From Albidovulum denitrificans (GTDB lineage Bacteria; Pseudomonadota; Alphaproteobacteria; Rhodobacterales; Rhodobacteraceae), in NCBI RefSeq assembly GCF_002973535.1, contig NZ_PVEP01000001.1, forward strand, positions 930,001 to 994,000: 64,000 nt of DNA. The letters run 5' to 3'. Made by a program: the position numbers and the translations under genes. This document shows, one piece after another, positions 1-64,000 of this stretch; within the stretch, counting starts at the first letter, position 1, and every line of letters begins with the position of its first letter. The notes under the pieces were generated by a model. That model was not told where the DNA came from, searched no databases, and saw only the letters and a program-made list of their open reading frames with translations.

Positions 1-258
1 TTTCGTCGTCGAGGAATAAAGCGCGAGATCACAGCCCGCGCAGTGAAAGGTCCCGTCGCGATGTTCGTCGTTCAGCGGGCTGGTGAAGGCGCGTTCGGTA
101 TCTTCCTGCCGCAGCACCCTGTATTGCGCCGGGGACAGAAGCTTGCGCCATTCGGCATCGGTCTTCGTCACCTCAAAGGCTTCGGCGGCGCGGGCCAGCC
201 CAGGCCCAAGGGCCAGAACCGCCACACCACTGGCCAGAAATCCACGTCGTGTCGTCAT
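1..258 (-). CDS. msrB: Peptide-methionine (R)-S-oxide reductase MsrB, Tat-exported, 3' end cut by window edge
   Basis: Only the first 86 codons lie in the window. The N-terminus reads MTTRRGFLASG followed by an Ala/Leu/Gly stretch and an ARA cleavage-like site, which is a twin-arginine signal, so the enzyme probably works in the periplasm. After it come the MsrB landmarks: a W-R-K-L-L segment, an EDTERAFTSPLN-like stretch and the first zinc pair HCAGC near residue 74. The family reduces methionine-R-sulfoxide in oxidised proteins using thiols. The ATG at 256-258 (complement) is preceded by a GAAAGGG ribosome site. The catalytic cysteine and second zinc pair would lie outside the window. Confidence 0.9.
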   Translation of the reverse strand, partial: MTTRRGFLASGVAVLALGPGLARAAEAFEVTKTDAEWRKLLSPAQYRVLRQEDTERAFTSPLNDEHRDGTFHCAGCDLALYSSTTK

Positions 259-307
259 GGCGTCTTTCCCTTTCAACCTTGGCGCCACTATGGACCATAT
301 CCATGTT

Positions 308-763
308 TCAGGGGGTAAAACCTTCCCCCGTCCCGCTCGCGATCGCGTGAGGAGCCCCACCCCGCAAGCGGCGTGCGGCAAGATGTATCCCGGCAAAGGC
401 GGCGGCCCAGAAAAGCGCCTGCACGGGGCCATTGAACGTCACCATAAGTCCGTAGATCGCCCCGATCATCAGCCCCCCGACTACGCGCACATAGGGATCG
501 GCCAGCGCCACCCCCATCCCGCCAAAGGCCCCGCCTGCCGCCGTGGCCAACAGCGCGCCAAGCACCGCGATGGCCCAGCCAAAGCGCCCGCGCCGCCCGA
601 ACCAGCCCGCAAAGATCAGCCCGCCGACCAGCGCCCCGCCCCCGGCGGCGGTCAGCGCCGCGGGATCGTAAAGCCCACCCTGCAGCACCATCTCCACCAG
701 CATCACACCGGTCCCGGTCGCCCCGATCATCGCGGCGACCGCCATTCTTTGCCCAAACCTCAT
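308..763 (-). CDS. Small multi-spanning membrane protein, unknown function
   Basis: This 151-residue protein has about four hydrophobic Gly/Ala-rich segments (roughly residues 7-27, 34-52, 58-83 and 90-125) and short basic loops such as WFGRRGRFG, so it is an inner-membrane protein. I do not recognise a family. A longer open frame runs to 871, but the ATG at 763 has a strong GGAGGGACGG ribosome site just upstream, while the extra 36 residues look non-coding. It lies 3' of nothing obvious: msrB follows on the same strand 49 bases on, and cobS diverges from its upstream side. Confidence 0.6.
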   Translation of the reverse strand: MRFGQRMAVAAMIGATGTGVMLVEMVLQGGLYDPAALTAAGGGALVGGLIFAGWFGRRGRFGWAIAVLGALLATAAGGAFGGMGVALADPYVRVVGGLMIGAIYGLMVTFNGPVQALFWAAAFAGIHLAARRLRGGAPHAIASGTGEGFTP

Positions 764-935
764 CCGTCCCTCCTGCCGTTTCGTGACAGCCCGGTTCTGC
801 CAGCCCATTCGTGCAGAAATTCCCGAGCTTCCCCGCAGGAGATGCGCGCAAACCGCCCGCTCCCCTTGCACCCCCCCGCATTCTCCGCCATCAAGGCCGG
901 TGTGACGCCCGGCACGGGTTCCGGGCGACCAGACG

Positions 936-1922
936 ATGGCGGTCCCAATGCTCGATCAGAACGTGAAACCAACCGAAGAAATCTCCGTCCGGGAGGTTTT
1001 TGGCATCGACACCGAGATGAAGGTGAAAGGGTTCGCCGAGCGCACCGACCGCGTGCCTGACATCGACCCGACCTACAAGTTCGACCCCGACACCACGCTC
1101 GCCATCCTCGCGGGCTTTGCCTATAACCGCCGGGTGATGATCCAGGGCTATCACGGCACCGGCAAATCGACCCATATCGAACAGGTCGCCGCGCATCTGA
1201 ACTGGCCCTGCGTGCGCGTCAACCTCGACAGTCATATCAGCCGGATCGACCTGATCGGGAAGGACGCGATCAAGCTGCGCGACGGCAAGCAGGTGACGGA
1301 GTTTCACGAAGGCATCCTGCCCTGGGCGCTGCGCAACCCCGTCGCGATTGTCTTCGATGAATACGACGCGGGCCGCGCCGACGTCATGTTCGTGATCCAG
1401 CGGGTGCTGGAACATGACGGCAAGCTGACGCTTCTTGACCAGAATGAGATCATCACGCCGAACCCGAACTTCCGCCTGTTCGCGACCGCGAACACGGTTG
1501 GCCTTGGCGACACGACCGGGCTCTATCACGGCGTTCAGCAGATCAACCAGGCGCAGATGGACCGCTGGAGCCTGGTGGCGACGCTGAACTACCTGTCCCA
1601 CGACGCCGAAACCGCGATCGTGCTGGCCAAGAACCCGCATTACAACACCGAGAAGGGCCGCAAGACGATCGCCCAGATGGTGACCGTCGCCGACCTGACG
1701 CGCACCGCCTTCATGAACGGCGACCTGTCGACCGTGATGTCGCCCCGGACGGTCATCAACTGGGCCCAGAACGCCGAGATCTTCCGCAACGTGGGCTATG
1801 CCTTCCGGCTCACCTTCCTCAACAAATGCGATGAGCTTGAGCGGCAGACGGTGGCCGAGTTCTATCAGCGCTGCTTTGATGAGGAACTGCCGGAAAGTGC
1901 GGCGAGCCAGAGTATCCGGTAA
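936..1922 (+). CDS. cobS: Cobaltochelatase AAA+ subunit CobS
   Basis: CobS is the MoxR-like AAA+ ATPase of the aerobic (oxygen-dependent) cobaltochelatase, which with CobT drives CobN to insert cobalt into hydrogenobyrinic acid a,c-diamide during B12 synthesis. The 328 residues are full length. Walker [10 protein letters not shown] is at 71-79 and Walker B VFDEYD at 139-144, followed by the [11 protein letters not shown] sensor region. ATG codons at 936 and 948 are both possible starts. The usual partner cobT is downstream but separated here by a RAYT gene and repeats. The stop codon is directly followed by a REP palindrome. Confidence 0.95.
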
Positions 1923-1952
1923 CGTAGGTTGGGCAATATTGCCCATCCCACG
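1923..1952. repeat. REP palindrome, left copy flanking the RAYT gene
   Basis: The core TGGGCAATATTGCCCA (1930-1945) is a perfect 16-base palindrome, flanked by GTAGGT and TCCCAC arms that pair imperfectly. It begins one base after the cobS stop codon. The same core recurs at 2452-2479 on the other side of the RAYT gene, and a relative lies at 12785-12808. It could also act as a hairpin at the cobS mRNA 3' end. Confidence 0.85.
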
Positions 1953-1997
1953 GGATAAATTCACGCCCTGTTAACCACGCGCCGCGACGCTGGCCGC

Positions 1998-2486
1998 ATG
2001 ACCAGCTATCGCCGCCTGCGCCAGACCGGCGCCACCTACTTCTTTACGCTCTGCCTGCAAAGGCGTGGGGCGACAACGCTCATCGACCATGTCGGCCTCC
2101 TCCGCGAGGCCTATCGCCGCACCGTGCAGGAACTGCCCGTGACCTGTCAGGCGATGGTCATTCTGCCCGATCATCTGCATGCGATCTGGACCGAACCGGA
2201 AGGGGAGGTGAACTATTCCGAACGCTGGCGGCGCATCAAGGCGCGGTTTTCACACGCCCTCGCCGGGGATTTCCGCCCCTGCGACAGCAAGGTCGGCAAA
2301 CGCGAGCGCGGCGTCTGGCAACGGCGCTTCTGGGAACACGCCCTGCGCGGCGAGGCGGACTTCGTCTCCGCGATGGAGTATTGCCTGACGAACCCGGTAA
2401 AACACGGCCTCGTCGGCGCGCCGGAAGACTGGCCGTATTCAAGCTTCACCCGTAGGATGGGCAATATTGCCCATCCTACATCCTAA
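1998..2486 (+). CDS. REP-associated tyrosine transposase (RAYT, TnpA_REP family)
   Basis: This 162-residue protein has the RAYT layout: RRLRQTGATYFFTL near the N-terminus, the HUH-type metal motif PDHLHAIW with histidines 59 and 61, and the C-terminal catalytic segment EYCLTNPVKHGLV with the presumed nucleophile Tyr128. RAYTs are domesticated single-strand transposases that act on REP hairpins. It is flanked by two REP copies, and its last ~11 codons (TRRMGNIAHPTS region) are encoded by the right-hand REP itself. It separates cobS from cobT. The stop codon TAA forms the first bases of a second repeat family (2484-2576). Activity cannot be judged from sequence, but the frame is intact. Confidence 0.9.
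   Translation: MTSYRRLRQTGATYFFTLCLQRRGATTLIDHVGLLREAYRRTVQELPVTCQAMVILPDHLHAIWTEPEGEVNYSERWRRIKARFSHALAGDFRPCDSKVGKRERGVWQRRFWEHALRGEADFVSAMEYCLTNPVKHGLVGAPEDWPYSSFTRRMGNIAHPTS
2452..2479. repeat. REP palindrome, right copy, inside the 3' end of the RAYT gene
   Basis: The 28 bases from GTAGGATGGG to CCCATCCTAC form a perfect palindrome. The core TGGGCAATATTGCCCA is identical to the left copy at 1930-1945. It lies within the RAYT reading frame and supplies its C-terminal codons. Confidence 0.9.
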
Positions 2487-2576
2487 AGCGATTCGGGTTT
2501 GCGTTGAGAAGGTAACTATCAGAATTCGAACGAAATAAGTTCAAATTCTGATTCAGTATAAACCCGAAATGCTATA
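2484..2576. repeat. 93-bp palindromic element, copy A, starting at the RAYT stop codon
   Basis: Compared base by base with 46972-47064, 82 of 93 positions are identical and no gaps are needed. The inner stem is ATCAGAATTCGAAC (2518-2531) pairing with 2539-2552 (one mismatch) around the 7-base loop GAAATAA. Outer arms GCGATTCGGGTTT and AAACCCGAAATGC also pair imperfectly. The first three bases are the TAA stop of the upstream gene. It looks like a small non-autonomous palindromic repeat that may also serve as a transcription stop. It is much more AT-rich than its surroundings. Confidence 0.85.
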
Positions 2577-2616
2577 GCCCCTTGCAGCGGTCGCGGCACA
2601 GTGATTGATTGCCGCA

Positions 2617-4488
2617 ATGACCCGCCCCTCCGACAACCCCGCCGATCCGTTCAAGAAGGCGCTCGCCGAGGCCACCAAGACGATGGCCGACGATCCCGAA
2701 TTGACGGTGTCCTATTCCGTCGATCCGCCGGGCATGGCGGGCGACACGATGCGCCTGCCGCAGGTCAGCCGCCGCATGACGCGGGATGAGGTGCTGGTGG
2801 CGCGCGGCACGGCGGATGCCTTCGCGTTGCGCCACCGCTATCACAACGAAAAGGTCGCGGCGAAATACGCCCCCCAGGGCCAGATGGCGCGCGATCTCTA
2901 TGAGGCGATGGAGACCGCGCGGTGCGAGGCGGTCGGCGCCCGCGACATGCCCGGCACGCTGGGCAATATCGACGCCAAGATCGGGGCAGAGGCGGAACGG
3001 CGCGGCTATGGCGGCATCCGCTCGGCCCAGGACGCACCGCTTGCACAGGCGGCGGGTTACCTCGTCCGCCACCTTGCCACCGGGCGCGACATGCCGGGTG
3101 CCGCCAAGAACGTGATGGACCTCTGGCGCCCGTTCATGGAGGAACAGGCGGGCGGCACGCTGGATCATGTGGGCGAGGTGCTGGGCGATCAGGCGGCCTT
3201 TGCCCGCCTCGCGCGCCAGGTCATCAAGGACCTCGGCTATGGCGACCAGTTGGGCGACGACCCCGACATGGAGGATGACGACACCCCCGACGACGCCGCA
3301 TCCGAGGAAGAGGAACAGGATACCGACAGCCAGGACGGGCAGGAGGAGCCGGACGAAAGCGACGCCTCGCCCGAACAGGATCAGGACAGCCAGGACGATC
3401 AGTCCGAGGCCCAGGTCTCCATGGAAGAAATGTCGGACATGGAGGAAGGCGATGAGGCGGAACTGCCCGAGGGCGAGGCGCCGCTGGAACCGCCGCCCCC
3501 TGCCCCGCATTCCGACGCCGACCCGAATTATACCGTCTACACCACCGATCATGATGAGGAGATCAAGGCCGAGGAGCTTGCCGAACCGGCGGAGCTTGAA
3601 CGGTTGCGCGCCTATCTCGATCAGCAGCTGGAACCCTTGAAGGGCGCGGTCAGCCGGCTGGCCAACAAGCTTCAGCGCCGCTTGCAGGCGCAGCAGAACC
3701 GGTCTTGGGAGTTTGATCTTGAGGAAGGTATCCTCGACGCAGGCCGCCTTGCCCGCGTGGTCGCGAACCCGACCACACCACTGTCCTTCAAGGTGGAGAA
3801 GGACACCGAATTCCGCGACACCTGCGTGACGCTTCTGATCGACAATTCCGGCTCGATGCGCGGCCGCCCCATCTCCATCGCCGCGATCTGCGCCGATGTT
3901 CTGGCCCGCACGCTGGAACGCTGCCAGGTGAAGGTGGAAATCCTCGGCTTTACCACGCGGGCCTGGAAGGGCGGGCAGGCGCGGGAAACCTGGCTGGCAC
4001 AGGGGCGCCCGCAGCAGCCCGGCCGCCTGAACGACCTGCGCCACATCATCTACAAATCCGCCGATTCCCCGTGGCGGCGGACGCGGCCGAACCTTGGCCT
4101 GATGATGAAGGAAGGCTTGTTGAAGGAAAACATCGACGGCGAGGCGCTGGAATGGGCGCATCGGCGGATGATCGGCCGACCCGAACAGCGCAAGATCCTG
4201 ATGGTGATCTCCGACGGTGCGCCGGTGGACGATTCCACCCTGTCGGTGAACCCGGCCAATTATCTGGAAAAGCACCTGCGCGACGTGATTGCGATGGTCG
4301 AACGCCGCCGCGCCGTGGAACTGATCGCCATCGGCATCGGCCATGACGTGACCCGCTATTACCAGCGCGCCGTGACGATCACCGATGTGGAACAGCTGGC
4401 AGGCGCAATGACCGAACAACTGGCGAGCCTGTTCGACAGCGACCCCCGCGCGCGGGCGCGGGTGATGGGGATGAAGCGGGCGAGTTGA
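2617..4488 (+). CDS. cobT: Cobaltochelatase subunit CobT
   Basis: CobT pairs with the CobS AAA+ ATPase to form the chaperone-like motor of the aerobic cobaltochelatase. The 623-residue protein opens with the typical [19 protein letters not shown], has a very acidic Asp/Glu-rich linker at about 212-296, and ends in a von Willebrand factor A domain whose MIDAS metal site DNSGS is at 409-413. The conserved [12 protein letters not shown] follows near 535. An in-frame ATG at 2605 is possible, but family alignments as I recall them start at MTRPSDN, so 2617 is preferred. There is no clear ribosome site. The 93-bp repeat ends 40 bases upstream. Confidence 0.94.
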
Positions 4489-4535
4489 GGGCGCTCGCTT
4501 GCGCCGCCCCCGCTCTCGGGGCAAGGTAACGCGGA

Positions 4536-4559
4536 CGGACGCCCCTCGGGCGTCCGTTT
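4536..4559 (+). terminator. Candidate intrinsic terminator after cobT
   Basis: CGGACGCCC (4536-4544) pairs perfectly with GGGCGTCCG (4548-4556) across a 3-base loop, followed by only three T residues. It sits in the 89-base gap between cobT and the aminopeptidase. The short T-run makes it a weak or partial terminator. Confidence 0.5.
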
Positions 4560-4577
4560 CGTGAAAGGGCCGCCCCG

Positions 4578-6386
4578 ATGTTCCAGAGTTTCGAAACCAC
4601 CTCCCGCCCCGAACAGGGGCCGCCACGGCTGGCCGCGCTGCGGGCGGCTTTGGCCAAGGCCGGGTTTGACGGCTTCATCGTGCCGCGCGCCGATGCCCAT
4701 CAGGGGGAATATGTCGCCCCCGCCGATCAGCGTCTTTCCTGGCTGACCGGGTTCACCGGCTCGGCCGGGTTCTGCATCGTATTGCCCCGGATCGCGGGCG
4801 TCTTCATCGACGGGCGCTACCGGACGCAGGTCAAGGCGCAGGTCGACCTTGCCGCCTTCACCCCGGTCAACTGGCCCGAGCTAAAGCCCGCCGTCTGGCT
4901 GAAGGAGCATCTGCCGAATGGCGGGCAGGTCGCTTATGACCCCTGGCTGCATACCGCGAAAGAGATTGCCGATCTGGAGGCAGCACTTGAAGATAGTGGC
5001 GTAACCCTTTGCGCCGCGCAGAATTTCGTCGATGCGATCTGGGCAGACCGGCCGCCCGCGCCGCTGGGGCCGGTCAGTGTCCAGCCGGACGATCTGGCCG
5101 GGGAAAGTGCCGCCGCGAAATGCGCCCGCCTTGCCGCCGATCTGAAAGCCGCCGGGCAAAGCGCCGCGATCATCACGCTGCCCGACTCGATCGCATGGCT
5201 TCTCAACATCCGCGGCTCGGATATCGAGCGGAACCCGGTCGTGCAGGCCTTCGCCATCCTGCATGACACGGCCCATGTGACGCTTTTCATCGCGGCAGAG
5301 AAGCTTGGCGACGCGGTCCGCGCCCATCTTGGCCCCGATGTCACGATCCGCCCGCCTTCGGCCTTTGCGCCCGCGCTGCGCACTTTGGGCGGCACCGTCC
5401 GTGTCGATCCCGCCACCGCGCCGGTGGAGGTGTCGCGGGAACTGGCCGAGGCGGGCCTGGCCATCGCCCCTGGCCCCGATCCCTGCATCCTGCCGAAAGC
5501 GTTGAAGAATGCCGCCGAACTGGCAGGCATGCGCGCGGCCCATCTGCGCGACGGGGCGGCGATGGTCGAATTCCTCGCCTGGCTTGATGCGACAGCACCG
5601 GGGGGCGGGCTGACGGAGATCGACGTGGTCACGAAGCTGGAAGGCTTCCGCCGCGCCACCAATGCGCTGAAGGAAATCAGCTTCGAGACGATCTGCGGCA
5701 CCGGCCCGAACGGCGCGGTGATCCATTACCGCGTGACCGAGGACACCAACCGCCCGCTCAGACCCGGAGAGATCGTGGTGATCGATTCCGGCGGCCAGTA
5801 TCAGGACGGCACGACCGACATCACCCGCACCGTCTCCATCGGTCCGGTGGAGCCTGAGGCGAAGGCCGCCTTCACCCGCGTCTTGCAAGGCATGATCGCC
5901 ATTTCCCGCCTGCGCTGGCCGCGCGGCCTGACCGGCGCGCATCTCGACGCGCTGGCGCGCTATCCGCTCTGGCTCGCCGGGCAGGATTACGATCACGGCA
6001 CCGGCCATGGCGTCGGCTGCTATCTGTCGGTCCATGAAGGGCCGCAACGGCTTAGCCGGGCGACGGATGTGGTTCTGGAACCGGGGATGGTGCTTTCCAA
6101 CGAACCGGGCTACTACCGCGAGGGCGCCTTTGGCATTCGGATCGAGAACCTCGTCGTGGTTCAGGAGGCGCCCGATCTGCCCGGCGGCGATGCCCATCGC
6201 AGGATGCTGGAGTGGGAGACGCTGACCTGGGTCCCGATCGACCGGCGGCTGATCGACGCGGACCGCCTGTCCGGCGACGAGCGCGCCTGGATCGACGCCT
6301 ACCATGCCGGGGTGCGCGACCGCATCGGCCCCCGGCTTTCCGACGCGGCGCGCGACTGGCTGAACGCCGCGACGGCGCCCCTTTGA
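4578..6386 (+). CDS. pepP: Xaa-Pro aminopeptidase, M24B family
   Basis: The protein removes N-terminal residues preceding proline. Its 602 residues match the long, three-domain aminopeptidase P form: two creatinase-like N-terminal domains (about 15-150 and 170-300) and a C-terminal pita-bread catalytic domain. The five dinuclear metal ligands are all present: Asp403, Asp414, His477 (in DHGTGHGVG), Glu509 (SNEPGYY) and Glu523 (RIENL). No signal peptide is visible, so it is cytoplasmic. The symbol is by family, since long M24B enzymes are often annotated only as aminopeptidase P. Confidence 0.93.
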   Translation: MFQSFETTSRPEQGPPRLAALRAALAKAGFDGFIVPRADAHQGEYVAPADQRLSWLTGFTGSAGFCIVLPRIAGVFIDGRYRTQVKAQVDLAAFTPVNWPELKPAVWLKEHLPNGGQVAYDPWLHTAKEIADLEAALEDSGVTLCAAQNFVDAIWADRPPAPLGPVSVQPDDLAGESAAAKCARLAADLKAAGQSAAIITLPDSIAWLLNIRGSDIERNPVVQAFAILHDTAHVTLFIAAEKLGDAVRAHLGPDVTIRPPSAFAPALRTLGGTVRVDPATAPVEVSRELAEAGLAIAPGPDPCILPKALKNAAELAGMRAAHLRDGAAMVEFLAWLDATAPGGGLTEIDVVTKLEGFRRATNALKEISFETICGTGPNGAVIHYRVTEDTNRPLRPGEIVVIDSGGQYQDGTTDITRTVSIGPVEPEAKAAFTRVLQGMIAISRLRWPRGLTGAHLDALARYPLWLAGQDYDHGTGHGVGCYLSVHEGPQRLSRATDVVLEPGMVLSNEPGYYREGAFGIRIENLVVVQEAPDLPGGDAHRRMLEWETLTWVPIDRRLIDADRLSGDERAWIDAYHAGVRDRIGPRLSDAARDWLNAATAPL

Positions 6387-6445
6387 TACGAAACTGACAT
6401 GACGGGCGGGCATCATGCCCCGCCAAGCCCAGCAAGGAGAGACCC

Positions 6446-6787
6446 ATGGCCGACCATATCCGCATCCGCACCGCCCCCGGAACCTGGGTGGTGCGCGCCG
6501 GGGGCGCGATCCTTGCCGAATCGAGCCGGGCGCTGGAACTGACTGAAGGGGACTATCCGCCGGTCATCTACTTCCCGCGTGAGGATATCGCGATGGCCTT
6601 CCTTGACCCCAGCGCCACGACCTCCACCTGCCCGCACAAGGGCGCGGCGGAATATTTCTCCATCGCGGCGAAAAGCGGACCGATCACGGACGCAGGCTGG
6701 AGCTATCCGTCGCCGAAAGAGGGCGTCGCCCAGATCGCCGGGCATATCGCCTTCTATCCCGACAAGGCGACGATCGAGCGGATCTGA
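6446..6787 (+). CDS. DUF427 family protein
   Basis: The 113 residues match the DUF427 fold: a strand-rich small protein with VRAGGAILAESSRALEL early on, YFPREDIAMAFL in the middle and the family hallmark TSTCPHKGAAEYFSI, ending in IAGHIAFYPDK. No enzymatic role is established for this widespread family. The start has an AAGGAGA ribosome site. It follows the aminopeptidase by 59 bases and converges with the ClC gene after an 18-base gap. Confidence 0.9.
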   Translation: MADHIRIRTAPGTWVVRAGGAILAESSRALELTEGDYPPVIYFPREDIAMAFLDPSATTSTCPHKGAAEYFSIAAKSGPITDAGWSYPSPKEGVAQIAGHIAFYPDKATIERI

Positions 6788-6805
6788 CCCCGCCCGACCC
6801 TTCGC

Positions 6806-8581
6806 TCAGCTTCGGTAATCGCGCAGCACGGCGGCGGCGATGGAATCGCGCGTCAGCACGCCGATCACGTTTTCCGGGCGCGGCATGGTCTTGTCCGGCA
6901 GGACCAGAAGCGCCGCATGGTCGCGGTCGGCCATGTTGGTCATGGCGTTTTGCAGGAAGCTCGTCTCCTGCACATAGCCGACCGGGTGGATCAGCGGGCC
7001 GTGACGCTTGGTCGGGTCCTCGGGGTGGACGCGGACGATGCCCACGACGTTGCGCCCCTCGGTCACCACGGCATATTGCCGCTCTGCGCCCAACTGGGTG
7101 TCGACCATGCCACGCTCGCCCAGATCCTCCTTCTCGATCACCGCGACGGCGGGTTCCATCATCTCCTTGATGTGGCGAATGGCGAACATGTGCGACCGGC
7201 TTTCACGCGGGATGCGGTGGCCCCGGCGGGTCAGCTTCAGCGTGTAGATGTCATCCGAGGACAGCCGCCGCCGCACCCCGATGGCCACGACGACCGCGAT
7301 GATGGCGGCGACCGTGATGGTGTAATCGCCCGTCATCTCGAAAAGCATCATGATGGAGGTCAGCGCCGCCCCGGTCGAGGCGCCGACGATCCCCGCCATG
7401 CCGATCAGCGCGAAGGTGACGGAATGGAAGCCCAGATGCGGGAACATCAGGTCCAGCGTCGCCCCGAAGGCCCCGCCCAGCGCCGCGCCAAGGAAAAGCG
7501 AGGGCGAAAACACCCCGCCCGAGGCCCCGGCCCCAAGGCTGACCGAAGTCGCCAGCATCTTCAGCACGAACAAAAGCAGCAGAAAGCCCGGCGCCGCCAG
7601 TTGCCCGGTCAGGATCGCCTCGATCGTCGCATAGCCGACGCCGGCCGTATGATACATGCCGGTCGTCTGCATCAGGACATACATCAGGATACCAAGCGCC
7701 AGCATCCCGGCGGCGTTCTTCAGGTAGGGGTTGGCCTTCCAACCGTCAAAGACATCCTCGATCCGGTAAAGGCCACGCACGAAGATCGTGGCGGCAACCC
7801 CGGAGACAAGGCCGAAGATCACGTAAAGCGGCAGCATGTCGACCGACAGCGGCACGAACAGTTCCGGCCGTTCATGCGCGGCGACAAGGAAGGCGGGCGC
7901 CATGCCGAAGGCCAGCCGCCCGACATAGGTCGCCGTCCCGGTCGCCAAAACCACCGGGATCAGGGTCCGCGCGCTGAATTCCGGCAGCATCAGTTCCACG
8001 GCGAACAGCACCGCACCCAGCGGCGTGTTAAACGTGGCGGCGATCCCCGCCCCCGCCCCCGCCGCGACCATGGTGATAACCTGCCAGCTGCGCAGGTTGA
8101 ACAACTGCCCCAGCACCGACCCGATACCCGAACCGATCTGGATGATCGGCCCTTCGCGCCCGACCGAGGCGCCCGAACCGATGGACATGGCCGAGGCGAG
8201 CGACTTGACGATCACCACCTGCGGCCGGATGCGCCCGTTCTTGTAATAGATCGCGTCCATCACCTCTGGCACGCCATGGCCCTTCGCCTCGGGTGCGAAG
8301 CGGCGCACCATCCACAGGACAATGGCCCCGCCGACGACCGGGGCGAGGATCACCAAAGGCCCGAAAGGCGCGGGCGGCGTGGCGATATTGGCGTCGTAGA
8401 AGGTCGAAAACTCACCAAGGAAAAAGAAGTTGTGGATGATGGAGATCAGGTATCGCAGCGCAATGGCGCCAAGCCCGGTGACGACGCCGATCCCGATGGC
8501 GATGAAGGACAGCGTGATGACCGAGGCGCGCCTGTGGTCGGGCGCTGCGTCGGCGGTGTCGGTCGGCAAAGATTCGTTCAT
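6806..8581 (-). CDS. ClC family chloride channel/antiporter with C-terminal CBS pair
   Basis: A 591-residue integral membrane protein with the ClC anion-pathway signatures in order: GHGVP at 101-105 (equivalent to GSGIP, with the central Ser replaced by His), GREGP at 141-145 carrying the gating Glu143, and GVFSP at 356-360. Residues about 455-590 form two CBS domains (HIKEMMEPAVAVI and NVIGVLTRDSIAAAV), which usually bind adenine nucleotides and gate transport. The open frame extends to 8692, but the ATG at 8581 gives the natural cytoplasmic N-terminus. Whether it is a channel or a Cl-/H+ exchanger cannot be told. Confidence 0.93.
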   Translation of the reverse strand: MNESLPTDTADAAPDHRRASVITLSFIAIGIGVVTGLGAIALRYLISIIHNFFFLGEFSTFYDANIATPPAPFGPLVILAPVVGGAIVLWMVRRFAPEAKGHGVPEVMDAIYYKNGRIRPQVVIVKSLASAMSIGSGASVGREGPIIQIGSGIGSVLGQLFNLRSWQVITMVAAGAGAGIAATFNTPLGAVLFAVELMLPEFSARTLIPVVLATGTATYVGRLAFGMAPAFLVAAHERPELFVPLSVDMLPLYVIFGLVSGVAATIFVRGLYRIEDVFDGWKANPYLKNAAGMLALGILMYVLMQTTGMYHTAGVGYATIEAILTGQLAAPGFLLLLFVLKMLATSVSLGAGASGGVFSPSLFLGAALGGAFGATLDLMFPHLGFHSVTFALIGMAGIVGASTGAALTSIMMLFEMTGDYTITVAAIIAVVVAIGVRRRLSSDDIYTLKLTRRGHRIPRESRSHMFAIRHIKEMMEPAVAVIEKEDLGERGMVDTQLGAERQYAVVTEGRNVVGIVRVHPEDPTKRHGPLIHPVGYVQETSFLQNAMTNMADRDHAALLVLPDKTMPRPENVIGVLTRDSIAAAVLRDYRS

Positions 8582-8745
8582 GGCACCCGAGCGATGGTTG
8601 TGACGGCCGGACGTGACCTGTAAGACTGCGCGCAACCCGGCCGGACACCGGAATGCTCCATCCCTGCTACGCCTTTGCCCGCAAGGATGCAAACCCGACG
8701 CCCGGCATCAGGCCCCTTCTTCGGTTCAAGCGGAAAGGACGCGTC

Positions 8746-9306
8746 ATGGCCCAGATCAGCCTCAAGGGCTTTCGCCGCCCCAGCCGGGGGGAATGGATCG
8801 CCGCCGGTGCGACACTGGCCGCGACGCTGGTCTATTTCCTTGTCCTCGGCGCGCTCGACCGCCGGGCAGCGCGGTACTTTGAGGAGTTGCGCAGCAGCGA
8901 CCCCGCCACCTATCTGGTGCAACTGCGCGAGGCGAAAGGGTTTTCCGCCTACCTGCCGGTTTATGGAGAGTTGAACGGCTATGGCGACTACCGCCCGCAA
9001 CCGCCGGTCTTCCTCGTCGGGCGCTGGACCATGCGGGAAGAGGCGCTGCGCCTGACGCCGGGACAGGCGCCCGAGGTCTGTTCAGACCCCGTCACCTTCG
9101 ATTTTGGCCTCTTGCTGACCGTCGAATCGGGTGGCGTCGCCCTGCCCGTCCAGTACCGCCTGAATGGCGAAACGGTGGAGATGCGCGCCCGCAATGACGC
9201 GGTCTTCCCGATCAAGCTTGTCAGCTACGGCGCGCAGCTTGACCATATCGAGTTCACGCCCCCCGGCCACACCGCGCCGGTCCTCGCCTATCTTTGCGGA
9301 CGCTGA
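8746..9306 (+). CDS. Single-pass membrane protein, unknown function
   Basis: A 186-residue protein with a basic N-terminus (KGFRRPSRGEW), one transmembrane helix at about 21-43 and a roughly 140-residue soluble, probably periplasmic, beta-rich part with no recognised domain. The open frame starts at 8653, but the ATG at 8746 is preceded by GGAAAGG and is preferred. It lies three bases upstream of the D-lactate dehydrogenase gene and is probably cotranscribed with it. Confidence 0.65.
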   Translation: MAQISLKGFRRPSRGEWIAAGATLAATLVYFLVLGALDRRAARYFEELRSSDPATYLVQLREAKGFSAYLPVYGELNGYGDYRPQPPVFLVGRWTMREEALRLTPGQAPEVCSDPVTFDFGLLLTVESGGVALPVQYRLNGETVEMRARNDAVFPIKLVSYGAQLDHIEFTPPGHTAPVLAYLCGR

Positions 9307-9309
9307 GCC

Positions 9310-10686
9310 ATGTCGCGCGACGCGGCCCTTGCCGAACTTCAGGCCCTTCTAGGCCCGCGCCTCAGCCGTTCGGCGGGGGATCTCGCCGACCATGGCCGGA
9401 ACGAAACATGGTTCGCCCCCATGCCCCCCGATGCCGTCGCCTTCCCCGAAACGACGGCGGAGGTCTCGGCGCTGGTCGCGATCTGCGCGCGCCACGGCCT
9501 GCCGGTGATCGGCTGGGGGACCGGGACCTCGCTGGAAGGCCACGCGATTGCCCTTCACGGCGGGGTCAGCGCCGATTTCAGCCGCATGAACCGCGTCATC
9601 GAGGTGCGCCCCGGCGATCTTCAGGCCGTCGTCCAACCCGGCCTGACGCGCGAGGGGCTGAATACCGAATTGCGCGCGACCGGCCTGATGTTCCCCATCG
9701 ACCCCGGCGCCAATGCCTCGCTCGGGGGGATGGCCGCCACCCGCGCATCCGGCACCACCGCCGTTCGCTACGGGACGATGCGCGACAATGTCATGGCGCT
9801 TGAGGTGGTGCTGGCCGATGGCCGCGTGATCCGCACCGGGTCCGGCGCGCGCAAATCCGCATCCGGCTATGACCTGACCGGGCTTTTCGTCGGATCGGAA
9901 GGGACGCTGGGCCTTATCACCGAACTGACGCTGAAACTTCATGGCCAGCCCGAGGCGATCACCGCCGCCGTCTGCGCCTTTGACACGTTCGAGGCGGCGG
10001 TGGACACGGTGATGGCGACGATCCAGATGGGCATTCCCATGGCAAGGATCGAGTTCGTGGATGAAACGACGGCGGCCATCTTCAACGCGCAGAACGGCAC
10101 CCGCCTGCCGGAAAAGCCGCATCTGATGGTGGAATTCCACGGCTCCGCCACCTCCGCCGCCGAGGATGCGCAGCGCTTTGGCGAGGTGGTGGCCGATATG
10201 GGCGGGGCGCATTTCGACTGGGCCACGACGGTTGAGGACCGGAACCGCCTGTGGAAGATGCGCCACGGCGCCTATCCGGCCTGTATCGCCTCACGTCCCG
10301 GCTGCATGGGCCTTGTCACCGACATTTGCGTCCCCATGTCCCAACTGGCGAAGGCGGTCGCCGAAACCCGCGCCGACATCGCCGCATCGGGCCTGCCCGG
10401 CCCGATCCTCGGCCATGTCGGGGACGGCAATTTCCACGCGATCCTCTTGGTGGAACGTGGCAATGACGATGAGTTGAAAACCGCCAAGGCGCTCGCCCGC
10501 CGCATGGCGGAACGCGCCCTCGGTCTGGGCGGAACCATGACGGGCGAACATGGGGTGGGCATGGGCAAGAAGGATCTGATGGCAATGGAACATGGTGAGG
10601 CCTGGGAGGTCATGGCGCGGATCAAGCGCGCGCTTGACCCCGACGGCATCCTGAACCCCGGCAAACTGGTGGAGGTCGCGCAATGA
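9310..10686 (+). CDS. dld: FAD-binding D-lactate dehydrogenase / glycolate oxidase subunit (GlcD/Dld family)
   Basis: A 458-residue flavoenzyme that oxidises a D-2-hydroxyacid (most likely D-lactate) and passes electrons to the respiratory chain. The N-terminal PCMH-type FAD domain (about 35-215) shows GWGTGTSLEG and DPGANASLGGMAATRASGT; the C-terminal FAD-linked oxidase domain carries HVGDGNFHA, GGTMTGEHGVG and the final LDPDGILNPGKL. The length fits cytochrome-type D-lactate dehydrogenases. Glycolate or another 2-hydroxyacid cannot be excluded as substrate. The next gene overlaps its stop by four bases. Confidence 0.88.
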   Translation: MSRDAALAELQALLGPRLSRSAGDLADHGRNETWFAPMPPDAVAFPETTAEVSALVAICARHGLPVIGWGTGTSLEGHAIALHGGVSADFSRMNRVIEVRPGDLQAVVQPGLTREGLNTELRATGLMFPIDPGANASLGGMAATRASGTTAVRYGTMRDNVMALEVVLADGRVIRTGSGARKSASGYDLTGLFVGSEGTLGLITELTLKLHGQPEAITAAVCAFDTFEAAVDTVMATIQMGIPMARIEFVDETTAAIFNAQNGTRLPEKPHLMVEFHGSATSAAEDAQRFGEVVADMGGAHFDWATTVEDRNRLWKMRHGAYPACIASRPGCMGLVTDICVPMSQLAKAVAETRADIAASGLPGPILGHVGDGNFHAILLVERGNDDELKTAKALARRMAERALGLGGTMTGEHGVGMGKKDLMAMEHGEAWEVMARIKRALDPDGILNPGKLVEVAQ

Positions 10687-11072
10687 CCGTCGCCGCCCCC
10701 GATCACCTGCCCCGCGCCTTCGCCGCCGCCTGGTCGGCGCGCGACGCCCGCCAGATCGCCGACCTCTTCGCCGAGGATGCAGACCTTCTGTCGCTGACCG
10801 GCCATTGGGCCGAGGGGCAGAAGGCAATTGCCGAAACCTTCGCGGGCGAACTTGCGGGCGCCTTCCTGCGGGCAAAGCTGGTGACCGGCCGCGTCAAGCA
10901 CCGCGATCTTGCGCCGGGCGTCGCGCAGGTCATGCAGCGCTTCGTGCTGTCGGGCATCCTGAATGCCGATGGCTCTGACGCGGGCCGCGTTGGCGCAATC
11001 CTTTCGGCGGTTCTGGTCGAGGGGCCGCAAGGCTGGGCCATCGCGGCGGCGCAGTTCACCGCCGAGGCGTGA
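10683..11072 (+). CDS. SnoaL-like / SgcJ-EcaC family protein
   Basis: This 129-residue protein has the NTF2-like pattern of the SgcJ/EcaC group: AFAAAWSARDARQIADLFAEDADLLSLTGHWAEGQKAIAETF at residues ~12-53, then two beta-strand hairpins ending GWAIAAAQFTAEA. The family includes isomerases and many uncharacterised small-molecule binding proteins; no catalytic role can be assigned. Its ATG overlaps the dld stop (ATGA), so the two are translationally coupled. It converges with recN. Confidence 0.8.
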   Translation: MTVAAPDHLPRAFAAAWSARDARQIADLFAEDADLLSLTGHWAEGQKAIAETFAGELAGAFLRAKLVTGRVKHRDLAPGVAQVMQRFVLSGILNADGSDAGRVGAILSAVLVEGPQGWAIAAAQFTAEA

Positions 11073-11130
11073 ATGTTCGATCTGTGAAGGGTTCGGCGGA
11101 TTTCCGCCGGGTCCACCGGGCCGGAATGTT

Positions 11131-12774
11131 CTAATCCGACAGGAGCGCGCGGGCGGCTTCCCGCGCCGCCTCGGTGATGTTCTCACCCGACAGCATCCGC
11201 GCCACCTCATCCAGCCGCGCGGTTTCATCCAGCGCGGTGACGGTCGATGTCGTCATGCCGCCCGACACATGCTTTGCCACCCGCCAGTGATGCGCGCCGC
11301 GCGCCGCGACCTGCGGCGAATGGGTGACAACCAGGATCTGCGCCCCCTCGGCCAGCCGCGCCAGCCGCCGCCCGACCGCATCCGCCGTCGCCCCTCCGAC
11401 GCCCCGGTCGATCTCGTCGAAGATCAGCGTCTGCCCCGCCTGCCCGCGCGCCAGACAGACTTTCAGCGCCAGCAGGAACCGCGACAACTCCCCGCCCGAG
11501 GCGATCCGGTTCAACGGCCCGGACGGCGCGCCGGGGTTGGTGGCGACGGTGAATTCGACCTGATCGCGCCCCTCCGGCCCGGCCTCCCCCGCGCTCAGCA
11601 CCGTTTCGAAATGCGCGCGCTCCATCTTCAGGGGCGCAAGTTCGGCGGCGATGGCGGTGTCGAGCCGCCCGGCCGCCTCACGCCGCGTCTCGCTCAGCGC
11701 CGTCGCGGCGGCGTCATACCCGGCCTCGGCCTTGTCCACCGCGCCCCGCAGCGTGCCGATATTCGCAGCCCCACCGTCCAGCGCCTGCAAACGGGTGCGC
11801 AGATCGTCGGCGAAACCGCCCAGATCGTCGGCCTGCACGCCATGCTTGCGCGCCAGCCCCCGGATCGCGAACAGCCGCTCCTCCACCCTTTCCAACTCAT
11901 GCGGATCGAAGCTGAGGGTATCGAGCGCGCGTTCCACGCCCTGCGCGGCCTCCCCCAGCTCGGTGATCGCGCGGCCAAGCGCCCCGATCGCCTCGTCCAG
12001 CGCGCCTTCGGCCTTGTCCGCCGCCCCGTCAAGCCAGCGCGCCGCGTCGCCCATCAGCCCCTCGGCCCCCTCCGGCCCCAGCGCCTGAAAGGCCCGCGCC
12101 ACATCCTCGCGGATCCGCGCCGCACCCTGCATCAGGCGGCGCCGCGCGTCCAGCTCCGCCTCCTCCCCCGGCTGCGGGTCAAGCGCGTCCAGTTCCCCCA
12201 CCGCATGACGCAGGTAGTCCTCCTCTGCCCGCATCTCGGCCAGCGCCGCCTCGGCCGCCGCCAGCGCCTTGCGCGCGCCCTGCGCCGCGCCCCAGGCCGC
12301 GCGAACCACGCCCGTATCGGACCCCGCGAAGGCGTCAAGAAGCGCGCGATGCCCGCGCGGGTTCAAAAGCCCGCGGTCGTCATGCTGGCCATGAAGCTCC
12401 ACCAAAGTATCGGACAACGCGCGCAGCACCTCGCCCGAGGTGCGCCGGTCATTCACCCAGGCGGTCTTGCGGCCATCGGTGCTGTTGACGCGGCGCAGGA
12501 TCAACTCCTCCCCCGGCTCAAGCCCGGCCTCTTCCAGAACCGCCCGCGCCGGATGGCCCGGCGCCAGATCGAAGACCGCCGTCACCTCGCCCTGCGCGGC
12601 ACCGGCGCGGACCAGCTCCGCCCGCCCGCGCCAACCCAGCACGAAGCCCAGACAATCAAGAAGGATCGACTTGCCCGCCCCGGTTTCCCCGGTCAGCACG
12701 TTCAGACCCGGCTGGAAGGCAAGCTCCAGCCGGTCGATCAGCAACATGTCCCTGATTTCAAGCGCGCGCAGCAC
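11131..12774 (-). CDS. recN: DNA repair ATPase RecN
   Basis: RecN is an SMC-like protein that acts at double-strand breaks with RecA. The 547 residues have an N-terminal Walker A GETGAGKS at 29-36, a long Ala/Glu-rich coiled coil (about 160-370), and a C-terminal half with the ABC signature IASGGELSRFLLALK near 435 and the Walker B segment TLIFDEIDRGVGG. It is the last gene of the minus-strand run lpxC-bamD-recN. The gap to bamD (39 bases) contains a REP palindrome. Confidence 0.95.
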   Translation of the reverse strand: MLRALEIRDMLLIDRLELAFQPGLNVLTGETGAGKSILLDCLGFVLGWRGRAELVRAGAAQGEVTAVFDLAPGHPARAVLEEAGLEPGEELILRRVNSTDGRKTAWVNDRRTSGEVLRALSDTLVELHGQHDDRGLLNPRGHRALLDAFAGSDTGVVRAAWGAAQGARKALAAAEAALAEMRAEEDYLRHAVGELDALDPQPGEEAELDARRRLMQGAARIREDVARAFQALGPEGAEGLMGDAARWLDGAADKAEGALDEAIGALGRAITELGEAAQGVERALDTLSFDPHELERVEERLFAIRGLARKHGVQADDLGGFADDLRTRLQALDGGAANIGTLRGAVDKAEAGYDAAATALSETRREAAGRLDTAIAAELAPLKMERAHFETVLSAGEAGPEGRDQVEFTVATNPGAPSGPLNRIASGGELSRFLLALKVCLARGQAGQTLIFDEIDRGVGGATADAVGRRLARLAEGAQILVVTHSPQVAARGAHHWRVAKHVSGGMTTSTVTALDETARLDEVARMLSGENITEAAREAARALLSD

Positions 12775-12784
12775 CGCCGACCCC

Positions 12785-12808
12785 GTAGGATGGGCGATCC
12801 GCCCATCC
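12785..12808. repeat. REP palindrome between bamD and recN
   Basis: GTAGGATGGGCG and CGCCCATCC pair around ATC. Its arms share GTAGGATGGGC with the RAYT-flanking REPs at 1923-1952 and 2452-2479, but the centre differs (GATC instead of AATATT). It fills most of the bamD-recN gap and is the only copy I found away from the RAYT gene. Confidence 0.8.
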
Positions 12809-12813
12809 CCCGA

Positions 12814-13656
12814 TCACAGCCATTCGCCCTTGACCACCTGACGATAGACCTTGGCCAGCCAGCTGTCGCCCCGGACCTTCATCTCAAGCCCCTGCTTGGT
12901 CAGCAGCTTGTAGGCATCCTCATACCAGATCGTGGACTGGAAGTTGTGGCCGAGGATCGCCCCCGCCGTCTGCGCCTCATCCGTGAGGCCAAGCGAGAGG
13001 TAGCATTCGATCAGACGGTAAAGCGCCTCGGGCGTCTGGCTTGTCGTCTGGTATTGTTCGACCACCACGCGGAAACGGTTGATCGCGGCGGAATAGAATT
13101 CTTTCTTGAGGTAGTAGCGCCCGATCTCCATCTCCTTGCCGGCGAGGTGGTCGAAGGCGAGGTCGAATTTCAGGATCGCCGATTTGGCGTATTCGCTGTC
13201 CGGATATTGCTCGATCACCGCGCGCAGCGCCTGAAGCGCCTGAAAGGTCAGGCCCTGATCGCGGCCGACATCGTCGATCTGGTCGTAATAGGACAGCGCC
13301 AGAAGATAGCTGGCATAGGCCGCGTCCTCGGACCCCGGATAGGTGTCGAGGTAGCGCTGCGCGGTGGCGCGGCTGTCTTCGTACTTGCGCGCCTTGTGAT
13401 AGCCATAGGCCTCCATGATCAGCGCGCGCTTGGCCCATTCGGAATAGGGGTAAAGGCGTTCCACCTCGCTGAAATAGCGGATCGCGCCATCAGGCCGCTT
13501 GGCATTGGCCAGTTCCGCCTCGCCCAGCTTGTAGATCTGCTCGGCGTCCATGTCCTCAAGGGCGACCTCCTGGGTCCCCTTCCCGGCGCAGCCCGCCAGA
13601 ACGATGGCCAGCGTCAGCGAGCCGACAAGATTTGCCGTTGATTTGGCCCGACTCAT
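12814..13656 (-). CDS. bamD: Outer membrane assembly lipoprotein BamD
   Basis: BamD is the essential lipoprotein partner of BamA in beta-barrel assembly at the outer membrane. The 280 residues begin with a lipoprotein signal ending LAGC (lipidated Cys about residue 22), followed by five TPR-like repeats: EQIYKLGEAELAN, EWAKRALIMEAYGYHKARKYEDS, SEDAAYASYLLALSYYDQ, SAAINRFRVVVEQ and TPEALYRLIECYLSLGL. The open frame extends to 13878, but the ATG at 13656 has an AGGCAGG ribosome site and gives the signal peptide. It follows lpxC by 136 bases. Confidence 0.95.
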   Translation of the reverse strand: MSRAKSTANLVGSLTLAIVLAGCAGKGTQEVALEDMDAEQIYKLGEAELANAKRPDGAIRYFSEVERLYPYSEWAKRALIMEAYGYHKARKYEDSRATAQRYLDTYPGSEDAAYASYLLALSYYDQIDDVGRDQGLTFQALQALRAVIEQYPDSEYAKSAILKFDLAFDHLAGKEMEIGRYYLKKEFYSAAINRFRVVVEQYQTTSQTPEALYRLIECYLSLGLTDEAQTAGAILGHNFQSTIWYEDAYKLLTKQGLEMKVRGDSWLAKVYRQVVKGEWL

Positions 13657-13792
13657 GACCTGCCTACCCCGTCTCTGCTTTCCCTTATCCCCGCCCGAAG
13701 AGGGGGTAATTCCCCACGCGCCCCGAACCGGTTCGCCCCGTCCTAGCACAGATAAATAGCCTGCGCAAAACGCCAATCGCGCGCCAGAGGCG

Positions 13793-14755
13793 TCAGGCGA
13801 CGGCGGCGATATCGGCCTTGGAAATGCTGCTTCCGGGCAACAGGCGGCGACGCTCCGGTCCGCATTCGACCAGGCCATAGGCCTCGGGCCGGGCGAAGAG
13901 CGCGCGCAGCAGGCGATTGGTCATCGCATGGCCCGCGCGATAGCCGGTATAGCGGCCCAGGATCGGCGCCCCGGCCAGCGCCAGATCGCCCAGCGCGTCC
14001 AGCATCTTGTGGCGCACGGGTTCGTCCTTGCGCCGCAGCCCGCCCGGCGACAGGACCCGTTCGCCATCGACGACGACGGCGTTTTCATAGGTCCCGCCCA
14101 GCGCAAGCCCGTTGTCACGCATGAAATCCACATCGGCCTGACGGCAGAAGGTACGGCAATCCGACAGTTCGCGCAGGAAGGTGCCGTTGGCCATGACAAG
14201 GTGCTTGTGCTGATGGCCGATGGCGGCATCGACAAAGTCGATCTCGAAGTCGATCTCAAGCGTTTCGGCCGGTTCCAGCCGGGCAAAGGCGTCGCCTTCA
14301 CGCACCTCGACCACCTCACGCAGTTCGAAGCAGCGCAGCGGTGCGTCAAGAACGCGCACCCCGCGCGACAGGATACCCGCGACGAAGGGCGCGGAGGACC
14401 CGTCGAGGATCGGCACCTCAGGCCCGTCGATCTCCACCAGCGCGTTATGGATGCCGCAACCGGCCAGCGCCGCCATGACGTGTTCGATGGTCGAAACCTC
14501 GACGCCCTCGGCATTGGCGATCAGGGTGCAAAGCTTTGCAGAGGGGACCGCGTCCCAGCGCGCCGGGACCATCGGGTCGCGGCCGATCACATCGGTCCGG
14601 CGGAACCAGATCCCGTATTCGGCCGAGGCCGGACGAATGGTCATGCGCGCCCGTTGCCCGGAATGAAGCCCGGCGCCAGAGAAGCTGACCGCTGATTTGA
14701 TCGTCGTCTGCACGTCTGCCTGTAGCCCTTGATGGGCCCCTTTTGTTGCAGACAT
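13793..14755 (-). CDS. lpxC: UDP-3-O-acyl-N-acetylglucosamine deacetylase LpxC
   Basis: LpxC carries out the committed, zinc-dependent deacetylation step of lipid A synthesis. Zinc ligands are His92 (in STIEHVMAAL), His249 (VRHKMLDALGDL) and Asp253; the catalytic histidine is His276 in YRAGHAMTN. The 320 residues are slightly longer than the E. coli enzyme, mainly at the N-terminus. It follows ftsZ, but an intrinsic terminator lies between them, so it probably has its own promoter in 14756-14870. Confidence 0.96.
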   Translation of the reverse strand: MSATKGAHQGLQADVQTTIKSAVSFSGAGLHSGQRARMTIRPASAEYGIWFRRTDVIGRDPMVPARWDAVPSAKLCTLIANAEGVEVSTIEHVMAALAGCGIHNALVEIDGPEVPILDGSSAPFVAGILSRGVRVLDAPLRCFELREVVEVREGDAFARLEPAETLEIDFEIDFVDAAIGHQHKHLVMANGTFLRELSDCRTFCRQADVDFMRDNGLALGGTYENAVVVDGERVLSPGGLRRKDEPVRHKMLDALGDLALAGAPILGRYTGYRAGHAMTNRLLRALFARPEAYGLVECGPERRRLLPGSSISKADIAAVA

Positions 14756-14873
14756 GACCTAGAGGTCGTTCGAATTTATCTCAACTCACTCTTTGCAACG
14801 GAATGTAACAATGATTCGGCGCAGCGGCGGAACCCCGCGCGGGGGCGCGGCGGCGCCACGCAACCCGTTGATA

Positions 14874-14904
14874 CAAAAGGAAAAGGGCCGGATCGCTCCG
14901 GCCC
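14874..14904 (-). terminator. Intrinsic terminator of ftsZ
   Basis: On the minus strand, GGGCCGGAGCGATCCGGCCC (14885-14904) folds into a stem of eight pairs, followed by TTTTCCTTTTG. It lies 25 bases past the ftsZ stop and would separate the ftsQ-ftsA-ftsZ transcript from lpxC. Confidence 0.8.
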
Positions 14905-14928
14905 CTCATCCTCACCCGTGACCTTGCG

Positions 14929-16572
14929 TCAGTTTGCCTGACGGCGCAGGAAGGCCGGGATTTCGATCCGCTCCTGGTCTGGATCGGCCTCCTGATCTTC
15001 GTCGAAGGACGAGCTGACCTTGGGTTGCGGGCGCACCGCGGGCTGCTGGCGCGGGGCCGGGGCGGCGCCGCCCTCGGCATGACCGGCCATCCGGTTCAGA
15101 AGCGTGTTGATGCCAAAGCGCGGCTTTTCCGGCATCCGCGACGGATGCTGGCCACCGGCGGCGGCCTGCTGCTGCGGGCGCGCGGCCATCGGGGCCTGCG
15201 GCTGCGGCGCGGCGGCGCGTTGCTGGCCGGGCTGCGGCTGGCGGTTGACGGCGGCCTGAAGCCGGGCCATCGCCTCGGGCGTCGGGGTGCCGGGCGCGCG
15301 GGCGCGCGGGGCGACGAAGCTTTCCGCCTCATCCTCGACATGCAGCGTCTCGGGCGCGGGGCGGGCGCTGGTCGGGCGATAGACCGGCGGCGGCAGATCG
15401 TCGTCGGCGGCATCGTCATCGAACAGCGTCCGCGGCTCGGCGGCGCGCGGCGCCTCTTCGCGCGGGGCCTCGGCCCGGTCGTCGCGGCCAAGCTGGAAGG
15501 CGTTGTCCGGCGCGCGCGCGGGTTCATGCGCGATATGGACCTGTTCCGGCGCGGTCAGCGGCTCGGCCATGCGGCGGCGCGGCGTCGGGACGTCAAGCTG
15601 CGACATCGACGCGTCGATACCCGTCGCCACGACCGACACCCGCATATTGCCTTCCATCGCATCGTCGAGCGTGGAGCCGACGATGATATTGGCGTCCGGG
15701 TCCACTTCCTCGCGGATGCGGTTCGCGGCCTCGTCCAGTTCGAAGAGCGTAAGGTCCGTGCCGCCGGTGATGTTGATGAGAACGCCCTTGGCGCCCTTCA
15801 GGCTGATCTCGTCCAGAAGCGGGTTGGCGATCGCCTTCTCGGCGGCCTGGATCGCGCGATCCTCGCCCGCGGCCTCGCCGGTCCCCATCATGGCCTTGCC
15901 CATCTCGTCCATCACCGCGCGGACGTCGGCGAAGTCGAGGTTGATAAGGCCCGGACGCACCATGAGGTCGGTCACGCCCTTGACGCCCTGATAAAGAACG
16001 TCGTCGGCCAGCGCGAAGGCTTCGGTGAAGGTGGTCTTTTCGTTGGCGAGACGGAACAGGTTCTGGTTCGGGATGATGATGAGCGTGTCGACGACCTTTT
16101 GCAGCGCCTCAAGCCCCTCTTCGGCCTGACGCATCCGCTTGGCGCCCTCGAACTGGAACGGCTTGGTGACGACGCCGACGGTCAGCACGCCCAGCTCCCG
16201 CGCGGCCTGCGCGATGATCGGGGCAGCGCCGGTGCCGGTGCCGCCGCCCATCCCGGCGGTGATGAAGCACATATGCGCGCCCGCGAGGTGATCGACGATC
16301 TCCTCGATGGTTTCCTCGGCGGCGGCGGACCCGACCGACGGCCGCGCGCCCGCGCCCAGACCCTCGGTCACGCGGACACCCATCTGGATGCGGGCGGGCG
16401 CCTGGCTTTGCGCCAGCGCCTGGGCATCGGTATTCGCGACCACGAACTCGACGCCTTCGAGCTGCTTTTCGATCATGTTGTTGACGGCATTGCCGCCAGC
16501 CCCGCCGACCCCGAATACCGTGATCCGCGGCTTGAGATCTTCCCGCTCCGTCATCGTCAAATTCAATGCCAT
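14929..16572 (-). CDS. ftsZ: Cell division tubulin homologue FtsZ
   Basis: FtsZ polymerises with GTP to form the Z-ring. The tubulin signature GGGTGTG is at 109-115, the N-terminal [13 protein letters not shown] at 21-33, and the T7 synergy-loop region [11 protein letters not shown] follows. At 547 residues it is far longer than the E. coli protein because of a roughly 200-residue Pro/Gln/Ala-rich, intrinsically disordered linker (about 325-525). Long linkers are usual in Rhodobacteraceae and Caulobacterales. The conserved C-terminal peptide [14 protein letters not shown], which binds FtsA and other partners, is intact. Confidence 0.97.
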
Positions 16573-16742
16573 ATCCTATCCGCCTGTCGTTGCCCCGGTC
16601 AAAGCCGGGTCTTGTCCCGCATTTCGGCGATTTTACTGAGGTCTTCGCCTAAGGTCACCCCAAAATCGCCACATTTGCACAAAATATGGTGTTGCAACTC
16701 AACTCGTAAGCGGCATCTTGCCGACACATCAAGATCGTGAGA

Positions 16743-18074
16743 TTACCAGTTGTCTTTAAACCATTTCATGGCCCTGCGCAGCGACCGGGCCGGGTAGCGT
16801 TCGGCCGGAATCTCGAAATCCCACCACTCGTCTTGCGGGTGTGCGGCGAACAGACACAGACCCACGGTTGAAGAGAACGACGGCCCCGTCGCCGCCTGCG
16901 GCAAGCCCTGAACGCGAAGCGGACGGCCGAGTCGCACGTTCTGGCCGAGGATTCGCGCCGCCAGCATGTCCAGACCGGGGATCTGGCTTGCGCCCCCCGT
17001 CAGCACGATCTGCTGGCTTGGCAACTGGTCGAACCCGGCCGCGTCGAGGATGGCGCGAACCTCTTCCAGGATCTCCTCCACCCGCGGGCGCATGATGCCG
17101 ATCAGTTCGGTGCGGCTGACCTTGCGGCGGTCCTTTTCCCAGTCGCCGCAATCGGCGCCGATCTCGATCATCTCACGGTCGTCCATGCCGGTGGCGTGAA
17201 CCCCGCCATGGATGGTCTTGATCCGCTCGGCCACCGCCATCGGCACCCGAAGCCCCTTGGAGATGTCGGAAGAAACGTGATCGCCGCCCAACCGCACGCT
17301 TTCGGAAAAGATCATGTGCTTCTTGAAGAAGATCGACAGCCCCGTCGCGCCGCCGCCCATGTCGATGCAGGCCGCGCCCAGTTCCTGTTCATCCTCCACA
17401 AGGCTCGCCAGACCCGAGACATAGGCAGAGGACGCGATCCCCGCGATTTCCAGATCGCAGCGCTTGATGCAGTAAAGCAGGTTCTGCACCGCGCCGGTGT
17501 CGATGGTCAGAAGGTGCATGTCGGCAGCAAGCTTGTTGCCCACATGGCCGCGCGGATCGCCAAAGCCCGACCTATGGTCGATGGCGAAATTCACCGGATG
17601 GGCGTGCAGCACCTCACGCCCAGGCCCGAAATCGGGGACATCGCAGGACGCCAGCACGCGCGCCACGTCCTGCTCGCTCACCTGCCCTTCCGGCAGCTCG
17701 GTTTCCCCCGCCAGCCCGTAGCTGCGCGGCTTGGCGCCGGAAAAGCAGGCGATGACGTGATCGACCCGCGTCTGCGCCATCTTCTGCGCCGCCTGCACGG
17801 CGGTGCGGATCGCGCGCTCCGTCTCCTGCATCGCGTCGACCTCGCCGAAGCGCACGCCGCGTGACCGCGTGGTGGCCGCGCCGATGACGCGGAACTGCGA
17901 CTGCCCGGCAAGGGAGCCAAGGCCATCCTCGCGCATCTCGTCCAGCGGGTCGAATTTCAGCACAAGGCAGGCGATCTTCGACGAGCCGACGTCAAGCACC
18001 GCGACAAGGCCCCGCTGAAGCGCGGCCCGCCGCATGTTCCGCATCGCGCGCTGGGATTGGTAGAGGTCGGTCAT
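16743..18074 (-). CDS. ftsA: Cell division protein FtsA
   Basis: FtsA is the actin-like ATPase that tethers FtsZ to the membrane. The 443 residues show the phosphate-1 motif VLDVGSSKIACLV near 26-38, the 1C domain, the IDMGGGATGLSIF phosphate-2 segment and VLTGGASQIPGL adenosine motif, and a C-terminal amphipathic helix (LRRAMKWFKDNW) that serves as membrane anchor. Its ATG overlaps the ftsQ stop by four bases. A 170-base gap separates it from ftsZ, which may hold an extra ftsZ promoter. Confidence 0.95.
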   Translation of the reverse strand: MTDLYQSQRAMRNMRRAALQRGLVAVLDVGSSKIACLVLKFDPLDEMREDGLGSLAGQSQFRVIGAATTRSRGVRFGEVDAMQETERAIRTAVQAAQKMAQTRVDHVIACFSGAKPRSYGLAGETELPEGQVSEQDVARVLASCDVPDFGPGREVLHAHPVNFAIDHRSGFGDPRGHVGNKLAADMHLLTIDTGAVQNLLYCIKRCDLEIAGIASSAYVSGLASLVEDEQELGAACIDMGGGATGLSIFFKKHMIFSESVRLGGDHVSSDISKGLRVPMAVAERIKTIHGGVHATGMDDREMIEIGADCGDWEKDRRKVSRTELIGIMRPRVEEILEEVRAILDAAGFDQLPSQQIVLTGGASQIPGLDMLAARILGQNVRLGRPLRVQGLPQAATGPSFSSTVGLCLFAAHPQDEWWDFEIPAERYPARSLRRAMKWFKDNW

Positions 18075-18985
18075 GGTGCGGAAACCCCGGTCACTTGGCT
18101 GGTCAGAAATTCGCTTGCTCCGGCGCCAAGCCGGACCGTCGGACGCGCGGTATTGCGCATGTCGACGACGGTCAGGTCGCGCCCCATCATGTCTTGCGCG
18201 CTGTCCAGCGCGATCACCCGTTGCAGCGCGGGGACCGGAGCGTCCTCGGGCAGAAGGATACGCTGCCCCCGGTCCAGCACCACGTCCCAGCGCCGCTCGC
18301 CGATCCAGACAAGGCCGCGCACGCGCGGGCCAAGCGGCCCGGTCGCGGCAAAGATCGTCAGCGCCTCGGCCACATGGTCGTCCGCCCCCTGCCCGGCGAT
18401 CACCGGCAGGTCGGGCCGCGCGGCGCGGTCGATCAGCGTGGCAACCCGGTGGCCGGTCGTGTCCAGCATCTCAAGCCCCGTGGCGCTGCGCCACAGGATC
18501 GCGGGCTGGCGTTCGGTCACCCGCACCTCAAGTACGCCGCCCTTGCGGATCACCAGATCCGCATTGGCCACCGCGTCGATCTGTTCAATCGCCGCCCGCA
18601 TCGCCGGCAGGTCCAGCCGGAAGGACGACACCGGCAGATCGACCGGCATCATCGACCGGATCGCCGCCGCGACCGGGTCCGACGCGCCCTCGACCGACAT
18701 CATGGCGACCATGAATTCCGGCCGCTCCTCGACGCTGGTGCGCATTTCCTCGTAGCTTTGCACGATGGCGGCGCGCCGGTCGGCATCCGACAGCCAGACG
18801 GTGACGCCCGTGAAGGCCAGCACGAAGGGCAGCCCGACCCGCAGGCCAAGCCGGAAACCCGGCGTCAGGCGCAGACGCTCCATCTTGTAGGACAGGCGCG
18901 AGGGGGCGGGATCGCGCCGCTCACGGCGGCTTTCCTCGCGGTAGCGCGCCCGCGCCCCGGCATTGGCGCGCCCTAGCGGCCACAT
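18071..18985 (-). CDS. ftsQ: Cell division protein FtsQ
   Basis: FtsQ is the bitopic scaffold of the divisome FtsQLB subcomplex. It has a basic cytoplasmic N-terminus, one transmembrane helix (about 48-68, [15 protein letters not shown]), a POTRA domain (about 85-165, including the [12 protein letters not shown] and [13 protein letters not shown] pieces) and a beta domain. A longer frame starts at 19012; the ATG at 18985 overlaps the ddl 3' end by 13 bases and is the more usual choice (304 residues). Confidence 0.9.
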
Positions 18986-19896
18986 GAGGCGTCCTCCACG
19001 ATCCAGCGGCAAAGCTCCGGGAAGGACATGCCCCCCACCGCCGCCTGTTCAGGCGCGAGAGAGGTCGGCGTCATCCCCGGCTGTGTGTTGATCTCAAGCA
19101 GGTAAAGCCCCGCCAGCCCCCGTGTGTCGTCCCAGCGAAAGTCACAGCGGCTCAGCCCCCGGCACCCGACGGCATTATGCGCCTTGACCGAAATCGCCAG
19201 ACAGGCCGCCGCGATCTCTTCGGGGATCTCGGCCGGGCAGACATGGCGCGACCCGCCCTCGTCGTATTTCGCGTGATAGTCGTACCAGCCCGCGGTCACG
19301 ATTTCCGTCACGCAAAGCGCCCGGTCGCCCAGCACCGCCACGGTCAGTTCCCGCCCCGGAACATATTCCTCGACGATGACGCTTTCGGGCATCTCGGGGC
19401 CGAATTTCGGCGGCGTATTGGCGTCTTTCGTGACGATATAGACCCCGACCGAAGACCCTTCGTTATTGGGCTTCGCGACATAGGGCGGCGGCATCACATG
19501 GCGGGCCATCACCTCATCCCGGTCGGCGACGACACTGTCGGCCACCGGCAGACCCGCCGCGCGGAACGCCTCTTTCGCGCGGGTCTTGTCCATGGCCAGC
19601 GCCGAGGCAAGGACGCCCGAATGGGTATAGGGCATCCCCATCCATTCCAGCATCCCCTGGACGCAGCCATCCTCACCCCAGCGGCCGTGAAGGGCGTTGA
19701 AACAGACATCCGGCTTGATCTGCGACAGGCGCGCGGAAAGGTCGGGGCCGGCATCCAGCTCGACCACCTCAAATCCCGCCTCCCGAAGGGCTGCGGCGCA
19801 TTCGCGCCCGCTTGACAGCGAAACGTCCCGCTCGGCAGAGCGTCCGCCCATCAGTACCGCCACTTTGGGGGCTGCCCTGCTCGACATACCCGCCAC
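18973..19896 (-). CDS. ddl: D-alanine--D-alanine ligase Ddl
   Basis: Ddl makes the D-Ala-D-Ala dipeptide added by MurF. The 307-residue ATP-grasp enzyme shows [17 protein letters not shown] near the N-terminus, [15 protein letters not shown] in the middle, [13 protein letters not shown] around 165 and the C-terminal [17 protein letters not shown]. The start is a GTG at 19896 placed seven bases after GAAAGGC; an ATG three codons later is also possible. It opens the ddl-ftsQ-ftsA-ftsZ block after a divergent marC gene. Confidence 0.95.
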
Positions 19897-20044
19897 GTCT
19901 TGCCTTTCATTCCCGGTTTGACCGGGTTTCTCCGCCTACTCTAACGGCTTCCGGCGAATCGCAAAAGCCCTTTTTCATTCGGAATTTGCGCGACAGCCCG
20001 ACCTTGCCTATGTGAGGATGGGATCGCGCGAAAGGGATATCGAA

Positions 20045-20716
20045 ATGGTGGACTGGCAGGGCCTGATACGGGAGTTCATCATCCTCTTCGTGGTCATCGA
20101 CCCGGTGGGGTCGCTGCCGGTCTTTCTCTACGTCACCGCCCATGTCCCGCGCCGCCTGCACGCCCGGCTTGCGATCCGCGCGGTCTTGGTCGCGGCGATC
20201 GTGCTGATGGTATTCCTGGCGGGCGGCCAGATCCTTATGGAATCCATCGGGATGCGGCTCGGCTCATTCCAGATCGCGGGCGGGATCATCCTTTTCCTCT
20301 TCGCGCTGACGATGATCTTCGGCGAATCCAAGCCGGAGTCAGAGATCGGGCAGGCAGAGCGCGACCATCTCGACGGCGCGGTCTTTCCCCTTGCCATGCC
20401 CTCCATCGCCTCGCCCGGCGCGATGCTGGCGGTGGTGATCCTGACCGACAATCACCGCAACTCCATCGCCGATCAGGCGGTGACGGCGGGGCTTCTGCTT
20501 CTGGTGCTGGCCTTCACGCTGGGGCTTTTGTTGCTGGCCACGAAGCTGCACAAGCTGATCGGGCGCACCGGGGCCTCGATCATCAGCCGGGTGATGGGGA
20601 TCATCCTGGCCACGGTCGCGGTGGATTCGGTCGTGGGCGGGCTGACCTCGCTGAACCTTATCGACGTGCCTGCCGCAGCCGACGCGCCGCTGGTCGCGCC
20701 CGCGCCAGAGAAGTGA
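20045..20716 (+). CDS. MarC family membrane protein
   Basis: A 223-residue inner-membrane protein with about six hydrophobic segments and the MarC hallmarks FVVIDPVGSLPVFL (23-36) and PLAMPSIASPGAMLAV (near 120). The family was once linked to multiple antibiotic resistance in E. coli, but no transport activity is established. The ATG at 20045 is preferred to the one at 20012 because of the AAAGGGA site eight bases upstream. It lies antisense inside the dcw cluster, divergent from ddl and abutting the murB stop with no gap. Confidence 0.9.
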   Translation: MVDWQGLIREFIILFVVIDPVGSLPVFLYVTAHVPRRLHARLAIRAVLVAAIVLMVFLAGGQILMESIGMRLGSFQIAGGIILFLFALTMIFGESKPESEIGQAERDHLDGAVFPLAMPSIASPGAMLAVVILTDNHRNSIADQAVTAGLLLLVLAFTLGLLLLATKLHKLIGRTGASIISRVMGIILATVAVDSVVGGLTSLNLIDVPAAADAPLVAPAPEK

Positions 20717-21637
20717 TCAGCGCTCGCCGACGCGGATCACTTCCCATTGCAGGTCATGCCCGCTCATCTCCTTCACGCGGGCACGGACCCATTCGCCCAA
20801 ACCTTCCAGATCGGCGGCGCTCGCCCCGCCGGTGTTGATCAGGAAGTTGGGATGCTTCTCGCTCATCTGCGCACCGCCAAGACGATGCCCGCGCAGCCCC
20901 GCCCGGTCGATCAGCGACCAGGCCTTCAGGTCATGCACGTCATCCGCCCGCCCGGTCGAGGAAAAGCCAGCCGGGTTGCGGAAGGTCGACCCGGCGGAAC
21001 GGTCCTTGACCGGCTGGGTCGCGTCGCGTCTGGCCAGCTGGTCGGCCATCTTCGCCTCAAGCGCCGCCGGATCGCCCGCCGCGCCCTCAAGCACCGCCTC
21101 GACGATCACCGCCCCTTCGGGGAGGGTCGAGTGGCGGTAGCCAAAGCCCGCCTCGTCGCGCCCGATCGTGGTGACGGTCCCGTCGCGCAGGACGACCGTC
21201 GCCTGAACGAAGTGATCGGCCGTGTAGCTGCCATAGCAGCCCGCGTTCATCCTGACCGCGCCGCCGATGGCACCGGGGATGGTGCGCAGGAACGTGAGGT
21301 CCACCCCCGCCTCCGCCGCCCGGCGCGCCACATGGGCATCAAGCGCGGCCGCCCCGGCAGTGACGCGGTCGCCCGCGACCGCGATCCCGTTGAACCCGCG
21401 CCCAAGCCGGATCACCACCCCCCTGATGCCGCCATCCCGGACGATCAGGTTCGACCCGACCCCCATCGGAAAGACCGGCACATCGGCGGGAAGGGCGCCG
21501 AGGAACGCCGACAGGTCGTCGAGGTCCGCCGGCTGAAACAGCCACTCCGCCGGGCCGCCTACACGCAGCCAGGTGAGGTCGGCCAGGGGGCGCTCCGGCG
21601 TCAACGCGCCACGCACGGGGGGAAGGGTCAGGGTCAT
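20717..21637 (-). CDS. murB: UDP-N-acetylenolpyruvoylglucosamine reductase MurB
   Basis: MurB reduces the enolpyruvyl group to make UDP-MurNAc with NADPH and FAD. The 306 residues carry the FAD-binding [28 protein letters not shown], the [17 protein letters not shown] loop, [17 protein letters not shown] and the catalytic [10 protein letters not shown] segment near 220, ending [19 protein letters not shown]. It is a type I-like, compact MurB. The ATG at 21637 is chosen over 21673 because the upstream extension has no family counterpart. No clear ribosome site is visible. Confidence 0.93.
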
Positions 21638-21729
21638 GGATGGGTGGTTAAGATGGGTGGAACGTGAAGGCAAGCGGACAGTGCGGCAAGGGCAGCGCCC
21701 GGCCCCGCCCTTCCGTCAACCGAGCCACC

Positions 21730-21800
21730 CGACGGACCGCGCCCGACCGGGGCGGGGGCGGAACCGCACCCGCCTGGGGGCGGGCGGGCGCGGTCCGTCG
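21730..21800. terminator. Long inverted repeat between murB and the orphan gene
   Basis: CGACGGACCGCGCCCG (21730-21745) is perfectly complementary to 21785-21800. The 39-base spacer is G/C-rich and can pair partly with itself. It lies upstream of murB and downstream of the orphan gene stop at 21856, so it could end the orphan transcript. No T-run follows it. Confidence 0.6.
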
Positions 21801-21855
21801 CTTGCGCGACGGGGGATGGAAGGGAGCGGTGGTGACCGAAACCACCCCAGATAAG

Positions 21856-23061
21856 CTACCCAGATCCGAACATCTGCGCGAATGCCCGCAGTGCGCGCGC
21901 CAATTCCTGTACCGCCTCCAGATGCGACACCCATCCGACCAGACCTGCCCCTATCAGAGCTTTCGCGCCGGACGATCCAAGTTCCTCAGCGGCCTTTTTC
22001 AGCACGGCATCGCCAAGCGATGCGCAGTAGGCAAGTGACTTCGCCGAAATCGAAAGAAGCACTCGCCCGACCCTGTTGAGCACCGCCGCACGGGGGGCCG
22101 CCCGTGCCAGTTCAGCTTCCGCCTCGTTGAGAGCGGCACCAATCTCATTAGCGTGCCGCTCAATCTCGCCGACAGGGTGAAGCAGTTCCGGCGGGTTGTT
22201 GTGACCACGGTTCGTCAAGGCAACGATATCGGCCCGAGCCACCGCAAGCTCCTCGTTCAGTCGCGCAACCTCATGCTGTAGCCGGAACTGCTCCTCAATC
22301 CGCGCAATCTCCGCCGCGACCGCCTCCGCGCCCTGGTCCCAGACCTCGTCCGGGATGAGGGCGACCTTCTCCTGCAAGTCCCACGGCAATGGCCTGCCCG
22401 ACACGACCCCGTCCCACCAGCGCAGCCAGAATGACCAAATCTCCGCGCCTTCCTTCATCCAAATTGCGCGCATCTGCTCATCTCTGCGCCCGAACCAATC
22501 GGGATGCGGAACCGACCACAATCTCCTCTTGAACGAATCCTCCTCTGCTTCGCTCAGACGCGCATCTTCGCGCACTTGCTCCCAAATCCCGTTGATCCCC
22601 CACGCAGATCGCGCCGTGATATCCACGACCTGCGACGCGTTTCCCCTCGCCATGCCTGCAAGATCAAACTCATCATCGCCCGCCAACCTGCTATATTGGT
22701 GGACAAGATCCGCAGCATCAGCAGCGCCTCGACACGCCTCAATTGCATGTGCAGCACGGTCATTTCCCGCAGCTTCGGCGGCATGATACAGGGGATCATC
22801 GTAGGCTGCACTGATGGGACCAACTGTGTCCTTCTCGGTATCGTCTGACCGGATGGCAACTGTGGAGTTGAGGATAAGCCGGAACATAGGAAGCATTGAA
22901 GCGCCTACTTCATTCGCCCACTGCTCCGAAAGTGCGCTACCAAAGACCGGCACTACCCGGCACACTGCCCGGATTGCGACTAAAGCGGCGGCTGTGGGAG
23001 GTCTCCCCTCCAACCACTCCCTCAGGCTTTCCCTATCCCGTATGTCATCCGCTCTCACCAT
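21856..23061 (-). CDS. Uncharacterised accessory protein with NRGHNNPPE motif
   Basis: I cannot assign a function to this 401-residue protein. The N-terminus (SLREWLEGRPPTAAALVAIRAVCRVVP) and a middle block (FWLRWWDGV..GRPLPW..QEKVALIPDEVWDQG, about residues 220-265) resemble modules I have seen in uncharacterised rhizobial and rhodobacterial proteins. Then come a short coiled coil (EEQFRLQHEVARLNEEL), the motif NRGHNNPPE near 300 and a C-terminal Ala-rich helical part. There is no signal peptide. The ATG at 23061 has GGAAGG seven bases upstream and is chosen over 23100. The gene appears lower in GC than its neighbours, with rarer codons, suggesting recent acquisition. It is flanked by an inverted repeat downstream and a palindrome upstream. 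Confidence 0.75.
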   Translation of the reverse strand: MVRADDIRDRESLREWLEGRPPTAAALVAIRAVCRVVPVFGSALSEQWANEVGASMLPMFRLILNSTVAIRSDDTEKDTVGPISAAYDDPLYHAAEAAGNDRAAHAIEACRGAADAADLVHQYSRLAGDDEFDLAGMARGNASQVVDITARSAWGINGIWEQVREDARLSEAEEDSFKRRLWSVPHPDWFGRRDEQMRAIWMKEGAEIWSFWLRWWDGVVSGRPLPWDLQEKVALIPDEVWDQGAEAVAAEIARIEEQFRLQHEVARLNEELAVARADIVALTNRGHNNPPELLHPVGEIERHANEIGAALNEAEAELARAAPRAAVLNRVGRVLLSISAKSLAYCASLGDAVLKKAAEELGSSGAKALIGAGLVGWVSHLEAVQELARALRAFAQMFGSG

Positions 23062-23100
23062 CCCCGAACCTTCCCCGAAACCCCGCCTCCGGGCAACCAC

Positions 23101-23116
23101 ATCTGTAGCTACAGAT
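23101..23116. promoter_or_regulatory. Perfect 16-base palindrome upstream of the orphan gene
   Basis: ATCTGTAGCTACAGAT is a perfect palindrome 40 bases before the orphan gene start, where an operator would lie. A related CTGT-N4-ACAG dyad occurs at 58510-58521 upstream of the DUF302 gene. The binding protein is unknown. Confidence 0.45.
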
Positions 23117-23169
23117 CCCCTACACGCCCCCTACGCAAACCCCACCGCCCTCCCGACGCGGCCGAACGC

Positions 23170-23418
23170 TCAGGCGCGGCGCCGCCGCCGGACGCGCCGC
23201 CAGAGATAGATCAGCGGCCAGCGCAGGATGGAGGCGCCGGCGCCAAGGACGATCAGCCCGATCCAGGGGCCGTTCTGCCAGGTCACCCAGCCAAGGATCG
23301 GGATGCCGATGGCGATCAGAAGATAGGCCGCGCGCCAGTGCTTGTCGCGCGAGGGCAGCATCGCGATCAGCGTCGCGGTGGTGGCCCAGAGGCAGGCGAG
23401 GACAAGCGACCCGTTCAT
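23170..23418 (-). CDS. DUF2484 family membrane protein (second copy)
   Basis: An 82-residue protein with an N-terminal helix LACLWATTATLIAMLP, a second and third helix (AYLLIAIGIPILGW, GLIVLGAGASILRW) and a very basic tail (RRVRRRRRA). DUF2484 proteins occur between murC and murB in many Rhodobacteraceae; their role is unknown, though the position suggests cell envelope work. The ATG overlaps the previous DUF2484 stop by four bases. Closely similar to the upstream copy, with matching CLW, LP and RPLIYL/RWPLIYL landmarks, so the two arose by tandem duplication. Confidence 0.85.
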   Translation of the reverse strand: MNGSLVLACLWATTATLIAMLPSRDKHWRAAYLLIAIGIPILGWVTWQNGPWIGLIVLGAGASILRWPLIYLWRRVRRRRRA

Positions 23419-23684
23419 GCGCCATCATCCCCGGACGGCCGCGGCGGGACCCGGCCCATCGCCCGTTTTGCAAGGTATATCAACGGCCTGCGGAACATCG
23501 ACACAAAAACGGCAAGGATCGCCACCCCGGCCCAGACCCCATAGGTCACCGCCAGCCAGACGATCAGCACCGGCACCATCGCCAGAAGGACGAAGCCCGG
23601 CGCGAATTGCCGCCGCATCGGCAAGAGCGCCACGAGGGCGGCGGCAAGGACCCAGAGACAGGACAGGACGACGGGCAGGCTCAT
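23415..23684 (-). CDS. DUF2484 family membrane protein (first copy)
   Basis: An 89-residue protein with three hydrophobic segments: VVLSCLWVLAAALVALLP, FVLLAMVPVLIVWLAV and GVAILAVFVSMF, then RRPLIYLAKRAMGR and a Pro/Asp-rich end. The start overlaps the permease stop by four bases and the stop overlaps the next DUF2484 start by four bases, so permease, copy one and copy two are translationally coupled. The frame is also open upstream, but the residues there belong to the shadow of the permease. Confidence 0.85.
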   Translation of the reverse strand: MSLPVVLSCLWVLAAALVALLPMRRQFAPGFVLLAMVPVLIVWLAVTYGVWAGVAILAVFVSMFRRPLIYLAKRAMGRVPPRPSGDDGA

Positions 23685-24874
23685 CCCGACCGCGCCCAAA
23701 TCGCCGCCGCGAAGGCGAGGATGCAGCCGAACATGCCGATCCAAGGGACCACGGCGGCCACCACAAAGGGCGCCGCCGGCCGCTTCCTCTTCGCCCCGAT
23801 CAGCGCCGCGTTGACGATGGCAAAGACCACCAGAAGCGCCAGCGTCGTGATCTCGGCCAGAAGCGCCACCGGCAGCGTGAGCGCGGCGGCTATGACAGCC
23901 ACCCCGACCACCAGCGTCGCGCGGACTGGCGTGCCGAAGGTCGGGTGCGCGCGGCGGAAGGTCATCAGCGCGGGCGACCACTTGCCAAGACCGAAGATCA
24001 CGCGCGAGGCCATCACGATCTGCGCAAGGATGCCGTTCAGCGCCGCCGCGACGGCGATGGCGGCAAGAAAGGCGGCACTGGTCCCGGTCCCGGCTTCCCA
24101 GACCAGCGCCAGCGGCCGCTCGGAGACGGCGAGCGCCTCACGCGGGACCGCCCGGACGGCGGCAAGCGAAACCAGCGCGTAAAGGACCGCCGTGATCGCC
24201 AGCGACCACAGGATCGCGCGCGGCAGATTACGTTCCGGCTGCTTCGACTCCTCGGCCATGTTGACGAGGTCGTCAAAGCCGACAAAGGCGAAGAAGGCAA
24301 AGGTCGTCGCGGCGGCGATCCCGGCCCATTCCGGCGCGGGCATCGGCAGGCGCCATGCCTCCACAGGTTCGGCGGCAAAGCCCGCGCCGATCACAAGAAG
24401 GAGGCCCGCGACCTCGATCACCGTCAGAAAGGCGGCGAAAGTCAGGCTTTCAAGGACGCCGACGATGGCAACCCCGGTCAGCGCGATGCCAAGCCCGACC
24501 ACCGCCCAGTCGAAGGGGATGGGTACGATCGAGGTAAGATAACCGACCCCTCCCCGCAGCACTGCCGCGGCGGCGACCGTTCCGGCGAGGACGTTGATCG
24601 CGCCCACCAGCATCGCAAGCCAGTGCTGGCCAAGGCCGACCTCGACATAGGAACTGTCGCCCGCCGCTTCGGGGATGCGCGACGCAAGCTCGGCAAAGGA
24701 CAGCGCCGAGGGCACCGCGACGAGCCCGGCGAGTAGAAAGGCCAGCGGCGCCCAGAGCCCGGCCGCCCCCGCCGCCGCCCCGGTCAGCACATAGATCCCG
24801 GCGCCCACCATGACGCCGACGCCATAGGCGATCAGGAGCCCAGGCCCGAGGCGTCGTTTCAGGCCCGCAGCCAC
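23681..24874 (-). CDS. APC family amino acid/polyamine permease
   Basis: A 397-residue transporter with about eleven to twelve membrane segments. The family landmark GPGLLIAYGVGVMVGAGIYVLTG (about 8-30) is the broken first helix that binds substrate, and FFAFVGFDDLVNMAEESKQPERNLPRAI is the diagnostic loop after helix six. Substrate is not predictable. A GTG start at 24874, four bases after the murC stop, keeps the first helix whole and avoids a long overlap with murC; the open frame runs back to 25018. No strong ribosome site is seen, so coupling to murC translation is likely. Confidence 0.85.
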   Translation of the reverse strand: MAAGLKRRLGPGLLIAYGVGVMVGAGIYVLTGAAAGAAGLWAPLAFLLAGLVAVPSALSFAELASRIPEAAGDSSYVEVGLGQHWLAMLVGAINVLAGTVAAAAVLRGGVGYLTSIVPIPFDWAVVGLGIALTGVAIVGVLESLTFAAFLTVIEVAGLLLVIGAGFAAEPVEAWRLPMPAPEWAGIAAATTFAFFAFVGFDDLVNMAEESKQPERNLPRAILWSLAITAVLYALVSLAAVRAVPREALAVSERPLALVWEAGTGTSAAFLAAIAVAAALNGILAQIVMASRVIFGLGKWSPALMTFRRAHPTFGTPVRATLVVGVAVIAAALTLPVALLAEITTLALLVVFAIVNAALIGAKRKRPAAPFVVAAVVPWIGMFGCILAFAAAIWARSG

Positions 24875-24878
24875 CCGC

Positions 24879-26294
24879 CTATGCCCCCAGCCGCTCCGGC
24901 AGCGCGTTGGCCCAGGCCGATATGGTGCCTGCGCCAAGGCAGACCACGATATCTCCGGGCCGCGCCTGTTCCCGGACCAGCCGCCCCAGGTCGGCCTCAT
25001 CAAGGATCGCGCGCACATGGCGGTGGCCGTGGCGGATCAGGCCGGCCACCAGGTCGTCACGCGAGGCACCGGGGATCGGGTCCTCGCCTGCGGCATAGAC
25101 CTCGGCGATGGCGACCACGTCGGCCTCATTGAAACAGGTGCAGAAATCCTCGAACAGGTTGGACAGGCGGCTGTAGCGATGCGGCTGGTGGCAGGCGATG
25201 ACGCGGGCGCCGGGGCGATCCTCCACCGCCTGACGTGCGGCCTTCAGCACCGCTGCGATCTCAACCGGGTGGTGGCCGTAATCGTCGATGATCGTCACGC
25301 CGCCCAGAACCTCGCCCACCTTGGTAAAGCGCCGGTTGACGCCGCCGAAATTGGCCAGCGCGTCGCGGATTTCATCCTTCTTCATGCCGAGGTGGCGGGC
25401 AACCGCAACGGCGGCCAGCGCGTTCGAGACGTTGTGATCCCCCGGCATCGGCAGGGCGCAGCCCTCGATCACCTGATCCTCGGCCGCCAGCACGATGTCG
25501 AAATGCGCCACCCCGCCCTTGTATGTCAGGTTGACCGCCCGCACGTCGGCCTGGGTGTTGAAGCCGAAGGTGACGACCCGGCGGTCGGTGATGCGGCCGA
25601 CCAGCGCCTGAACCTCCGGGTGATCGGTGCAGCAGACGGCGAGGCCGTAGAAGGGGATGTTGGTGACGAAATCGTAAAACCCCTTGCGCAGGTTCTCGAT
25701 CGTCCCCCAATGCTCCATATGCTCGGGGTCAATATTGGTCACGATGGCGATGGTCGCGGGCAGGCGGTTGAAGCTGCCGTCGCTTTCATCTGCCTCGACC
25801 ACCATCCATTCCCCCGCCCCGGCACGGGCGTTCGAGCCATAGGCATGGATGATGCCGCCATTGATGACGGTCGGGTCAAAGCCGCCCTTGTCCAGAAGCG
25901 TGGCCACCATCGTCGTCGTGGTGGTCTTGCCATGCGTCCCGGCGATGGCGACGTTCGAACGCAGCCGCATCAGTTCGGCCAGCATCTCGGCCCGCCGCAC
26001 GACGGGAAGCCCGCGCTTGCGGGCCTCTTCCAGCTCCGGGTTGCCCGGCTTGATGGCAGAGGAGATGACGACGACGCCGACCTCTTCACCGATATTTTCC
26101 GCCTTTTGCCCTTCGAAGAAGGTCGCGCCCAGCTTCACCAGCCGGTCGGTGATCTTCGAGGCCTTCGCATCCGACCCCTGCACGCGGTAGCCGAGCGTGA
26201 TCAGCACCTCAGCGATGCCGGACATGCCGATGCCGCCGATACCGACGAAATGGATGGGGCCAAGCTCTCCGGGCAGTTTGGTGGCGGCGTTCAT
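24879..26294 (-). CDS. murC: UDP-N-acetylmuramate--L-alanine ligase MurC
   Basis: MurC adds the first amino acid, L-Ala, to UDP-MurNAc. The 471 residues show the N-terminal Rossmann motif [17 protein letters not shown] (15-31), the Mur ligase P-loop GTHGKTT at 119-125, the central [31 protein letters not shown] and the C-terminal [15 protein letters not shown]. Its ATG is directly adjacent to the murG stop (26294/26295). The stop is followed after four bases by the permease GTG. Confidence 0.97.
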
Positions 26295-27389
26295 TCAGGT
26301 CTTTCTTTCGGTCAGGGTCAGGACCATCTCGACAAGGCGGTCGGTCGCGTCCGGGTTTCCGTAGCCAAGCGCCGACTGCGCCATGCGCGTCGCCGCCGCC
26401 GGATTTTCAAGGATCGCGGCGACATGCCCCGCGAGCGTGGCGACGTCAAGGCGCGATTCCGGGATCAGGACGGCTGCCTCCGCCTCGACCAGACCACGGG
26501 CATTGGCGGTCTGATGGTCGCCGGCGGCGGCGGCGAAGGGGATCAGGATCGCGGGCCGCCCGACGATGGAGATATCGGCGACCGAAGAGGCACCGGAGCG
26601 CGAGATCACCAGTTGCGCCTCGCTCAGGCGACGGGGGACATCGGCGAAGAAGGGTTCAACCTCGGCGCGGATCCCCGCCTCGGCATAGGCGGCGATGACG
26701 CGGCCCTGATCCTCGGCGCGGGCCTGATGGGCGACGCGGACATTGGCGCGAAGCGCCTCGGGCAGCGCGGCCAGCGCGGCGGGGACCACGTCCGACAGGA
26801 TGCGCGCGCCCTGACTGCCGCCGATGACAAGCACGCTCATCGGGTAATCGCCCGGCGGGATATAGGGCGCGCCCGCGCGTTCCAGGATCGCGGCGCGGAC
26901 CGGATTGCCGGTGAAGGTGCCGGTGACGCCCTCGGGCAGGTCGGTCGGCCAGGTGCCGCAGGCGATGGCATCGACGCGGGGGGCGAAAAGCCTGTTCACC
27001 CGCCCCAGCACGCCGTTCTGTTCGTGGATCATCCGCGGGATGCGCAGGATCGTCGCCGCCGACAGCGCCGGGATCGTCGGGTAACCGCCAAAGCCCACCA
27101 CCGCCGCCGGACGGTCGCGCCGCATCGCCAGCATCGCGCCCAGCACCCCGCCCGCGATGCGCAACGGCACCAGCGCCTTCGCCGCCAGCCCGCCCCGCGC
27201 GAATGTGGCCGAGGCGACCTCTTCCACCGCCACCTCTTTCGGAAAGCCGCCCGCATAGCGCGCGCCCCGCGCGTCGGTCGACAGCTTCACCCGCCAGCCG
27301 CCCGCGACCATCATTTCGGCAAGGGCCTGGGCGGGAAACATATGCCCGCCGGTCCCCCCCGCCGCGATCAGGAGAAGCGGGGCCGCCAC
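26295..27389 (-). CDS. murG: UDP-GlcNAc:lipid I transferase MurG
   Basis: MurG converts lipid I to lipid II on the cytoplasmic face of the membrane. The 364-residue GT-B enzyme has the Gly-rich loop [17 protein letters not shown] at about 9-25, [16 protein letters not shown] near 93, [12 protein letters not shown] near 120 and [13 protein letters not shown] near 190; the C-terminal lobe carries [24 protein letters not shown]. It abuts murC and ftsW with no gaps. Confidence 0.96.
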
Positions 27390-28556
27390 CTACCTGCCCC
27401 GCTTGATAAGGATGTCATGCAGCCGCCCCTGCGGCCGCGACCGCGTCAGCGCCAGCAACATGCCAAGCGCGATCCCGCTGGCGATGACGGACGACCCGCC
27501 ATAGCTGACGAAAGGCAGCGTCATCCCCTTGGCGGGCAAAAGGCGCACCGCGACGCCCATGTTGATCAACGCCTGAACGCCGAAGGCGCAGGCAAGGCCG
27601 GTGCCTGCAAGACGAGTGAAGGGGTCACGCTCCTTCATCAGCCGGAGCAAAGATCGCCCGGTCACAAGGGCATAAAGCGCGATGATGAAGAGGACGAGGA
27701 TCAGCCCGTATTCCTCGGCCGCGACGGCGATGATGAAATCGGTATGCGCGTCCGGCAGCGACCATTTCACCGTCCCCTCGCCCACGCCGACACCGAAGAA
27801 ACCGCCCGACTGGATCGCGTCGGTTGCGTAGCCGATCTGGGTCCGGGGATCGACCTCCGAGGCGAGGAAGCCGTCGATCCGCCGCGCGAAATGTTCCGAG
27901 GCGTCATAGGCAGCGATTCCCCCCGCCACGACGATGCCGCCGATCACGGTCAATAGCGTGATCGGCGCACCGGCGACGAAATACATCACGCCCCAGGCAA
28001 ACAGGATCAGGCTCGCCTGCCCGAAATCGGGCTGAAAGGCGAGGAAAAGCACGACGGTGACGGCCAGGAAGAAGGAATAGAGCCGACCGGGAGGGCCGTT
28101 GATTTCCTGCGCCGCCGCCATCAGCCAGGCGCAGATGATGACGAAACAGGGCTTGAGGAATTCCGACGGCTGAAAGCTCGCGAAGCCCAGCGAATACCAG
28201 CGCACAGCCCCCTTGCCGAAATCGGTGCCAAACACGGGCAGCAAGGCCAATGCCGCGAAGGCGCCGAGAAAGCCGATCACCCCCATCCGCCGCACCATGT
28301 CGGGCGACATCATGGAAATCACCAGCATCACCACCATGCCGACGCCGCCGAAGAAGGCCTGACGGGTGACGTAGTGGAAGGGCGGCAGCCCGTTCTTTTC
28401 GGCCAGCGGGACCGAGGCCGCGAGGCCAAGCAGAAGTCCCACCCCGAAAAGCACCAGAACGCCCGCCAGCGACCAGCGGTCAATCGTCCGCCACCACCGG
28501 GGAAGGACAGGTTCGCCCGCGCGCACGGGGACGGTGCCGAACACCATTTCCGTCAT
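27390..28556 (-). CDS. ftsW: Septal peptidoglycan glycosyltransferase FtsW
   Basis: FtsW is the SEDS-family polymerase of septal peptidoglycan and partner of FtsI. The 388 residues have about ten membrane helices and the SEDS landmarks: FQPSEFLKPCFVIICAW in the middle, QPDFGQASLILFAWGVM, the large loop with KWSLPDAHTDFIIAVAAEEYG (the catalytic Asp region) and LPFVSYGGSSVIASGIALGMLL near the end. No lipid-flippase alternative is needed, although older annotations used that. It begins the ftsW-murG-murC run downstream of an unrelated AraC gene. Confidence 0.96.
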   Translation of the reverse strand: MTEMVFGTVPVRAGEPVLPRWWRTIDRWSLAGVLVLFGVGLLLGLAASVPLAEKNGLPPFHYVTRQAFFGGVGMVVMLVISMMSPDMVRRMGVIGFLGAFAALALLPVFGTDFGKGAVRWYSLGFASFQPSEFLKPCFVIICAWLMAAAQEINGPPGRLYSFFLAVTVVLFLAFQPDFGQASLILFAWGVMYFVAGAPITLLTVIGGIVVAGGIAAYDASEHFARRIDGFLASEVDPRTQIGYATDAIQSGGFFGVGVGEGTVKWSLPDAHTDFIIAVAAEEYGLILVLFIIALYALVTGRSLLRLMKERDPFTRLAGTGLACAFGVQALINMGVAVRLLPAKGMTLPFVSYGGSSVIASGIALGMLLALTRSRPQGRLHDILIKRGR

Positions 28557-28663
28557 TGGATTACCGCTCTTACTGCCTCGTACATGCCCGTTTGCCGGGT
28601 CTGGGGCGAAGTGTAACGCGGATCACGGCGCGGTGCTAGGAAAAGATCGCCTTTGCCGGGGTG

Positions 28664-29539
28664 CTAAAGCGGGTCCTTGCGCGTCTCGCGGCCGCTTGGC
28701 AGCCTGCCATGGGCCGCCCGGTAGCGCCGCGCGAAATGGGAGCGCGAGGCATATCCCGCCGCCCCGGCCGCCTCCCCCGCCGCCGCGCCGCCTTCGATCA
28801 GCCGCCGTGCGGCGGCCATGCGCGCCCCGGTCACGATGTCGCGAAAACCGGTCCCCGCCTCAGCCAGCCGCCGCCGCAGGGTCGAGGCGCCCAGCCCCAT
28901 CTCCCGCGCGGCCTCTGCCACCGTCCAGCCGTGATCGGGCCGGGCCGCAATCCGCCAGGCGAGGTCCTCGGCCAGATCGCGGGTGAAGATATGCCGCGCG
29001 GCCGGGTCGGCCTGCATCAGCGCCAGCATCTCGGCCAGCCGCAGCGCCTTGATGTCACCGCGCGCGGGTGTGGCGGCGATGGCCGTCGCGGCATGGGCCA
29101 CCGCCTCGACCAGATCGCCGGTCAGGCGCAGGGCCAGCGAAGCGGAGCGGCCACGCCCTTGCGGCAAAGTCCCGATGCCGGGCGGCAGGCCCGCAATCTC
29201 GAAGATCAGCGATTCATAGACACCGCCTTCCGAGGGGATGTTGACGATGTCCATCCGCACCCCCTTCGGCAGGCTGAACAGCGTCCCCGGCAGAAGGGTT
29301 TCGCCCGCATCGCCAATCCACACCTCCTTGCGGCCACGCAGGACGATGCCGATCAGCGGATGGTCAAGCGTCGTGGCCGCGAGCCGTTCGCGTTCAACCG
29401 CGCAATAGGTGAAAAGCTGGTCGCCCTGCGGGTGGAAACCGCCCGCGCGGGGCAGCCCAAGGCCGCGCATCTGGCCGAAAAGCCGGTCGAGCAAGGCGCG
29501 CCGCAGGGTGTCGGCCTGAAAGTCGGGATGCAGGTTCAT
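28664..29539 (-). CDS. AraC family transcriptional regulator
   Basis: A 291-residue regulator with an N-terminal AraC-type ligand/cupin region (about 35-165, including HPLIGIVLRGRKEVWIGD and SLPKGVRMDIVNIPSE) and a C-terminal double helix-turn-helix (WTVAEAAREMGLGASTLRRRLAEAG, then AAGYASRSHFARRYRAAHGRLPS). The AraC_N-like effector domain is the type linked to small hydrophobic ligands. The ATG at 29539 is preferred over 29602. It is divergent from the MBL-fold gene 134 bases away, so that gene is its likely target. Confidence 0.9.
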   Translation of the reverse strand: MNLHPDFQADTLRRALLDRLFGQMRGLGLPRAGGFHPQGDQLFTYCAVERERLAATTLDHPLIGIVLRGRKEVWIGDAGETLLPGTLFSLPKGVRMDIVNIPSEGGVYESLIFEIAGLPPGIGTLPQGRGRSASLALRLTGDLVEAVAHAATAIAATPARGDIKALRLAEMLALMQADPAARHIFTRDLAEDLAWRIAARPDHGWTVAEAAREMGLGASTLRRRLAEAGTGFRDIVTGARMAAARRLIEGGAAAGEAAGAAGYASRSHFARRYRAAHGRLPSGRETRKDPL

Positions 29540-29673
29540 GGGCGCAAGCTTACGCCGCGCCACAGGTCCGCGACAGGTCGAAACTGAGCGTTTCGGGCGC
29601 AAAGCTGCGCCATTCCGGCCCTTTCCGCCCGCGCCCCCATCCCAGTGTCATCGAACCGAAACAGGAGACTTAC

Positions 29674-30501
29674 ATGAAACTGCTTCCCCCCGCCCTGCTG
29701 ATCGCCGCGCTGTCATCCGGCGCCACGCAGGCCGCCGAGACCGAGCTTTGGCGGCTTGATTGCGGCACCATCGCGGTGAAGGACATGAACGCCTTTTCCG
29801 ACAATTTCGCCTATCGGCCCGCGCCGAAGACCCTGACGAACAGTTGCTACCTGATCCGTCATGACGGCGATTACCTGCTGTGGGATACCGGCCTGCCGCT
29901 GGCGCTTCTGAACGCCCCGACCGACCCGGAGGCGCCGATGTCCGCGACGCTGACGCGCGACCTACCCGCGCAACTGGCGGACATCGGGGTGACGCCGGAC
30001 CGGATCGGCCGCATCGGCATCAGCCACGGCCATTTCGACCATACCGGCCAGGCGGCGACCTTCCCGCAGGCCACGCTGATGATCGGCCAGCCCGACCTTG
30101 CGGCGATGGAGGAAACCCCGCCACCCTTCGGCTTCGATCCCGCGACGCTGAACCATTGGCGCACCGGCAATGGCGCTGTTGAGGTGGTGACCGGCGACCG
30201 GGACATCTTCGGCGACGGCAGCGTCACGATGCTGTCCATGCCCGGCCATACCGAGGGGGAAATGGCGCTTCTGGTGCGGCTGGAAAAGACCGGGCCGGTG
30301 CTGCTGTCGGGCGACGTCGTGCATTTCCACGAACAGATCGGAGCGAAAAGCGTGCCCGCCTTCAACATGAGCCGCGCCGAAAGCCTTGCCTCCATGGCGC
30401 GGCTGGAAGAGGTGGCGGCGAACCTGAACGCGACGCTGGTGATCCAGCATGACGCCGCGGACATCGCGAAACTGCCCGCTTTCCCGCAAAGCGCGAAGTA
30501 A
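29674..30501 (+). CDS. Secreted metallo-beta-lactamase-fold hydrolase (lactonase-like)
   Basis: A 275-residue protein with a Sec signal peptide (MKLLPPALLIAALSSGATQA, cleavage near 20-21). The dinuclear zinc motif HGHFDH is at 118-123, a further His is in MPGHTEGE, an Asp in LLSGDVVHF and the last His in VIQHDA. This pattern fits the AttM/AiiA N-acyl-homoserine lactonase group, but many members are general periplasmic hydrolases. Divergent AraC is its probable regulator. An AGGAGA ribosome site precedes the start. Confidence 0.88.
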   Translation: MKLLPPALLIAALSSGATQAAETELWRLDCGTIAVKDMNAFSDNFAYRPAPKTLTNSCYLIRHDGDYLLWDTGLPLALLNAPTDPEAPMSATLTRDLPAQLADIGVTPDRIGRIGISHGHFDHTGQAATFPQATLMIGQPDLAAMEETPPPFGFDPATLNHWRTGNGAVEVVTGDRDIFGDGSVTMLSMPGHTEGEMALLVRLEKTGPVLLSGDVVHFHEQIGAKSVPAFNMSRAESLASMARLEEVAANLNATLVIQHDAADIAKLPAFPQSAK

Positions 30502-30543
30502 GGGCAAGGCCGGGTGCGTTACGGCGCGCCCGGCCGTCCCCGG

Positions 30544-30942
30544 TCAATCTGCCCGCGCGGCAAAGACCTCCTTCGCGGCGAAAAGACCGTTCAGCGCCGC
30601 CGGGAACCCGGCATAGACCGCCATCTGCATCAGGATCTCGGTAATCTCGGTCCGCGACAGGCCGACATTCAGCCCCGCCTCGATATGAACTTTCAACTGC
30701 GGCGCGGCGGTTCCCATCGCGGCCAGCGCGGCGATGGTCGCGATTTCCCGGTCACGCAGGGCAAGGCCGGGGCGGGAATAGATGTCGCCAAAGGGAAACT
30801 CGAACAGATAGGTCGCGAAATCCGGCGCGATACCGTCCAGCGCGTCAATCACGCTGCGCCCCGCCGCCCCGTCAATGGCGTCAAGCGCCCTCCGCCCGCG
30901 GTCCAGCCTGCTTTCCGTCGTGGTGTCGTTCTGTTGCGTCAT
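30544..30942 (-). CDS. Carboxymuconolactone decarboxylase (CMD) family protein
   Basis: The 132 residues match the gamma-carboxymuconolactone decarboxylase-like group: REIATIAALAAMGTAAPQLKVHIEAGLNVGLSRTEITEILMQMAVYAGFPAALNGLFAAKEVFA. The AhpD peroxidase CxxC pair is absent, so a peroxidatic role is unlikely. It is the downstream gene of a MerR regulator whose 3' end overlaps its start by 62 bases, and it probably belongs to the MerR regulon. The ATG at 30942 has an AGAGGA ribosome site; earlier in-frame codons lie in the merR frame. Confidence 0.88.
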   Translation of the reverse strand: MTQQNDTTTESRLDRGRRALDAIDGAAGRSVIDALDGIAPDFATYLFEFPFGDIYSRPGLALRDREIATIAALAAMGTAAPQLKVHIEAGLNVGLSRTEITEILMQMAVYAGFPAALNGLFAAKEVFAARAD

Positions 30943-31306
30943 TTTCTTCGATCCTCTGTTCCGCATCGGCATAGCCGCCGATCTTGCTGTCGAGGACGAG
31001 GAGACAGGCCTGAAGCTCGGCCACATGGGCGCGCACCGTTTCGCGATGCGCCTCAAGAAGCGCGCGGCGTTCGGCGCCGGTTGCCGGTCCGCGCTCGCGC
31101 AGCGCCGCATAGCGCAGCATCTCGCGGATCGGCATTCCCGTGGTCTTGAGCCGCCGAAGAAACTCGATCCAGATCAGGATCGAGGCGTCGTAGTCGCGCT
31201 GCCCGGACCCGTCGCGATCCGCGCGCGGCAAAAGCCCGATCCGCTCATAATACCTGAGCGTATGGGCCGATAATCCGCTGCGCCTGGCGAGTTGTCCGAT
31301 CTTCAT
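30881..31306 (-). CDS. MerR family transcriptional regulator
   Basis: A 141-residue regulator. Residues 1-70 form the winged helix (MKIGQLARRSGLSAHTLRYYERIGLLPRADR), followed by a long dimerisation helix (about 80-115) and a charged C-terminal tail without obvious metal-binding cysteines apart from one Cys near 112. The lack of Cys clusters argues against a metal sensor of the CueR/ZntR type. The ATG at 31306 sits behind GGGAGACAG. A MerR-type promoter with dyad lies at 31335-31365. The 3' end overlaps the CMD gene. Confidence 0.9.
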   Translation of the reverse strand: MKIGQLARRSGLSAHTLRYYERIGLLPRADRDGSGQRDYDASILIWIEFLRRLKTTGMPIREMLRYAALRERGPATGAERRALLEAHRETVRAHVAELQACLLVLDSKIGGYADAEQRIEENDATERHHDGKQAGPRAEGA

Positions 31307-31334
31307 CTGCCTGTCTCCCGTCACGACGCAGGGG

Positions 31335-31365
31335 ACCCTACGGCTTTGAGCGCGCTCGAAGTCAA
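31335..31365 (-). promoter_or_regulatory. MerR-type promoter with 19-bp spacer and operator dyad
   Basis: On the minus strand the -35 TTGACT (31360-31365) and -10 TAGGGT (31335-31340) are 19 bases apart, the overlong spacing typical of MerR-activated promoters. The spacer holds CTTCGAGCGCGCTCAAAG (31344-31361), an 18-base near-perfect dyad. It lies 29 bases upstream of the merR start, implying autoregulation and control of the CMD gene. Confidence 0.75.
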
Positions 31366-31403
31366 GGGGCCTGCCGGGCGCAATCGCCCCCGCCCCCGGC
31401 CCT

Positions 31404-32192
31404 TCAGAAGATGCTGAGCGGATCGTCCGCGCGGTCGAAGGCGACGCAGCGTTTGACGGCGACGGCAAGCGGTTCGCGCGCCGACAGGGTCAACTCGCCA
31501 TGCTTGTTCTCGATGCTTTCGATCAGGACAACCGGATCGCCTGCCTGCTCCGCCAGTCGCCGGATCGAGGAGATCGGCACCCGGTCGTCCAGTTCCGAAT
31601 GCAGCGCCAGAATGCGCGCGCCGGTGTCGTGGACGAAGGACGGATAGGCGAAGCCGCCGGAGAAGGAAAAGACCGTCGCGATCTCGGGCCGGTCCAGCCC
31701 CAGATGCTTTGGCAGATAAAGCGTGTTCAGCGCGGAAATCGCCCCGGCGGAACTGCCGCCCAGAATCATCCGGCCGGACAGGCCATGGTCCTCGGCCGCC
31801 CCGGCGATGAAGCGCAGGAAGGCGCAGCAATCCTCGACCACGCCCAGGGGGCGCGGGCCGAAGAAGGTTTCATTCATCTCGATCCCGCCAGAGGTGGCGT
31901 CGGCGATCAGCTCCTCAAGCCGCGCCTCGGTGCCGGGGGCGAGGATCGCGGGCGGGCGGGCAAGGCGGTAGTCGATGAAGGCCATCGCATAGCCATGCTC
32001 GGCGAAAAGGTTCGCGGCCTTGGCATGCGACGGGTGGCTGCGATTGCCGGTGCGGAACCCGCCCGCATGCATCCAGGTGATAAGGTCGGCAGGCTTCTCC
32101 TGCCCCTCGGGCAGGTAAAGGTCCGCGAAAAGTTCCCTGGGGCCACGGCGGGTCGGGTGGGTGGCGTAGGAGAGTGTAATCGGCTCTATCAC
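31404..32192 (-). CDS. Alpha/beta hydrolase, esterase/lipase type
   Basis: A 262-residue hydrolase. An oxyanion-hole region ITWMHAGGFRTG lies at about 37-48, the nucleophile elbow GGSSAGA near 150 (catalytic Ser), an acid residue in HSELDDRVP and the His in NKHGELTLS, so the triad is complete. It resembles the esterase/lipase group with HGG-type oxyanion motif. The start is uncertain: a GTG at 32192 in VIEPITLSY is chosen because it lies 85 bases past the murD stop, but a GTG further upstream would also fit and no ribosome site decides. Confidence 0.8.
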   Translation of the reverse strand: MIEPITLSYATHPTRRGPRELFADLYLPEGQEKPADLITWMHAGGFRTGNRSHPSHAKAANLFAEHGYAMAFIDYRLARPPAILAPGTEARLEELIADATSGGIEMNETFFGPRPLGVVEDCCAFLRFIAGAAEDHGLSGRMILGGSSAGAISALNTLYLPKHLGLDRPEIATVFSFSGGFAYPSFVHDTGARILALHSELDDRVPISSIRRLAEQAGDPVVLIESIENKHGELTLSAREPLAVAVKRCVAFDRADDPLSIF

Positions 32193-32277
32193 GCGGGGGC
32201 CAATCTCGGTCGTTTGGGATGTGGGCCGCTTATTGCACGGGGCGCGCCGGATCACAACGCGGGGCGGCGCGCGCCCC

Positions 32278-33675
32278 TTACGGCAACGCCTGCACCAGCG
32301 CGGTAAAATCCTCCCCCCGTTTCTCGAAATTCGGGTACTGATCGAACGAGGCCGCCGCCGGGGCCAGCAGCACGACCTCTCCCGCCTCGGCCTCCTCGGC
32401 CGCGCGGGCGACGGCGCGTTCCATCGTTTCGCAGATCTCATGCGGGGTCTGGCCCAGTTCCAGCGCGAAATCGCGCGCCGAATGGCCGATGAGATAGGCC
32501 TTCACGACCGAATTCAGGTAAGGCACCAGCCCGGCGATGCCGCCATCCTTGCCCAGCCCCCCGGCGATCCAGCGGATCTTCGGGAAGGCCTGAAGCGCCT
32601 TGGCGGCGCTGTCAACATTGGTGGCCTTGCTGTCATTGACAAAGCGCACCCCGCCGCGTTCGCCGACCAACTGGCTGCGATGGGGCAGGCCTGCGAAGCT
32701 GTGCAGCGCCTTCTCGATCTCTTTCGGGGCAAGGCCCAGCGTCCGCGCGGCAGCATAGGCGGCGCAGGCGTTCTGGTGGTTGTGCGCGCCCGGAAGACCG
32801 CCGACCTCACGCAGGTCGATGGCGGCCACCTGCCGCCCCTTGCGCCATTCGGCAAGGAACCCCTTGCGCGCGAAGACCGACCAGCCCTCGCCGTCAAGCT
32901 TCTGACCCGAGGAGATGCGGATCACCCGGTCGTCCGCCGCCCCCTCGGCCATCTGGTTGGCGAGGAACCGACCTTCGACCTCATCGACGCCGATCACCGC
33001 GCGGTCCGGCCCGCCCTCGGCAAAGAGCCTGCGCTTGGCGGCGAAATATCCGCCCTTGCCGCCATGGCGGTCAAGGTGGTCGGGCGAGAGGTTGGTGAAG
33101 ACGGCGATGTCGGGCGTGAGCGCGCGGGCAAGCTCTGTCTGGTAGGAGGACAGTTCCAGCACCACCACTTCACCGTCCTGCCCCGGTTCGATGTCCAGCA
33201 CCCCGCGCCCGATATTGCCCGCCATCTGGGTCGGGCGACCGGCCTCCTTCAGGATGTGGTGGATCAGGGCGGTCGTGGTGGACTTGCCGTTCGATCCGGT
33301 GACGGCGACCACCTTCGGCGTGCGCTCCATCTTTTCCCAGTCGGGCGTCGCCCAGGACCGGAAGAACAGCCCGATGTCGTTGTCGACCGGCACGCCCGCC
33401 TCCATCGCGCGGGCGATCAGCTTGTTCGGCTCAGGGTAAAGATGCGGGATGCCGGGAGACACGATCAGCGCGGCGACACCATGCCAGGCATCGGACCGCG
33501 TCAGATCGGTCAGCGCAAAGCCCTGGGCGGCGGCATTGTCGCGCGCCTCGGGGCTGTCGTCCCAAAGACAGGGCTCGGCCCCGCCCGCCGCAAGCGCGCG
33601 CGCGGTGGCAAGGCCCGACCGGCCAAGTCCCAGAACCGCCACCTTCTGACCGGAAAAGCCCTGAACCGGAATCAT
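32278..33675 (-). CDS. murD: UDP-N-acetylmuramoylalanine--D-glutamate ligase MurD
   Basis: MurD adds D-Glu to UDP-MurNAc-L-Ala. The 465 residues show [21 protein letters not shown] at 12-32, the P-loop [19 protein letters not shown] near 110-125, [31 protein letters not shown], and the C-terminal [17 protein letters not shown] and [22 protein letters not shown]. The ATG at 33675 has a GGGGTGAAG ribosome site and is chosen over 33738. It is separated from mraY by SDR and DUF2161 genes and an antisense FKBP gene. Confidence 0.95.
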
Positions 33676-33845
33676 CTTCACCCCCGCGAATGCGCCCGGA
33701 CAATGCCCGCTGCGCCCCGGCCCCGCAAGGCCGGGCAAATCGCGGGGTTTACCCTTGGGGGAATGCCCTCTACCCTTGCGCCCACGCGAGTACCCGCGCC
33801 AGGCGCGGCCTCAGAATTCACCCCGACATATCCCGAAAGGACGCC

Positions 33846-34274
33846 ATGACCGAAGTCAAATCCGGCGATACCGTGCGTATTCATTATACCGGCACCCTGG
33901 CCGACGGCACCACATTCGACAGCTCCCAAGGCCGCGCGCCGCTGGAATTCACCGTCGGCTCGGGCCAGATCATCCCCGGTCTCGACCGTGAATTGCCCGG
34001 CATGCAGGTGGGCGAGAAGAAGACCGTGACGATTGCCGCCGACGACGCCTATGGCCAGCGGCAGGACGGCGCGATGCAGGCGATCCCGCGCGACCAGATC
34101 CCGGCGGAGATCCCGCTTGAGGTCGGAACCGGGCTTCAGATGCGCACCCCGCAGGGCCAGACGGTCAACGTGACCGTGGCCGAGGTGACGGCCGACACCG
34201 TCACGCTTGACGCCAATCACCCGCTTGCGGGCAAGGACCTGACCTTCGATTTCGAGGTGGTGGAGATCGCCTGA
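33846..34274 (+). CDS. FKBP-type peptidyl-prolyl isomerase, SlyD-like
   Basis: The 142-residue protein catalyses cis/trans isomerisation at proline. The FKBP domain VKSGDTVRIHYTGTLADGTTFDSS is at 4-27 and SGQIIPGLDRELPGMQVGEKKTV follows; an insert-in-flap domain with QAIPRDQIPAE typical of SlyD occupies about 78-125. The His/Cys-rich metal tail of E. coli SlyD is missing. The ATG at 33846 has a GAAAGGA site. It is antisense inside the dcw cluster, with its stop only one base from the SDR stop. Confidence 0.9.
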   Translation: MTEVKSGDTVRIHYTGTLADGTTFDSSQGRAPLEFTVGSGQIIPGLDRELPGMQVGEKKTVTIAADDAYGQRQDGAMQAIPRDQIPAEIPLEVGTGLQMRTPQGQTVNVTVAEVTADTVTLDANHPLAGKDLTFDFEVVEIA

Positions 34275-34275
34275 G

Positions 34276-34947
34276 CTACCAGTCGATCGGCCGGCGGTCG
34301 CGAAAGAAGCCGCCGGTCGGCCCGTCCTCGGGCAGAAGCGCAAGCCAGAGGGCGGTAGCCGCGCCCTCCTCCGGGCTGCGGGGCGCGCTTGCGCCGCCCA
34401 TCCGCGTCGCGACCCAGCCCGGACACATCGCGTTGACCTTGACACCCTTCGGCAGGTCGCGCGGCAGCGCCTTGGTCAGCGCGTTCAGCGATGCCTTGGC
34501 GACACCATAGGCACCCGGCCCGCCCAAACCGGCGGCAAAGCTGCCCCAGTCGGAAGACAGGTTGACGATCCGGCCCCAGCCGCTGTCCCGCCAATGCGGC
34601 AGGTTCAGGCGGATCAGGTCAAGCGGCGCGTTGACCATCACCTGCATCGCCCGGTCGAAATCGCTGTCGGGCGCCAGAAGCGAGGCATGGCCAAGAACGC
34701 CCGCATTATTGACGAGGATGTCGACCCCGCCCGCCCGCGTCATGGCGGCGAAATAGCTGTCAGGCTCTTCAAGGTCGAGATGCACCCAGTCGCAGCCAAG
34801 CTCCGCCGCTGCCGCCTGCCCCAAAGCGCGGTCACGCGCGCCGATGGTCACCCGGCAGCCCTTGGCGATCAGCCCCGCCGCGATGGCGCGCCCGATGCCG
34901 CGATTGGCCCCGGTGACAAGGGCCGTGGGGTGAAGCGGGCGGGTCAT
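34276..34947 (-). CDS. Short-chain dehydrogenase/reductase (SDR)
   Basis: A 223-residue classical SDR. TGANRGIG (12-19) binds NAD(P), NNAG (80-83) stabilises the core, Ser131/Ser132 lie in VNLSSDWG, and Tyr147-x3-Lys151 completes the catalytic set. The C-terminal CPGWVATRMGG is usual for the family. Substrate is not predictable, and nothing ties it to peptidoglycan. Its ATG overlaps the DUF2161 stop by four bases, so it is read with mraY and DUF2161. Confidence 0.9.
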   Translation of the reverse strand: MTRPLHPTALVTGANRGIGRAIAAGLIAKGCRVTIGARDRALGQAAAAELGCDWVHLDLEEPDSYFAAMTRAGGVDILVNNAGVLGHASLLAPDSDFDRAMQVMVNAPLDLIRLNLPHWRDSGWGRIVNLSSDWGSFAAGLGGPGAYGVAKASLNALTKALPRDLPKGVKVNAMCPGWVATRMGGASAPRSPEEGAATALWLALLPEDGPTGGFFRDRRPIDW

Positions 34948-35609
34948 CTCGGGGTTTCTCCCGTCGTCGCGGCGGTGCCTTTGGGCGTCAGCGCGTAGAT
35001 ACCGCGATCGACCCTCTCGAACCAGCCGTAGTGGTCGTCGTTGAGTATTCGACCGGCCCGCGCCACCCCGCTTGCCGCCGCGACGTCTGCCGCTTTCGAA
35101 GGCCCGTGGGCGCCAAGATGGGCAGCACAGCGCAGCGCCTCCTGCCGGTAGGCGGTCATCCGCACCATCCCGGTGGTGCCGCCGGTATTCGGATCGCCCA
35201 CACGCCGGTCGAACTCCCGCACCAGACGCCCGGCCTTCACGGCATTACGCCGTGGCGCATAGGGTCCGGGATCGAGATGCGCCTCGACCGCGCCGGGATC
35301 GCCGGGCTTCACCGCCAGAAGGCCCAACCCAAGCCGGCGGCAGAGACGGAGAATATCGCGGTAGCGCAGCTTCCAGCCGCGCTCGGACGAGACCGGCACG
35401 GCGAGATAGACATGGTCGAACATCGTCTGCCGCGCCACGCCCTGCATGACAAGCGCGAGCGAGAAGGTCAGCTTCATTTCCACCACCACCGGCGGCTCCT
35501 CCCCCCGCCGGGCAAGGACGTCGCAATCGCCGATCTCGGCCTTGACGTCATAGCCCTGCGCCTCCAGATGCGCCTTGACGGGCGCGTAGAGGTCGGCCTC
35601 GCGCATCAC
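34944..35609 (-). CDS. DUF2161 family, PD-(D/E)XK nuclease-like protein
   Basis: The 221 residues start with an N-terminal restriction-endonuclease-like fold: the likely metal site is [10 protein letters not shown] (about 26-35) followed by [13 protein letters not shown], where Asp and Glu-x-Lys form a PD-(D/E)XK pattern. The middle contains [13 protein letters not shown], and the end ([19 protein letters not shown]) resembles a winged helix. DUF2161 proteins are described as putative phosphodiesterases, with no tested function that I know. The ATG overlaps the mraY stop, so it is coupled to a cell wall gene. Confidence 0.85.
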
Positions 35610-36688
35610 CGCACTTTCAGCGTCGCCAACCCGATCAGCGCGAGGATCAGCGAGATGATCCAGAACCGGATCACGATCTGCGCTTCTCCCCAGCCCTTCT
35701 TTTCGAAGTGATGGTGGATCGGCGCCATCAGGAAGACCCGCTTTCCGGTGCGCTTGAAATAGGCGACCTGGATGATGACACTCAGCGCCTCAACCACGAA
35801 GAGGCCGCCGACGATGGCCAGGACGATCTCATGCTTGGTCACGACCGCGATGGCGCCCAGCGCGCCGCCCAGCGCCAGCGACCCGGTATCGCCCATGAAG
35901 ACGGCGGCGGGCGGTGCGTTGTACCACAGGAACCCAAGGCCGCCGCCGATCAGCGCGGCGGTGAAGACAAGGATCTCCCCCGTTCCGGGAACGTAATGCA
36001 GGCCGAGATAGTCGGAGAAGTTAATGTTGCCGACGAAATAGGCGATGATCCCGAAGGTGGCCGCCGCGATCATCACCGGCATCACCGCCAGCCCGTCAAG
36101 CCCATCGGTCAGGTTCACCGCATTGGCGGCGCCCACGATGACGATCACCGCGAAAGGCACGAAGACAAAGCCGAGGTTGACCAGCACGTTCTTGAAGACC
36201 GGCAGCGCAAGCTGGTTGGTCAGTTCCGCCGGATGGACATAAGCCGCCGCCGCCCCGGCGATGGCCGCGATCACAAGGCCGATCAGAAGCCGCACCCGCG
36301 AGGATACCCCGCGCGTGTTCTGCTTGGTCACCTTGGCATAGTCGTCGGCAAAGCCGATCAGGCCGAACCCGTAGGTCACGAACAGCACGATCCAGATATA
36401 GGGGCTGTCGAGACGCGCCCAGAGAAGCGTGGACACCAGAAGCGCCGAAAGGATCAGCAGTCCGCCCATGGTGGGCGTCCCGGCCTTGGTAAAATGCGTC
36501 TCAGGCCCGTCATCGCGGATCGGCTGGCCCTTCTTCTGCTTGCGGCGCAGGAAGTTGATAAGCGGCCTGCCGAAGAAGAAGCCGAAGAGCAGCGCGGTGA
36601 AGAACGCCGCGCCCGCGCGGAAGGTGATGTAGCGGAACAGGTTGAAAATGTCCCCGCCCTCGGCGAGGCCCGAAAGCCAGTAAAGCAT
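35606..36688 (-). CDS. mraY: Phospho-MurNAc-pentapeptide transferase MraY
   Basis: MraY joins phospho-MurNAc-pentapeptide to undecaprenyl phosphate, making lipid I. The 360 residues form about ten membrane helices with conserved loops [54 protein letters not shown] (catalytic DGLDG) and [20 protein letters not shown] near the C-terminus. It abuts murF (stop 36689) with no gap. Confidence 0.97.
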
Positions 36689-38137
36689 CTACTCTGTCCC
36701 CTGTACGGCGCCGGCGCCCGGTTGTCCCAGTTTCTTCAGCGCGTCAACCACAATGCTGACTTTCGAGCCTTTTGAGCCCTTGATCAGCACGACATCGCCT
36801 GCATCGGCGATGTGATGGGCGGCCTCGGCCATTTCCTTCGCCGTCTCGCGCCAGTCGCCGCGCTTGCGGGGGGGCAACGCCTCCCACAGCGCGCGCATTC
36901 GCGGGCCGACGCAATGGACGGTGTGGATGGTGGCCATGGCGGGATGGGTGGCGATGGCGGCATGAAGCGCTGCCTCGTCCGGGCCAAGCTCCAGCATGTC
37001 GCCCAGAACCGCGACCCGGCGGCCTTCGAGGATGCGGCCGATGCCGTTGCGCGGTTCCGCCGCCGCCAGCACATCCAGCGCGGCGGCCATGGAGGCGGGG
37101 TTGGCGTTGAAGGCGTCGTCGATCAGATCGAAGCTCAGCCCCTCATCCACGATGTCGAGATAGATCCTCTCGCGCGCGCCACGCCCGGCCGGGGGCGCCC
37201 ATTGGCCAAGATCGCAGGCCGCGACCGCCGGATCGACGCCCAGCGCATCGGCCACCGCCAGCACGCCCAGCGCGTTCATCGCGAAATGGCGGCCCGCCGT
37301 CTGGACCTTGAAGAGGATCGGTTCCCCCTTGCGGGTGGCGCGCACCACGGTGCGGTCCTGCGCGAGCGTAATCCCGGTCGCGCGGTAGTCGTCGCCCTCG
37401 GCCCCGCCGAAGGTCAGGACCGTCGCCCCGGCCTCTTCGGCAGCCGCGCGCAGGATCGGGGTCACGTCGAGACCCGAGGGGACGACCGCGATGCCCTCCG
37501 CTTCCAGCCCGCCGAAGATCGCGGCCTTTTCGCGGGCGATCCCCTCGACATTCTCGAACGCCTCAAGATGGGCGGCGGCGACGGTGGTGATCATCGCGAC
37601 ATGCGGGCGGGCAACGGCCGCCAGCGGCGCAATCTCTCCGGGGTGGTTCATGCCGATCTCGATCACCGCATAGTCGGCATCGGCGGGCATCCGCGCCAGC
37701 GTGATCGGCACGCCCCAGTGGTTGTTGAAGCTCGCCTCGGCCGCGTGGACCCGGCCCTGCCCGGCCAGCACGGCACGCAGCATTTCCTTGGTCGATGTCT
37801 TGCCGACCGATCCGGTGACGGCGACGACCTTTGCCCCGCTCCGCGCCCGGCCCGCGCGGCCAAGGGCGACAAGGCCCTCCAGCACATCGGGAACGATCAG
37901 CAGCGGATCACCCTCGGTGCAGCCTTCGGGCATACGCGAAACCAGCGCCCCCGCAGCCCCCTTCCGCAGCGCGTCGGCGACGAAGTCATGGCCGTCGCGC
38001 ACATCCTTCAACGCGACGAACAAATCACCCGGTTGCAACGTCCGCGTGTCGATGGACAGGCCCGTCGCCTCGAAGGCCCGCGTGACCCGCCCCCCCGTCG
38101 CGGCCACCGCGTCGCCTGAGGTCCAGAGCGCCGCCAT
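36689..38137 (-). CDS. murF: UDP-MurNAc-tripeptide D-Ala-D-Ala ligase MurF
   Basis: MurF adds the D-Ala-D-Ala made by Ddl to the growing UDP-MurNAc-tripeptide. The 482-residue protein has the Mur ligase P-loop VAVTGSVGKTSTKEML near 105-120, NHWGVPITLARMPADADYAVIEIGMNHPGEI, and the C-terminal DDAFNANPASMAAALDVLA. Its ATG overlaps the murE stop by one base (38137). Confidence 0.96.
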   Translation of the reverse strand: MAALWTSGDAVAATGGRVTRAFEATGLSIDTRTLQPGDLFVALKDVRDGHDFVADALRKGAAGALVSRMPEGCTEGDPLLIVPDVLEGLVALGRAGRARSGAKVVAVTGSVGKTSTKEMLRAVLAGQGRVHAAEASFNNHWGVPITLARMPADADYAVIEIGMNHPGEIAPLAAVARPHVAMITTVAAAHLEAFENVEGIAREKAAIFGGLEAEGIAVVPSGLDVTPILRAAAEEAGATVLTFGGAEGDDYRATGITLAQDRTVVRATRKGEPILFKVQTAGRHFAMNALGVLAVADALGVDPAVAACDLGQWAPPAGRGARERIYLDIVDEGLSFDLIDDAFNANPASMAAALDVLAAAEPRNGIGRILEGRRVAVLGDMLELGPDEAALHAAIATHPAMATIHTVHCVGPRMRALWEALPPRKRGDWRETAKEMAEAAHHIADAGDVVLIKGSKGSKVSIVVDALKKLGQPGAGAVQGTE

Positions 38138-39618
38138 CAGATCCGCCCCTCAAGGGCCGCCACGGCAACGCTGGCCTGTTCGGCATCGTCGAAAGGATAG
38201 ACGTCGGAGCCGATGATCTGCCCCGTTTCATGCCCCTTGCCCGCGATCAGAAGCGCATCGCCGGGCAGAAGCGCATCGACGCCGCGCAGGATCGCCTCGG
38301 CGCGGTCGCCGATTTCCGTCGCCTCGGGGCAGCCCTTCATCACCTCGGCGCGGATCGCCGCCGGGTCCTCGCTGCGGGGATTGTCGTCGGTCACGATGAC
38401 GACATCGGCAAAGGCCGCCGCCGCCTCGCCCATCAGCGGGCGTTTCAGCCGGTCGCGGTCGCCGCCCGCACCGAAGACGACGACGATCCGGCCAAGGACA
38501 TGCGGGCGCAGCGATTGCAGGGCCGAGGCCAGCGCGCCGGGCTTGTGGGAATAGTCGACAAAGACCGTCGCGCCGTTGTCGCGTTTTGCGGCAAGCTCCA
38601 TCCGCCCGCGCACCGTGGTCAACCCGTGGAGCGTGGCAAAGACCGCCTCCGGCTCCTCCCCCGCCGCGATGGCAAGACCGGCGGCGGCCAGCACGTTTTC
38701 GGCCTGAAAGCCGCCGATCAGGGCCAGACGCGCCAGATAGGCACCGCCCTGATAGCTGAAGCGCAGGTCCTGTCCGGTGGCGTCGAAACGCTGGCCGGTG
38801 ATGCGCAGATCGGCGGCGGCATCGCGGCCCACGGTCAGAAGGGTCTGGCCCCGGTCTTCGGCAATCGCGGCCATCTGGCGGCCGCGCGGTTCATCCACGT
38901 TGATGACGGCGGTGCCGTCCTCGGGCAGGACACGGTCGAAAAGCCCCGCCTTGGCGGCGAAATAATCGTCGAAATTGGCGTGGTAATCGAGATGGTCCTG
39001 GCTGAAATTCGTAAACGCCGCAGCCGTCAGCTCCACCCCGTCAAGCCGCCCCTGATCAAGCCCGTGCGACGATGCCTCCATCGCCGCATGGGTGATGCCC
39101 GCATCGGCCATGTCGCGCAAGAGACGGTGGAGGGTGATGGGTTCCGGCGTGGTATGGGCGAGCGGCGCGGTGAAATCGCCCAGAACCCCCATGGTGCCGA
39201 GATTGGCCGCGGGTCGGCCCAGCGCCTGCCAGATCTGGCGTGTGAACGTCGCGACCGAGGTCTTGCCCGAAGTGCCGGTGACCGCCACCATCGTTTCCGG
39301 CTGACGCCCGAACCATAGCGCGGCAGCATAGGCCAGCGCCTGACGCGGGTCCTCTGCCAGGACCAGCGCGGCGTCGGAAGCGGCCAGTTCGGCCTTCGCG
39401 ATCGCCGCCCCCTCGCGGTCGGTCAGGATCGCGGCCGCCTCCATCCGCAGCGCATACTGGATGAATTCGCCGCCATGGACCTTCGACCCCGGCAGCGCCG
39501 CGAAAAGATGGCCGGGCTTGACCTGACGGCTGTCGACCGCGAGGCCGGTGATGCGCGCCTCGCGCCCGGACTGGGCGGTCAGCCCCAGCTCCGCCAGCGA
39601 TTTCGTCTCTGCCGCCAT
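38137..39618 (-). CDS. murE: UDP-MurNAc-tripeptide synthetase MurE (meso-DAP adding)
   Basis: MurE adds the third residue to UDP-MurNAc-L-Ala-D-Glu. The DNPRSEDP motif near residue 405 is the signature for meso-diaminopimelate specificity. The P-loop VAVTGTSGKTSVATF is near 110, and YSHKPGALASALQSLR follows. The ATG at 39618 is chosen (493 residues); a TTG at 39651 overlapping the ftsI stop would also work and would keep the tight spacing usual in the cluster. Confidence 0.95.
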   Translation of the reverse strand: MAAETKSLAELGLTAQSGREARITGLAVDSRQVKPGHLFAALPGSKVHGGEFIQYALRMEAAAILTDREGAAIAKAELAASDAALVLAEDPRQALAYAAALWFGRQPETMVAVTGTSGKTSVATFTRQIWQALGRPAANLGTMGVLGDFTAPLAHTTPEPITLHRLLRDMADAGITHAAMEASSHGLDQGRLDGVELTAAAFTNFSQDHLDYHANFDDYFAAKAGLFDRVLPEDGTAVINVDEPRGRQMAAIAEDRGQTLLTVGRDAAADLRITGQRFDATGQDLRFSYQGGAYLARLALIGGFQAENVLAAAGLAIAAGEEPEAVFATLHGLTTVRGRMELAAKRDNGATVFVDYSHKPGALASALQSLRPHVLGRIVVVFGAGGDRDRLKRPLMGEAAAAFADVVIVTDDNPRSEDPAAIRAEVMKGCPEATEIGDRAEAILRGVDALLPGDALLIAGKGHETGQIIGSDVYPFDDAEQASVAVAALEGRI

Positions 39619-39647
39619 GTCGCGCCCCCCTGGCGCCCCGGCGCCCG

Positions 39648-41429
39648 TCAATTGCGAACGCGTATTACTTCAGCCTGCGAGAGCTGTTCAAGTTCCGGCC
39701 GCAATCCCAGAAGGGGGGCGGCGCGCCGGATGATCTCTGCCCCCACCGGAACGGCGGTCCAGCCCGCCGTGCGGCGCGGCTCGTCGCCCGAGGTTTCCAC
39801 CGGCTCGTCGAGCGAGACGATCAACACATATTTCGGCGCCGTGGTCGGGAAGACCGAGGCGAAGGTGGCGATCACCTTGTCCTTGTAATAGCCCCCCGTC
39901 GGCTTGGCCTTGTCCGCCGTGCCGGTCTTGCCGCCGACGGAATAGCCCTGCACCTCGCCAAAGCTGGCCGTGCCGCGCGACACGACCGCGCGCATCATGT
40001 CGAGGATCTCGCGCGACGTGCCTTCGGAGATGACCCGCTCCCCCTCCTGGCGCCGGTCGGTCTTCAGCAGCGTCGGCGTGATCCGCGTCCCGCCATTGGC
40101 AATCGTCGCATAGGCGGCGGCAAGATGCAGCGGGCTGGCCGACAGGCCGTGGCCGTAAGAGATGGTCATCGTCGAAATCTCGGACCAGCGCTTGGGCAGC
40201 AGCGGGCGGCCCGTCGGCGCCTCGGCCAGTTCGACCGCGGTCGGATCGAAAAGGCCCAGCGATTTCAGGAATTGCTGCTGCCTCTCCCCCCCCAGCATCA
40301 GGGCGATATGCGCCGTCCCGATATTGGAGGATTTCACGATCACGTCCGACACGGTCAACTGCTTGCCGTAGTTATGGAAATCACGGATGCGGTACTTGCC
40401 CCAGACCATCGGACTTTGGGTATCGACCAGCGTATCGGGGTTCACAAGCCCCAGTTCCAGCGCCTGCGCGACGGCGAAGACCTTGAAGGTCGACCCAAGC
40501 TCATACACCCCCTGCACCGCGCGGTTGAACAGCGGGCTGTCGCCGGGATTGCCCTTCAGAAGCGGCGCGGGACGGGTGTTGGGGTCGAAATCGGGCAGCG
40601 AGGCCATGGCCACCACCTCACCCGTATGGACATCCATCAGGATGGCGGACGCCGCCTTGGCGTTCATAAGCTTCATGCCGCCGTAAAGCACATCCTCCAC
40701 CGTCGATTGCACGGTCAAGTCCAGCGACAGTTGCAGCGGGGCGCCACCATTGGCGGGGTCGCGCAGCCAGGTGTCGAAGGTCTTTTCCACCCCCGCCGTC
40801 CCCACCACCTCGGCCGACCGCACGCCTTCGCGGCCGAAACTCGCCCCGCCAAGGACGTGCGAGGCGATGGCACCGTTCGGGTAAAGCCGCATCTCACGCG
40901 GGCCGAAGAGAAGGCCGGGATCGCCGATCTCATGCACGAGCTGCATCTGCTCGGGGGAGATTTTCTTTTTCACCCACAGAAACTTGCGCTTGCCGGTAAA
41001 GTCCTTCTTCAACCGCTCTGCATCCAGGTCGGGAAAGATCGCCGCCAGCTTTTCGGCGGAACCGACAGGGTCGACCATCTGCGGCGGCTGGGCGTAAAGC
41101 GAATGGGTGACGAGGTTGGTGGCCAGAATGCGCCCCTCACGGTCGACGATGTCGGCCCGCTGGGCGACGATGGCCGACCCGGACTGGGCGCTGACGGGCT
41201 CGGCGGGCTCGCTCGCCGCCAGAAAACCCATCTGCGCCGCGACGACGCCGAAGACCGCAAGAAATGCACCGCAGAGCAAGAGCAACCGCCCTTCGGCCAT
41301 GGCGCGGGACCGGTCGCGCATCTCTTCATGGCGCTGGCGGATATTCTCACGCTCGATCACATCGGGGTTCTCGCCCTTGGCGCGGGCGGACAGGATACGG
41401 GCCAGCGGGCGCAGCGGGATACGGGTCAT
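39648..41429 (-). CDS. ftsI: Septal penicillin-binding protein FtsI (PBP3)
   Basis: FtsI is the transpeptidase of septal peptidoglycan. The 593 residues begin with a basic cytoplasmic stretch and one membrane helix (about 48-66), then a pedestal domain and the transpeptidase domain with all three active-site motifs: STFK at 313-316 (catalytic Ser313), SSN at 367-369 and KTG at 501-503. No signal peptidase site is present, as expected for a bitopic protein. Its ATG overlaps the ftsL stop by four bases. Confidence 0.97.
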   Translation of the reverse strand: MTRIPLRPLARILSARAKGENPDVIERENIRQRHEEMRDRSRAMAEGRLLLLCGAFLAVFGVVAAQMGFLAASEPAEPVSAQSGSAIVAQRADIVDREGRILATNLVTHSLYAQPPQMVDPVGSAEKLAAIFPDLDAERLKKDFTGKRKFLWVKKKISPEQMQLVHEIGDPGLLFGPREMRLYPNGAIASHVLGGASFGREGVRSAEVVGTAGVEKTFDTWLRDPANGGAPLQLSLDLTVQSTVEDVLYGGMKLMNAKAASAILMDVHTGEVVAMASLPDFDPNTRPAPLLKGNPGDSPLFNRAVQGVYELGSTFKVFAVAQALELGLVNPDTLVDTQSPMVWGKYRIRDFHNYGKQLTVSDVIVKSSNIGTAHIALMLGGERQQQFLKSLGLFDPTAVELAEAPTGRPLLPKRWSEISTMTISYGHGLSASPLHLAAAYATIANGGTRITPTLLKTDRRQEGERVISEGTSREILDMMRAVVSRGTASFGEVQGYSVGGKTGTADKAKPTGGYYKDKVIATFASVFPTTAPKYVLIVSLDEPVETSGDEPRRTAGWTAVPVGAEIIRRAAPLLGLRPELEQLSQAEVIRVRN

Positions 41430-41785
41430 TGCACGCCCCCTTCGGCAAGCGCGGCCGCGGCCGCGGTTTCGATCGGGTTGGTGATCGGCGGCAGGACGAT
41501 ATCGGGATAGGTGATCGCCGCCACATCGCCGAACTGTTCAGGGTTCAGCGGAAGAAGGCCCAGACGGGGGAAGTTCAGGTCCGCCAGTTCACGCAGCCGG
41601 TCGGGGCGGTTCAGATAGGCCCACTCCGCGTTCAGCATGGAAAGCGATTCCTTCAACTGCCTTATCTCGGCCTGAAGCGCCTTGACCTGCGAAATCTCCG
41701 CCTGGGTCCGGTAGTTTTCCCGGTAGGCCCAGAAAGCCAGGCCCATGACCGCGACGGCCGAAAGGAAAAGCATCAGGTTACGCAT
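41426..41785 (-). CDS. ftsL: Cell division protein FtsL
   Basis: A 119-residue bitopic divisome protein with a very short cytoplasmic N-terminus, one membrane helix (about 4-22) and a periplasmic coiled coil (QAEISQVKALQAEIRQLKESLSMLNAEWAYLNRPDRLRELA, about 28-70) with heptad spacing. FtsL is poorly conserved, so position between rsmH and ftsI is the main evidence together with NRPDRLRELA. A roughly 45-residue Pro-rich tail follows, longer than in E. coli. It overlaps rsmH by one base. Confidence 0.9.
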   Translation of the reverse strand: MRNLMLFLSAVAVMGLAFWAYRENYRTQAEISQVKALQAEIRQLKESLSMLNAEWAYLNRPDRLRELADLNFPRLGLLPLNPEQFGDVAAITYPDIVLPPITNPIETAAAAALAEGGVQ

Positions 41786-42780
41786 CAGGATCGCCCTCCC
41801 AGGGCCGGTTTCGGCAGGCCAAGCGCGGCACGGTCGGCACGCCCGGCGGGTGCGTCGGTGCGGACGCCGACACGCAGTTTCGCGGACCGCGCGCGGGGAT
41901 TGGCGGCCAGCTCCGCCTCATCCGGGCCGACGGCGCGGCGGGTTTTGAGCGTGAAGGCCGGCGCCTCCTGCACGCGGGCGGGGGCGTAGCGGCTGCCCTG
42001 CCCCTCGGCCCCCGAACGGTGTTGGAAAAACCGCTTCACGATCCGGTCTTCAAGCGAATGGAAGGTCACGACGGCCAGTTGCCCACCGGGTTTCAGCGCC
42101 CGTTCCGCGGCCTCAAGCCCCTCGGCCAACTGCCCGAATTCGTCATTCACGGCGATACGGATCGCCTGAAAGCTCCGCGTGGCGGGATGACTTTGCCCCG
42201 GCTTCGGGCGCGGCAGGCAGCGTTCGATGACCTGCACAAGATCAAGCGTGCGGGCAAAGGGGCGCCCCGCGACGATGGCGCGGGCGATACGGCGCGCGGC
42301 GCGTTCCTCGCCATAGTGAAAGAGGACATCGGCAATCTCGGCTTCCGAAGCGGTGTTGACGAAATCCGCCGCCGTCGGCCCGCTATCGGACATGCGCATG
42401 TCCAGCGGGCCGTCTTTCTGGAAGGAAAACCCGCGCTCTGCCTGATCCAACTGCATCGACGACACGCCAAGGTCGAGGACGACACCATCCACCGGTTCGC
42501 CCGCGAGGGTATCGAGATCGGAAAACGTACCTTCGACCAGCCGCAGCCGGTCGCCATAATCCGCCGCCCAACCCCTTGCCATGCGAAAGACCGTCGGGTC
42601 GCGGTCGATCCCGATCACGGTACCGGCCCCGGCAGCCAGCAAGCCGCGCGCATAGCCGCCCGCGCCAAAGGTGCCATCCACCCAGGTGCCGGACACCGGC
42701 GCGACCGCCTGAAGAAGCGGCCCGAGCAGGACAGGGATATGGGGGTCGGTCGGGGTTGCGCGGGCAGCGGCGGCAGCCAT
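41785..42780 (-). CDS. rsmH: 16S rRNA (cytosine1402-N4)-methyltransferase RsmH
   Basis: RsmH (MraW) methylates C1402 of 16S rRNA at N4. The 331 residues show [10 protein letters not shown] at 14-23, the SAM-binding [19 protein letters not shown] near 34-52, the [23 protein letters not shown] signature and [16 protein letters not shown], ending in the basic C-terminal RKTRRAV-like region. Three bases separate it from mraZ. Confidence 0.96.
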
Positions 42781-42783
42781 GGC

Positions 42784-43287
42784 TTACCCTTTCGGCAGGG
42801 CTGGCAGGAGGCTTCTGGGATCGAAGTCCTCGGGGTACTGATCGGCCAGCTTCGCGCTGCGACGGGCGGCCTTGGCGTCATAGGCCTCGGGCGTCCAGAT
42901 ACGGAAATAGTCACCGGCGGAGATAAAGAACGCCTCGCCCTTCAGGCCGATCTTGTCGCGGTATTTCTGCGGGATGGTCAGGCGGCCGTCATCGTCGATC
43001 TGCGCCTCGAAGGACTGACCATACATCAGTTCCTCGTTCATCAGACGTTCGGGAGAGCCGCGCTGCATCATGCCGATCTGCTCATCCATCTCGAACACCG
43101 CCTCCATCGAGAAGACGTCGAGCCAGTTCTGGCTTTCGGGGCCGTAGACGATGACGATGTTGGGGCGAAGGCCTTCTTTCCAGTCGGGGTCAGAGGCTTC
43201 GATGACACGACGGAAGGCGGCCGGAATGGAGACGCGACCTTTCGCGTCTACCTTGAATGTCTCCGAGCCTCTGAACCTGCGTGCCAC
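42784..43287 (-). CDS. mraZ: Transcriptional regulator MraZ
   Basis: MraZ is a SpoVT/AbrB-type DNA-binding protein that forms rings and represses its own dcw promoter. The 167 residues contain two swapped-hairpin repeats with DxKGR motifs: VDAKGRVSIPAAFR near 14-27 and DDDGRLTIPQKYR near 95-107. The start is a GTG at 43287. Candidate TGGGA-like boxes with ten-base spacing lie at 43577-43601, about 290 bases upstream, on the far side of a long structured leader. Confidence 0.94.
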   Translation of the reverse strand: MARRFRGSETFKVDAKGRVSIPAAFRRVIEASDPDWKEGLRPNIVIVYGPESQNWLDVFSMEAVFEMDEQIGMMQRGSPERLMNEELMYGQSFEAQIDDDGRLTIPQKYRDKIGLKGEAFFISAGDYFRIWTPEAYDAKAARRSAKLADQYPEDFDPRSLLPALPKG

Positions 43288-43341
43288 TGGCCCGCGCTCC
43301 CGTCACTGTCCCCTCCCCCCGGAATTTACCGCTGCCTTGCG

Positions 43342-43574
43342 GACCCGAGACCCTGGAACGACAACGGCGGATCGGGCTGCTGCCACTGCCCGATCCGCCG
43401 CCCTCGTTCCCATCTCTGGGTCTGTCCGGCTGCGCATGCCACCTGGGGGGATGTCTGCTCGCTTGCGCGCCGGATCTCTTGGTTCGATGAAAGCGGGTGC
43501 CTGTATGAAACCTGACTTGCCTTATGGGTCTTTGCGCCCGTTCGTGCCCGTCCTCATCGGTGAACCCTGTTTGC
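43342..43574 (-). ncRNA. upsM: UpsM-like structured 5' leader / sRNA of the dcw operon
   Basis: In R. sphaeroides the dcw operon has an extended 5' UTR of 268 nt whose first part is released as the sRNA UpsM. Here the distance from a plausible start near 43574 to mraZ is about 287 nt, and a very long hairpin lies at the right place: GACCC-GAGA (43342-43350) pairs with TCTC-T-GGGTC (43414-43423), GGAACGA (43355-43361) with TCGTTCC (43404-43410), and CGGCGGATCGGG (43365-43376) with CCCGATCCGCCG (43389-43400). A clear T-run is missing, so termination may be inefficient. The exact ends are estimates. Confidence 0.65.
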
Positions 43575-43576
43575 CA

Positions 43577-43601
43577 TGGGATTTTACGGGAAGCAACAGG
43601 A
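43577..43601. promoter_or_regulatory. Candidate MraZ boxes overlapping the dcw promoter
   Basis: On the plus strand TGGGA (43577), CGGGA (43587) and CAGGA (43597) recur with an exact ten-base period, i.e. five-base boxes with five-base spacers. MraZ of E. coli binds TGGGN repeats with this geometry. A possible -10 TAAAAT for the leftward dcw transcript is at 43581-43586, inside the boxes, so bound MraZ would block it. The first box matches fully, the other two by 4 of 5 and 3 of 5 bases. Confidence 0.5.
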
Positions 43602-43952
43602 ATCCACCCCACCAAGGCACAAGATGGGGCTTCGAGACCCCTTCAGAAACAGCATTTGGGGGCGATTGCGACGCCAAAATTCATAAATGTAGCGGAACGG
43701 ACGGAGAGATCGCACAATATAAGGGTAAAATCTGGCAAGAAGATAAATTCCCGCAAAATCCCAGAAAATTCCAGATTTCGCCCGGGCGCACGGCCTTCCC
43801 CAGCAAAAACCGCCCGGAATCGCGGAAAATCACGCCGACTCACGCCCGATTGATTCGGCGCAAGCGGCGTGATCCCCAGAGTTTCCCATGCCCTCCCAGA
43901 GGAGGGGCATCATTCCCATGAAATCCCGAAGCCGGGTGCGTTCAGCGGCGCG
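43602..43952. other. Non-coding spacer between mrp and the dcw leader
   Basis: About 350 bases with no supported gene. It becomes clearly AT-rich at 43655-43800, which suits a promoter region, but I cannot fix a -35/-10 pair there. Short open frames in it have no family character. No repeats or hairpins stood out. Confidence 0.5.
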
Positions 43953-45026
43953 TCAGGCCATTCCGCCCGCGATCAGGCGCGCGGCGAGGCGGGCATAGGC
44001 CTCGGCCATCGGCCCCTCTCCGGCGGCGACCGGCACGCCGGTGTCGCCCGCCTGCCGGATCTCAAGGCTCAGCGGGACCTCGCCCAGGAAGGGGACGCCC
44101 AGCGCCTCGGCCTCGGCCGCGACGCCGCCATGACCGAACAGATGCGCCTCATGCCCGCAATTCGGGCAGACATAGGTGGACATGTTCTCCACCAGGCCAA
44201 GGATCGGGGTCTTGAGCTTGCCGAACATGTCGATGGCGCGCCGCGCGTCGATCAGCGCCACGTCCTGCGGCGTCGACACGACGATGGCGCCGGTCATATG
44301 GGTGCGCTGACACAGCGTCAGCTGCACATCCCCGGTCCCCGGCGGCAGGTCGACGATCAGCACGTCAAGCTCGCCCCAGAACACCTGTTCAAGCAGTTGT
44401 TGCAGCGCGCCCATCAGCATAGGGCCGCGCCAGACGACCGCCTCGCCCTCTTTCAGCATCAACCCGATCGACATCATCACGACGCCATGCGCCTCAAGCG
44501 GCAGGATACGCTTGCCGTCGGGCGAACCGGGGCGCTTGTTGACGCCCATCATCCGCGGCTGCGAGGGACCGTATATATCGGCGTCCAGCAACCCGACCCG
44601 CCGCCCCTGCCGCGCCAGCGCGACGGCGAGGTTCGAGGACAGGGTGGACTTGCCCACCCCGCCCTTGCCGGAGGCGATGGCGACGATGCGGTCGATGCCG
44701 CTGATCTGCTGGGGGCCGGTCTGCGGCGTCGGGTGGCCGCCGATCTTCAGGCTGGGCGGCTCGGCCGGTTTCGGCGCCGGGCCATGCGCAGTCAGCACGG
44801 CCGAAACGGAGGTCACCCCCGGCACCGCCTGCGCCGCGGCCTCGGCCGCCTTCAGCACCGGCTCCATCTGCCGCGCGACGGCGGGGTCCGGCACCTCGAT
44901 GACGAATCGCACCGCGCCATCGGTGACGGACAGGGCGCGCACCAGATCGGCGGAAACCAGATCCTTGCCATCCGGCAGGGCGATCCGCCCAAGGGCCTCA
45001 ACTATCTTTTCACGCGTCACATCCAT
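43953..45026 (-). CDS. apbC: Mrp/NBP35 (ApbC) iron-sulfur cluster carrier ATPase
   Basis: A 357-residue P-loop ATPase that carries and transfers Fe-S clusters. The N-terminal MIP18/DUF59-like domain (about 1-95) is followed by the deviant Walker A ASGKGGVGKSTLSSNLA near 117-133. DLPPGTGDVQLTL is the Walker B region, and the cluster-binding CPNC pair is in STYVCPNCGHEAHLFGHGG near 278. The ATG at 45026 has a GAAAGG site. It is divergent from the DUF1127 gene. Confidence 0.95.
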   Translation of the reverse strand: MDVTREKIVEALGRIALPDGKDLVSADLVRALSVTDGAVRFVIEVPDPAVARQMEPVLKAAEAAAQAVPGVTSVSAVLTAHGPAPKPAEPPSLKIGGHPTPQTGPQQISGIDRIVAIASGKGGVGKSTLSSNLAVALARQGRRVGLLDADIYGPSQPRMMGVNKRPGSPDGKRILPLEAHGVVMMSIGLMLKEGEAVVWRGPMLMGALQQLLEQVFWGELDVLIVDLPPGTGDVQLTLCQRTHMTGAIVVSTPQDVALIDARRAIDMFGKLKTPILGLVENMSTYVCPNCGHEAHLFGHGGVAAEAEALGVPFLGEVPLSLEIRQAGDTGVPVAAGEGPMAEAYARLAARLIAGGMA

Positions 45027-45148
45027 CGTACTACCTTTCCCGTTTTGCCCAATTTATGACCATGTCGCCCGACAATGAAGTGGCCACGTGGGAATTGTGA
45101 CATAATTGTGCAAGTTGCCGTAACGGAACACAAAATTGCCCCCCTCGG

Positions 45149-45167
45149 CCATGCAATTGCTGCATGG
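45149..45167. promoter_or_regulatory. Inverted repeat upstream of the DUF1127 gene
   Basis: CCATGCA (45149-45155) pairs perfectly with TGCATGG (45161-45167) across ATTGC, about 105 bases before the DUF1127 start. The whole interval 45027-45271 between two divergent genes should contain both promoters. In R. sphaeroides the homologous operon is driven by the alternative sigma factors RpoHI/RpoHII, but I could not identify a convincing match. Confidence 0.35.
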
Positions 45168-45271
45168 CAGCATTGCTTCGAAGGGCTATTGTGCAATCGC
45201 AGCATAAACCTCATGTTAGCCCCAACGGTGACAGACAGGTCGCCAGCTAGACGAAAAGACGAGACGACGAG

Positions 45272-45487
45272 ATGGCTTTTGCAAACGTAACACGCAGCGG
45301 TGAGTTCGGGTTTTTCCACGGCCTTGGCGCCCTGGTCGAGAAGTTCCGCGACCAGCGCCGCCGCAACCGGGTCTATCGCCAGACCCTCGCCGAGCTGAAA
45401 TCGCTCTCCAACCGCGATCTGGCGGATCTGGGCATCGCCCGGTCGATGATCGGCGCGGTCGCGATGGAAGCCGCCTACGGCAAGTAA
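45272..45487 (+). CDS. ccaF1: DUF1127 protein, CcaF1-like RNA-binding protein
   Basis: The 71 residues end in the DUF1127 motif RRRNRVYRQTLAELKSLSNRDLADLGIARSMI, an arginine-rich helix pair. In R. sphaeroides the homologue CcaF1 (RSP_6037) is a small RNA-binding protein cotranscribed with the CcsR sRNAs and influences their maturation. The same arrangement is seen here: the CcsR-like hairpins begin seven bases past its stop codon. ATG at 45272 follows a GACGAGACGACGAG purine-rich stretch. Length and position support orthology. Confidence 0.88.
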   Translation: MAFANVTRSGEFGFFHGLGALVEKFRDQRRRNRVYRQTLAELKSLSNRDLADLGIARSMIGAVAMEAAYGK

Positions 45488-45493
45488 GGTTTC

Positions 45494-45902
45494 TCCGGGG
45501 CCTCCTCCTCCTCCCTGGCCCCGGAAAAAGCGGCACGCCCTCCTCCCGGAAACGGCCGCACAAGACCGGACCTTCGGGTCCACCAGGACACGGGCAACCT
45601 CCCTCCTCCTCCCTGGAGGTCCCGTGCAGAAGAGCGGCGGTCCCCTCCTCCTCCCTGGGACCGCCGCGCCTTCACCCCCCGGCGGTCTGCCGGACGACAT
45701 TCGGGCCTGAACGGCCCAACGTGATACGACCCCGCCCCTCCTCCTCCCTGGGCGGGACCGTAGTGAAGACGGTGGCAGCTCCTCCTCCTCCCTGAGCTGC
45801 CACCGCCCCTTCACATCAAAACGTGAGGTCCCCTCCTCCTCCCTGGGACCAGAGCGTCATGACGGCGGCCCCCTCCTCCTCCCTGGGGCCGCCGTTTTTT
45901 TA
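45494..45902 (+). ncRNA. ccsR: CcsR1-4 / cuckoo sRNA array with eight stem-loops
   Basis: Seven perfect hairpins share the loop CTCCTCCTCCCT but have different stems: loops at 45503-45516, 45603-45614, 45645-45656, 45738-45749, 45781-45794, 45833-45844 and 45873-45884. One degenerate unit (CCCTCCTCCC, 45538-45547, in a weak GCGGC/GCCGC stem) sits in the first pair. Stems include GCGGCGGTCCC/GGGACCGCCGC and CGGTGGCAGCT/AGCTGCCACCG. Eight units form four pairs, matching the four CcsR sRNAs of R. sphaeroides, which carry CCUCCUCCC (anti-Shine-Dalgarno-like) loops and are processed from the ccaF1 transcript under stress. The exact ends of each sRNA are not visible. Confidence 0.9.
45862..45901 (+). 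terminator. Intrinsic terminator ending the CcsR array
   Basis: The last CCUCC-loop hairpin has an 11-base perfect stem (ACGGCGGCCCC at 45862-45872 with 45885-45895) and is directly followed by seven T residues. It serves both as the final CcsR stem-loop and as the operon terminator. Confidence 0.85.
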
Positions 45903-46386
45903 TGAAAAGCGTCAGATAGTTCTGCCTTTTTCGTCCGAGGCATTGCCCGACCGCGGGTGGGCGTAGGGCGGGCTGTTCGGAAGCGCTTTATGGTGCGGCC
46001 CACCTCCAACGGCTGTTCGGGTCGGGACGGTGCAATATCGCCCGCCCGGTGGGGCGGTCGGGCGATGCCCGGCGGCGCGGGACGCGCCTTGGTTCCGGGC
46101 AGGGGGAGCGACCGCGAAGGGCTCAGTACCACCGTTCGCCGCGCGCTGCCCGAAGGGCAGCTTCGGCGTTGCAAGCGCCATGCGGCCCGTGAGAGGCAAG
46201 GTCTTCTGAGAAGAAAGCCAATCCCGGCTCGGCTTTGAGATCGCCGCTCTGTTTTTCAACGACTTTTTCTCGACCGAAACGCAACTCCTTGTGGCGTCTG
46301 CCATTTATGCCCCGATGCCGACCCGCGATGGACAGCGGCCGGTTCGCGCCCTACCCTTCCCGCCCGCAGGGCAGACGGAGGCAAAG
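45903..46386. other. Spacer after the CcsR array, no gene supported
   Basis: About 480 bases before the YdeI-type gene. Open frames on both strands exist but show no family character, no convincing ribosome sites and mostly compositional bias. It contains short inverted repeats such as CTGCCCGAAGGGCAG (46147-46161) and an AT-rich stretch at 46245-46290, which could hold the promoter of the next gene. Confidence 0.4.
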
Positions 46387-46974
46387 ATGGGACGCGCGAA
46401 CCCCAAGGCCGAGGTGTTCTATGCAAGGCAGGACAGATGGCGCGCGGAACTGGCCGCCCTGCGCGGGGTCCTGCGTGACAGCGGGTTGTGCGAAGACTTC
46501 AAGTGGCGCTCCCCCGTCTATACCCATGACGGCCACAACGTCGCGCTGGTCTGGGGCTTCAAGGACCACGCGGCGCTGGGGTTCTTCAAGGGTGTGCTGC
46601 TGGCGGACAAGGCGGGCATCCTTGTCGCGCAAGGTGAAAATTCGCGCAGCACACGGGTGGTGAAGGTCACCAGCGTGGAGGAGGTAAGGCGGCTGGCGCC
46701 GACGCTTGCCGATTACCTTGCCGAGGCGATCGGGATCGAGAAGGCCGGGCTGAAGGTCGATCTGCCGAAGGACGACCTGGATTATCCGGCCGAGCTTGTC
46801 GACCGGCTGGATGCGGACGATGCGCTCCGCACCGCGTTCGAGGCGCTGACACCGGGGCGGCGGCGCAGTTGGGTGCTGCATGTCTCGCAGGCGAAACAGT
46901 CCAAGACGCGCGTCTCACGAATCGACAAGGCGGCGGAAAAGATCTTTGCCGGCAAGGGGTTGAACGACCGTTAA
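46387..46974 (+). CDS. YdeI/OmpD-associated family protein with DUF1801 domain
   Basis: A 195-residue protein: an N-terminal DUF1801 domain (about 10-110, with LCEDFKWRSPVYTHDGHNVALVWGFKDHAALGFFKGVLL) and a C-terminal helical OmdA/YdeI part ending ALTPGRRRSWVLHVSQAKQSKTRVSRIDKAAEKIFAGKGLNDR. Members are small cytoplasmic proteins loosely linked to envelope stress and bacteriocin protection; no activity is established. The ATG at 46387 follows GGAGG and is chosen over 46291. The TAA stop forms the first bases of the 93-bp repeat copy B. Confidence 0.88.
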   Translation: MGRANPKAEVFYARQDRWRAELAALRGVLRDSGLCEDFKWRSPVYTHDGHNVALVWGFKDHAALGFFKGVLLADKAGILVAQGENSRSTRVVKVTSVEEVRRLAPTLADYLAEAIGIEKAGLKVDLPKDDLDYPAELVDRLDADDALRTAFEALTPGRRRSWVLHVSQAKQSKTRVSRIDKAAEKIFAGKGLNDR

Positions 46975-47064
46975 AGCGTTTCGGGTCTACGTTGAGAAAG
47001 CAAGCATCAGAATTCGAACGTAATAAGTTCGAATTCTGATTCAGTGCAAACCCGAAATGCTATA
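46972..47064. repeat. 93-bp palindromic element, copy B, filling the gap between two convergent genes
   Basis: Identical in length and 82/93 bases with copy A at 2484-2576. The inner stem ATCAGAATTCGAAC (47006-47019) pairs perfectly with 47027-47040 around the loop GTAATAA. It starts at the TAA stop of the YdeI-type gene and ends two bases before the pcrA stop, so it is the whole intergenic region of a convergent pair and probably halts transcription from both sides. Confidence 0.88.
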
Positions 47065-47066
47065 AC

Positions 47067-49787
47067 TCAGAACGGGATCTCGTCCGCGATGTCGGCGGCG
47101 ACGACATATCCCGCCAGGACATGCTTCGTCCCCGCCTTGTCGAACGCCACCTCCAGCTTGTCGCCCTCAAGCGCCTCGACCGTGCCGTAGCCGAACTTCT
47201 TGTGGAACACCCGGTCGCCCTCGGTGAAGGACGACACCGCGTCGAGGTCGATCACGACATGACGTGCCTCGCGCGGCTGGCTGACGGGGCGGCTTCCGGC
47301 GCGGTCCTGCAACCGCTTCCAGCCGGGTGAGTTGTAGACGTCGGCGCGGGCAGCGCGATCCTCGACCGCCGAGGTGCCGAAGCCCTGACCGGCGGCGCCA
47401 AAGCCGCCGCCGTAAAGGCTCGGAGAGCTAATGTCGTCTATGTGCTCGTCAGGAAGTTCTTCGAGAAAACGCGACTTATATTGCGCCTCCCATCGCCCAT
47501 AGATCCGGCGGTTCGACGCATAGGAGATCGTGCAAAGCTCCTCGGCCCGCGTGATGCCGACATAGGCCAGCCGCCGCTCCTCCTCCAGCCCCTTCAACCC
47601 GCTTTCATCCATGGAGCGTTGGGACGGGAACAGCCCGTCCTCCCATCCCGGCAGGAAGACCACCGGAAACTCCAGCCCCTTGGCGGCGTGAAGCGTCATG
47701 ATGGTGATCTTCTCCTCCGCATCCTCGCTGTCATTGTCCATGATAAGCGAGACATGTTCGAGGAAACCCTGAAGATTATCGAAGGATTCCAGCGCCTTCA
47801 CGAGTTCTTTCAGGTTCTCCAGCCGCCCCGGCGCCTCGGGCGTCTTGTCGTTCTGCCACATCTCGGTGTAGCCGGAGTCTTCAAGGATCGTCTCGGCGAG
47901 GCGGACGTGGTCCCCGTCTAGGAACGATAGCTCCCTTTCAACCAGCCATCGTTTGGATTGATACTGTTCAAGTTCAATAGCAATTGGCTCCGCCAGCGCT
48001 CGATCGGCGCCTTCAGGTTCGGGAAATTCATCGAGTTCAGCCGCCAACTGCGCGATCGCTTCATCAAAGACGCCAATCGCTTCTTTGCGCTTCTTAATCT
48101 CCAATTCATTCCCGACATTTCGAATAAACCAGTGCCAGCGGTCCACCGCCTCGACAAAGACGCGCAACTGCGCCCCGCCCTTGCCGCCGATCTGACCCGA
48201 CGCTACGCAGTAGCGCGCGCCTTCCAACAGGTTGACGCCATCCTCCCGCGCCTGACGCTGAATCACCTGCTGTGCCTTGTCGCCCAGCCCGCGCTTGGGG
48301 GTGTTGACCACCCGCTCAAACGCCAGATCGTCCTCGGGCGACACGGCGAGGCGGAAATAGGCCATCGCGTCGCGGATCTCCAACCGCTCATAGAATCGCG
48401 GGCCGCCGATGACGCGGTAGGGCAGGCCGATGGTCAGGAAACGGTCCTCGAAGGCGCGCATCTGGTGGCTGGCGCGGACGAGGATGGCCATTTCGTCGAG
48501 TCCAAAAGTCTGCGGGATCGGGAGATTGGAACGTCCTTCGGGCGTCAAGCTCTCCGCCCGCATGAGATTTACCTGATGAATATCCCCATCGCGATTCTTC
48601 GAGACCGTGCCGCCTTTGGCCAAGCGATCTGCTTCCTGTCCGGGCGATACAGACCGAGCGTTCTGCCTGCGTTTGGCGATAGCCGACACGCCGCTGTAGA
48701 GCGCTTCAATCTCCTCCCCGATCCAGCGGGCCTCTTCCTCGCCGTCCCAATGGCCGATCAGGCGAATCTTCTCTCCCCCCTTTTCTTCGGTCCAGAGATC
48801 CTTGCCCAAACGCTCCGCGTTACCCGAAATCAGCCGCGAGGCGGCGGCGAGGATGTGTTCGGTGGAACGATAGTTCTGTTCCAGCCGGATCACCTTGGCG
48901 CCGGGGAAGTCCTTTTCGAACCGCAGGATGTTGCCGACCTCGGCGCCGCGCCAGCCATAGATCGACTGGTCGTCGTCGCCCACGCAGCAGATGTTCTTGT
49001 GCCTGCCCGCCAGAAGCCGCAGCCAGAGATACTGGGCGATGTTCGTATCCTGATATTCGTCCACCAGAATATAGCGGAACCAGCGCTGATATTGTTCCAG
49101 AACGTCAGGCCGGGTCTGGAAGATGGTCACGACGTGAAGCAGGAGATCGCCGAAATCGCAGGCGTTCAGCGCCAGAAGACGTTGTTGATAGGCCGCGTAA
49201 AGTTCGGTTCCCATGTTGTTGAAATGGCTGGCTTCGGCGGCGGGGACCTGCTCCGGCCCCCAGGCGCGGTTCTTCCAACTGTCGATCAACCCGGCCAGTT
49301 GCCGCGCGGGCCAGCGTTTTTCGTCGATATTGGCCGCGACGATCAACTGCTTCATCAGCCGGATCTGGTCATCGGTATCGAGAATGGTGAAGTTGGATTT
49401 CAGCCCAACCAACTCCGCATGGCGGCGCAGGATTTTCACGCAGAGCGAATGGAAGGTCCCCATCCAGGGCAGGCCTTCCACCGGGCCGCCCATCAGCCGC
49501 CCGACCCTTTCCTTCATCTCGCGCGCGGCCTTGTTGGTGAAGGTGACGGCGAGGATCTCATTCGTCCGCGCCCTGCCCTGCCCCAGAAGATGCGCGATCC
49601 GCGCCGTCAGCGCGCGGGTCTTGCCGGTCCCGGCCCCCGCCAGCATCAGGACCGGGCCGTCCAGCGCATCCACCGCCTCGCGCTGCGCGGGGTTCAGCCC
49701 GTCAAGATAGGGCGCAGGCCGCGCGGCCATGGCGCGGGCGGAAAGGGATGCGCCTTCAAAGGCGTCGGCATCGTCAAAGCTGCTCAT
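47067..49787 (-). CDS. uvrD: ATP-dependent DNA helicase UvrD/PcrA, with two insertions
   Basis: A 906-residue SF1A helicase for nucleotide-excision and mismatch repair. Walker A GAGTGKT is at 51-57, DEYQDTN near 243, GDDDQSIYGWRGA near 270, QNYRSTEHIL near 303, LHAAKGLEFPVVFLPGWEDG near 699 and the C-terminal Tudor-like FHKKFGYGTVEALEGDKLEV. Compared with typical PcrA/UvrD, about 65 residues (365-429) lie between EEIEAL and LDEMAILVRAS, and about 70 residues (555-628) lie between RWHWF and RLAETILEDSGYTEMW. Both coding stretches look less GC-rich than the rest. ATG at 49787 is chosen over 49943. Confidence 0.93.
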   Translation of the reverse strand: MSSFDDADAFEGASLSARAMAARPAPYLDGLNPAQREAVDALDGPVLMLAGAGTGKTRALTARIAHLLGQGRARTNEILAVTFTNKAAREMKERVGRLMGGPVEGLPWMGTFHSLCVKILRRHAELVGLKSNFTILDTDDQIRLMKQLIVAANIDEKRWPARQLAGLIDSWKNRAWGPEQVPAAEASHFNNMGTELYAAYQQRLLALNACDFGDLLLHVVTIFQTRPDVLEQYQRWFRYILVDEYQDTNIAQYLWLRLLAGRHKNICCVGDDDQSIYGWRGAEVGNILRFEKDFPGAKVIRLEQNYRSTEHILAAASRLISGNAERLGKDLWTEEKGGEKIRLIGHWDGEEEARWIGEEIEALYSGVSAIAKRRQNARSVSPGQEADRLAKGGTVSKNRDGDIHQVNLMRAESLTPEGRSNLPIPQTFGLDEMAILVRASHQMRAFEDRFLTIGLPYRVIGGPRFYERLEIRDAMAYFRLAVSPEDDLAFERVVNTPKRGLGDKAQQVIQRQAREDGVNLLEGARYCVASGQIGGKGGAQLRVFVEAVDRWHWFIRNVGNELEIKKRKEAIGVFDEAIAQLAAELDEFPEPEGADRALAEPIAIELEQYQSKRWLVERELSFLDGDHVRLAETILEDSGYTEMWQNDKTPEAPGRLENLKELVKALESFDNLQGFLEHVSLIMDNDSEDAEEKITIMTLHAAKGLEFPVVFLPGWEDGLFPSQRSMDESGLKGLEEERRLAYVGITRAEELCTISYASNRRIYGRWEAQYKSRFLEELPDEHIDDISSPSLYGGGFGAAGQGFGTSAVEDRAARADVYNSPGWKRLQDRAGSRPVSQPREARHVVIDLDAVSSFTEGDRVFHKKFGYGTVEALEGDKLEVAFDKAGTKHVLAGYVVAADIADEIPF

Positions 49788-49891
49788 GCGCGACAATCTA
49801 GACGCATCGTTTCGCGAATAAAAGACAAGTTCACACTCTGTTCCTTCCGTTACGCTGGACTTTCCCGCGCAGGCCAAGAAGAAATGCCGCC

Positions 49892-51025
49892 ATGGACCTG
49901 CATTCGCGCTACCCCGCCCTCTCCGACCTGAAAGCCCGCGCAAGGGCGCGGATGCCGTGGTTCGTCTGGGAATACCTCGAAAGCGCCACGGGAACCGAGG
50001 CGACGCAGGGCCGGAACCGCGCGAAGCTGGATGAGGTTCTGCTCAGCCCCTCGGTCCTGCATGGCGAATTCACCCCGGACCTGAGCGTGCAGATGTTCGG
50101 CCAGACCTATCCCCTGCCCTTCGGCATCTCGCCCGTCGGCATGTCGGGCATCTTCTGGCCCGATGCGGAACGGATGCTGGCGGCGGCGGCCGCGGCGGCG
50201 GGCATTCCCTATGGCCTTTCCACCGTCGCCGCCCAGACGCCCGAGGCGGTGGCACCCCATCTGGGCGCGCATGGCTGGTTCCAGATGTACCCCCCGCGCG
50301 ATCCCGGCATCCGCACCGACATGCTGAAACGCGCGAAGGCGGCGGGGTTTTCCGCGCTGATCCTGACCGTTGACGTGCCGGTCGCCAGCCGCCGGGAACG
50401 CCAGACCCGGTCGGGCCTGACCCAGCCGCCGCGCCTGACGCCGCGCCTTCTGGCGCAGGTGATGCAGCGCCCGGCCTGGGCGCTTGGCACCCTGAAACAC
50501 GGGATGCCCCGGATGCGGCTGATGGACAGCTACGCCGACACGTCGGTGAAGACGTCCTCCACCGCGCATGTGGGCTATCTGCTGCGCACCTCGCCCGACT
50601 GGGACTATGTCAAATGGTTGCGCGACGCCTGGGACGGCCCGTTTATCGTCAAGGGCGTGCTGCGCGCCGACGATGCCGCGCGCTTGCAGGACGAAGGCGT
50701 GGACGCGATCTGGGTCTCGAACCATGCCGGGCGGCAGTTCGACGCCGCCCCCGCCTCGATCGAGGCTTTGCCCGAGGTGCGCGCCGCCACGACCCTGCCG
50801 GTGATCTTCGACAGCGGGATCGAGGGCGGGCTGGACATGCTGCGCGCCGTGGCACTCGGCGCGGATTTCGTGATGATGGGGCGGGCCTGGCACTATGCAC
50901 TGGCCGCGTTGGGCGAAGCTGGTCCCGCGCATCTGGTCGATATGCTGAGGCTCGACCTGATTTCCAACATGGGCCAGATGGGGACCCGCAGCCTGACCGA
51001 TGTCCGCGCCCGCCTGATCGGCTGA
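49892..51025 (+). CDS. lldD: FMN-dependent alpha-hydroxy-acid dehydrogenase, L-lactate type
   Basis: The 377 residues form a TIM-barrel FMN enzyme oxidising an L-2-hydroxy acid. Landmarks: YLESATGTEATQGRNRAKLDEVLL near 28-51, PFGISPVGMSGIFWPDAE near 75, FQMYPPRDPG, LTVDVPVASRRERQTR (near 166) and the catalytic SNHAGRQFDAAPAS with the essential histidine near 282, then DSGIEGGLDMLRAVALGADFVMMGRA. L-lactate is most likely, though glycolate or mandelate cannot be excluded. It is divergent from uvrD. Confidence 0.9.
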   Translation: MDLHSRYPALSDLKARARARMPWFVWEYLESATGTEATQGRNRAKLDEVLLSPSVLHGEFTPDLSVQMFGQTYPLPFGISPVGMSGIFWPDAERMLAAAAAAAGIPYGLSTVAAQTPEAVAPHLGAHGWFQMYPPRDPGIRTDMLKRAKAAGFSALILTVDVPVASRRERQTRSGLTQPPRLTPRLLAQVMQRPAWALGTLKHGMPRMRLMDSYADTSVKTSSTAHVGYLLRTSPDWDYVKWLRDAWDGPFIVKGVLRADDAARLQDEGVDAIWVSNHAGRQFDAAPASIEALPEVRAATTLPVIFDSGIEGGLDMLRAVALGADFVMMGRAWHYALAALGEAGPAHLVDMLRLDLISNMGQMGTRSLTDVRARLIG

Positions 51026-51189
51026 CCCGGTCGTTTTCGGCGGAATTGCTTCGTTCCCGCAGCAGCCTGCGGCACGGGGCGCGGTATCACGGGCAAAATG
51101 TTACAGAAACCTTACACTCTGCGGCCCTAAGGCATTGCGCCGCAGCGCAGCATCGCTAATCTTCGCGCCGCGCAATGGGAGAGCCTGGC

Positions 51190-54100
51190 ATGACCGACTT
51201 CAAGAAGATCCTAGTGGCCAACCGGGGTGAGATCGCGATCCGCGTGATGCGGGCGGCGACCGAGTTGGGCAAACGGACCGTGGCGGTCTATGCCGAGGAG
51301 GACAAGCTGTCGCTTCACCGCTTCAAGGCGGATGAGGCCTACCGGATCGGCGAGGGCATGGGGCCGGTCGCGGCCTATCTGTCGATCCCCGAGATCATCC
51401 GGGTGGCGAAGGAATGCGGCGCCGACGCGATCCATCCGGGCTATGGCCTTCTGTCGGAGAACCCCGATTTCGTCGAAGCCTGCGCGGCGAACGGCATCAC
51501 CTTCATCGGCCCGAAGGCCGAAACGATGCGCGCCCTTGGCGACAAGGCCTCGGCCCGCCGCGTCGCCATTGCCGCCGGTGTGCCGGTGATCCCGGCGACC
51601 GAGGTGCTGGGCGATGATTTCGACGCGATCAAGCGCGAGGCCGCGGAAATCGGCTATCCGCTGATGCTCAAGGCCTCATGGGGCGGCGGCGGCCGGGGCA
51701 TGCGCCCGATCACCAAGCCCGAGGAGCTGGTCGAGAAGGTCCGCGAGGGGCGGCGTGAGGCGGAAGCGGCCTTTGGCAATGGCGAGGGCTATCTGGAAAA
51801 GATGATCCTGCGCGCGCGCCATGTCGAGGTGCAGATCCTCGGCGACCAGCACGGGCAGATCTATCACCTCTTTGAACGCGACTGCACCGTCCAGCGCCGC
51901 AACCAGAAGGTCGTCGAACGCGCCCCCGCGCCCTATCTGACCGATGCGCAGCGGGCCGAGATCTGCGAGCTTGGCCGCAAGATCTGCGCCCATGTGAATT
52001 ACGAATGCGCGGGGACGGTCGAGTTCCTGATGGATATGGACTCCGGCCAGTTCTACTTCATCGAGGTCAACCCCCGCGTTCAGGTCGAACATACCGTCAC
52101 CGAAGAGGTGACCGGCATCGACATCGTGCAGGCCCAGATCAAGATCGCCGAGGGCAAGACCCTGGCCGAGGCGACCGGCGTCGCGCGGCAAGAGGACGTA
52201 CAGCTTCGCGGCCATGCGATCCAGTGCCGGGTCACGACCGAGGACCCGCAGAACAACTTCATCCCCGATTACGGCCGCATCACCGCCTATCGCTCCGCGA
52301 CCGGCATGGGCATCCGCCTTGATGGCGGCACGGCCTATGCGGGCGGCGTCATCACCCGCTACTACGACTCGCTTCTGGTCAAGGTCACGGCCTGGGCGCC
52401 GACGCCGGAACAGGCGATCAGCCGCATGGACCGGGCGCTGCGCGAATTCCGCGTGCGCGGTGTCAGCACCAACATCGCCTTTGTCGAAAACCTGCTGAAG
52501 CACCCGACCTTCCTCGACAACACCTATACGACCAAGTTCATCGACACGACGCCGGATCTTTTCAGCTTCAAAAAGCGCCGCGACCGGGCGACGAAGATCC
52601 TGACCTATATCGCCGACATCACGGTGAACGGACACCCGGAGACGGCGGGCCGTGCCCGGCCCCATGCCGAGGCGCGCCCGCCAAAGGCCCCGCGTCCGGC
52701 CAAGGCCCCCGCGAAGGGGACCCGCGACCTGCTGGTCGAAAAGGGTCCGCAGGCGGTTGCCGACTGGATGGGGGCGCAGAAAAAGCTTCTGCTGACCGAC
52801 ACGACGATGCGCGACGGGCATCAGTCGCTTCTGGCCACGCGGATGCGCTCGATCGACATGATCAAGGTGGCGCCGGCCTATGCGGCGAACCTCTCCCCGC
52901 TTTTCTCCGTCGAATGCTGGGGCGGCGCGACCTTCGACGTCGCCTATCGCTTCTTGCAGGAATGCCCATGGCAGCGTTTGCGCGACCTGCGCGCGGCGAT
53001 GCCGAACCTGATGACGCAGATGCTGCTGCGCGCCTCGAACGGGGTCGGTTACACCAACTATCCCGACAACGTGGTGCAGGAATTCGTGCGTCAGGCCGCG
53101 ACCACCGGCATCGACGTCTTCCGCGTTTTCGACAGTCTCAACTGGGTCGAAAACATGCGCGTCGCGATGGATGCGGTGATCGCGAACGACAAGGTCTGCG
53201 AGGCGGCGATCTGCTACACGGGCGACATCCTGAACCCGGACCGCGCGAAGTATGACCTGAACTATTACGTCGCGATGGGGAAAGAGCTGAAGGCCGCGGG
53301 CGCGCATGTGCTGGGCCTGAAGGACATGGCGGGGCTGCTGAAGCCCGCCGCGGCCCGCGCCCTCTTCAAGGCGCTGAAGGAAGAGGTCGGCCTGCCGATC
53401 CACTTCCACACCCATGACACGAGCGGAATCGCAGGCGCCACGATCCTTGCCGCCGCCGATGCCGGAGTTTCGGCCGTGGATGCGGCGATGGATGCCTTCT
53501 CGGGCGGGACCTCGCAGCCCTGCCTTGGCTCCATCGTCGAGGCGATGGCGCATACGGAGCGTGACACCGGCCTCGACATCGCCGCCATCCGTGAGATTTC
53601 GAACTATTGGGAGGCCGTGCGCCACCAGTATGCGGCCTTCGAAAGCGGGCTCGAAGCCCCGGCGTCGGAGGTCTACCTGCACGAAATGCCGGGCGGGCAG
53701 TTCACCAACCTCAAGGCGCAGGCGCGGTCCCTTGGCCTTGAGGAACGCTGGCATGAGGTGGCCCAGACCTATGCCGATGTGAACCGGATGTTCGGCGATA
53801 TCGTCAAGGTCACGCCCTCCTCGAAGGTCGTGGGCGACATGGCGCTGATGATGGTGGCGCAGGGCCTGACACGGGCGCAGGTAGAGGACCCGGGCATCGA
53901 CGTGGCCTTCCCCGACTCTGTCGTCGACATGATGCGCGGCAATCTCGGCCAGCCGCCGGGCGGCTTCCCCGAAGGCATCGTCAGGAAGGTCTTGAAGGGC
54001 GAGGCGCCCAATACCGAACGCCCCGGCAAGCACCTGACGCCGGTCGATCTTGAGGCGACGCGCGCCGAGGTCTCGGGCGAGCTTGGTGGTTTCAGGATCG

Positions 54101-54630
54101 ACGATGAGGACCTCAACGGCTACCTGATGTATCCCAAGGTCTTCCTCGACTACATGGGTCGGCACCGCAACTATGGCCCGGTCCGCACGCTGCCGACGCC
54201 GATCTTCTTCTACGGCATGGAGCCGGGGCAGGAGATCACGGCCGAGATCGACCCCGGCAAGACGCTGGAAATCCGGCTTCAGACCGTGGGCGAGACCGAC
54301 GATCAGGGTGAGGTGAAGGTCTTCTTCGAACTGAACGGCCAGCCCCGCGTGATCCGGGTGCCGAACCGTCTGGTCAAGGCCGCGACCGCGACCAAGCCCA
54401 AGGCGGCCGAGGGCAACCCCAACCATATCGGCGCGCCGATGCCCGGTTCCGTCGCCTCCGTCGCCGTGACGGCGGGGCAGAAGGTCAACGCGGGCGACCT
54501 TCTGCTGACCATCGAGGCGATGAAGATGGAAACCGGCATCCATGCCGACCGCCCCGCCACCGTCAAGGCGCTGCATGTCGCGGCGGGCGCACAGATCGAC
54601 GCAAAGGACCTGTTGATAGAACTGGAATGA
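51190..54630 (+). CDS. pyc: Pyruvate carboxylase
   Basis: Biotin-dependent anaplerotic enzyme making oxaloacetate from pyruvate, CO2 and ATP. The single 1146-residue chain has an ATP-grasp biotin carboxylase domain (about 1-455, with HVEVQILGDQHGQIYHLFERDCTVQRR), a carboxyltransferase domain (about 535-830, beginning LLLTDTTMRDGHQSLLATRMR, with metal-binding HTHDTSG) and a C-terminal biotin carrier domain whose EAMKMET holds the biotinyl Lys1112. The ATG at 51190 is preferred over 51175 because GGAGAG stands seven bases before it. Confidence 0.97.
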   Translation: MTDFKKILVANRGEIAIRVMRAATELGKRTVAVYAEEDKLSLHRFKADEAYRIGEGMGPVAAYLSIPEIIRVAKECGADAIHPGYGLLSENPDFVEACAANGITFIGPKAETMRALGDKASARRVAIAAGVPVIPATEVLGDDFDAIKREAAEIGYPLMLKASWGGGGRGMRPITKPEELVEKVREGRREAEAAFGNGEGYLEKMILRARHVEVQILGDQHGQIYHLFERDCTVQRRNQKVVERAPAPYLTDAQRAEICELGRKICAHVNYECAGTVEFLMDMDSGQFYFIEVNPRVQVEHTVTEEVTGIDIVQAQIKIAEGKTLAEATGVARQEDVQLRGHAIQCRVTTEDPQNNFIPDYGRITAYRSATGMGIRLDGGTAYAGGVITRYYDSLLVKVTAWAPTPEQAISRMDRALREFRVRGVSTNIAFVENLLKHPTFLDNTYTTKFIDTTPDLFSFKKRRDRATKILTYIADITVNGHPETAGRARPHAEARPPKAPRPAKAPAKGTRDLLVEKGPQAVADWMGAQKKLLLTDTTMRDGHQSLLATRMRSIDMIKVAPAYAANLSPLFSVECWGGATFDVAYRFLQECPWQRLRDLRAAMPNLMTQMLLRASNGVGYTNYPDNVVQEFVRQAATTGIDVFRVFDSLNWVENMRVAMDAVIANDKVCEAAICYTGDILNPDRAKYDLNYYVAMGKELKAAGAHVLGLKDMAGLLKPAAARALFKALKEEVGLPIHFHTHDTSGIAGATILAAADAGVSAVDAAMDAFSGGTSQPCLGSIVEAMAHTERDTGLDIAAIREISNYWEAVRHQYAAFESGLEAPASEVYLHEMPGGQFTNLKAQARSLGLEERWHEVAQTYADVNRMFGDIVKVTPSSKVVGDMALMMVAQGLTRAQVEDPGIDVAFPDSVVDMMRGNLGQPPGGFPEGIVRKVLKGEAPNTERPGKHLTPVDLEATRAEVSGELGGFRIDDEDLNGYLMYPKVFLDYMGRHRNYGPVRTLPTPIFFYGMEPGQEITAEIDPGKTLEIRLQTVGETDDQGEVKVFFELNGQPRVIRVPNRLVKAATATKPKAAEGNPNHIGAPMPGSVASVAVTAGQKVNAGDLLLTIEAMKMETGIHADRPATVKALHVAAGAQIDAKDLLIELE

Positions 54631-54633
54631 GTG

Positions 54634-55137
54634 ATGCGTTTTGCCTGTCTTCTTGCCCTCTCGCTGGCCCTGCCGGGGCTGGCGCGGGCGCAGGACCCCA
54701 CCATCAATTTCGCCGGCGACGACCCGGTGATGAACCGCGCCATCGAAACGGCGGTTTCCACCCTGCCGGTCTTTCTGGCCCATGCCGGGGCCGGGACAAA
54801 GCTTTCGGCGATCGAATATTCGGTCAAGGTCTCGGTGAAGGTGGACCATCCCGAGATGGAGCATGAGATCATCTGGGTCTCTCCCTTCATGCTGTCGCCC
54901 GACGGTCAGGGCAAGGGAGAGCTTGCCAACGAACCCGTGGCGCTGCCGGGGATGCAGATCGGCGACACGCTGACCTTCACCCGCGACCAGATCGAGGATT
55001 GGGGGTTCGAGGGGCCGGACGGCCACCTTTACGGCCATTACACCACCCGCGTGATGATCCCGCAGCTTGACGCCGAATCCGCCGCCTATATCACCGATCT
55101 TCTGTCGAAGGACCCGATGCCCGCCGATTGGCGCTGA
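54634..55137 (+). CDS. DUF2314 family exported protein
   Basis: The 167-residue protein has a Sec signal peptide (MRFACLLALSLALPGLARAQ, cleavage about residue 19-20). The mature part matches DUF2314: AIETAVSTLPVFLAHAG, then YSVKVSVKVDHPEMEHEIIWVSPFM and the conserved QIGDTLTFTRDQIEDWGFEGPDGHLYGHYTTRVM. The E. coli relative is YegJ; function unknown. A GTG one codon earlier is possible. It follows pyc by only three bases and is probably in the same transcript. Confidence 0.88.
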   Translation: MRFACLLALSLALPGLARAQDPTINFAGDDPVMNRAIETAVSTLPVFLAHAGAGTKLSAIEYSVKVSVKVDHPEMEHEIIWVSPFMLSPDGQGKGELANEPVALPGMQIGDTLTFTRDQIEDWGFEGPDGHLYGHYTTRVMIPQLDAESAAYITDLLSKDPMPADWR

Positions 55138-55165
55138 GCGGGGGGGGGGAGGCCCATACCTCGCC

Positions 55166-55228
55166 GTCCCGGACCCCGATCCGGGACCTCCGCCACCGGA
55201 AGAAGAGGTCCCGGATCAGGTCCGGGAC
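55166..55228. repeat. Long imperfect inverted repeat
   Basis: GTCCCGGACCCCGATCCGGG plus ACCTC (55166-55190) pairs with 55205-55228 (GAGGTCCCGGATCAGG plus TCCGGGAC) with two mismatches around a 14-base loop. Similar GTCCCGGA-GATCCGGGAC hairpins are common intergenic repeats in alphaproteobacteria as I recall. It lies 28 bases past the DUF2314 stop and may end that transcript, though no T-run follows. The rest of 55138-55458 shows nothing further I can support. Confidence 0.7.
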
Positions 55229-55458
55229 GCTGCCGCCGTCACCCCCCTCCGGCCCCGCCGGGCCAGCGGCCGACCGCCCGCATGGGCGGCCGCTTCTGCA
55301 ACGTGGCGCGCTGAACGAACGATGGATGCACCGTCACCATAAAGTGGCAACCTCAACCGTCGCGGCGCCCCCCCGCGGTCGTCCGCCGACCCTGCCCCGT
55401 TAGGCCAGCGTTAATCGCCCCCCTCTACCCTGCCTGCGGGGAATGAAGGGGTAGCAAG

Positions 55459-55773
55459 ATGATTCATGACAGACACGCGGCGCTTGAGGTCTTTCTGGTG
55501 CAGGACGTGATCCTGACGCTGGGCGGGCTGCGCGGCACGCTGGGCTGGCTCGGCACGGCCGAGGACTGTTCGCCGGTCCAGCGGGCCGAGGCGTTCGCGC
55601 GCATCGCCCGCCAGATCGGCGCGGTCGAGGATCGCGCGCGCGCACTTTGGCAGGACATGCGCACACCGCCGCCCGACGATGCCGGGGCGGCGGCGAACCT
55701 GTTCCTGCCCGAGGCGGGCGAGGCCGCCCTGCCCGCGCGGGCGATCTTTCGCACCTGCCGGGCCGGGGCGTGA
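55459..55773 (+). CDS. Small hypothetical protein
   Basis: A 104-residue protein with no signal peptide or membrane helix and no family I recognise. It contains helical stretches FLVQDVILTLGGLRGTLGWLG (about 12-32) and AEAFARIARQIGAVEDRARALW (about 43-64). Codon use fits the neighbours. A purine-rich GAATGAAGGGGTAG precedes the start. It stands alone between a repeat and the convergent Hint-domain gene, so its reality rests on composition and a ribosome site only. Confidence 0.55.
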   Translation: MIHDRHAALEVFLVQDVILTLGGLRGTLGWLGTAEDCSPVQRAEAFARIARQIGAVEDRARALWQDMRTPPPDDAGAAANLFLPEAGEAALPARAIFRTCRAGA

Positions 55774-55781
55774 GGCGCGGG

Positions 55782-56387
55782 TCACGCGGCGCGGGGCAGC
55801 TCGTCAAGGCTGAGCGCCCCGCAGCCGATCAGCGCCATCAGGTCACGCCCCCGCGCCAGGTCAAGGACGGGGTGATAGCCCGCATCCGTCCCCTGCCCCG
55901 ACGGGCAGCCCAGGCAAAGACCGGAGGCGGCAAAGATCACCTCATCCTCGGCCAGGCGCAGCGTGGTGATCCCCATCGGCGCGGGCTGCGCCAGCCGGGT
56001 GATGCCACGATACCCCTCCAGCGCCGCGGCGGGCAGAAGGGCTGCCTCGGCCTCAAGCACGGCGGCGACGACCGGCGACTGGATCAACACCTGCTGATCG
56101 GGGTCAAGCCAGACCGCGCCGCAATTGTTCAGAACACCCCCCGGTACCCGGATCAGGCTGCGCCCGGCGGGGTGGCGCCGCGCGGTATCGACCGCCAGAA
56201 GCGGGCGGAACCCGCCGTCCCAGGTGGCAACGCGCATCCCCGGAACAAGCGCATCGGCCCGGCGCCAGCCGCCCTCGGTCTCGATCAGCGTCGCCCCGGC
56301 AACGCCGCCGGGCTGGCGGTTCATGAACCGGGCGAGCAGATCGACAGGCTGGGCGGGTTCGAAATGGCGAATGTCCTGCATGAACAT
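55782..56387 (-). CDS. Hint-domain (Hint_2-like) protein
   Basis: The 201-residue protein contains a Hint (hedgehog/intein) fold region, about 25-120: GATLIETEGGWRRADALVPGMRVATWDGGFRPLLAVDTARRHPAG, then VLNNCGAVWLDPDQQVLIQSP. Hint-domain proteins are frequent in Rhodobacteraceae, often attached to secreted calcium-binding repeats, which are absent here. The residue expected to be the nucleophilic Cys at the domain start appears to be Ala (GATLIET), so self-cleavage is doubtful. The ATG at 56387 follows AAGGACCACC and is chosen over 56465. Confidence 0.7.
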   Translation of the reverse strand: MFMQDIRHFEPAQPVDLLARFMNRQPGGVAGATLIETEGGWRRADALVPGMRVATWDGGFRPLLAVDTARRHPAGRSLIRVPGGVLNNCGAVWLDPDQQVLIQSPVVAAVLEAEAALLPAAALEGYRGITRLAQPAPMGITTLRLAEDEVIFAASGLCLGCPSGQGTDAGYHPVLDLARGRDLMALIGCGALSLDELPRAA

Positions 56388-56465
56388 GATGGTGGTCCTT
56401 TCTGACGGTGGCCCCTCGGGGCGCGGTGTTGTGGGTGCCGTATCGGCGATGTCCCCAGTCAGCAC

Positions 56466-56749
56466 CGCGAATTCGCCCGGATTTCGACATGGTTGCGTCG
56501 AAGATTTGGCACTATCCCGCCACGATCCTTAATCCGCCCTCGCGCCCCGGCTTTGGCGACGTTTTCGCCCCGCCTTCATCCCCGGTTAACCAGGTTTCCA
56601 AGCGATTCCATACGCTTGTTCAAGCTTTCACCGCTATTTGGGCGAATCACCCCGGCGCCGGAACACCCCACAAAGGCCCGTTTCCGGCCGCACGCCCCCG
56701 CCCAGGGCCAGCACGACAAAGATTCTCACCCCGCCCCGCGATTTTCCTC
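56466..56749. other. Spacer between the Hint gene and the tRNA promoter
   Basis: About 280 bases with no supported gene. It must contain the Hint gene promoter on the minus strand. Open frames crossing it on the plus strand have no family character. No repeats stood out. Confidence 0.4.
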
Positions 56750-56778
56750 TTGCAGCCACCCGGCAGAGTTTATAAATC
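56750..56778 (+). promoter_or_regulatory. Candidate promoter of tRNA-Gly
   Basis: TTGCAG (56750-56755) and TAAATC (56773-56778) are 17 bases apart, and an overlapping TATAAA starts at 56771. The expected transcript start is about 8-10 bases before the mature tRNA 5' end at 56796. Confidence 0.55.
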
Positions 56779-56795
56779 CGCCTCACCCAAAGGAT

Positions 56796-56870
56796 GCGGG
56801 CGTAGCTCAGGGGTAGAGCATAACCTTGCCAAGGTTAGGGTCGTGAGTTCGAATCTCATCGCCCGCTCCA
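56796..56870 (+). tRNA. tRNA-Gly (anticodon GCC)
   Basis: The 75 bases fold as a full cloverleaf. The acceptor stem GCGGGCG pairs with CGCCCGC, followed by T and an encoded CCA. The D arm region is TAGCTCAGGGGTAGAGCA, the anticodon stem TAACC/GGTTA holds the loop TTGCCAA with anticodon GCC, and the T arm is GTGAGTTCGAATCTCAT with the invariant TTCGA. It reads GGC and GGU glycine codons. Confidence 0.97.
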
Positions 56871-56897
56871 ATTTTCCCGGACAGGGAACGCTGAAAC

Positions 56898-56919
56898 GGC
56901 CGCCGCAAGGCGGCCTTTT
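56898..56919 (+). terminator. Intrinsic terminator after tRNA-Gly
   Basis: GGCCGCC (56898-56904) pairs perfectly with GGCGGCC (56909-56915) around a GCAA tetraloop, followed by TTTT. It lies 28 bases past the tRNA. Confidence 0.8.
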
Positions 56920-57066
56920 GCGTTGCATATCGCGACATTCTCGAAAACCGCGCCCGATAGGACGTTTGCCGGGGTGGCGGGACCCCGGACCCGGTGCTAA
57001 GCGAAAGTCACCGTCACGAATCCGTCATCCGGCCCCGCTGGGGACCAGATCTAGAAGGACCCGCAC

Positions 57067-58086
57067 ATGGCCAGCATGACCGAACCGAAGCTGATCTCCG
57101 GCAATTCCAACCGTCCCTTGGGCAAATCCATCGCGCGCCGCATGTCGATGCACCGGGGCATGAACGTGGGCCTTGTGGATGCGCGGGTCGAACGCTTCAA
57201 CGATCAGGAGATCTTCGTCGAGGTGTTCGAGAACGTCCGGGGTGAGGATATGTACATCATCCAGTCGACGTCGAACCCGGCGAACGACAACCTGATGGAA
57301 CTTCTCATCATGACCGACGCGCTGAAACGCTCCTCGGCCAATCGCATCACCGCCGTGATCCCCTATTTCGGCTATGCCCGCCAGGACCGCCGTGCCAAGG
57401 CGCGCACGCCGATTTCCGCCAAGCTGGTCGCCAACCTCATCACCGAGGCGGGCGTGGACCGGATCCTGACGCTTGACCTGCACGCGGCGCAGATCCAGGG
57501 CTTCTTCGACATTCCGGTGGACAACCTCTATGCCGCGCCGATCTTCGCGCTGGATGTCGAACATCACTTCAAGGGCAAGCTCGACAAGGTCACCGTGATC
57601 TCGCCCGACGTCGGCGGCGTGGCCCGCGCGCGCGAACTGGCGCAGCGGATCGGCTGCGGGCTGGCCATCGTCGACAAGCGCCGCGTGAAGGCGGGCGAAG
57701 TGGCGGAAATGACCGTGATCGGCGACGTCACCGGGCAGACCTGCATCATCGTCGATGACATCTGCGACACCGCCGGAACGCTCTGCAAGGCGGCCGAGGT
57801 GCTGATGGAGGCGGGCGCGGCCGAGGTGCATTCCTACATCACCCACGGCGTCCTGTCCGGCCCTGCGGTTGAGCGGATCACCAAATCTGTGATGAAAAGC
57901 CTTGTCATCACCGATTCGATCGAGCCGAGCGAGCATGTGAAATCCGCCAAGAACATCCGCATCGTCCCGACCGCGCCGATGTTCGCGCAGGCGATCATGA
58001 ACATCTGGTCGGGGACCTCGGTTTCGTCGCTTTTCGATGCCGAGACGCTTGGCCCGATCTATGAGGGCATGTACAGCCGCGACTGA
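57067..58086 (+). CDS. prs: Ribose-phosphate pyrophosphokinase Prs
   Basis: Prs makes PRPP from ribose 5-phosphate and ATP for purine, pyrimidine, His and Trp synthesis. The 339 residues show the ATP loop [40 protein letters not shown] near 103, [19 protein letters not shown] (catalytic His region) and the PRPP signature [13 protein letters not shown] near 233. It is about 20 residues longer than E. coli Prs, chiefly in the C-terminal half, which is usual for alphaproteobacteria as I recall. Confidence 0.96.
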
Positions 58087-58134
58087 CCGCAGCCGTCCCC
58101 GCCGCCCGAACGCATAAGCCTTGGGAGGTCCCCG

Positions 58135-58509
58135 ATGCCCAGCACCACCGGCGGATGCCTCTGCGGCGCGGTGCGCCTGACGGCCACCGGCGCGCCTGAC
58201 CGGGTGGGCCTCTGCCACTGTCTCGACTGCCGCAAGCATCACGGCGCGCTCTTCTTCGCCGCCGCGATCTTTCCCGCCGCCGCCGTGACCGTGACGGGCG
58301 AGACGCGCGCCTACAAGGGCCGCCACTTCTGCCCCGCCTGCGGCTCCTCCGTCTTCGCCCGCTGGGGCGATGAAATCGAGGTCCACCTTGGCGCCCTCGA
58401 CGCGCCCGACGCATTCACCCCGACCTATGAGCTGTGGACGATCCGCCGCGAAAGCTGGCTGCCGCCCTTCCCGCTTGCACAGCGCGTCCCCCGCGACCGG
58501 ACGCCATAG
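58135..58509 (+). CDS. GFA family protein (CENP-V/GFA zinc fold)
   Basis: The 124 residues match the GFA (glutathione-dependent formaldehyde-activating enzyme-like) fold: GGCLCGAVRL at 5-14, CHCLDCRKHHGALFFA at 27-42 and FCPACGSSVFARWGDEIEVHLGALD at about 67-91, giving the usual Cys sets for two zinc ions. Most family members are not true Gfa enzymes; a general thiol/aldehyde role is only inferred. GGGAGGTCC precedes the ATG. Confidence 0.92.
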   Translation: MPSTTGGCLCGAVRLTATGAPDRVGLCHCLDCRKHHGALFFAAAIFPAAAVTVTGETRAYKGRHFCPACGSSVFARWGDEIEVHLGALDAPDAFTPTYELWTIRRESWLPPFPLAQRVPRDRTP

Positions 58510-58523
58510 CTGTCGCTACAGAT
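58506..58523. promoter_or_regulatory. CTGT-N4-ACAG dyad upstream of the DUF302 gene
   Basis: CTGTCGCTACAG (58510-58521) is an imperfect dyad similar to the core of the palindrome at 23101-23116 (CTGTAGCTACAG). It overlaps the end of the GFA gene and lies about 90 bases before the DUF302 start. It may be an operator shared by the two loci. Confidence 0.3.
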
Positions 58524-58610
58524 AAACGACAGGAACCCGACGCAAACCCGAACGTTTGCACCCCGCCCCGCCCGCCCCCATATCAGGGGGACCGGCAAAC
58601 GGAGGCCCCC

Positions 58611-58997
58611 ATGTCCTACACCATCGACCGCACCCTTTCCGGCGTCAGCTTCGACGAGGCCGACGCCCGCACCCGCGCCGCCCTTCAGGCGCATGGCTTT
58701 GGCGTGCTGACCGAAATCGACGTCGCCGCGACGATGAAGAAGAAACTCGATCGCGACATGCCCGGCTACCGCATCCTTGGCGCCTGCAACCCGAACATGG
58801 CCTGGGAGGCGATCGGGATGGAACCGAAGATCGGCGCCATGCTGCCCTGCAACGTGATCCTGCGCGAGGTCGAAAACGGCATCGAAGTCAGTGCGATAGA
58901 CCCCGTCGCCTCGATGATGGCGGTGCAGAACGCGGCCCTTCCCGGCGTCGCCGGACAGGTGCGGGACATGTTGGCGAAAGCAGTCGCCGCGATCTGA
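58611..58997 (+). CDS. DUF302 family protein
   Basis: The 128 residues match DUF302: ADARTRAALQAHGFGVLTEIDVAATMKKKLDRDMPGYRILGACNPNMAWEAI (about 17-68), the CNP motif at the active-looking loop, and MLPCNVILREVENGIEVSAIDPVASM afterwards. The fold is known but the function is not. ATG at 58611 with GGAGG eight bases upstream; the open frame runs back to 58434 within the GFA gene. It converges with the arylsulfotransferase gene. Confidence 0.92.
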   Translation: MSYTIDRTLSGVSFDEADARTRAALQAHGFGVLTEIDVAATMKKKLDRDMPGYRILGACNPNMAWEAIGMEPKIGAMLPCNVILREVENGIEVSAIDPVASMMAVQNAALPGVAGQVRDMLAKAVAAI

Positions 58998-59001
58998 CCC
59001 G

Positions 59002-60369
59002 TCAGGGGCAGGACCAGTCGGTCACGGTGAAATACGCGGCCGGGAAGGCGCGGGCGCCAGTCATCTCAAGCACACGGTCGTCGTCGAAGCGGTTGATATA
59101 TTCCCACACCGTATCGCCCTTCGCGTCCACCTGAATGACCCGCCCCGCCTCCGGTTCCGCGATCAGGAACCCGCCGCCAGGCTGCTCTTGCAGATAGCCG
59201 CGAAAGACGCTGAGCATATCCCCACCGTAGCGCACCCTGGCGTCGCCAGAGACCGGATCGACGGCAAGGATCTGGCTCGTCCGCGGCTGGCTCAGATCGG
59301 TCACGCCGTCGGGGCCGGACTGATAGGAATAGGTGTTGTTGTTGAATACCGCGATGGTCCCGTCCGACACGAACTTCGCGCTGTGCTGGCGCAGCCATGG
59401 CCCGGTACCATGCCATTTCACGCGCCAGTCGGTCGGGTCGACGACGAAGACAAGATTGTAATCGCGTACCGAAACAACGAGGTTCCCCGCCGCGAACTCC
59501 GGGAAGGCCGGGGCGAGGTCGGACGAAAGTTCGTCGATCATGTTGACGTGCATGAGTTCGTTGTCGGTCAACGATTCATTGGCCATCATTTCCCCGGTCG
59601 CGCTCAGCAACGGTTCGAAACCGTTCTCCATCATCAGCTTGAACACCGATTTTCTGGACAGGATGCGCCCATCCTCACCCACATGCAGGATCAGATCGTC
59701 CTGGATCGTCCCACGCGCACGCGTCGGGCTGACCAGTGGGCGGTAGGTCGGATTGTTCGCGTCGGCATCGACGTCAAGCCCGCCAACCCAGTAGCCCCCG
59801 GCAGCGGCCTTCTCGATCGAGTGATGGGTCCGCTCCGGCAGCGCCCAAAGCCGTTCGCCGCAGCGCGACAGCTTCACCGTACCCTGATATTCAAAGTTGA
59901 AGACAACCGACCCGTCCGGTTCGATGTAAGATCCGTGCAGATCCACGTTCCAGTCGGTTTGCGGCGCGCCGGGCTTGTCCGCCCGTTCCGGCAGCAGTTC
60001 CGAGAACGCCGCCCGCCATGAGGCCACGGTGCTGCCGTCACGCCGGATCAGGCGCAGGCCCGGATCGCCGTCGAAAAAGCCGGTCAGAAGAACAAGGTCA
60101 TCAGTGTCCATCAGCGTGTTGACCGTCACCCCTGCACCCGGCTTGCGGGACGGCTGGAGGAAATGTTCCGGCAGCGGGTCGGCGGCCTGCTCCCAGCCCG
60201 AGGACAAGACCTCGACCGCATCGCCGGACCATTGCATCAGGAGGGCGGAGGCGGATTTGGGCGAGCCTTTGGCATAGCCAGCCACAAAAATCGCCGCGCC
60301 GCCGAACAGCACGCCCACCCCGATCAGAACACGCAGATAATGCTTCTCGTACCAGGACACGAACGGCAT
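59002..60369 (-). CDS. Arylsulfotransferase (ASST) family protein
   Basis: A 455-residue membrane-anchored protein with one N-terminal helix (about 13-32), the rest presumably a periplasmic beta-propeller of the ASST type: WRAAFSELLP, WNVDLHGSYIEPDGSVVFNFEYQGTVKLSRCG, LPERTHHSIEKAAAGGYWVGG, HVNMIDELSSDLAPAFPEFAAGNLVVSVRDYNLVFVVD and WLRQHSAKFVSDGTIAVFNN. The His residues in THHS and QHS fit the catalytic and substrate histidines of aryl sulfotransferases. True substrate is unknown; family proteins often have other roles. Confidence 0.78.
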   Translation of the reverse strand: MPFVSWYEKHYLRVLIGVGVLFGGAAIFVAGYAKGSPKSASALLMQWSGDAVEVLSSGWEQAADPLPEHFLQPSRKPGAGVTVNTLMDTDDLVLLTGFFDGDPGLRLIRRDGSTVASWRAAFSELLPERADKPGAPQTDWNVDLHGSYIEPDGSVVFNFEYQGTVKLSRCGERLWALPERTHHSIEKAAAGGYWVGGLDVDADANNPTYRPLVSPTRARGTIQDDLILHVGEDGRILSRKSVFKLMMENGFEPLLSATGEMMANESLTDNELMHVNMIDELSSDLAPAFPEFAAGNLVVSVRDYNLVFVVDPTDWRVKWHGTGPWLRQHSAKFVSDGTIAVFNNNTYSYQSGPDGVTDLSQPRTSQILAVDPVSGDARVRYGGDMLSVFRGYLQEQPGGGFLIAEPEAGRVIQVDAKGDTVWEYINRFDDDRVLEMTGARAFPAAYFTVTDWSCP

Positions 60370-60455
60370 CGGCTGACCCTTCCGCCACGGGACCTATCCC
60401 GTGAACGTTACCAGCCGATGTTCAAAAATCAACATTTTCGGCGCCAGGGGCCGGG

Positions 60456-60869
60456 TTAGCGCTGAATTCCGCGCAGATACTCCGCCAGGGCGACCAGGTT
60501 CGCGGGCGTTGGCGTTTCCACCCCGTCGCCGGTCGGGACCATGACCAAAGGCCCTTCCTGAAGCGCCACACCCAGTTCCGGCATGACCGAGGCACGGTCG
60601 CCGCGCCTTGTATAGCCGTCGATCGCCGACATCACCCGGACCATCGGGAACGTGCCGCCATTGCGTTCGGAGATCCGCGTCAGGTCGGCTGGCGGATGGT
60701 CAAGACCCGCCGCCGCCGGGCCGTCGCCGATGCCCGAGGTGCCATGGCAGGACACGCAATACTGGTCGTAAAGCGCGCGTCCGGCGACGCGGCCATCGGG
60801 TGCGCAGGCCGCCAGGACCGCAAGGCCGAAGACAGCCGCAACCCCCGGCGCGATCAGGTGTTTCGTCAT
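60456..60869 (-). CDS. C-type cytochrome, lipoprotein
   Basis: A 137-residue monohaem cytochrome. The signal ends in a lipobox LAAC with Cys22, so it is likely a membrane-attached lipoprotein in the periplasm. The haem site CVSCH is at 38-42 and a Met ligand is probably in SVMPELG near 95. An electron-transfer role is clear; the partner is not. It lies 13 bases downstream of nothing on its strand but follows lolD by a short gap, suggesting a lolC-lolD-cytochrome transcript. Confidence 0.9.
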   Translation of the reverse strand: MTKHLIAPGVAAVFGLAVLAACAPDGRVAGRALYDQYCVSCHGTSGIGDGPAAAGLDHPPADLTRISERNGGTFPMVRVMSAIDGYTRRGDRASVMPELGVALQEGPLVMVPTGDGVETPTPANLVALAEYLRGIQR

Positions 60870-60882
60870 GACACTTCCCCCT

Positions 60883-61566
60883 TCAGCCTGCGATCAACCG
60901 GCCGTTTTCCAGCCGCAGCACACGGTCCATCCGGCCCGCAATCTCAAGGTTATGCGTCGCGATCAGGGCGGACAAGCCCGTCTCGCGCACAAGCTGCATC
61001 AGGACGTGAAAGACCTGATCGGCGGTCGCGGGGTCAAGGTTGCCGGTCGGCTCATCCGCCAGAAGAAGACGCGGCCCGTTGGCCAGCGCCCGGCAGAAAG
61101 CCACGCGCTGCTGTTCGCCGCCCGACAGCGCCGCGGGGCGGTGATCGGCCCGCGCGGCAACACCCACCTGCCCCAGCAACGCGCGCGCCCGCGCCTCGGC
61201 CGTCGCGCGCCCGACACCCGCCGCAAGCTGCGGCAGGACAACGTTTTCCAGCGCCGTGAATTCCGGCAGAAGGTGGTGAAACTGATAGATGAACCCGACC
61301 TCGGTCCGCCGAAGCGCCGTGCGCTCACCATCCGGCAGGCCGGTCGCCTCGCGCCCGGAAATCAGCACCTGCCCCGCATCCGCGCGGTCAAGCAGCCCCG
61401 CTATATGGAGAAGCGTGGACTTCCCCGCGCCCGACGGCGCGACAAGGCCCGCGACCTCCCCCGGCGCCAGGGCAAGGTCAAGCGCGTCCAGCACCCGCAC
61501 CTCGCCCGGCTGGCCCTTCAGATAGACCTTCGCGATCCCGCGCAGTTCCAGCACCGTCTCACTCAT
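60883..61566 (-). CDS. lolD: Lipoprotein-releasing ABC transporter ATPase LolD
   Basis: The 227-residue ATPase powers release of outer-membrane lipoproteins from the inner membrane. Walker [15 protein letters not shown] is at about 41-54, signature [15 protein letters not shown] near 142 and Walker [13 protein letters not shown] near 164; these and the LTELRR-like Q-loop [12 protein letters not shown] match the LolD/MacB group. It overlaps the lolC stop by eight bases. Confidence 0.95.
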
Positions 61567-62845
61567 AGCGCAGCGCCTCGACCGGGTTCATCCGCGCCGC
61601 GCGGCGGGCGGGGAAGATGGTGACAAGGAACGACAGGATCAGCGACAACCCCACCGCGCGCCCGACATCCCAGGCCCGCAGCTCTGCCGGCAGCCGGTAG
61701 ATGCCCCGGATCGACGGGTCCCAGGCCCCGCCACCGCTGAGCCAGTTGACGCCCGACATGATGGCGTCGATGTTCCAGGCGATCACGCTGCCAAGGGCCA
61801 CCCCGGCGATGGTCCCGGTGATCCCGGTGAAGGCACCGCAGAGGAAAAAGACCCGCAGGATCGACCCTTCGGTCAGGCCCATCGTGCGCAGGATGCCGAT
61901 GTCGCGGCCCTTGTTCTTGACCAGCATGATGAGACCCGAGGTGATGTTGAGCGTCGCGATCAGCACCACCAGCGCAAGGATCAGGAACATCACGTCATCC
62001 TCGATCGAGAGCGCGCGCAGGAACGCGCCCGAGCGGTCCTTCCAGGTCCAGACATAGCGCCCCTCCCCCGCCGCCTCTTGCAGCGCGGGAACCATCGCGT
62101 CGATCTCCTCCGGCCGCTCGACATAGACCTCGATCTGGTCCGCGCCACCCTCGCGGTTGAAGAAGGATTGCGCCTCGGCGAAGGGCATGTAGATCCGCGC
62201 GCTGTCCACATCCGCCCGCCCGGCGGAGAAGATATAGACAACCTCATAGACATTGACGCGGGGGCTGACACCAAAGGCGGTCTTGACGCCGTTCGGCTGG
62301 ATCAGCTTCAGCTTGTCACCGATGCCAAGGCCCAGCGTCCGCGCCATCCCGGCCCCGACCGCGATCCCCTGATCAAAGCGGCCGATGTCGCCCAATGGCT
62401 CCGGCGCGCCCTCGAATGTCGGCAGGTCGCGCAGCACCTTGGCCGCGACGCCATGCACCTCGGCCACCGCGGACTGGTTGCCATAGGTCGCCATCGCATA
62501 GCCAAGGACACGCGGATTGGCGCGGGTCACCCCCGGCACGGCCAGAAGCTGCGCAGTCAGCGCCTCGTAATCCGTGATTGCGGTCGTGCTGACGCCGTTC
62601 TCGTCCAGATAGGAATAGCTGCCGATCTCTGCATGGGCATAGGCGCCGATGACGGTATTGACGAACTCGGTCCGAAACCCGGCCCGCACCGCCAGCGTCA
62701 CGACAAGCGCCATGACCCCCAGCGTGATGCCGATGAGGCTGATCCAGGTCATCGTGCTGACCCCGCCCTCGGCACGGCGCGCGCGCAGGTAGCGCCAGGC
62801 GATCATGAATTCGAAAGGCGCGAAAGGCGCGGGTCGGCTGGCCAT
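61559..62845 (-). CDS. lolC: Lipoprotein-releasing ABC transporter permease LolC/LolE
   Basis: A 428-residue permease with four membrane helices (N-terminal at about 30-50 and three at about 275-420) flanking a large periplasmic domain. The start FEFMIAWRYLRARRAEGGVSTMTWISLIGITLGVMALVVTLAVRAGFR and the end [18 protein letters not shown] are typical of FtsX-type LolC/E. Alphaproteobacteria usually have one LolC/E hybrid protein (LolF), so it may work as a homodimer. It is the first gene of the lol transcript. Confidence 0.94.
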   Translation of the reverse strand: MASRPAPFAPFEFMIAWRYLRARRAEGGVSTMTWISLIGITLGVMALVVTLAVRAGFRTEFVNTVIGAYAHAEIGSYSYLDENGVSTTAITDYEALTAQLLAVPGVTRANPRVLGYAMATYGNQSAVAEVHGVAAKVLRDLPTFEGAPEPLGDIGRFDQGIAVGAGMARTLGLGIGDKLKLIQPNGVKTAFGVSPRVNVYEVVYIFSAGRADVDSARIYMPFAEAQSFFNREGGADQIEVYVERPEEIDAMVPALQEAAGEGRYVWTWKDRSGAFLRALSIEDDVMFLILALVVLIATLNITSGLIMLVKNKGRDIGILRTMGLTEGSILRVFFLCGAFTGITGTIAGVALGSVIAWNIDAIMSGVNWLSGGGAWDPSIRGIYRLPAELRAWDVGRAVGLSLILSFLVTIFPARRAARMNPVEALRYE

Positions 62846-62916
62846 CGGGGCTCCGGGTCATCAGGGCGCGCGCAAGGTGGCGAGGGCGGGGGGAAAGGTC
62901 AAGGGCAAGAGGGCCC

Positions 62917-64000
62917 TCAGTCCGGGGTGATCCGCAAAAGCTCCCCCTCCGGCGAATCCGTCACGGCAAGGATCGCGCCGTCGCGGTCGATGGCGATGTC
63001 GCGGAACCGGGCGGCGCCGGTGAAATACCGCGCCTCGCCCGTGACCCGTCCCTCCGCCAGCGTCAGCCGCACCAAGCCGCCGGGGTTCAGCGAGGCGGCA
63101 AGGATGTCGCCCTGCCAATCGGGCAGCATCGCGCCATCGTAGAAGGCAAAGCCCCCCGGCGCGATGACCGGGTCCCAGAAATAGACCGGCTCTTCCATCC
63201 CGTCGCGATGGGCGAGGCCCTCGCCGATGGGGCTGCCGTTGTAATTCTCGCCATAGCTGACGACGGGCCAGCCATAGTTCCGGCCCGGCGCGATCCTGTT
63301 CAGTTCATCCCCGCCGCGCGGCCCGTGTTCCAGCGTCCAGAGCACCCCGTCCGGTGCCAGCGCCGCGCCTTGCAGGTTGCGGTGACCCAGCGACCAGACC
63401 TGCGCCGCGACCCCGCCCTGCCCCGCGAATGGATTGTCGGACGGCACCGTGCCGTCGGCGTTCAGCCGGATCACCTTGCCGTAGCTTTTCGCCGGGTCCT
63501 GCGCGAACTGGCGTTCCCGCGGGGTGAAATGTTCGCCCGTGGTGATGAAGACATGATCGCCGTCCGGCACGACACGCGACCCGTAATGGGCGGCGGTGGG
63601 CGATGGCGGGTCCTGCACGAAGACCTCGGTCAACCCGGTCAGCCGGTTATCCGCCCCCAGTGTCGCATAGGCCGCCGCCGTGGCCGACAGGCCACCGCCC
63701 AGCGGTTTGGCATAGCTTAGCCAGATGCGGCGGCTTTCGGCGAAGTCAGGCGCCAGCGCCACGTCGAGCAGCCCGCCCTGCCCCTCGGCCAGCACATCCG
63801 GCACCCCCGCGACCGGCTCGCCCACCCTGCCATCCGCGCCGACGACACGCAGCGTGCCGCCCCGTTCGGTGACAAGGTAGCCGCCATCGGGCAGCACCGC
63901 GACGGCCCAGGGCGTGTCCAGCCCGCGCGCCAGCGTCCGGGCTGTCAGAACCACCCCGTCCTCGGTCTTCGGCGCGCGGGTCTGATCGGCGCGGGCCGGG
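62917..64000 (-). CDS. PQQ-dependent sugar (aldose) dehydrogenase, 5' end cut by window edge
   Basis: At least 361 codons are present. The frame is open to the window edge, and the residues before VVLTARTLARGLDTPWAV (PARADQTRAPKTEDG) look like the end of a signal peptide with an ARA-D cleavage, so the protein is exported. The six-bladed propeller family landmarks are present: LDTPWAVAVLPDGGYLVTERGG, GGLLDVALAPDF, HFTPRERQFAQDPAKSYGKVIRLNADG, GHRNLQGAALAPDGVLWTLEHGPRGGDELNRI and NYGWPVVSYG. This is the YliI/soluble-glucose-dehydrogenase group. The GTG at 63954 is unlikely to be the start. Confidence 0.9.
   Translation of the reverse strand, partial: PARADQTRAPKTEDGVVLTARTLARGLDTPWAVAVLPDGGYLVTERGGTLRVVGADGRVGEPVAGVPDVLAEGQGGLLDVALAPDFAESRRIWLSYAKPLGGGLSATAAAYATLGADNRLTGLTEVFVQDPPSPTAAHYGSRVVPDGDHVFITTGEHFTPRERQFAQDPAKSYGKVIRLNADGTVPSDNPFAGQGGVAAQVWSLGHRNLQGAALAPDGVLWTLEHGPRGGDELNRIAPGRNYGWPVVSYGENYNGSPIGEGLAHRDGMEEPVYFWDPVIAPGGFAFYDGAMLPDWQGDILAASLNPGGLVRLTLAEGRVTGEARYFTGAARFRDIAIDRDGAILAVTDSPEGELLRITPD

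Follow-up and report, generated by a model that had tools for sequence, protein, structure and literature searches.

The DNA analysed here, a stretch of 64,000 nucleotides from Albidovulum denitrificans (the window), carries at positions 45272 to 45901 what is very probably a CcaF1-CcsR1-4, or cuckoo RNA, operon of the Defluviimonas/Albidovulum group. Upstream of it lies a conserved double box made up of two copies of the motif recognized by the LysR-type regulator LsrB, and the genome encodes an LsrB ortholog. Taken as a whole, a CcaF1-CcsR-type operon with proposed activation by LsrB through the two boxes is the best explanation of these observations, and we regard it as probable.

The DUF1127 gene and its hairpin array

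From the ORF list and a profile search, the locus begins with a 71 amino acid reading frame which matches PF06568 (44.9 bits, cut-off 23.3). Eight hairpins arranged in four pairs (45494-45895) follow from the stop codon on, together with a U7 tail, all of them on the plus strand:

45272-45487, plus strand: ccaF1-like DUF1127 gene, 71 aa (ORF list and profile match)
45494-45525, plus strand: hairpin 1, first of a CcsR1-like pair, with a 14-nt loop holding CUCCUCCUCCCU (Rfam, fold, alignment)
45530-45559, plus strand: hairpin 2, with a weakened stem and a loop that keeps CCUCCUCCC (fold, alignment)
45568-45581, plus strand: motif-less spacer hairpin with a UUCG loop, between pairs 1 and 2 (fold, alignment; helix 4, gapped in three of seven rows)
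45589-45626, plus strand: hairpin 3 (Rfam, fold, alignment)
45634-45667, plus strand: hairpin 4 (Rfam, fold, alignment)
45679-45717, plus strand: two motif-less spacer hairpins (45679-45693 and 45703-45717), between pairs 2 and 3 (fold, alignment; helices 7 and 8)
45725-45762, plus strand: hairpin 5 (Rfam, fold, alignment)
45770-45805, plus strand: hairpin 6 (Rfam, fold, alignment)
45827-45850, plus strand: hairpin 7 (Rfam, fold, alignment)
45862-45901, plus strand: hairpin 8 with the U7 tail, also the predicted Rho-independent terminator (sequence, Rfam, fold, alignment)

The reading frame, its PF06568 match, the loop count and the fold of the array bear out the preliminary description, in which the region was read as a DUF1127 gene followed by eight stem-loops. 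As in cuckoo (CIN1) loci, a short DUF1127 gene lies directly 5' of the hairpins, and adjacent hairpins have CCUCCUCCC loops on variable stems, the CCUCCUCCC of hairpin 2 being partly paired in the predicted fold. The window contains seven exact copies of CTCCTCCTCCC, all on the plus strand and between 45505 and 45883. When one mismatch is allowed the number of matches rises to 15 against 2.1 expected, which 0/100 shuffles reach. CUCCUCCUCCCU is found in the loops of seven hairpins (1 and 3-8), and these loops are unpaired when each hairpin is folded singly. For the 421-nt array the folding energy is -208.7 kcal/mol (z = -7.5), and none of 100 shuffles is as low. Among the single folds, at most one of 200 shuffles does as well as each of hairpins 1, 4, 5, 6 and 8; hairpins 3 and 7 show no excess, 28 and 74 of 200 shuffles folding as well. 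The initial claim of seven perfect hairpins sharing a 12-base loop needs correcting: the loop of hairpin 1 measures 14 nt and includes the 12-mer, and hairpins 3 and 5 contain a bulge or internal loop, which means that not every one of the seven is perfect. The motif-less spacer hairpins, possibly processing signals, gave no clear excess over shuffles when folded alone (16 and 40 of 200); in the alignment they are 80-91% paired, with one both-sided change each.

Hairpin 2 keeps CCCUCCUCCC; its stem has 5 + 2 bp and a bulged A, and it folds at -14.3 kcal/mol (2/200 shuffles as low) with the motif partly paired in the predicted fold. The hairpin detector overlooks it, finding seven of the eight hairpins in the window. 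Its inner stem is broken in the A. denitrificans genome; in the two nearest relatives hairpin 2 has an intact 9-bp stem and a CTTCCTCCCGGA loop. The outer five pairs, GCGGC/GCCGC (helix 3), do not vary among the seven aligned genomes and the core CCUCCUCCC has been retained, so that this second stem-loop, originally called decayed, is a weakened yet recognisable unit. We saw no evidence that it has become specialised or lost its function.

At the 3' end, hairpin 8 and the U7 tail (45895-45901) constitute, by sequence and fold, the Rho-independent terminator typical of CcaF1-CcsR1-4 loci and should act as such, in agreement with the earlier view that the array ends in a terminator. The terminator scan does not list hairpin 8 because its loop limit is 8 and the loop of hairpin 8 is 12.

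The locus is flanked by mrp and a UvrD-like helicase gene (window 43953-45026 and 47067-49943). Mrp is present in 56/85 and UvrD in 57/85 fetched loci, counts in which 13 genus contigs figure twice and flank lengths are unequal. The mraZ leader (window 43320-43560, minus strand) contains a very strong hairpin (z = -5.4 for 241 nt; core about 43357-43408) at the position where the terminator of the R. sphaeroides UpsM sRNA would be expected. In excerpts of the R. sphaeroides literature UpsM is RSs0682 and a two-hairpin anti-Shine-Dalgarno (aSD) sRNA is RS0680a, which is presumably CcsR1.

Family assignment and covariation of the stems

At gathering thresholds, the Rfam scan of the window returned tRNA only. 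Below the gathering score of 65.3 bits, the CcsR1 model (RF02791) matches all four pairs, with E-values from 5.8e-11 to 9.4e-4:

45489-45564, plus strand: CcsR1 match, pair 1, 27.3 bits
45587-45672, plus strand: CcsR1 match, pair 2, 51.7 bits
45723-45811, plus strand: CcsR1 match, pair 3, 37.7 bits
45818-45900, plus strand: CcsR1 match, pair 4, 44.5 bits

Such scores are usual for the family, since only 7/120 family genomes attain the gathering score; at E <= 0.001 RF02791 was found in 99/120 of them, and also in 1/14 control genomes (Thermus composti). Because the gathering score is missed, we filed the locus as a cuckoo/CcsR-like RNA and not as the Rfam CcsR1 entry. The covariance-model check that had been suggested for the CcsR family thus gave significant E-values for every pair and, together with the covarying stems, it substantiates the proposed CcaF1-CcsR1-4 (cuckoo RNA) identity. 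A supposed departure from the described four pairs was mistaken, four pairs being the described arrangement.

Covariation of the stems in related genomes, on which the preliminary description had made its reading depend, is present in the seven aligned arrays. Both sides have changed in 23/92 pairs against 12.3 +/- 2.4 in shuffled alignments (0/500 as high), and 88.5% of the paired cells can pair, falling to 34.8-49.9% once the partners are slid; these figures are somewhat inflated, as the rows are related and the structure was derived from the first row. A different measure, the number of further pair types, is less telling, 40/500 shuffles reaching the observed value. In hairpins 4, 7 and 8 the helices have both-sided changes and are nevertheless 100% paired; the two helices of hairpin 1 (helices 1 and 2) align poorly and score low (71% and 46%). 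Conservation follows the order loops, stems, linkers, with identities of 0.99, 0.87 and 0.71 among A. denitrificans and its two nearest relatives, and of 0.85, 0.77 and 0.64 among all seven genomes (hairpin 2 excluded in each case), which confirms the impression that the loops are fixed while the stems vary.

The DUF1127 gene was detected in 20/22 genus genomes, the two without it being 77% and 89% complete. From a reading of the listings, the 19 main genus loci uncut by a contig end have 5 to 8 motif-bearing hairpins. The detector counted 0 to 11 hairpins in the 51 named loci, with 0 in L078 and L086. A second DUF1127 gene, on another contig (L029; G000:C8:76929-77087), precedes two hairpins, whose loops read CCCUCCC and CCUCCUCCC, and, as judged from the sequence, a terminator-like hairpin. 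Genomes G010 and G014 contain similar loci (L030, L031), in which the detector finds two hairpins and one, respectively.

The promoter double box and the LsrB ortholog

Alignment of 22 upstream regions revealed two strongly conserved blocks, each an RTGC-N7-GCAT dyad. In A. denitrificans both blocks contain TGCA-N6-GCAT exactly, at a distance of 40 bp from each other, upstream of the ccaF1-like gene:

45151-45165, plus strand: box A, an ATGC-N7-GCAT dyad with TGCA-N6-GCAT (45152-45165), at about -73 to -60; proposed primary LsrB site (conservation; motif per PMC10746234)
45191-45205, plus strand: box B, a GTGC-N7-GCAT dyad with TGCA-N6-GCAT (45192-45205), over the -35 element; proposed second LsrB site (conservation)
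45189-45217, plus strand: putative promoter, TTGTGC (45189-45194) and CATGTT (45212-45217) (conservation)

The putative promoter elements are a conserved TTG and CAT-N-TT, with no sigma-70 match, and transcription would start at about 45223-45225. RpoH promoters are described in an excerpt of PMC3441632 as having TTG at -36 to -34. In Sinorhizobium, LsrB is a LysR-type activator of NfeR1, a cuckoo-type sRNA with aSD loops, and its site at nfeR1, TGCA-N6-GCAT at -72 to -60, was tested by EMSA and reporter fusions, according to the accessible parts of PMC10746234. This feature of LsrB target promoters is present here at 45152-45165; since the start site is a predicted one, so is the agreement in position with nfeR1.

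The strict double box gave 22 matches in 19/22 genus genomes and 0 in the reversed-pattern control. A comparison of positions showed that all 22 precede DUF1127-cuckoo loci (19 main, 3 paralog), and no further strict copy was seen in the genus outside such loci. Paralog loci marked by the double box, among them L029, occur in 3/22 genus genomes. Among the three genomes without the strict pattern, two have no detected DUF1127 gene and G019 has a looser version, both blocks being visible in L042. Block B alone, searched in four genomes, had six matches at DUF1127 loci and a seventh 5' of a transporter-like gene in G008. Of 57 main loci from several genera, 53 have ATGC-N7-GCAT, 54 have block B and 51 have the double pattern. 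This set leaves out 13 loci duplicating genus contigs, the 3 paralog loci, L018 and L032; L018 shares its contig with L042, itself among the 13 duplicates, and that contig enters neither count. The upstream search spans 300 bases, and counts of TGCA-N6-GCAT may stem from either box.

In the 120 family genomes the strict pattern was matched 105 times, in 82 genomes; 74 of these matches, spread over 72 genomes, are promoter-like. The reversed pattern has two matches. The other 31 matches to the strict pattern are unlike the ccaF1 promoter, eight of them being one common, coding-looking sequence. Of the 99 family genomes that match CcsR1, 71 have a promoter-like double box and 28 lack the strict double box; among the 21 without a match (20 named genomes plus G138, taken to be the unlisted one) a promoter-like double box is present in 1. 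Fisher's p for this association is 9e-9, a value that does not come from independent observations because the genomes are related.

In Agrobacterium and Brucella, VtlR/LsrB directly activates AbcR1 and small-protein genes through the box GCAT-N3-TG-N3-T, as given in the sections of PMC7486931 available to us. This published form occurs in 3/57 upstream regions and GCAT-N3-[AG]G-N3-T in 52/57. Three DUF1127 proteins of Brucella abortus are tied to fucose use (PMC12501420), as is a homolog of a VtlR-activated small protein (PMC7486931, in part); the two groups presumably overlap.

The LsrB ortholog of the genome is P0001 (L230:1459-2361), the sole homolog at E <= 1e-60. It matches PDB 9HH1, the A. 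tumefaciens LsrB structure (PMC11975290, in part), at E = 7.6e-73, with 45/60 (75%) identity over the first 60 residues and 41% overall. P0001, 9HH1 and the class homologs form a clade with 100/99 support, and 21 other LysR-type proteins of the genome, from 21 of the 29 other LysR loci fetched, fall outside it. A search for an NCBIfam name for LsrB gave, among the 25 of 55 families listed, only LysR models below their cut-offs. At E <= 1e-60 homologs exist in 77/142 class genomes and 116/120 family genomes; presence of LsrB therefore proves little, it being nearly universal in the family. The available text of PMC7486931 places LsrB in many Alphaproteobacteria and that of a 2025 paper calls it unique to Rhizobiales (PMC11975290), a statement which the Rhodobacterales orthologs contradict. 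A position of trxB directly beside lsrB has been described in excerpts on Rhizobiales synteny, and trxB adjoins 25/28 fetched class homologs; no TrxB motif was found within the flanks of P0001 in A. denitrificans or in L251. The P0001 gene is divergent to an indolepyruvate oxidoreductase-like gene, as read from the translation, and its 330-nt upstream region contains no LsrB-type box.

P0001 differs from Agrobacterium LsrB in that all four redox cysteines of the A. tumefaciens protein are absent, which makes a thiol switch of the Agrobacterium kind unlikely. Neither of the redox residues C144 and C273 of A. tumefaciens LsrB was seen in 8 family and 28 class proteins, with gaps at these positions in some rows. 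From the motif and the ortholog, it seems fairly likely that LsrB, through putative binding to the double box, activates the ccaF1-CcsR operon. Our literature searches returned no report linking LsrB to CcsR, and the main text of two R. sphaeroides papers is without the word LysR, the operon being described as driven by RpoHI/RpoHII. The double box bears upon how the CcaF1-CcsR operon is controlled besides the heat-shock sigma factors.

Proposed mechanism, alternatives and related systems

We propose that LsrB (VtlR) binds both boxes, the first about 65 bp 5' of the transcription start and the second overlapping the -35 element. LsrB, perhaps with a heat-shock-type RNA polymerase at a promoter possibly of the RpoH type, would then generate a single transcript for the DUF1127 RNA-binding protein and for four two-hairpin small RNAs. 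Maturation of the sRNAs is tuned by CcaF1 and RNase E in R. sphaeroides, and may be so in A. denitrificans. The pyrimidine loops would act as anti-Shine-Dalgarno sequences, pairing with GGGAGGAGG-like ribosome-binding sites of target mRNAs and leading to a translation block and mRNA decay; the loops would be fixed by target pairing, and the stems would need only to remain paired. Three matches to GGGAGGAGG-N3..11-ATG were found in the genome, and none to the reversed control pattern. From the translations, these sites lie 5' of a membrane protein, 5' of a sugar-binding protein and inside a glmS-like gene. The perfect 12-nt target GGGAGGAGGAGG does not occur in the genome.

Instead of silencing targets, the hairpins might act in cis or as sponges, binding CcaF1 or protecting the 3' end of the mRNA, with the aSD loop as a protein site. 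CcaF1 does bind RNA and affects the maturation of its own precursor (PMC10253847), up to 11 motif-bearing hairpins per locus would suit titration, and the lack of a perfect 12-nt target fits as well. However, the same loop motif in NfeR1 silences ntrB by base pairing, as seen with a variant mutated in all three motifs in the available portion of PMC10746234, CcsR1-4 were reported to target flhR mRNA in R. sphaeroides, and a few GGGAGGAGG leaders do exist in the genome; a cis or sponge function is quite unlikely on this evidence. Chance low-complexity CTC repeats would account for a motif that is a trinucleotide repeat and for two hairpins (3 and 7) that alone fold no better than many shuffles, but the motif count, the fold energy of the array and the covariation all exceed shuffles and the array is conserved across the family. 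The probability of chance repeats is negligible, the covariation test having ruled them out.

Regarding the regulator, it is unlikely that the double box is bound by another LysR-type protein, for example OxyR or an uncharacterised one. T-N11-A dyads are called generic for LysR-type regulators in an excerpt of PMC10746234, 35 LysR substrate-domain matches occur in the genome, no box precedes the gene of the LsrB ortholog, and the redox cysteines of the latter are not conserved. Against these points, the motif equals that of LsrB at nfeR1 in about the same position, LsrB has already been shown to act on such an sRNA (PMC10746234, in part), and the first 60 residues of the ortholog are 75% identical to those of 9HH1. 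The upstream sequence TGCTGCATGGCAGCA also drew attention to PhaR, the polyhydroxybutyrate repressor, which by binding TGCTGC-ATG-GCAGCA (45158-45172) would couple the operon to carbon storage. This site equals the R. sphaeroides PhaR consensus CTGCNNNGCAG (PMC12542648, excerpt) and the genome has just three perfect TGCTGCNNNGCAGCA sites, this one included and another at a phaP-like gene; 50 such sites occur genus-wide against 4 in the reversed control, and phaR is present in 22/22 genus genomes. At phaP-, phaC/phaZ-, ParA- and edd-like genes the spacer is of the purine-N-pyrimidine (R-N-Y) type; at ccaF1 it is almost always ATG or ATA. The overlapping LysR dyad explains both this ATR spacer and the paralog loci, which are without TGCTGC. 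On account of this difference in spacers, and of the LysR dyad as an explanation for ATR, control by PhaR is very unlikely. Likely PhaR operators, TGCTGC-RNY-GCAGCA, were seen in the genus 5' of phaP-, phaZ-, edd- and ParA-like genes (L178-L197, L124-L145; named by reading the translations).

With LsrB as the preferred regulator, the promoter finding links the Rhodobacterales CcsR RNAs with the rhizobial NfeR1 and AbcR RNAs via one conserved protein. We give about even weight to the broader view that LsrB/VtlR is an ancient, widespread alphaproteobacterial activator of a module of DUF1127 and cuckoo RNA, which in Rhodobacterales takes the form of a fused operon under a double LsrB box. If this is true, LsrB works there without the redox cysteines and the thiol switch, and must therefore sense another signal. 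As an operon, the locus adds one more case to a stress-RNA system already described; the possible novelty lies in the double box, in how specific it is and in the occurrence of LsrB across the Rhodobacterales family.

The locus is most readily compared with ccaF1-CcsR1-4 of R. sphaeroides (Cereibacter; CIN1; RF02791), with which it shares a 71-aa DUF1127 gene, four two-hairpin sRNAs, CCUCCUCCC-type loops and a terminal terminator. It differs in scoring under the Rfam gathering cut-off and in the weakened hairpin 2, and its loop word, CUCCUCCUCCCU, is longer than the CCUCCUCCC of the R. sphaeroides locus as compared by description. NfeR1 of Sinorhizobium (alpha-r14; Rfam RF02344, ar14, which matches our locus at 50.6 bits, below the cut-off of 58.8) likewise has CCUCCUCCC aSD loops, variable stems and an LsrB-type TGCA-N6-GCAT in its promoter, but it has three hairpins and an RpoD promoter, and in the accessible parts of PMC10746234 a single LsrB motif is given and a DUF1127 gene is not named. 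The VtlR/LsrB regulon of Agrobacterium and Brucella, as far as the excerpted accounts go, resembles the proposed system in that a LysR-type regulator directly activates small-protein genes and aSD sRNAs; there the genes and the sRNAs are separate, whereas in A. denitrificans, with no second-promoter gap seen, they form one array.
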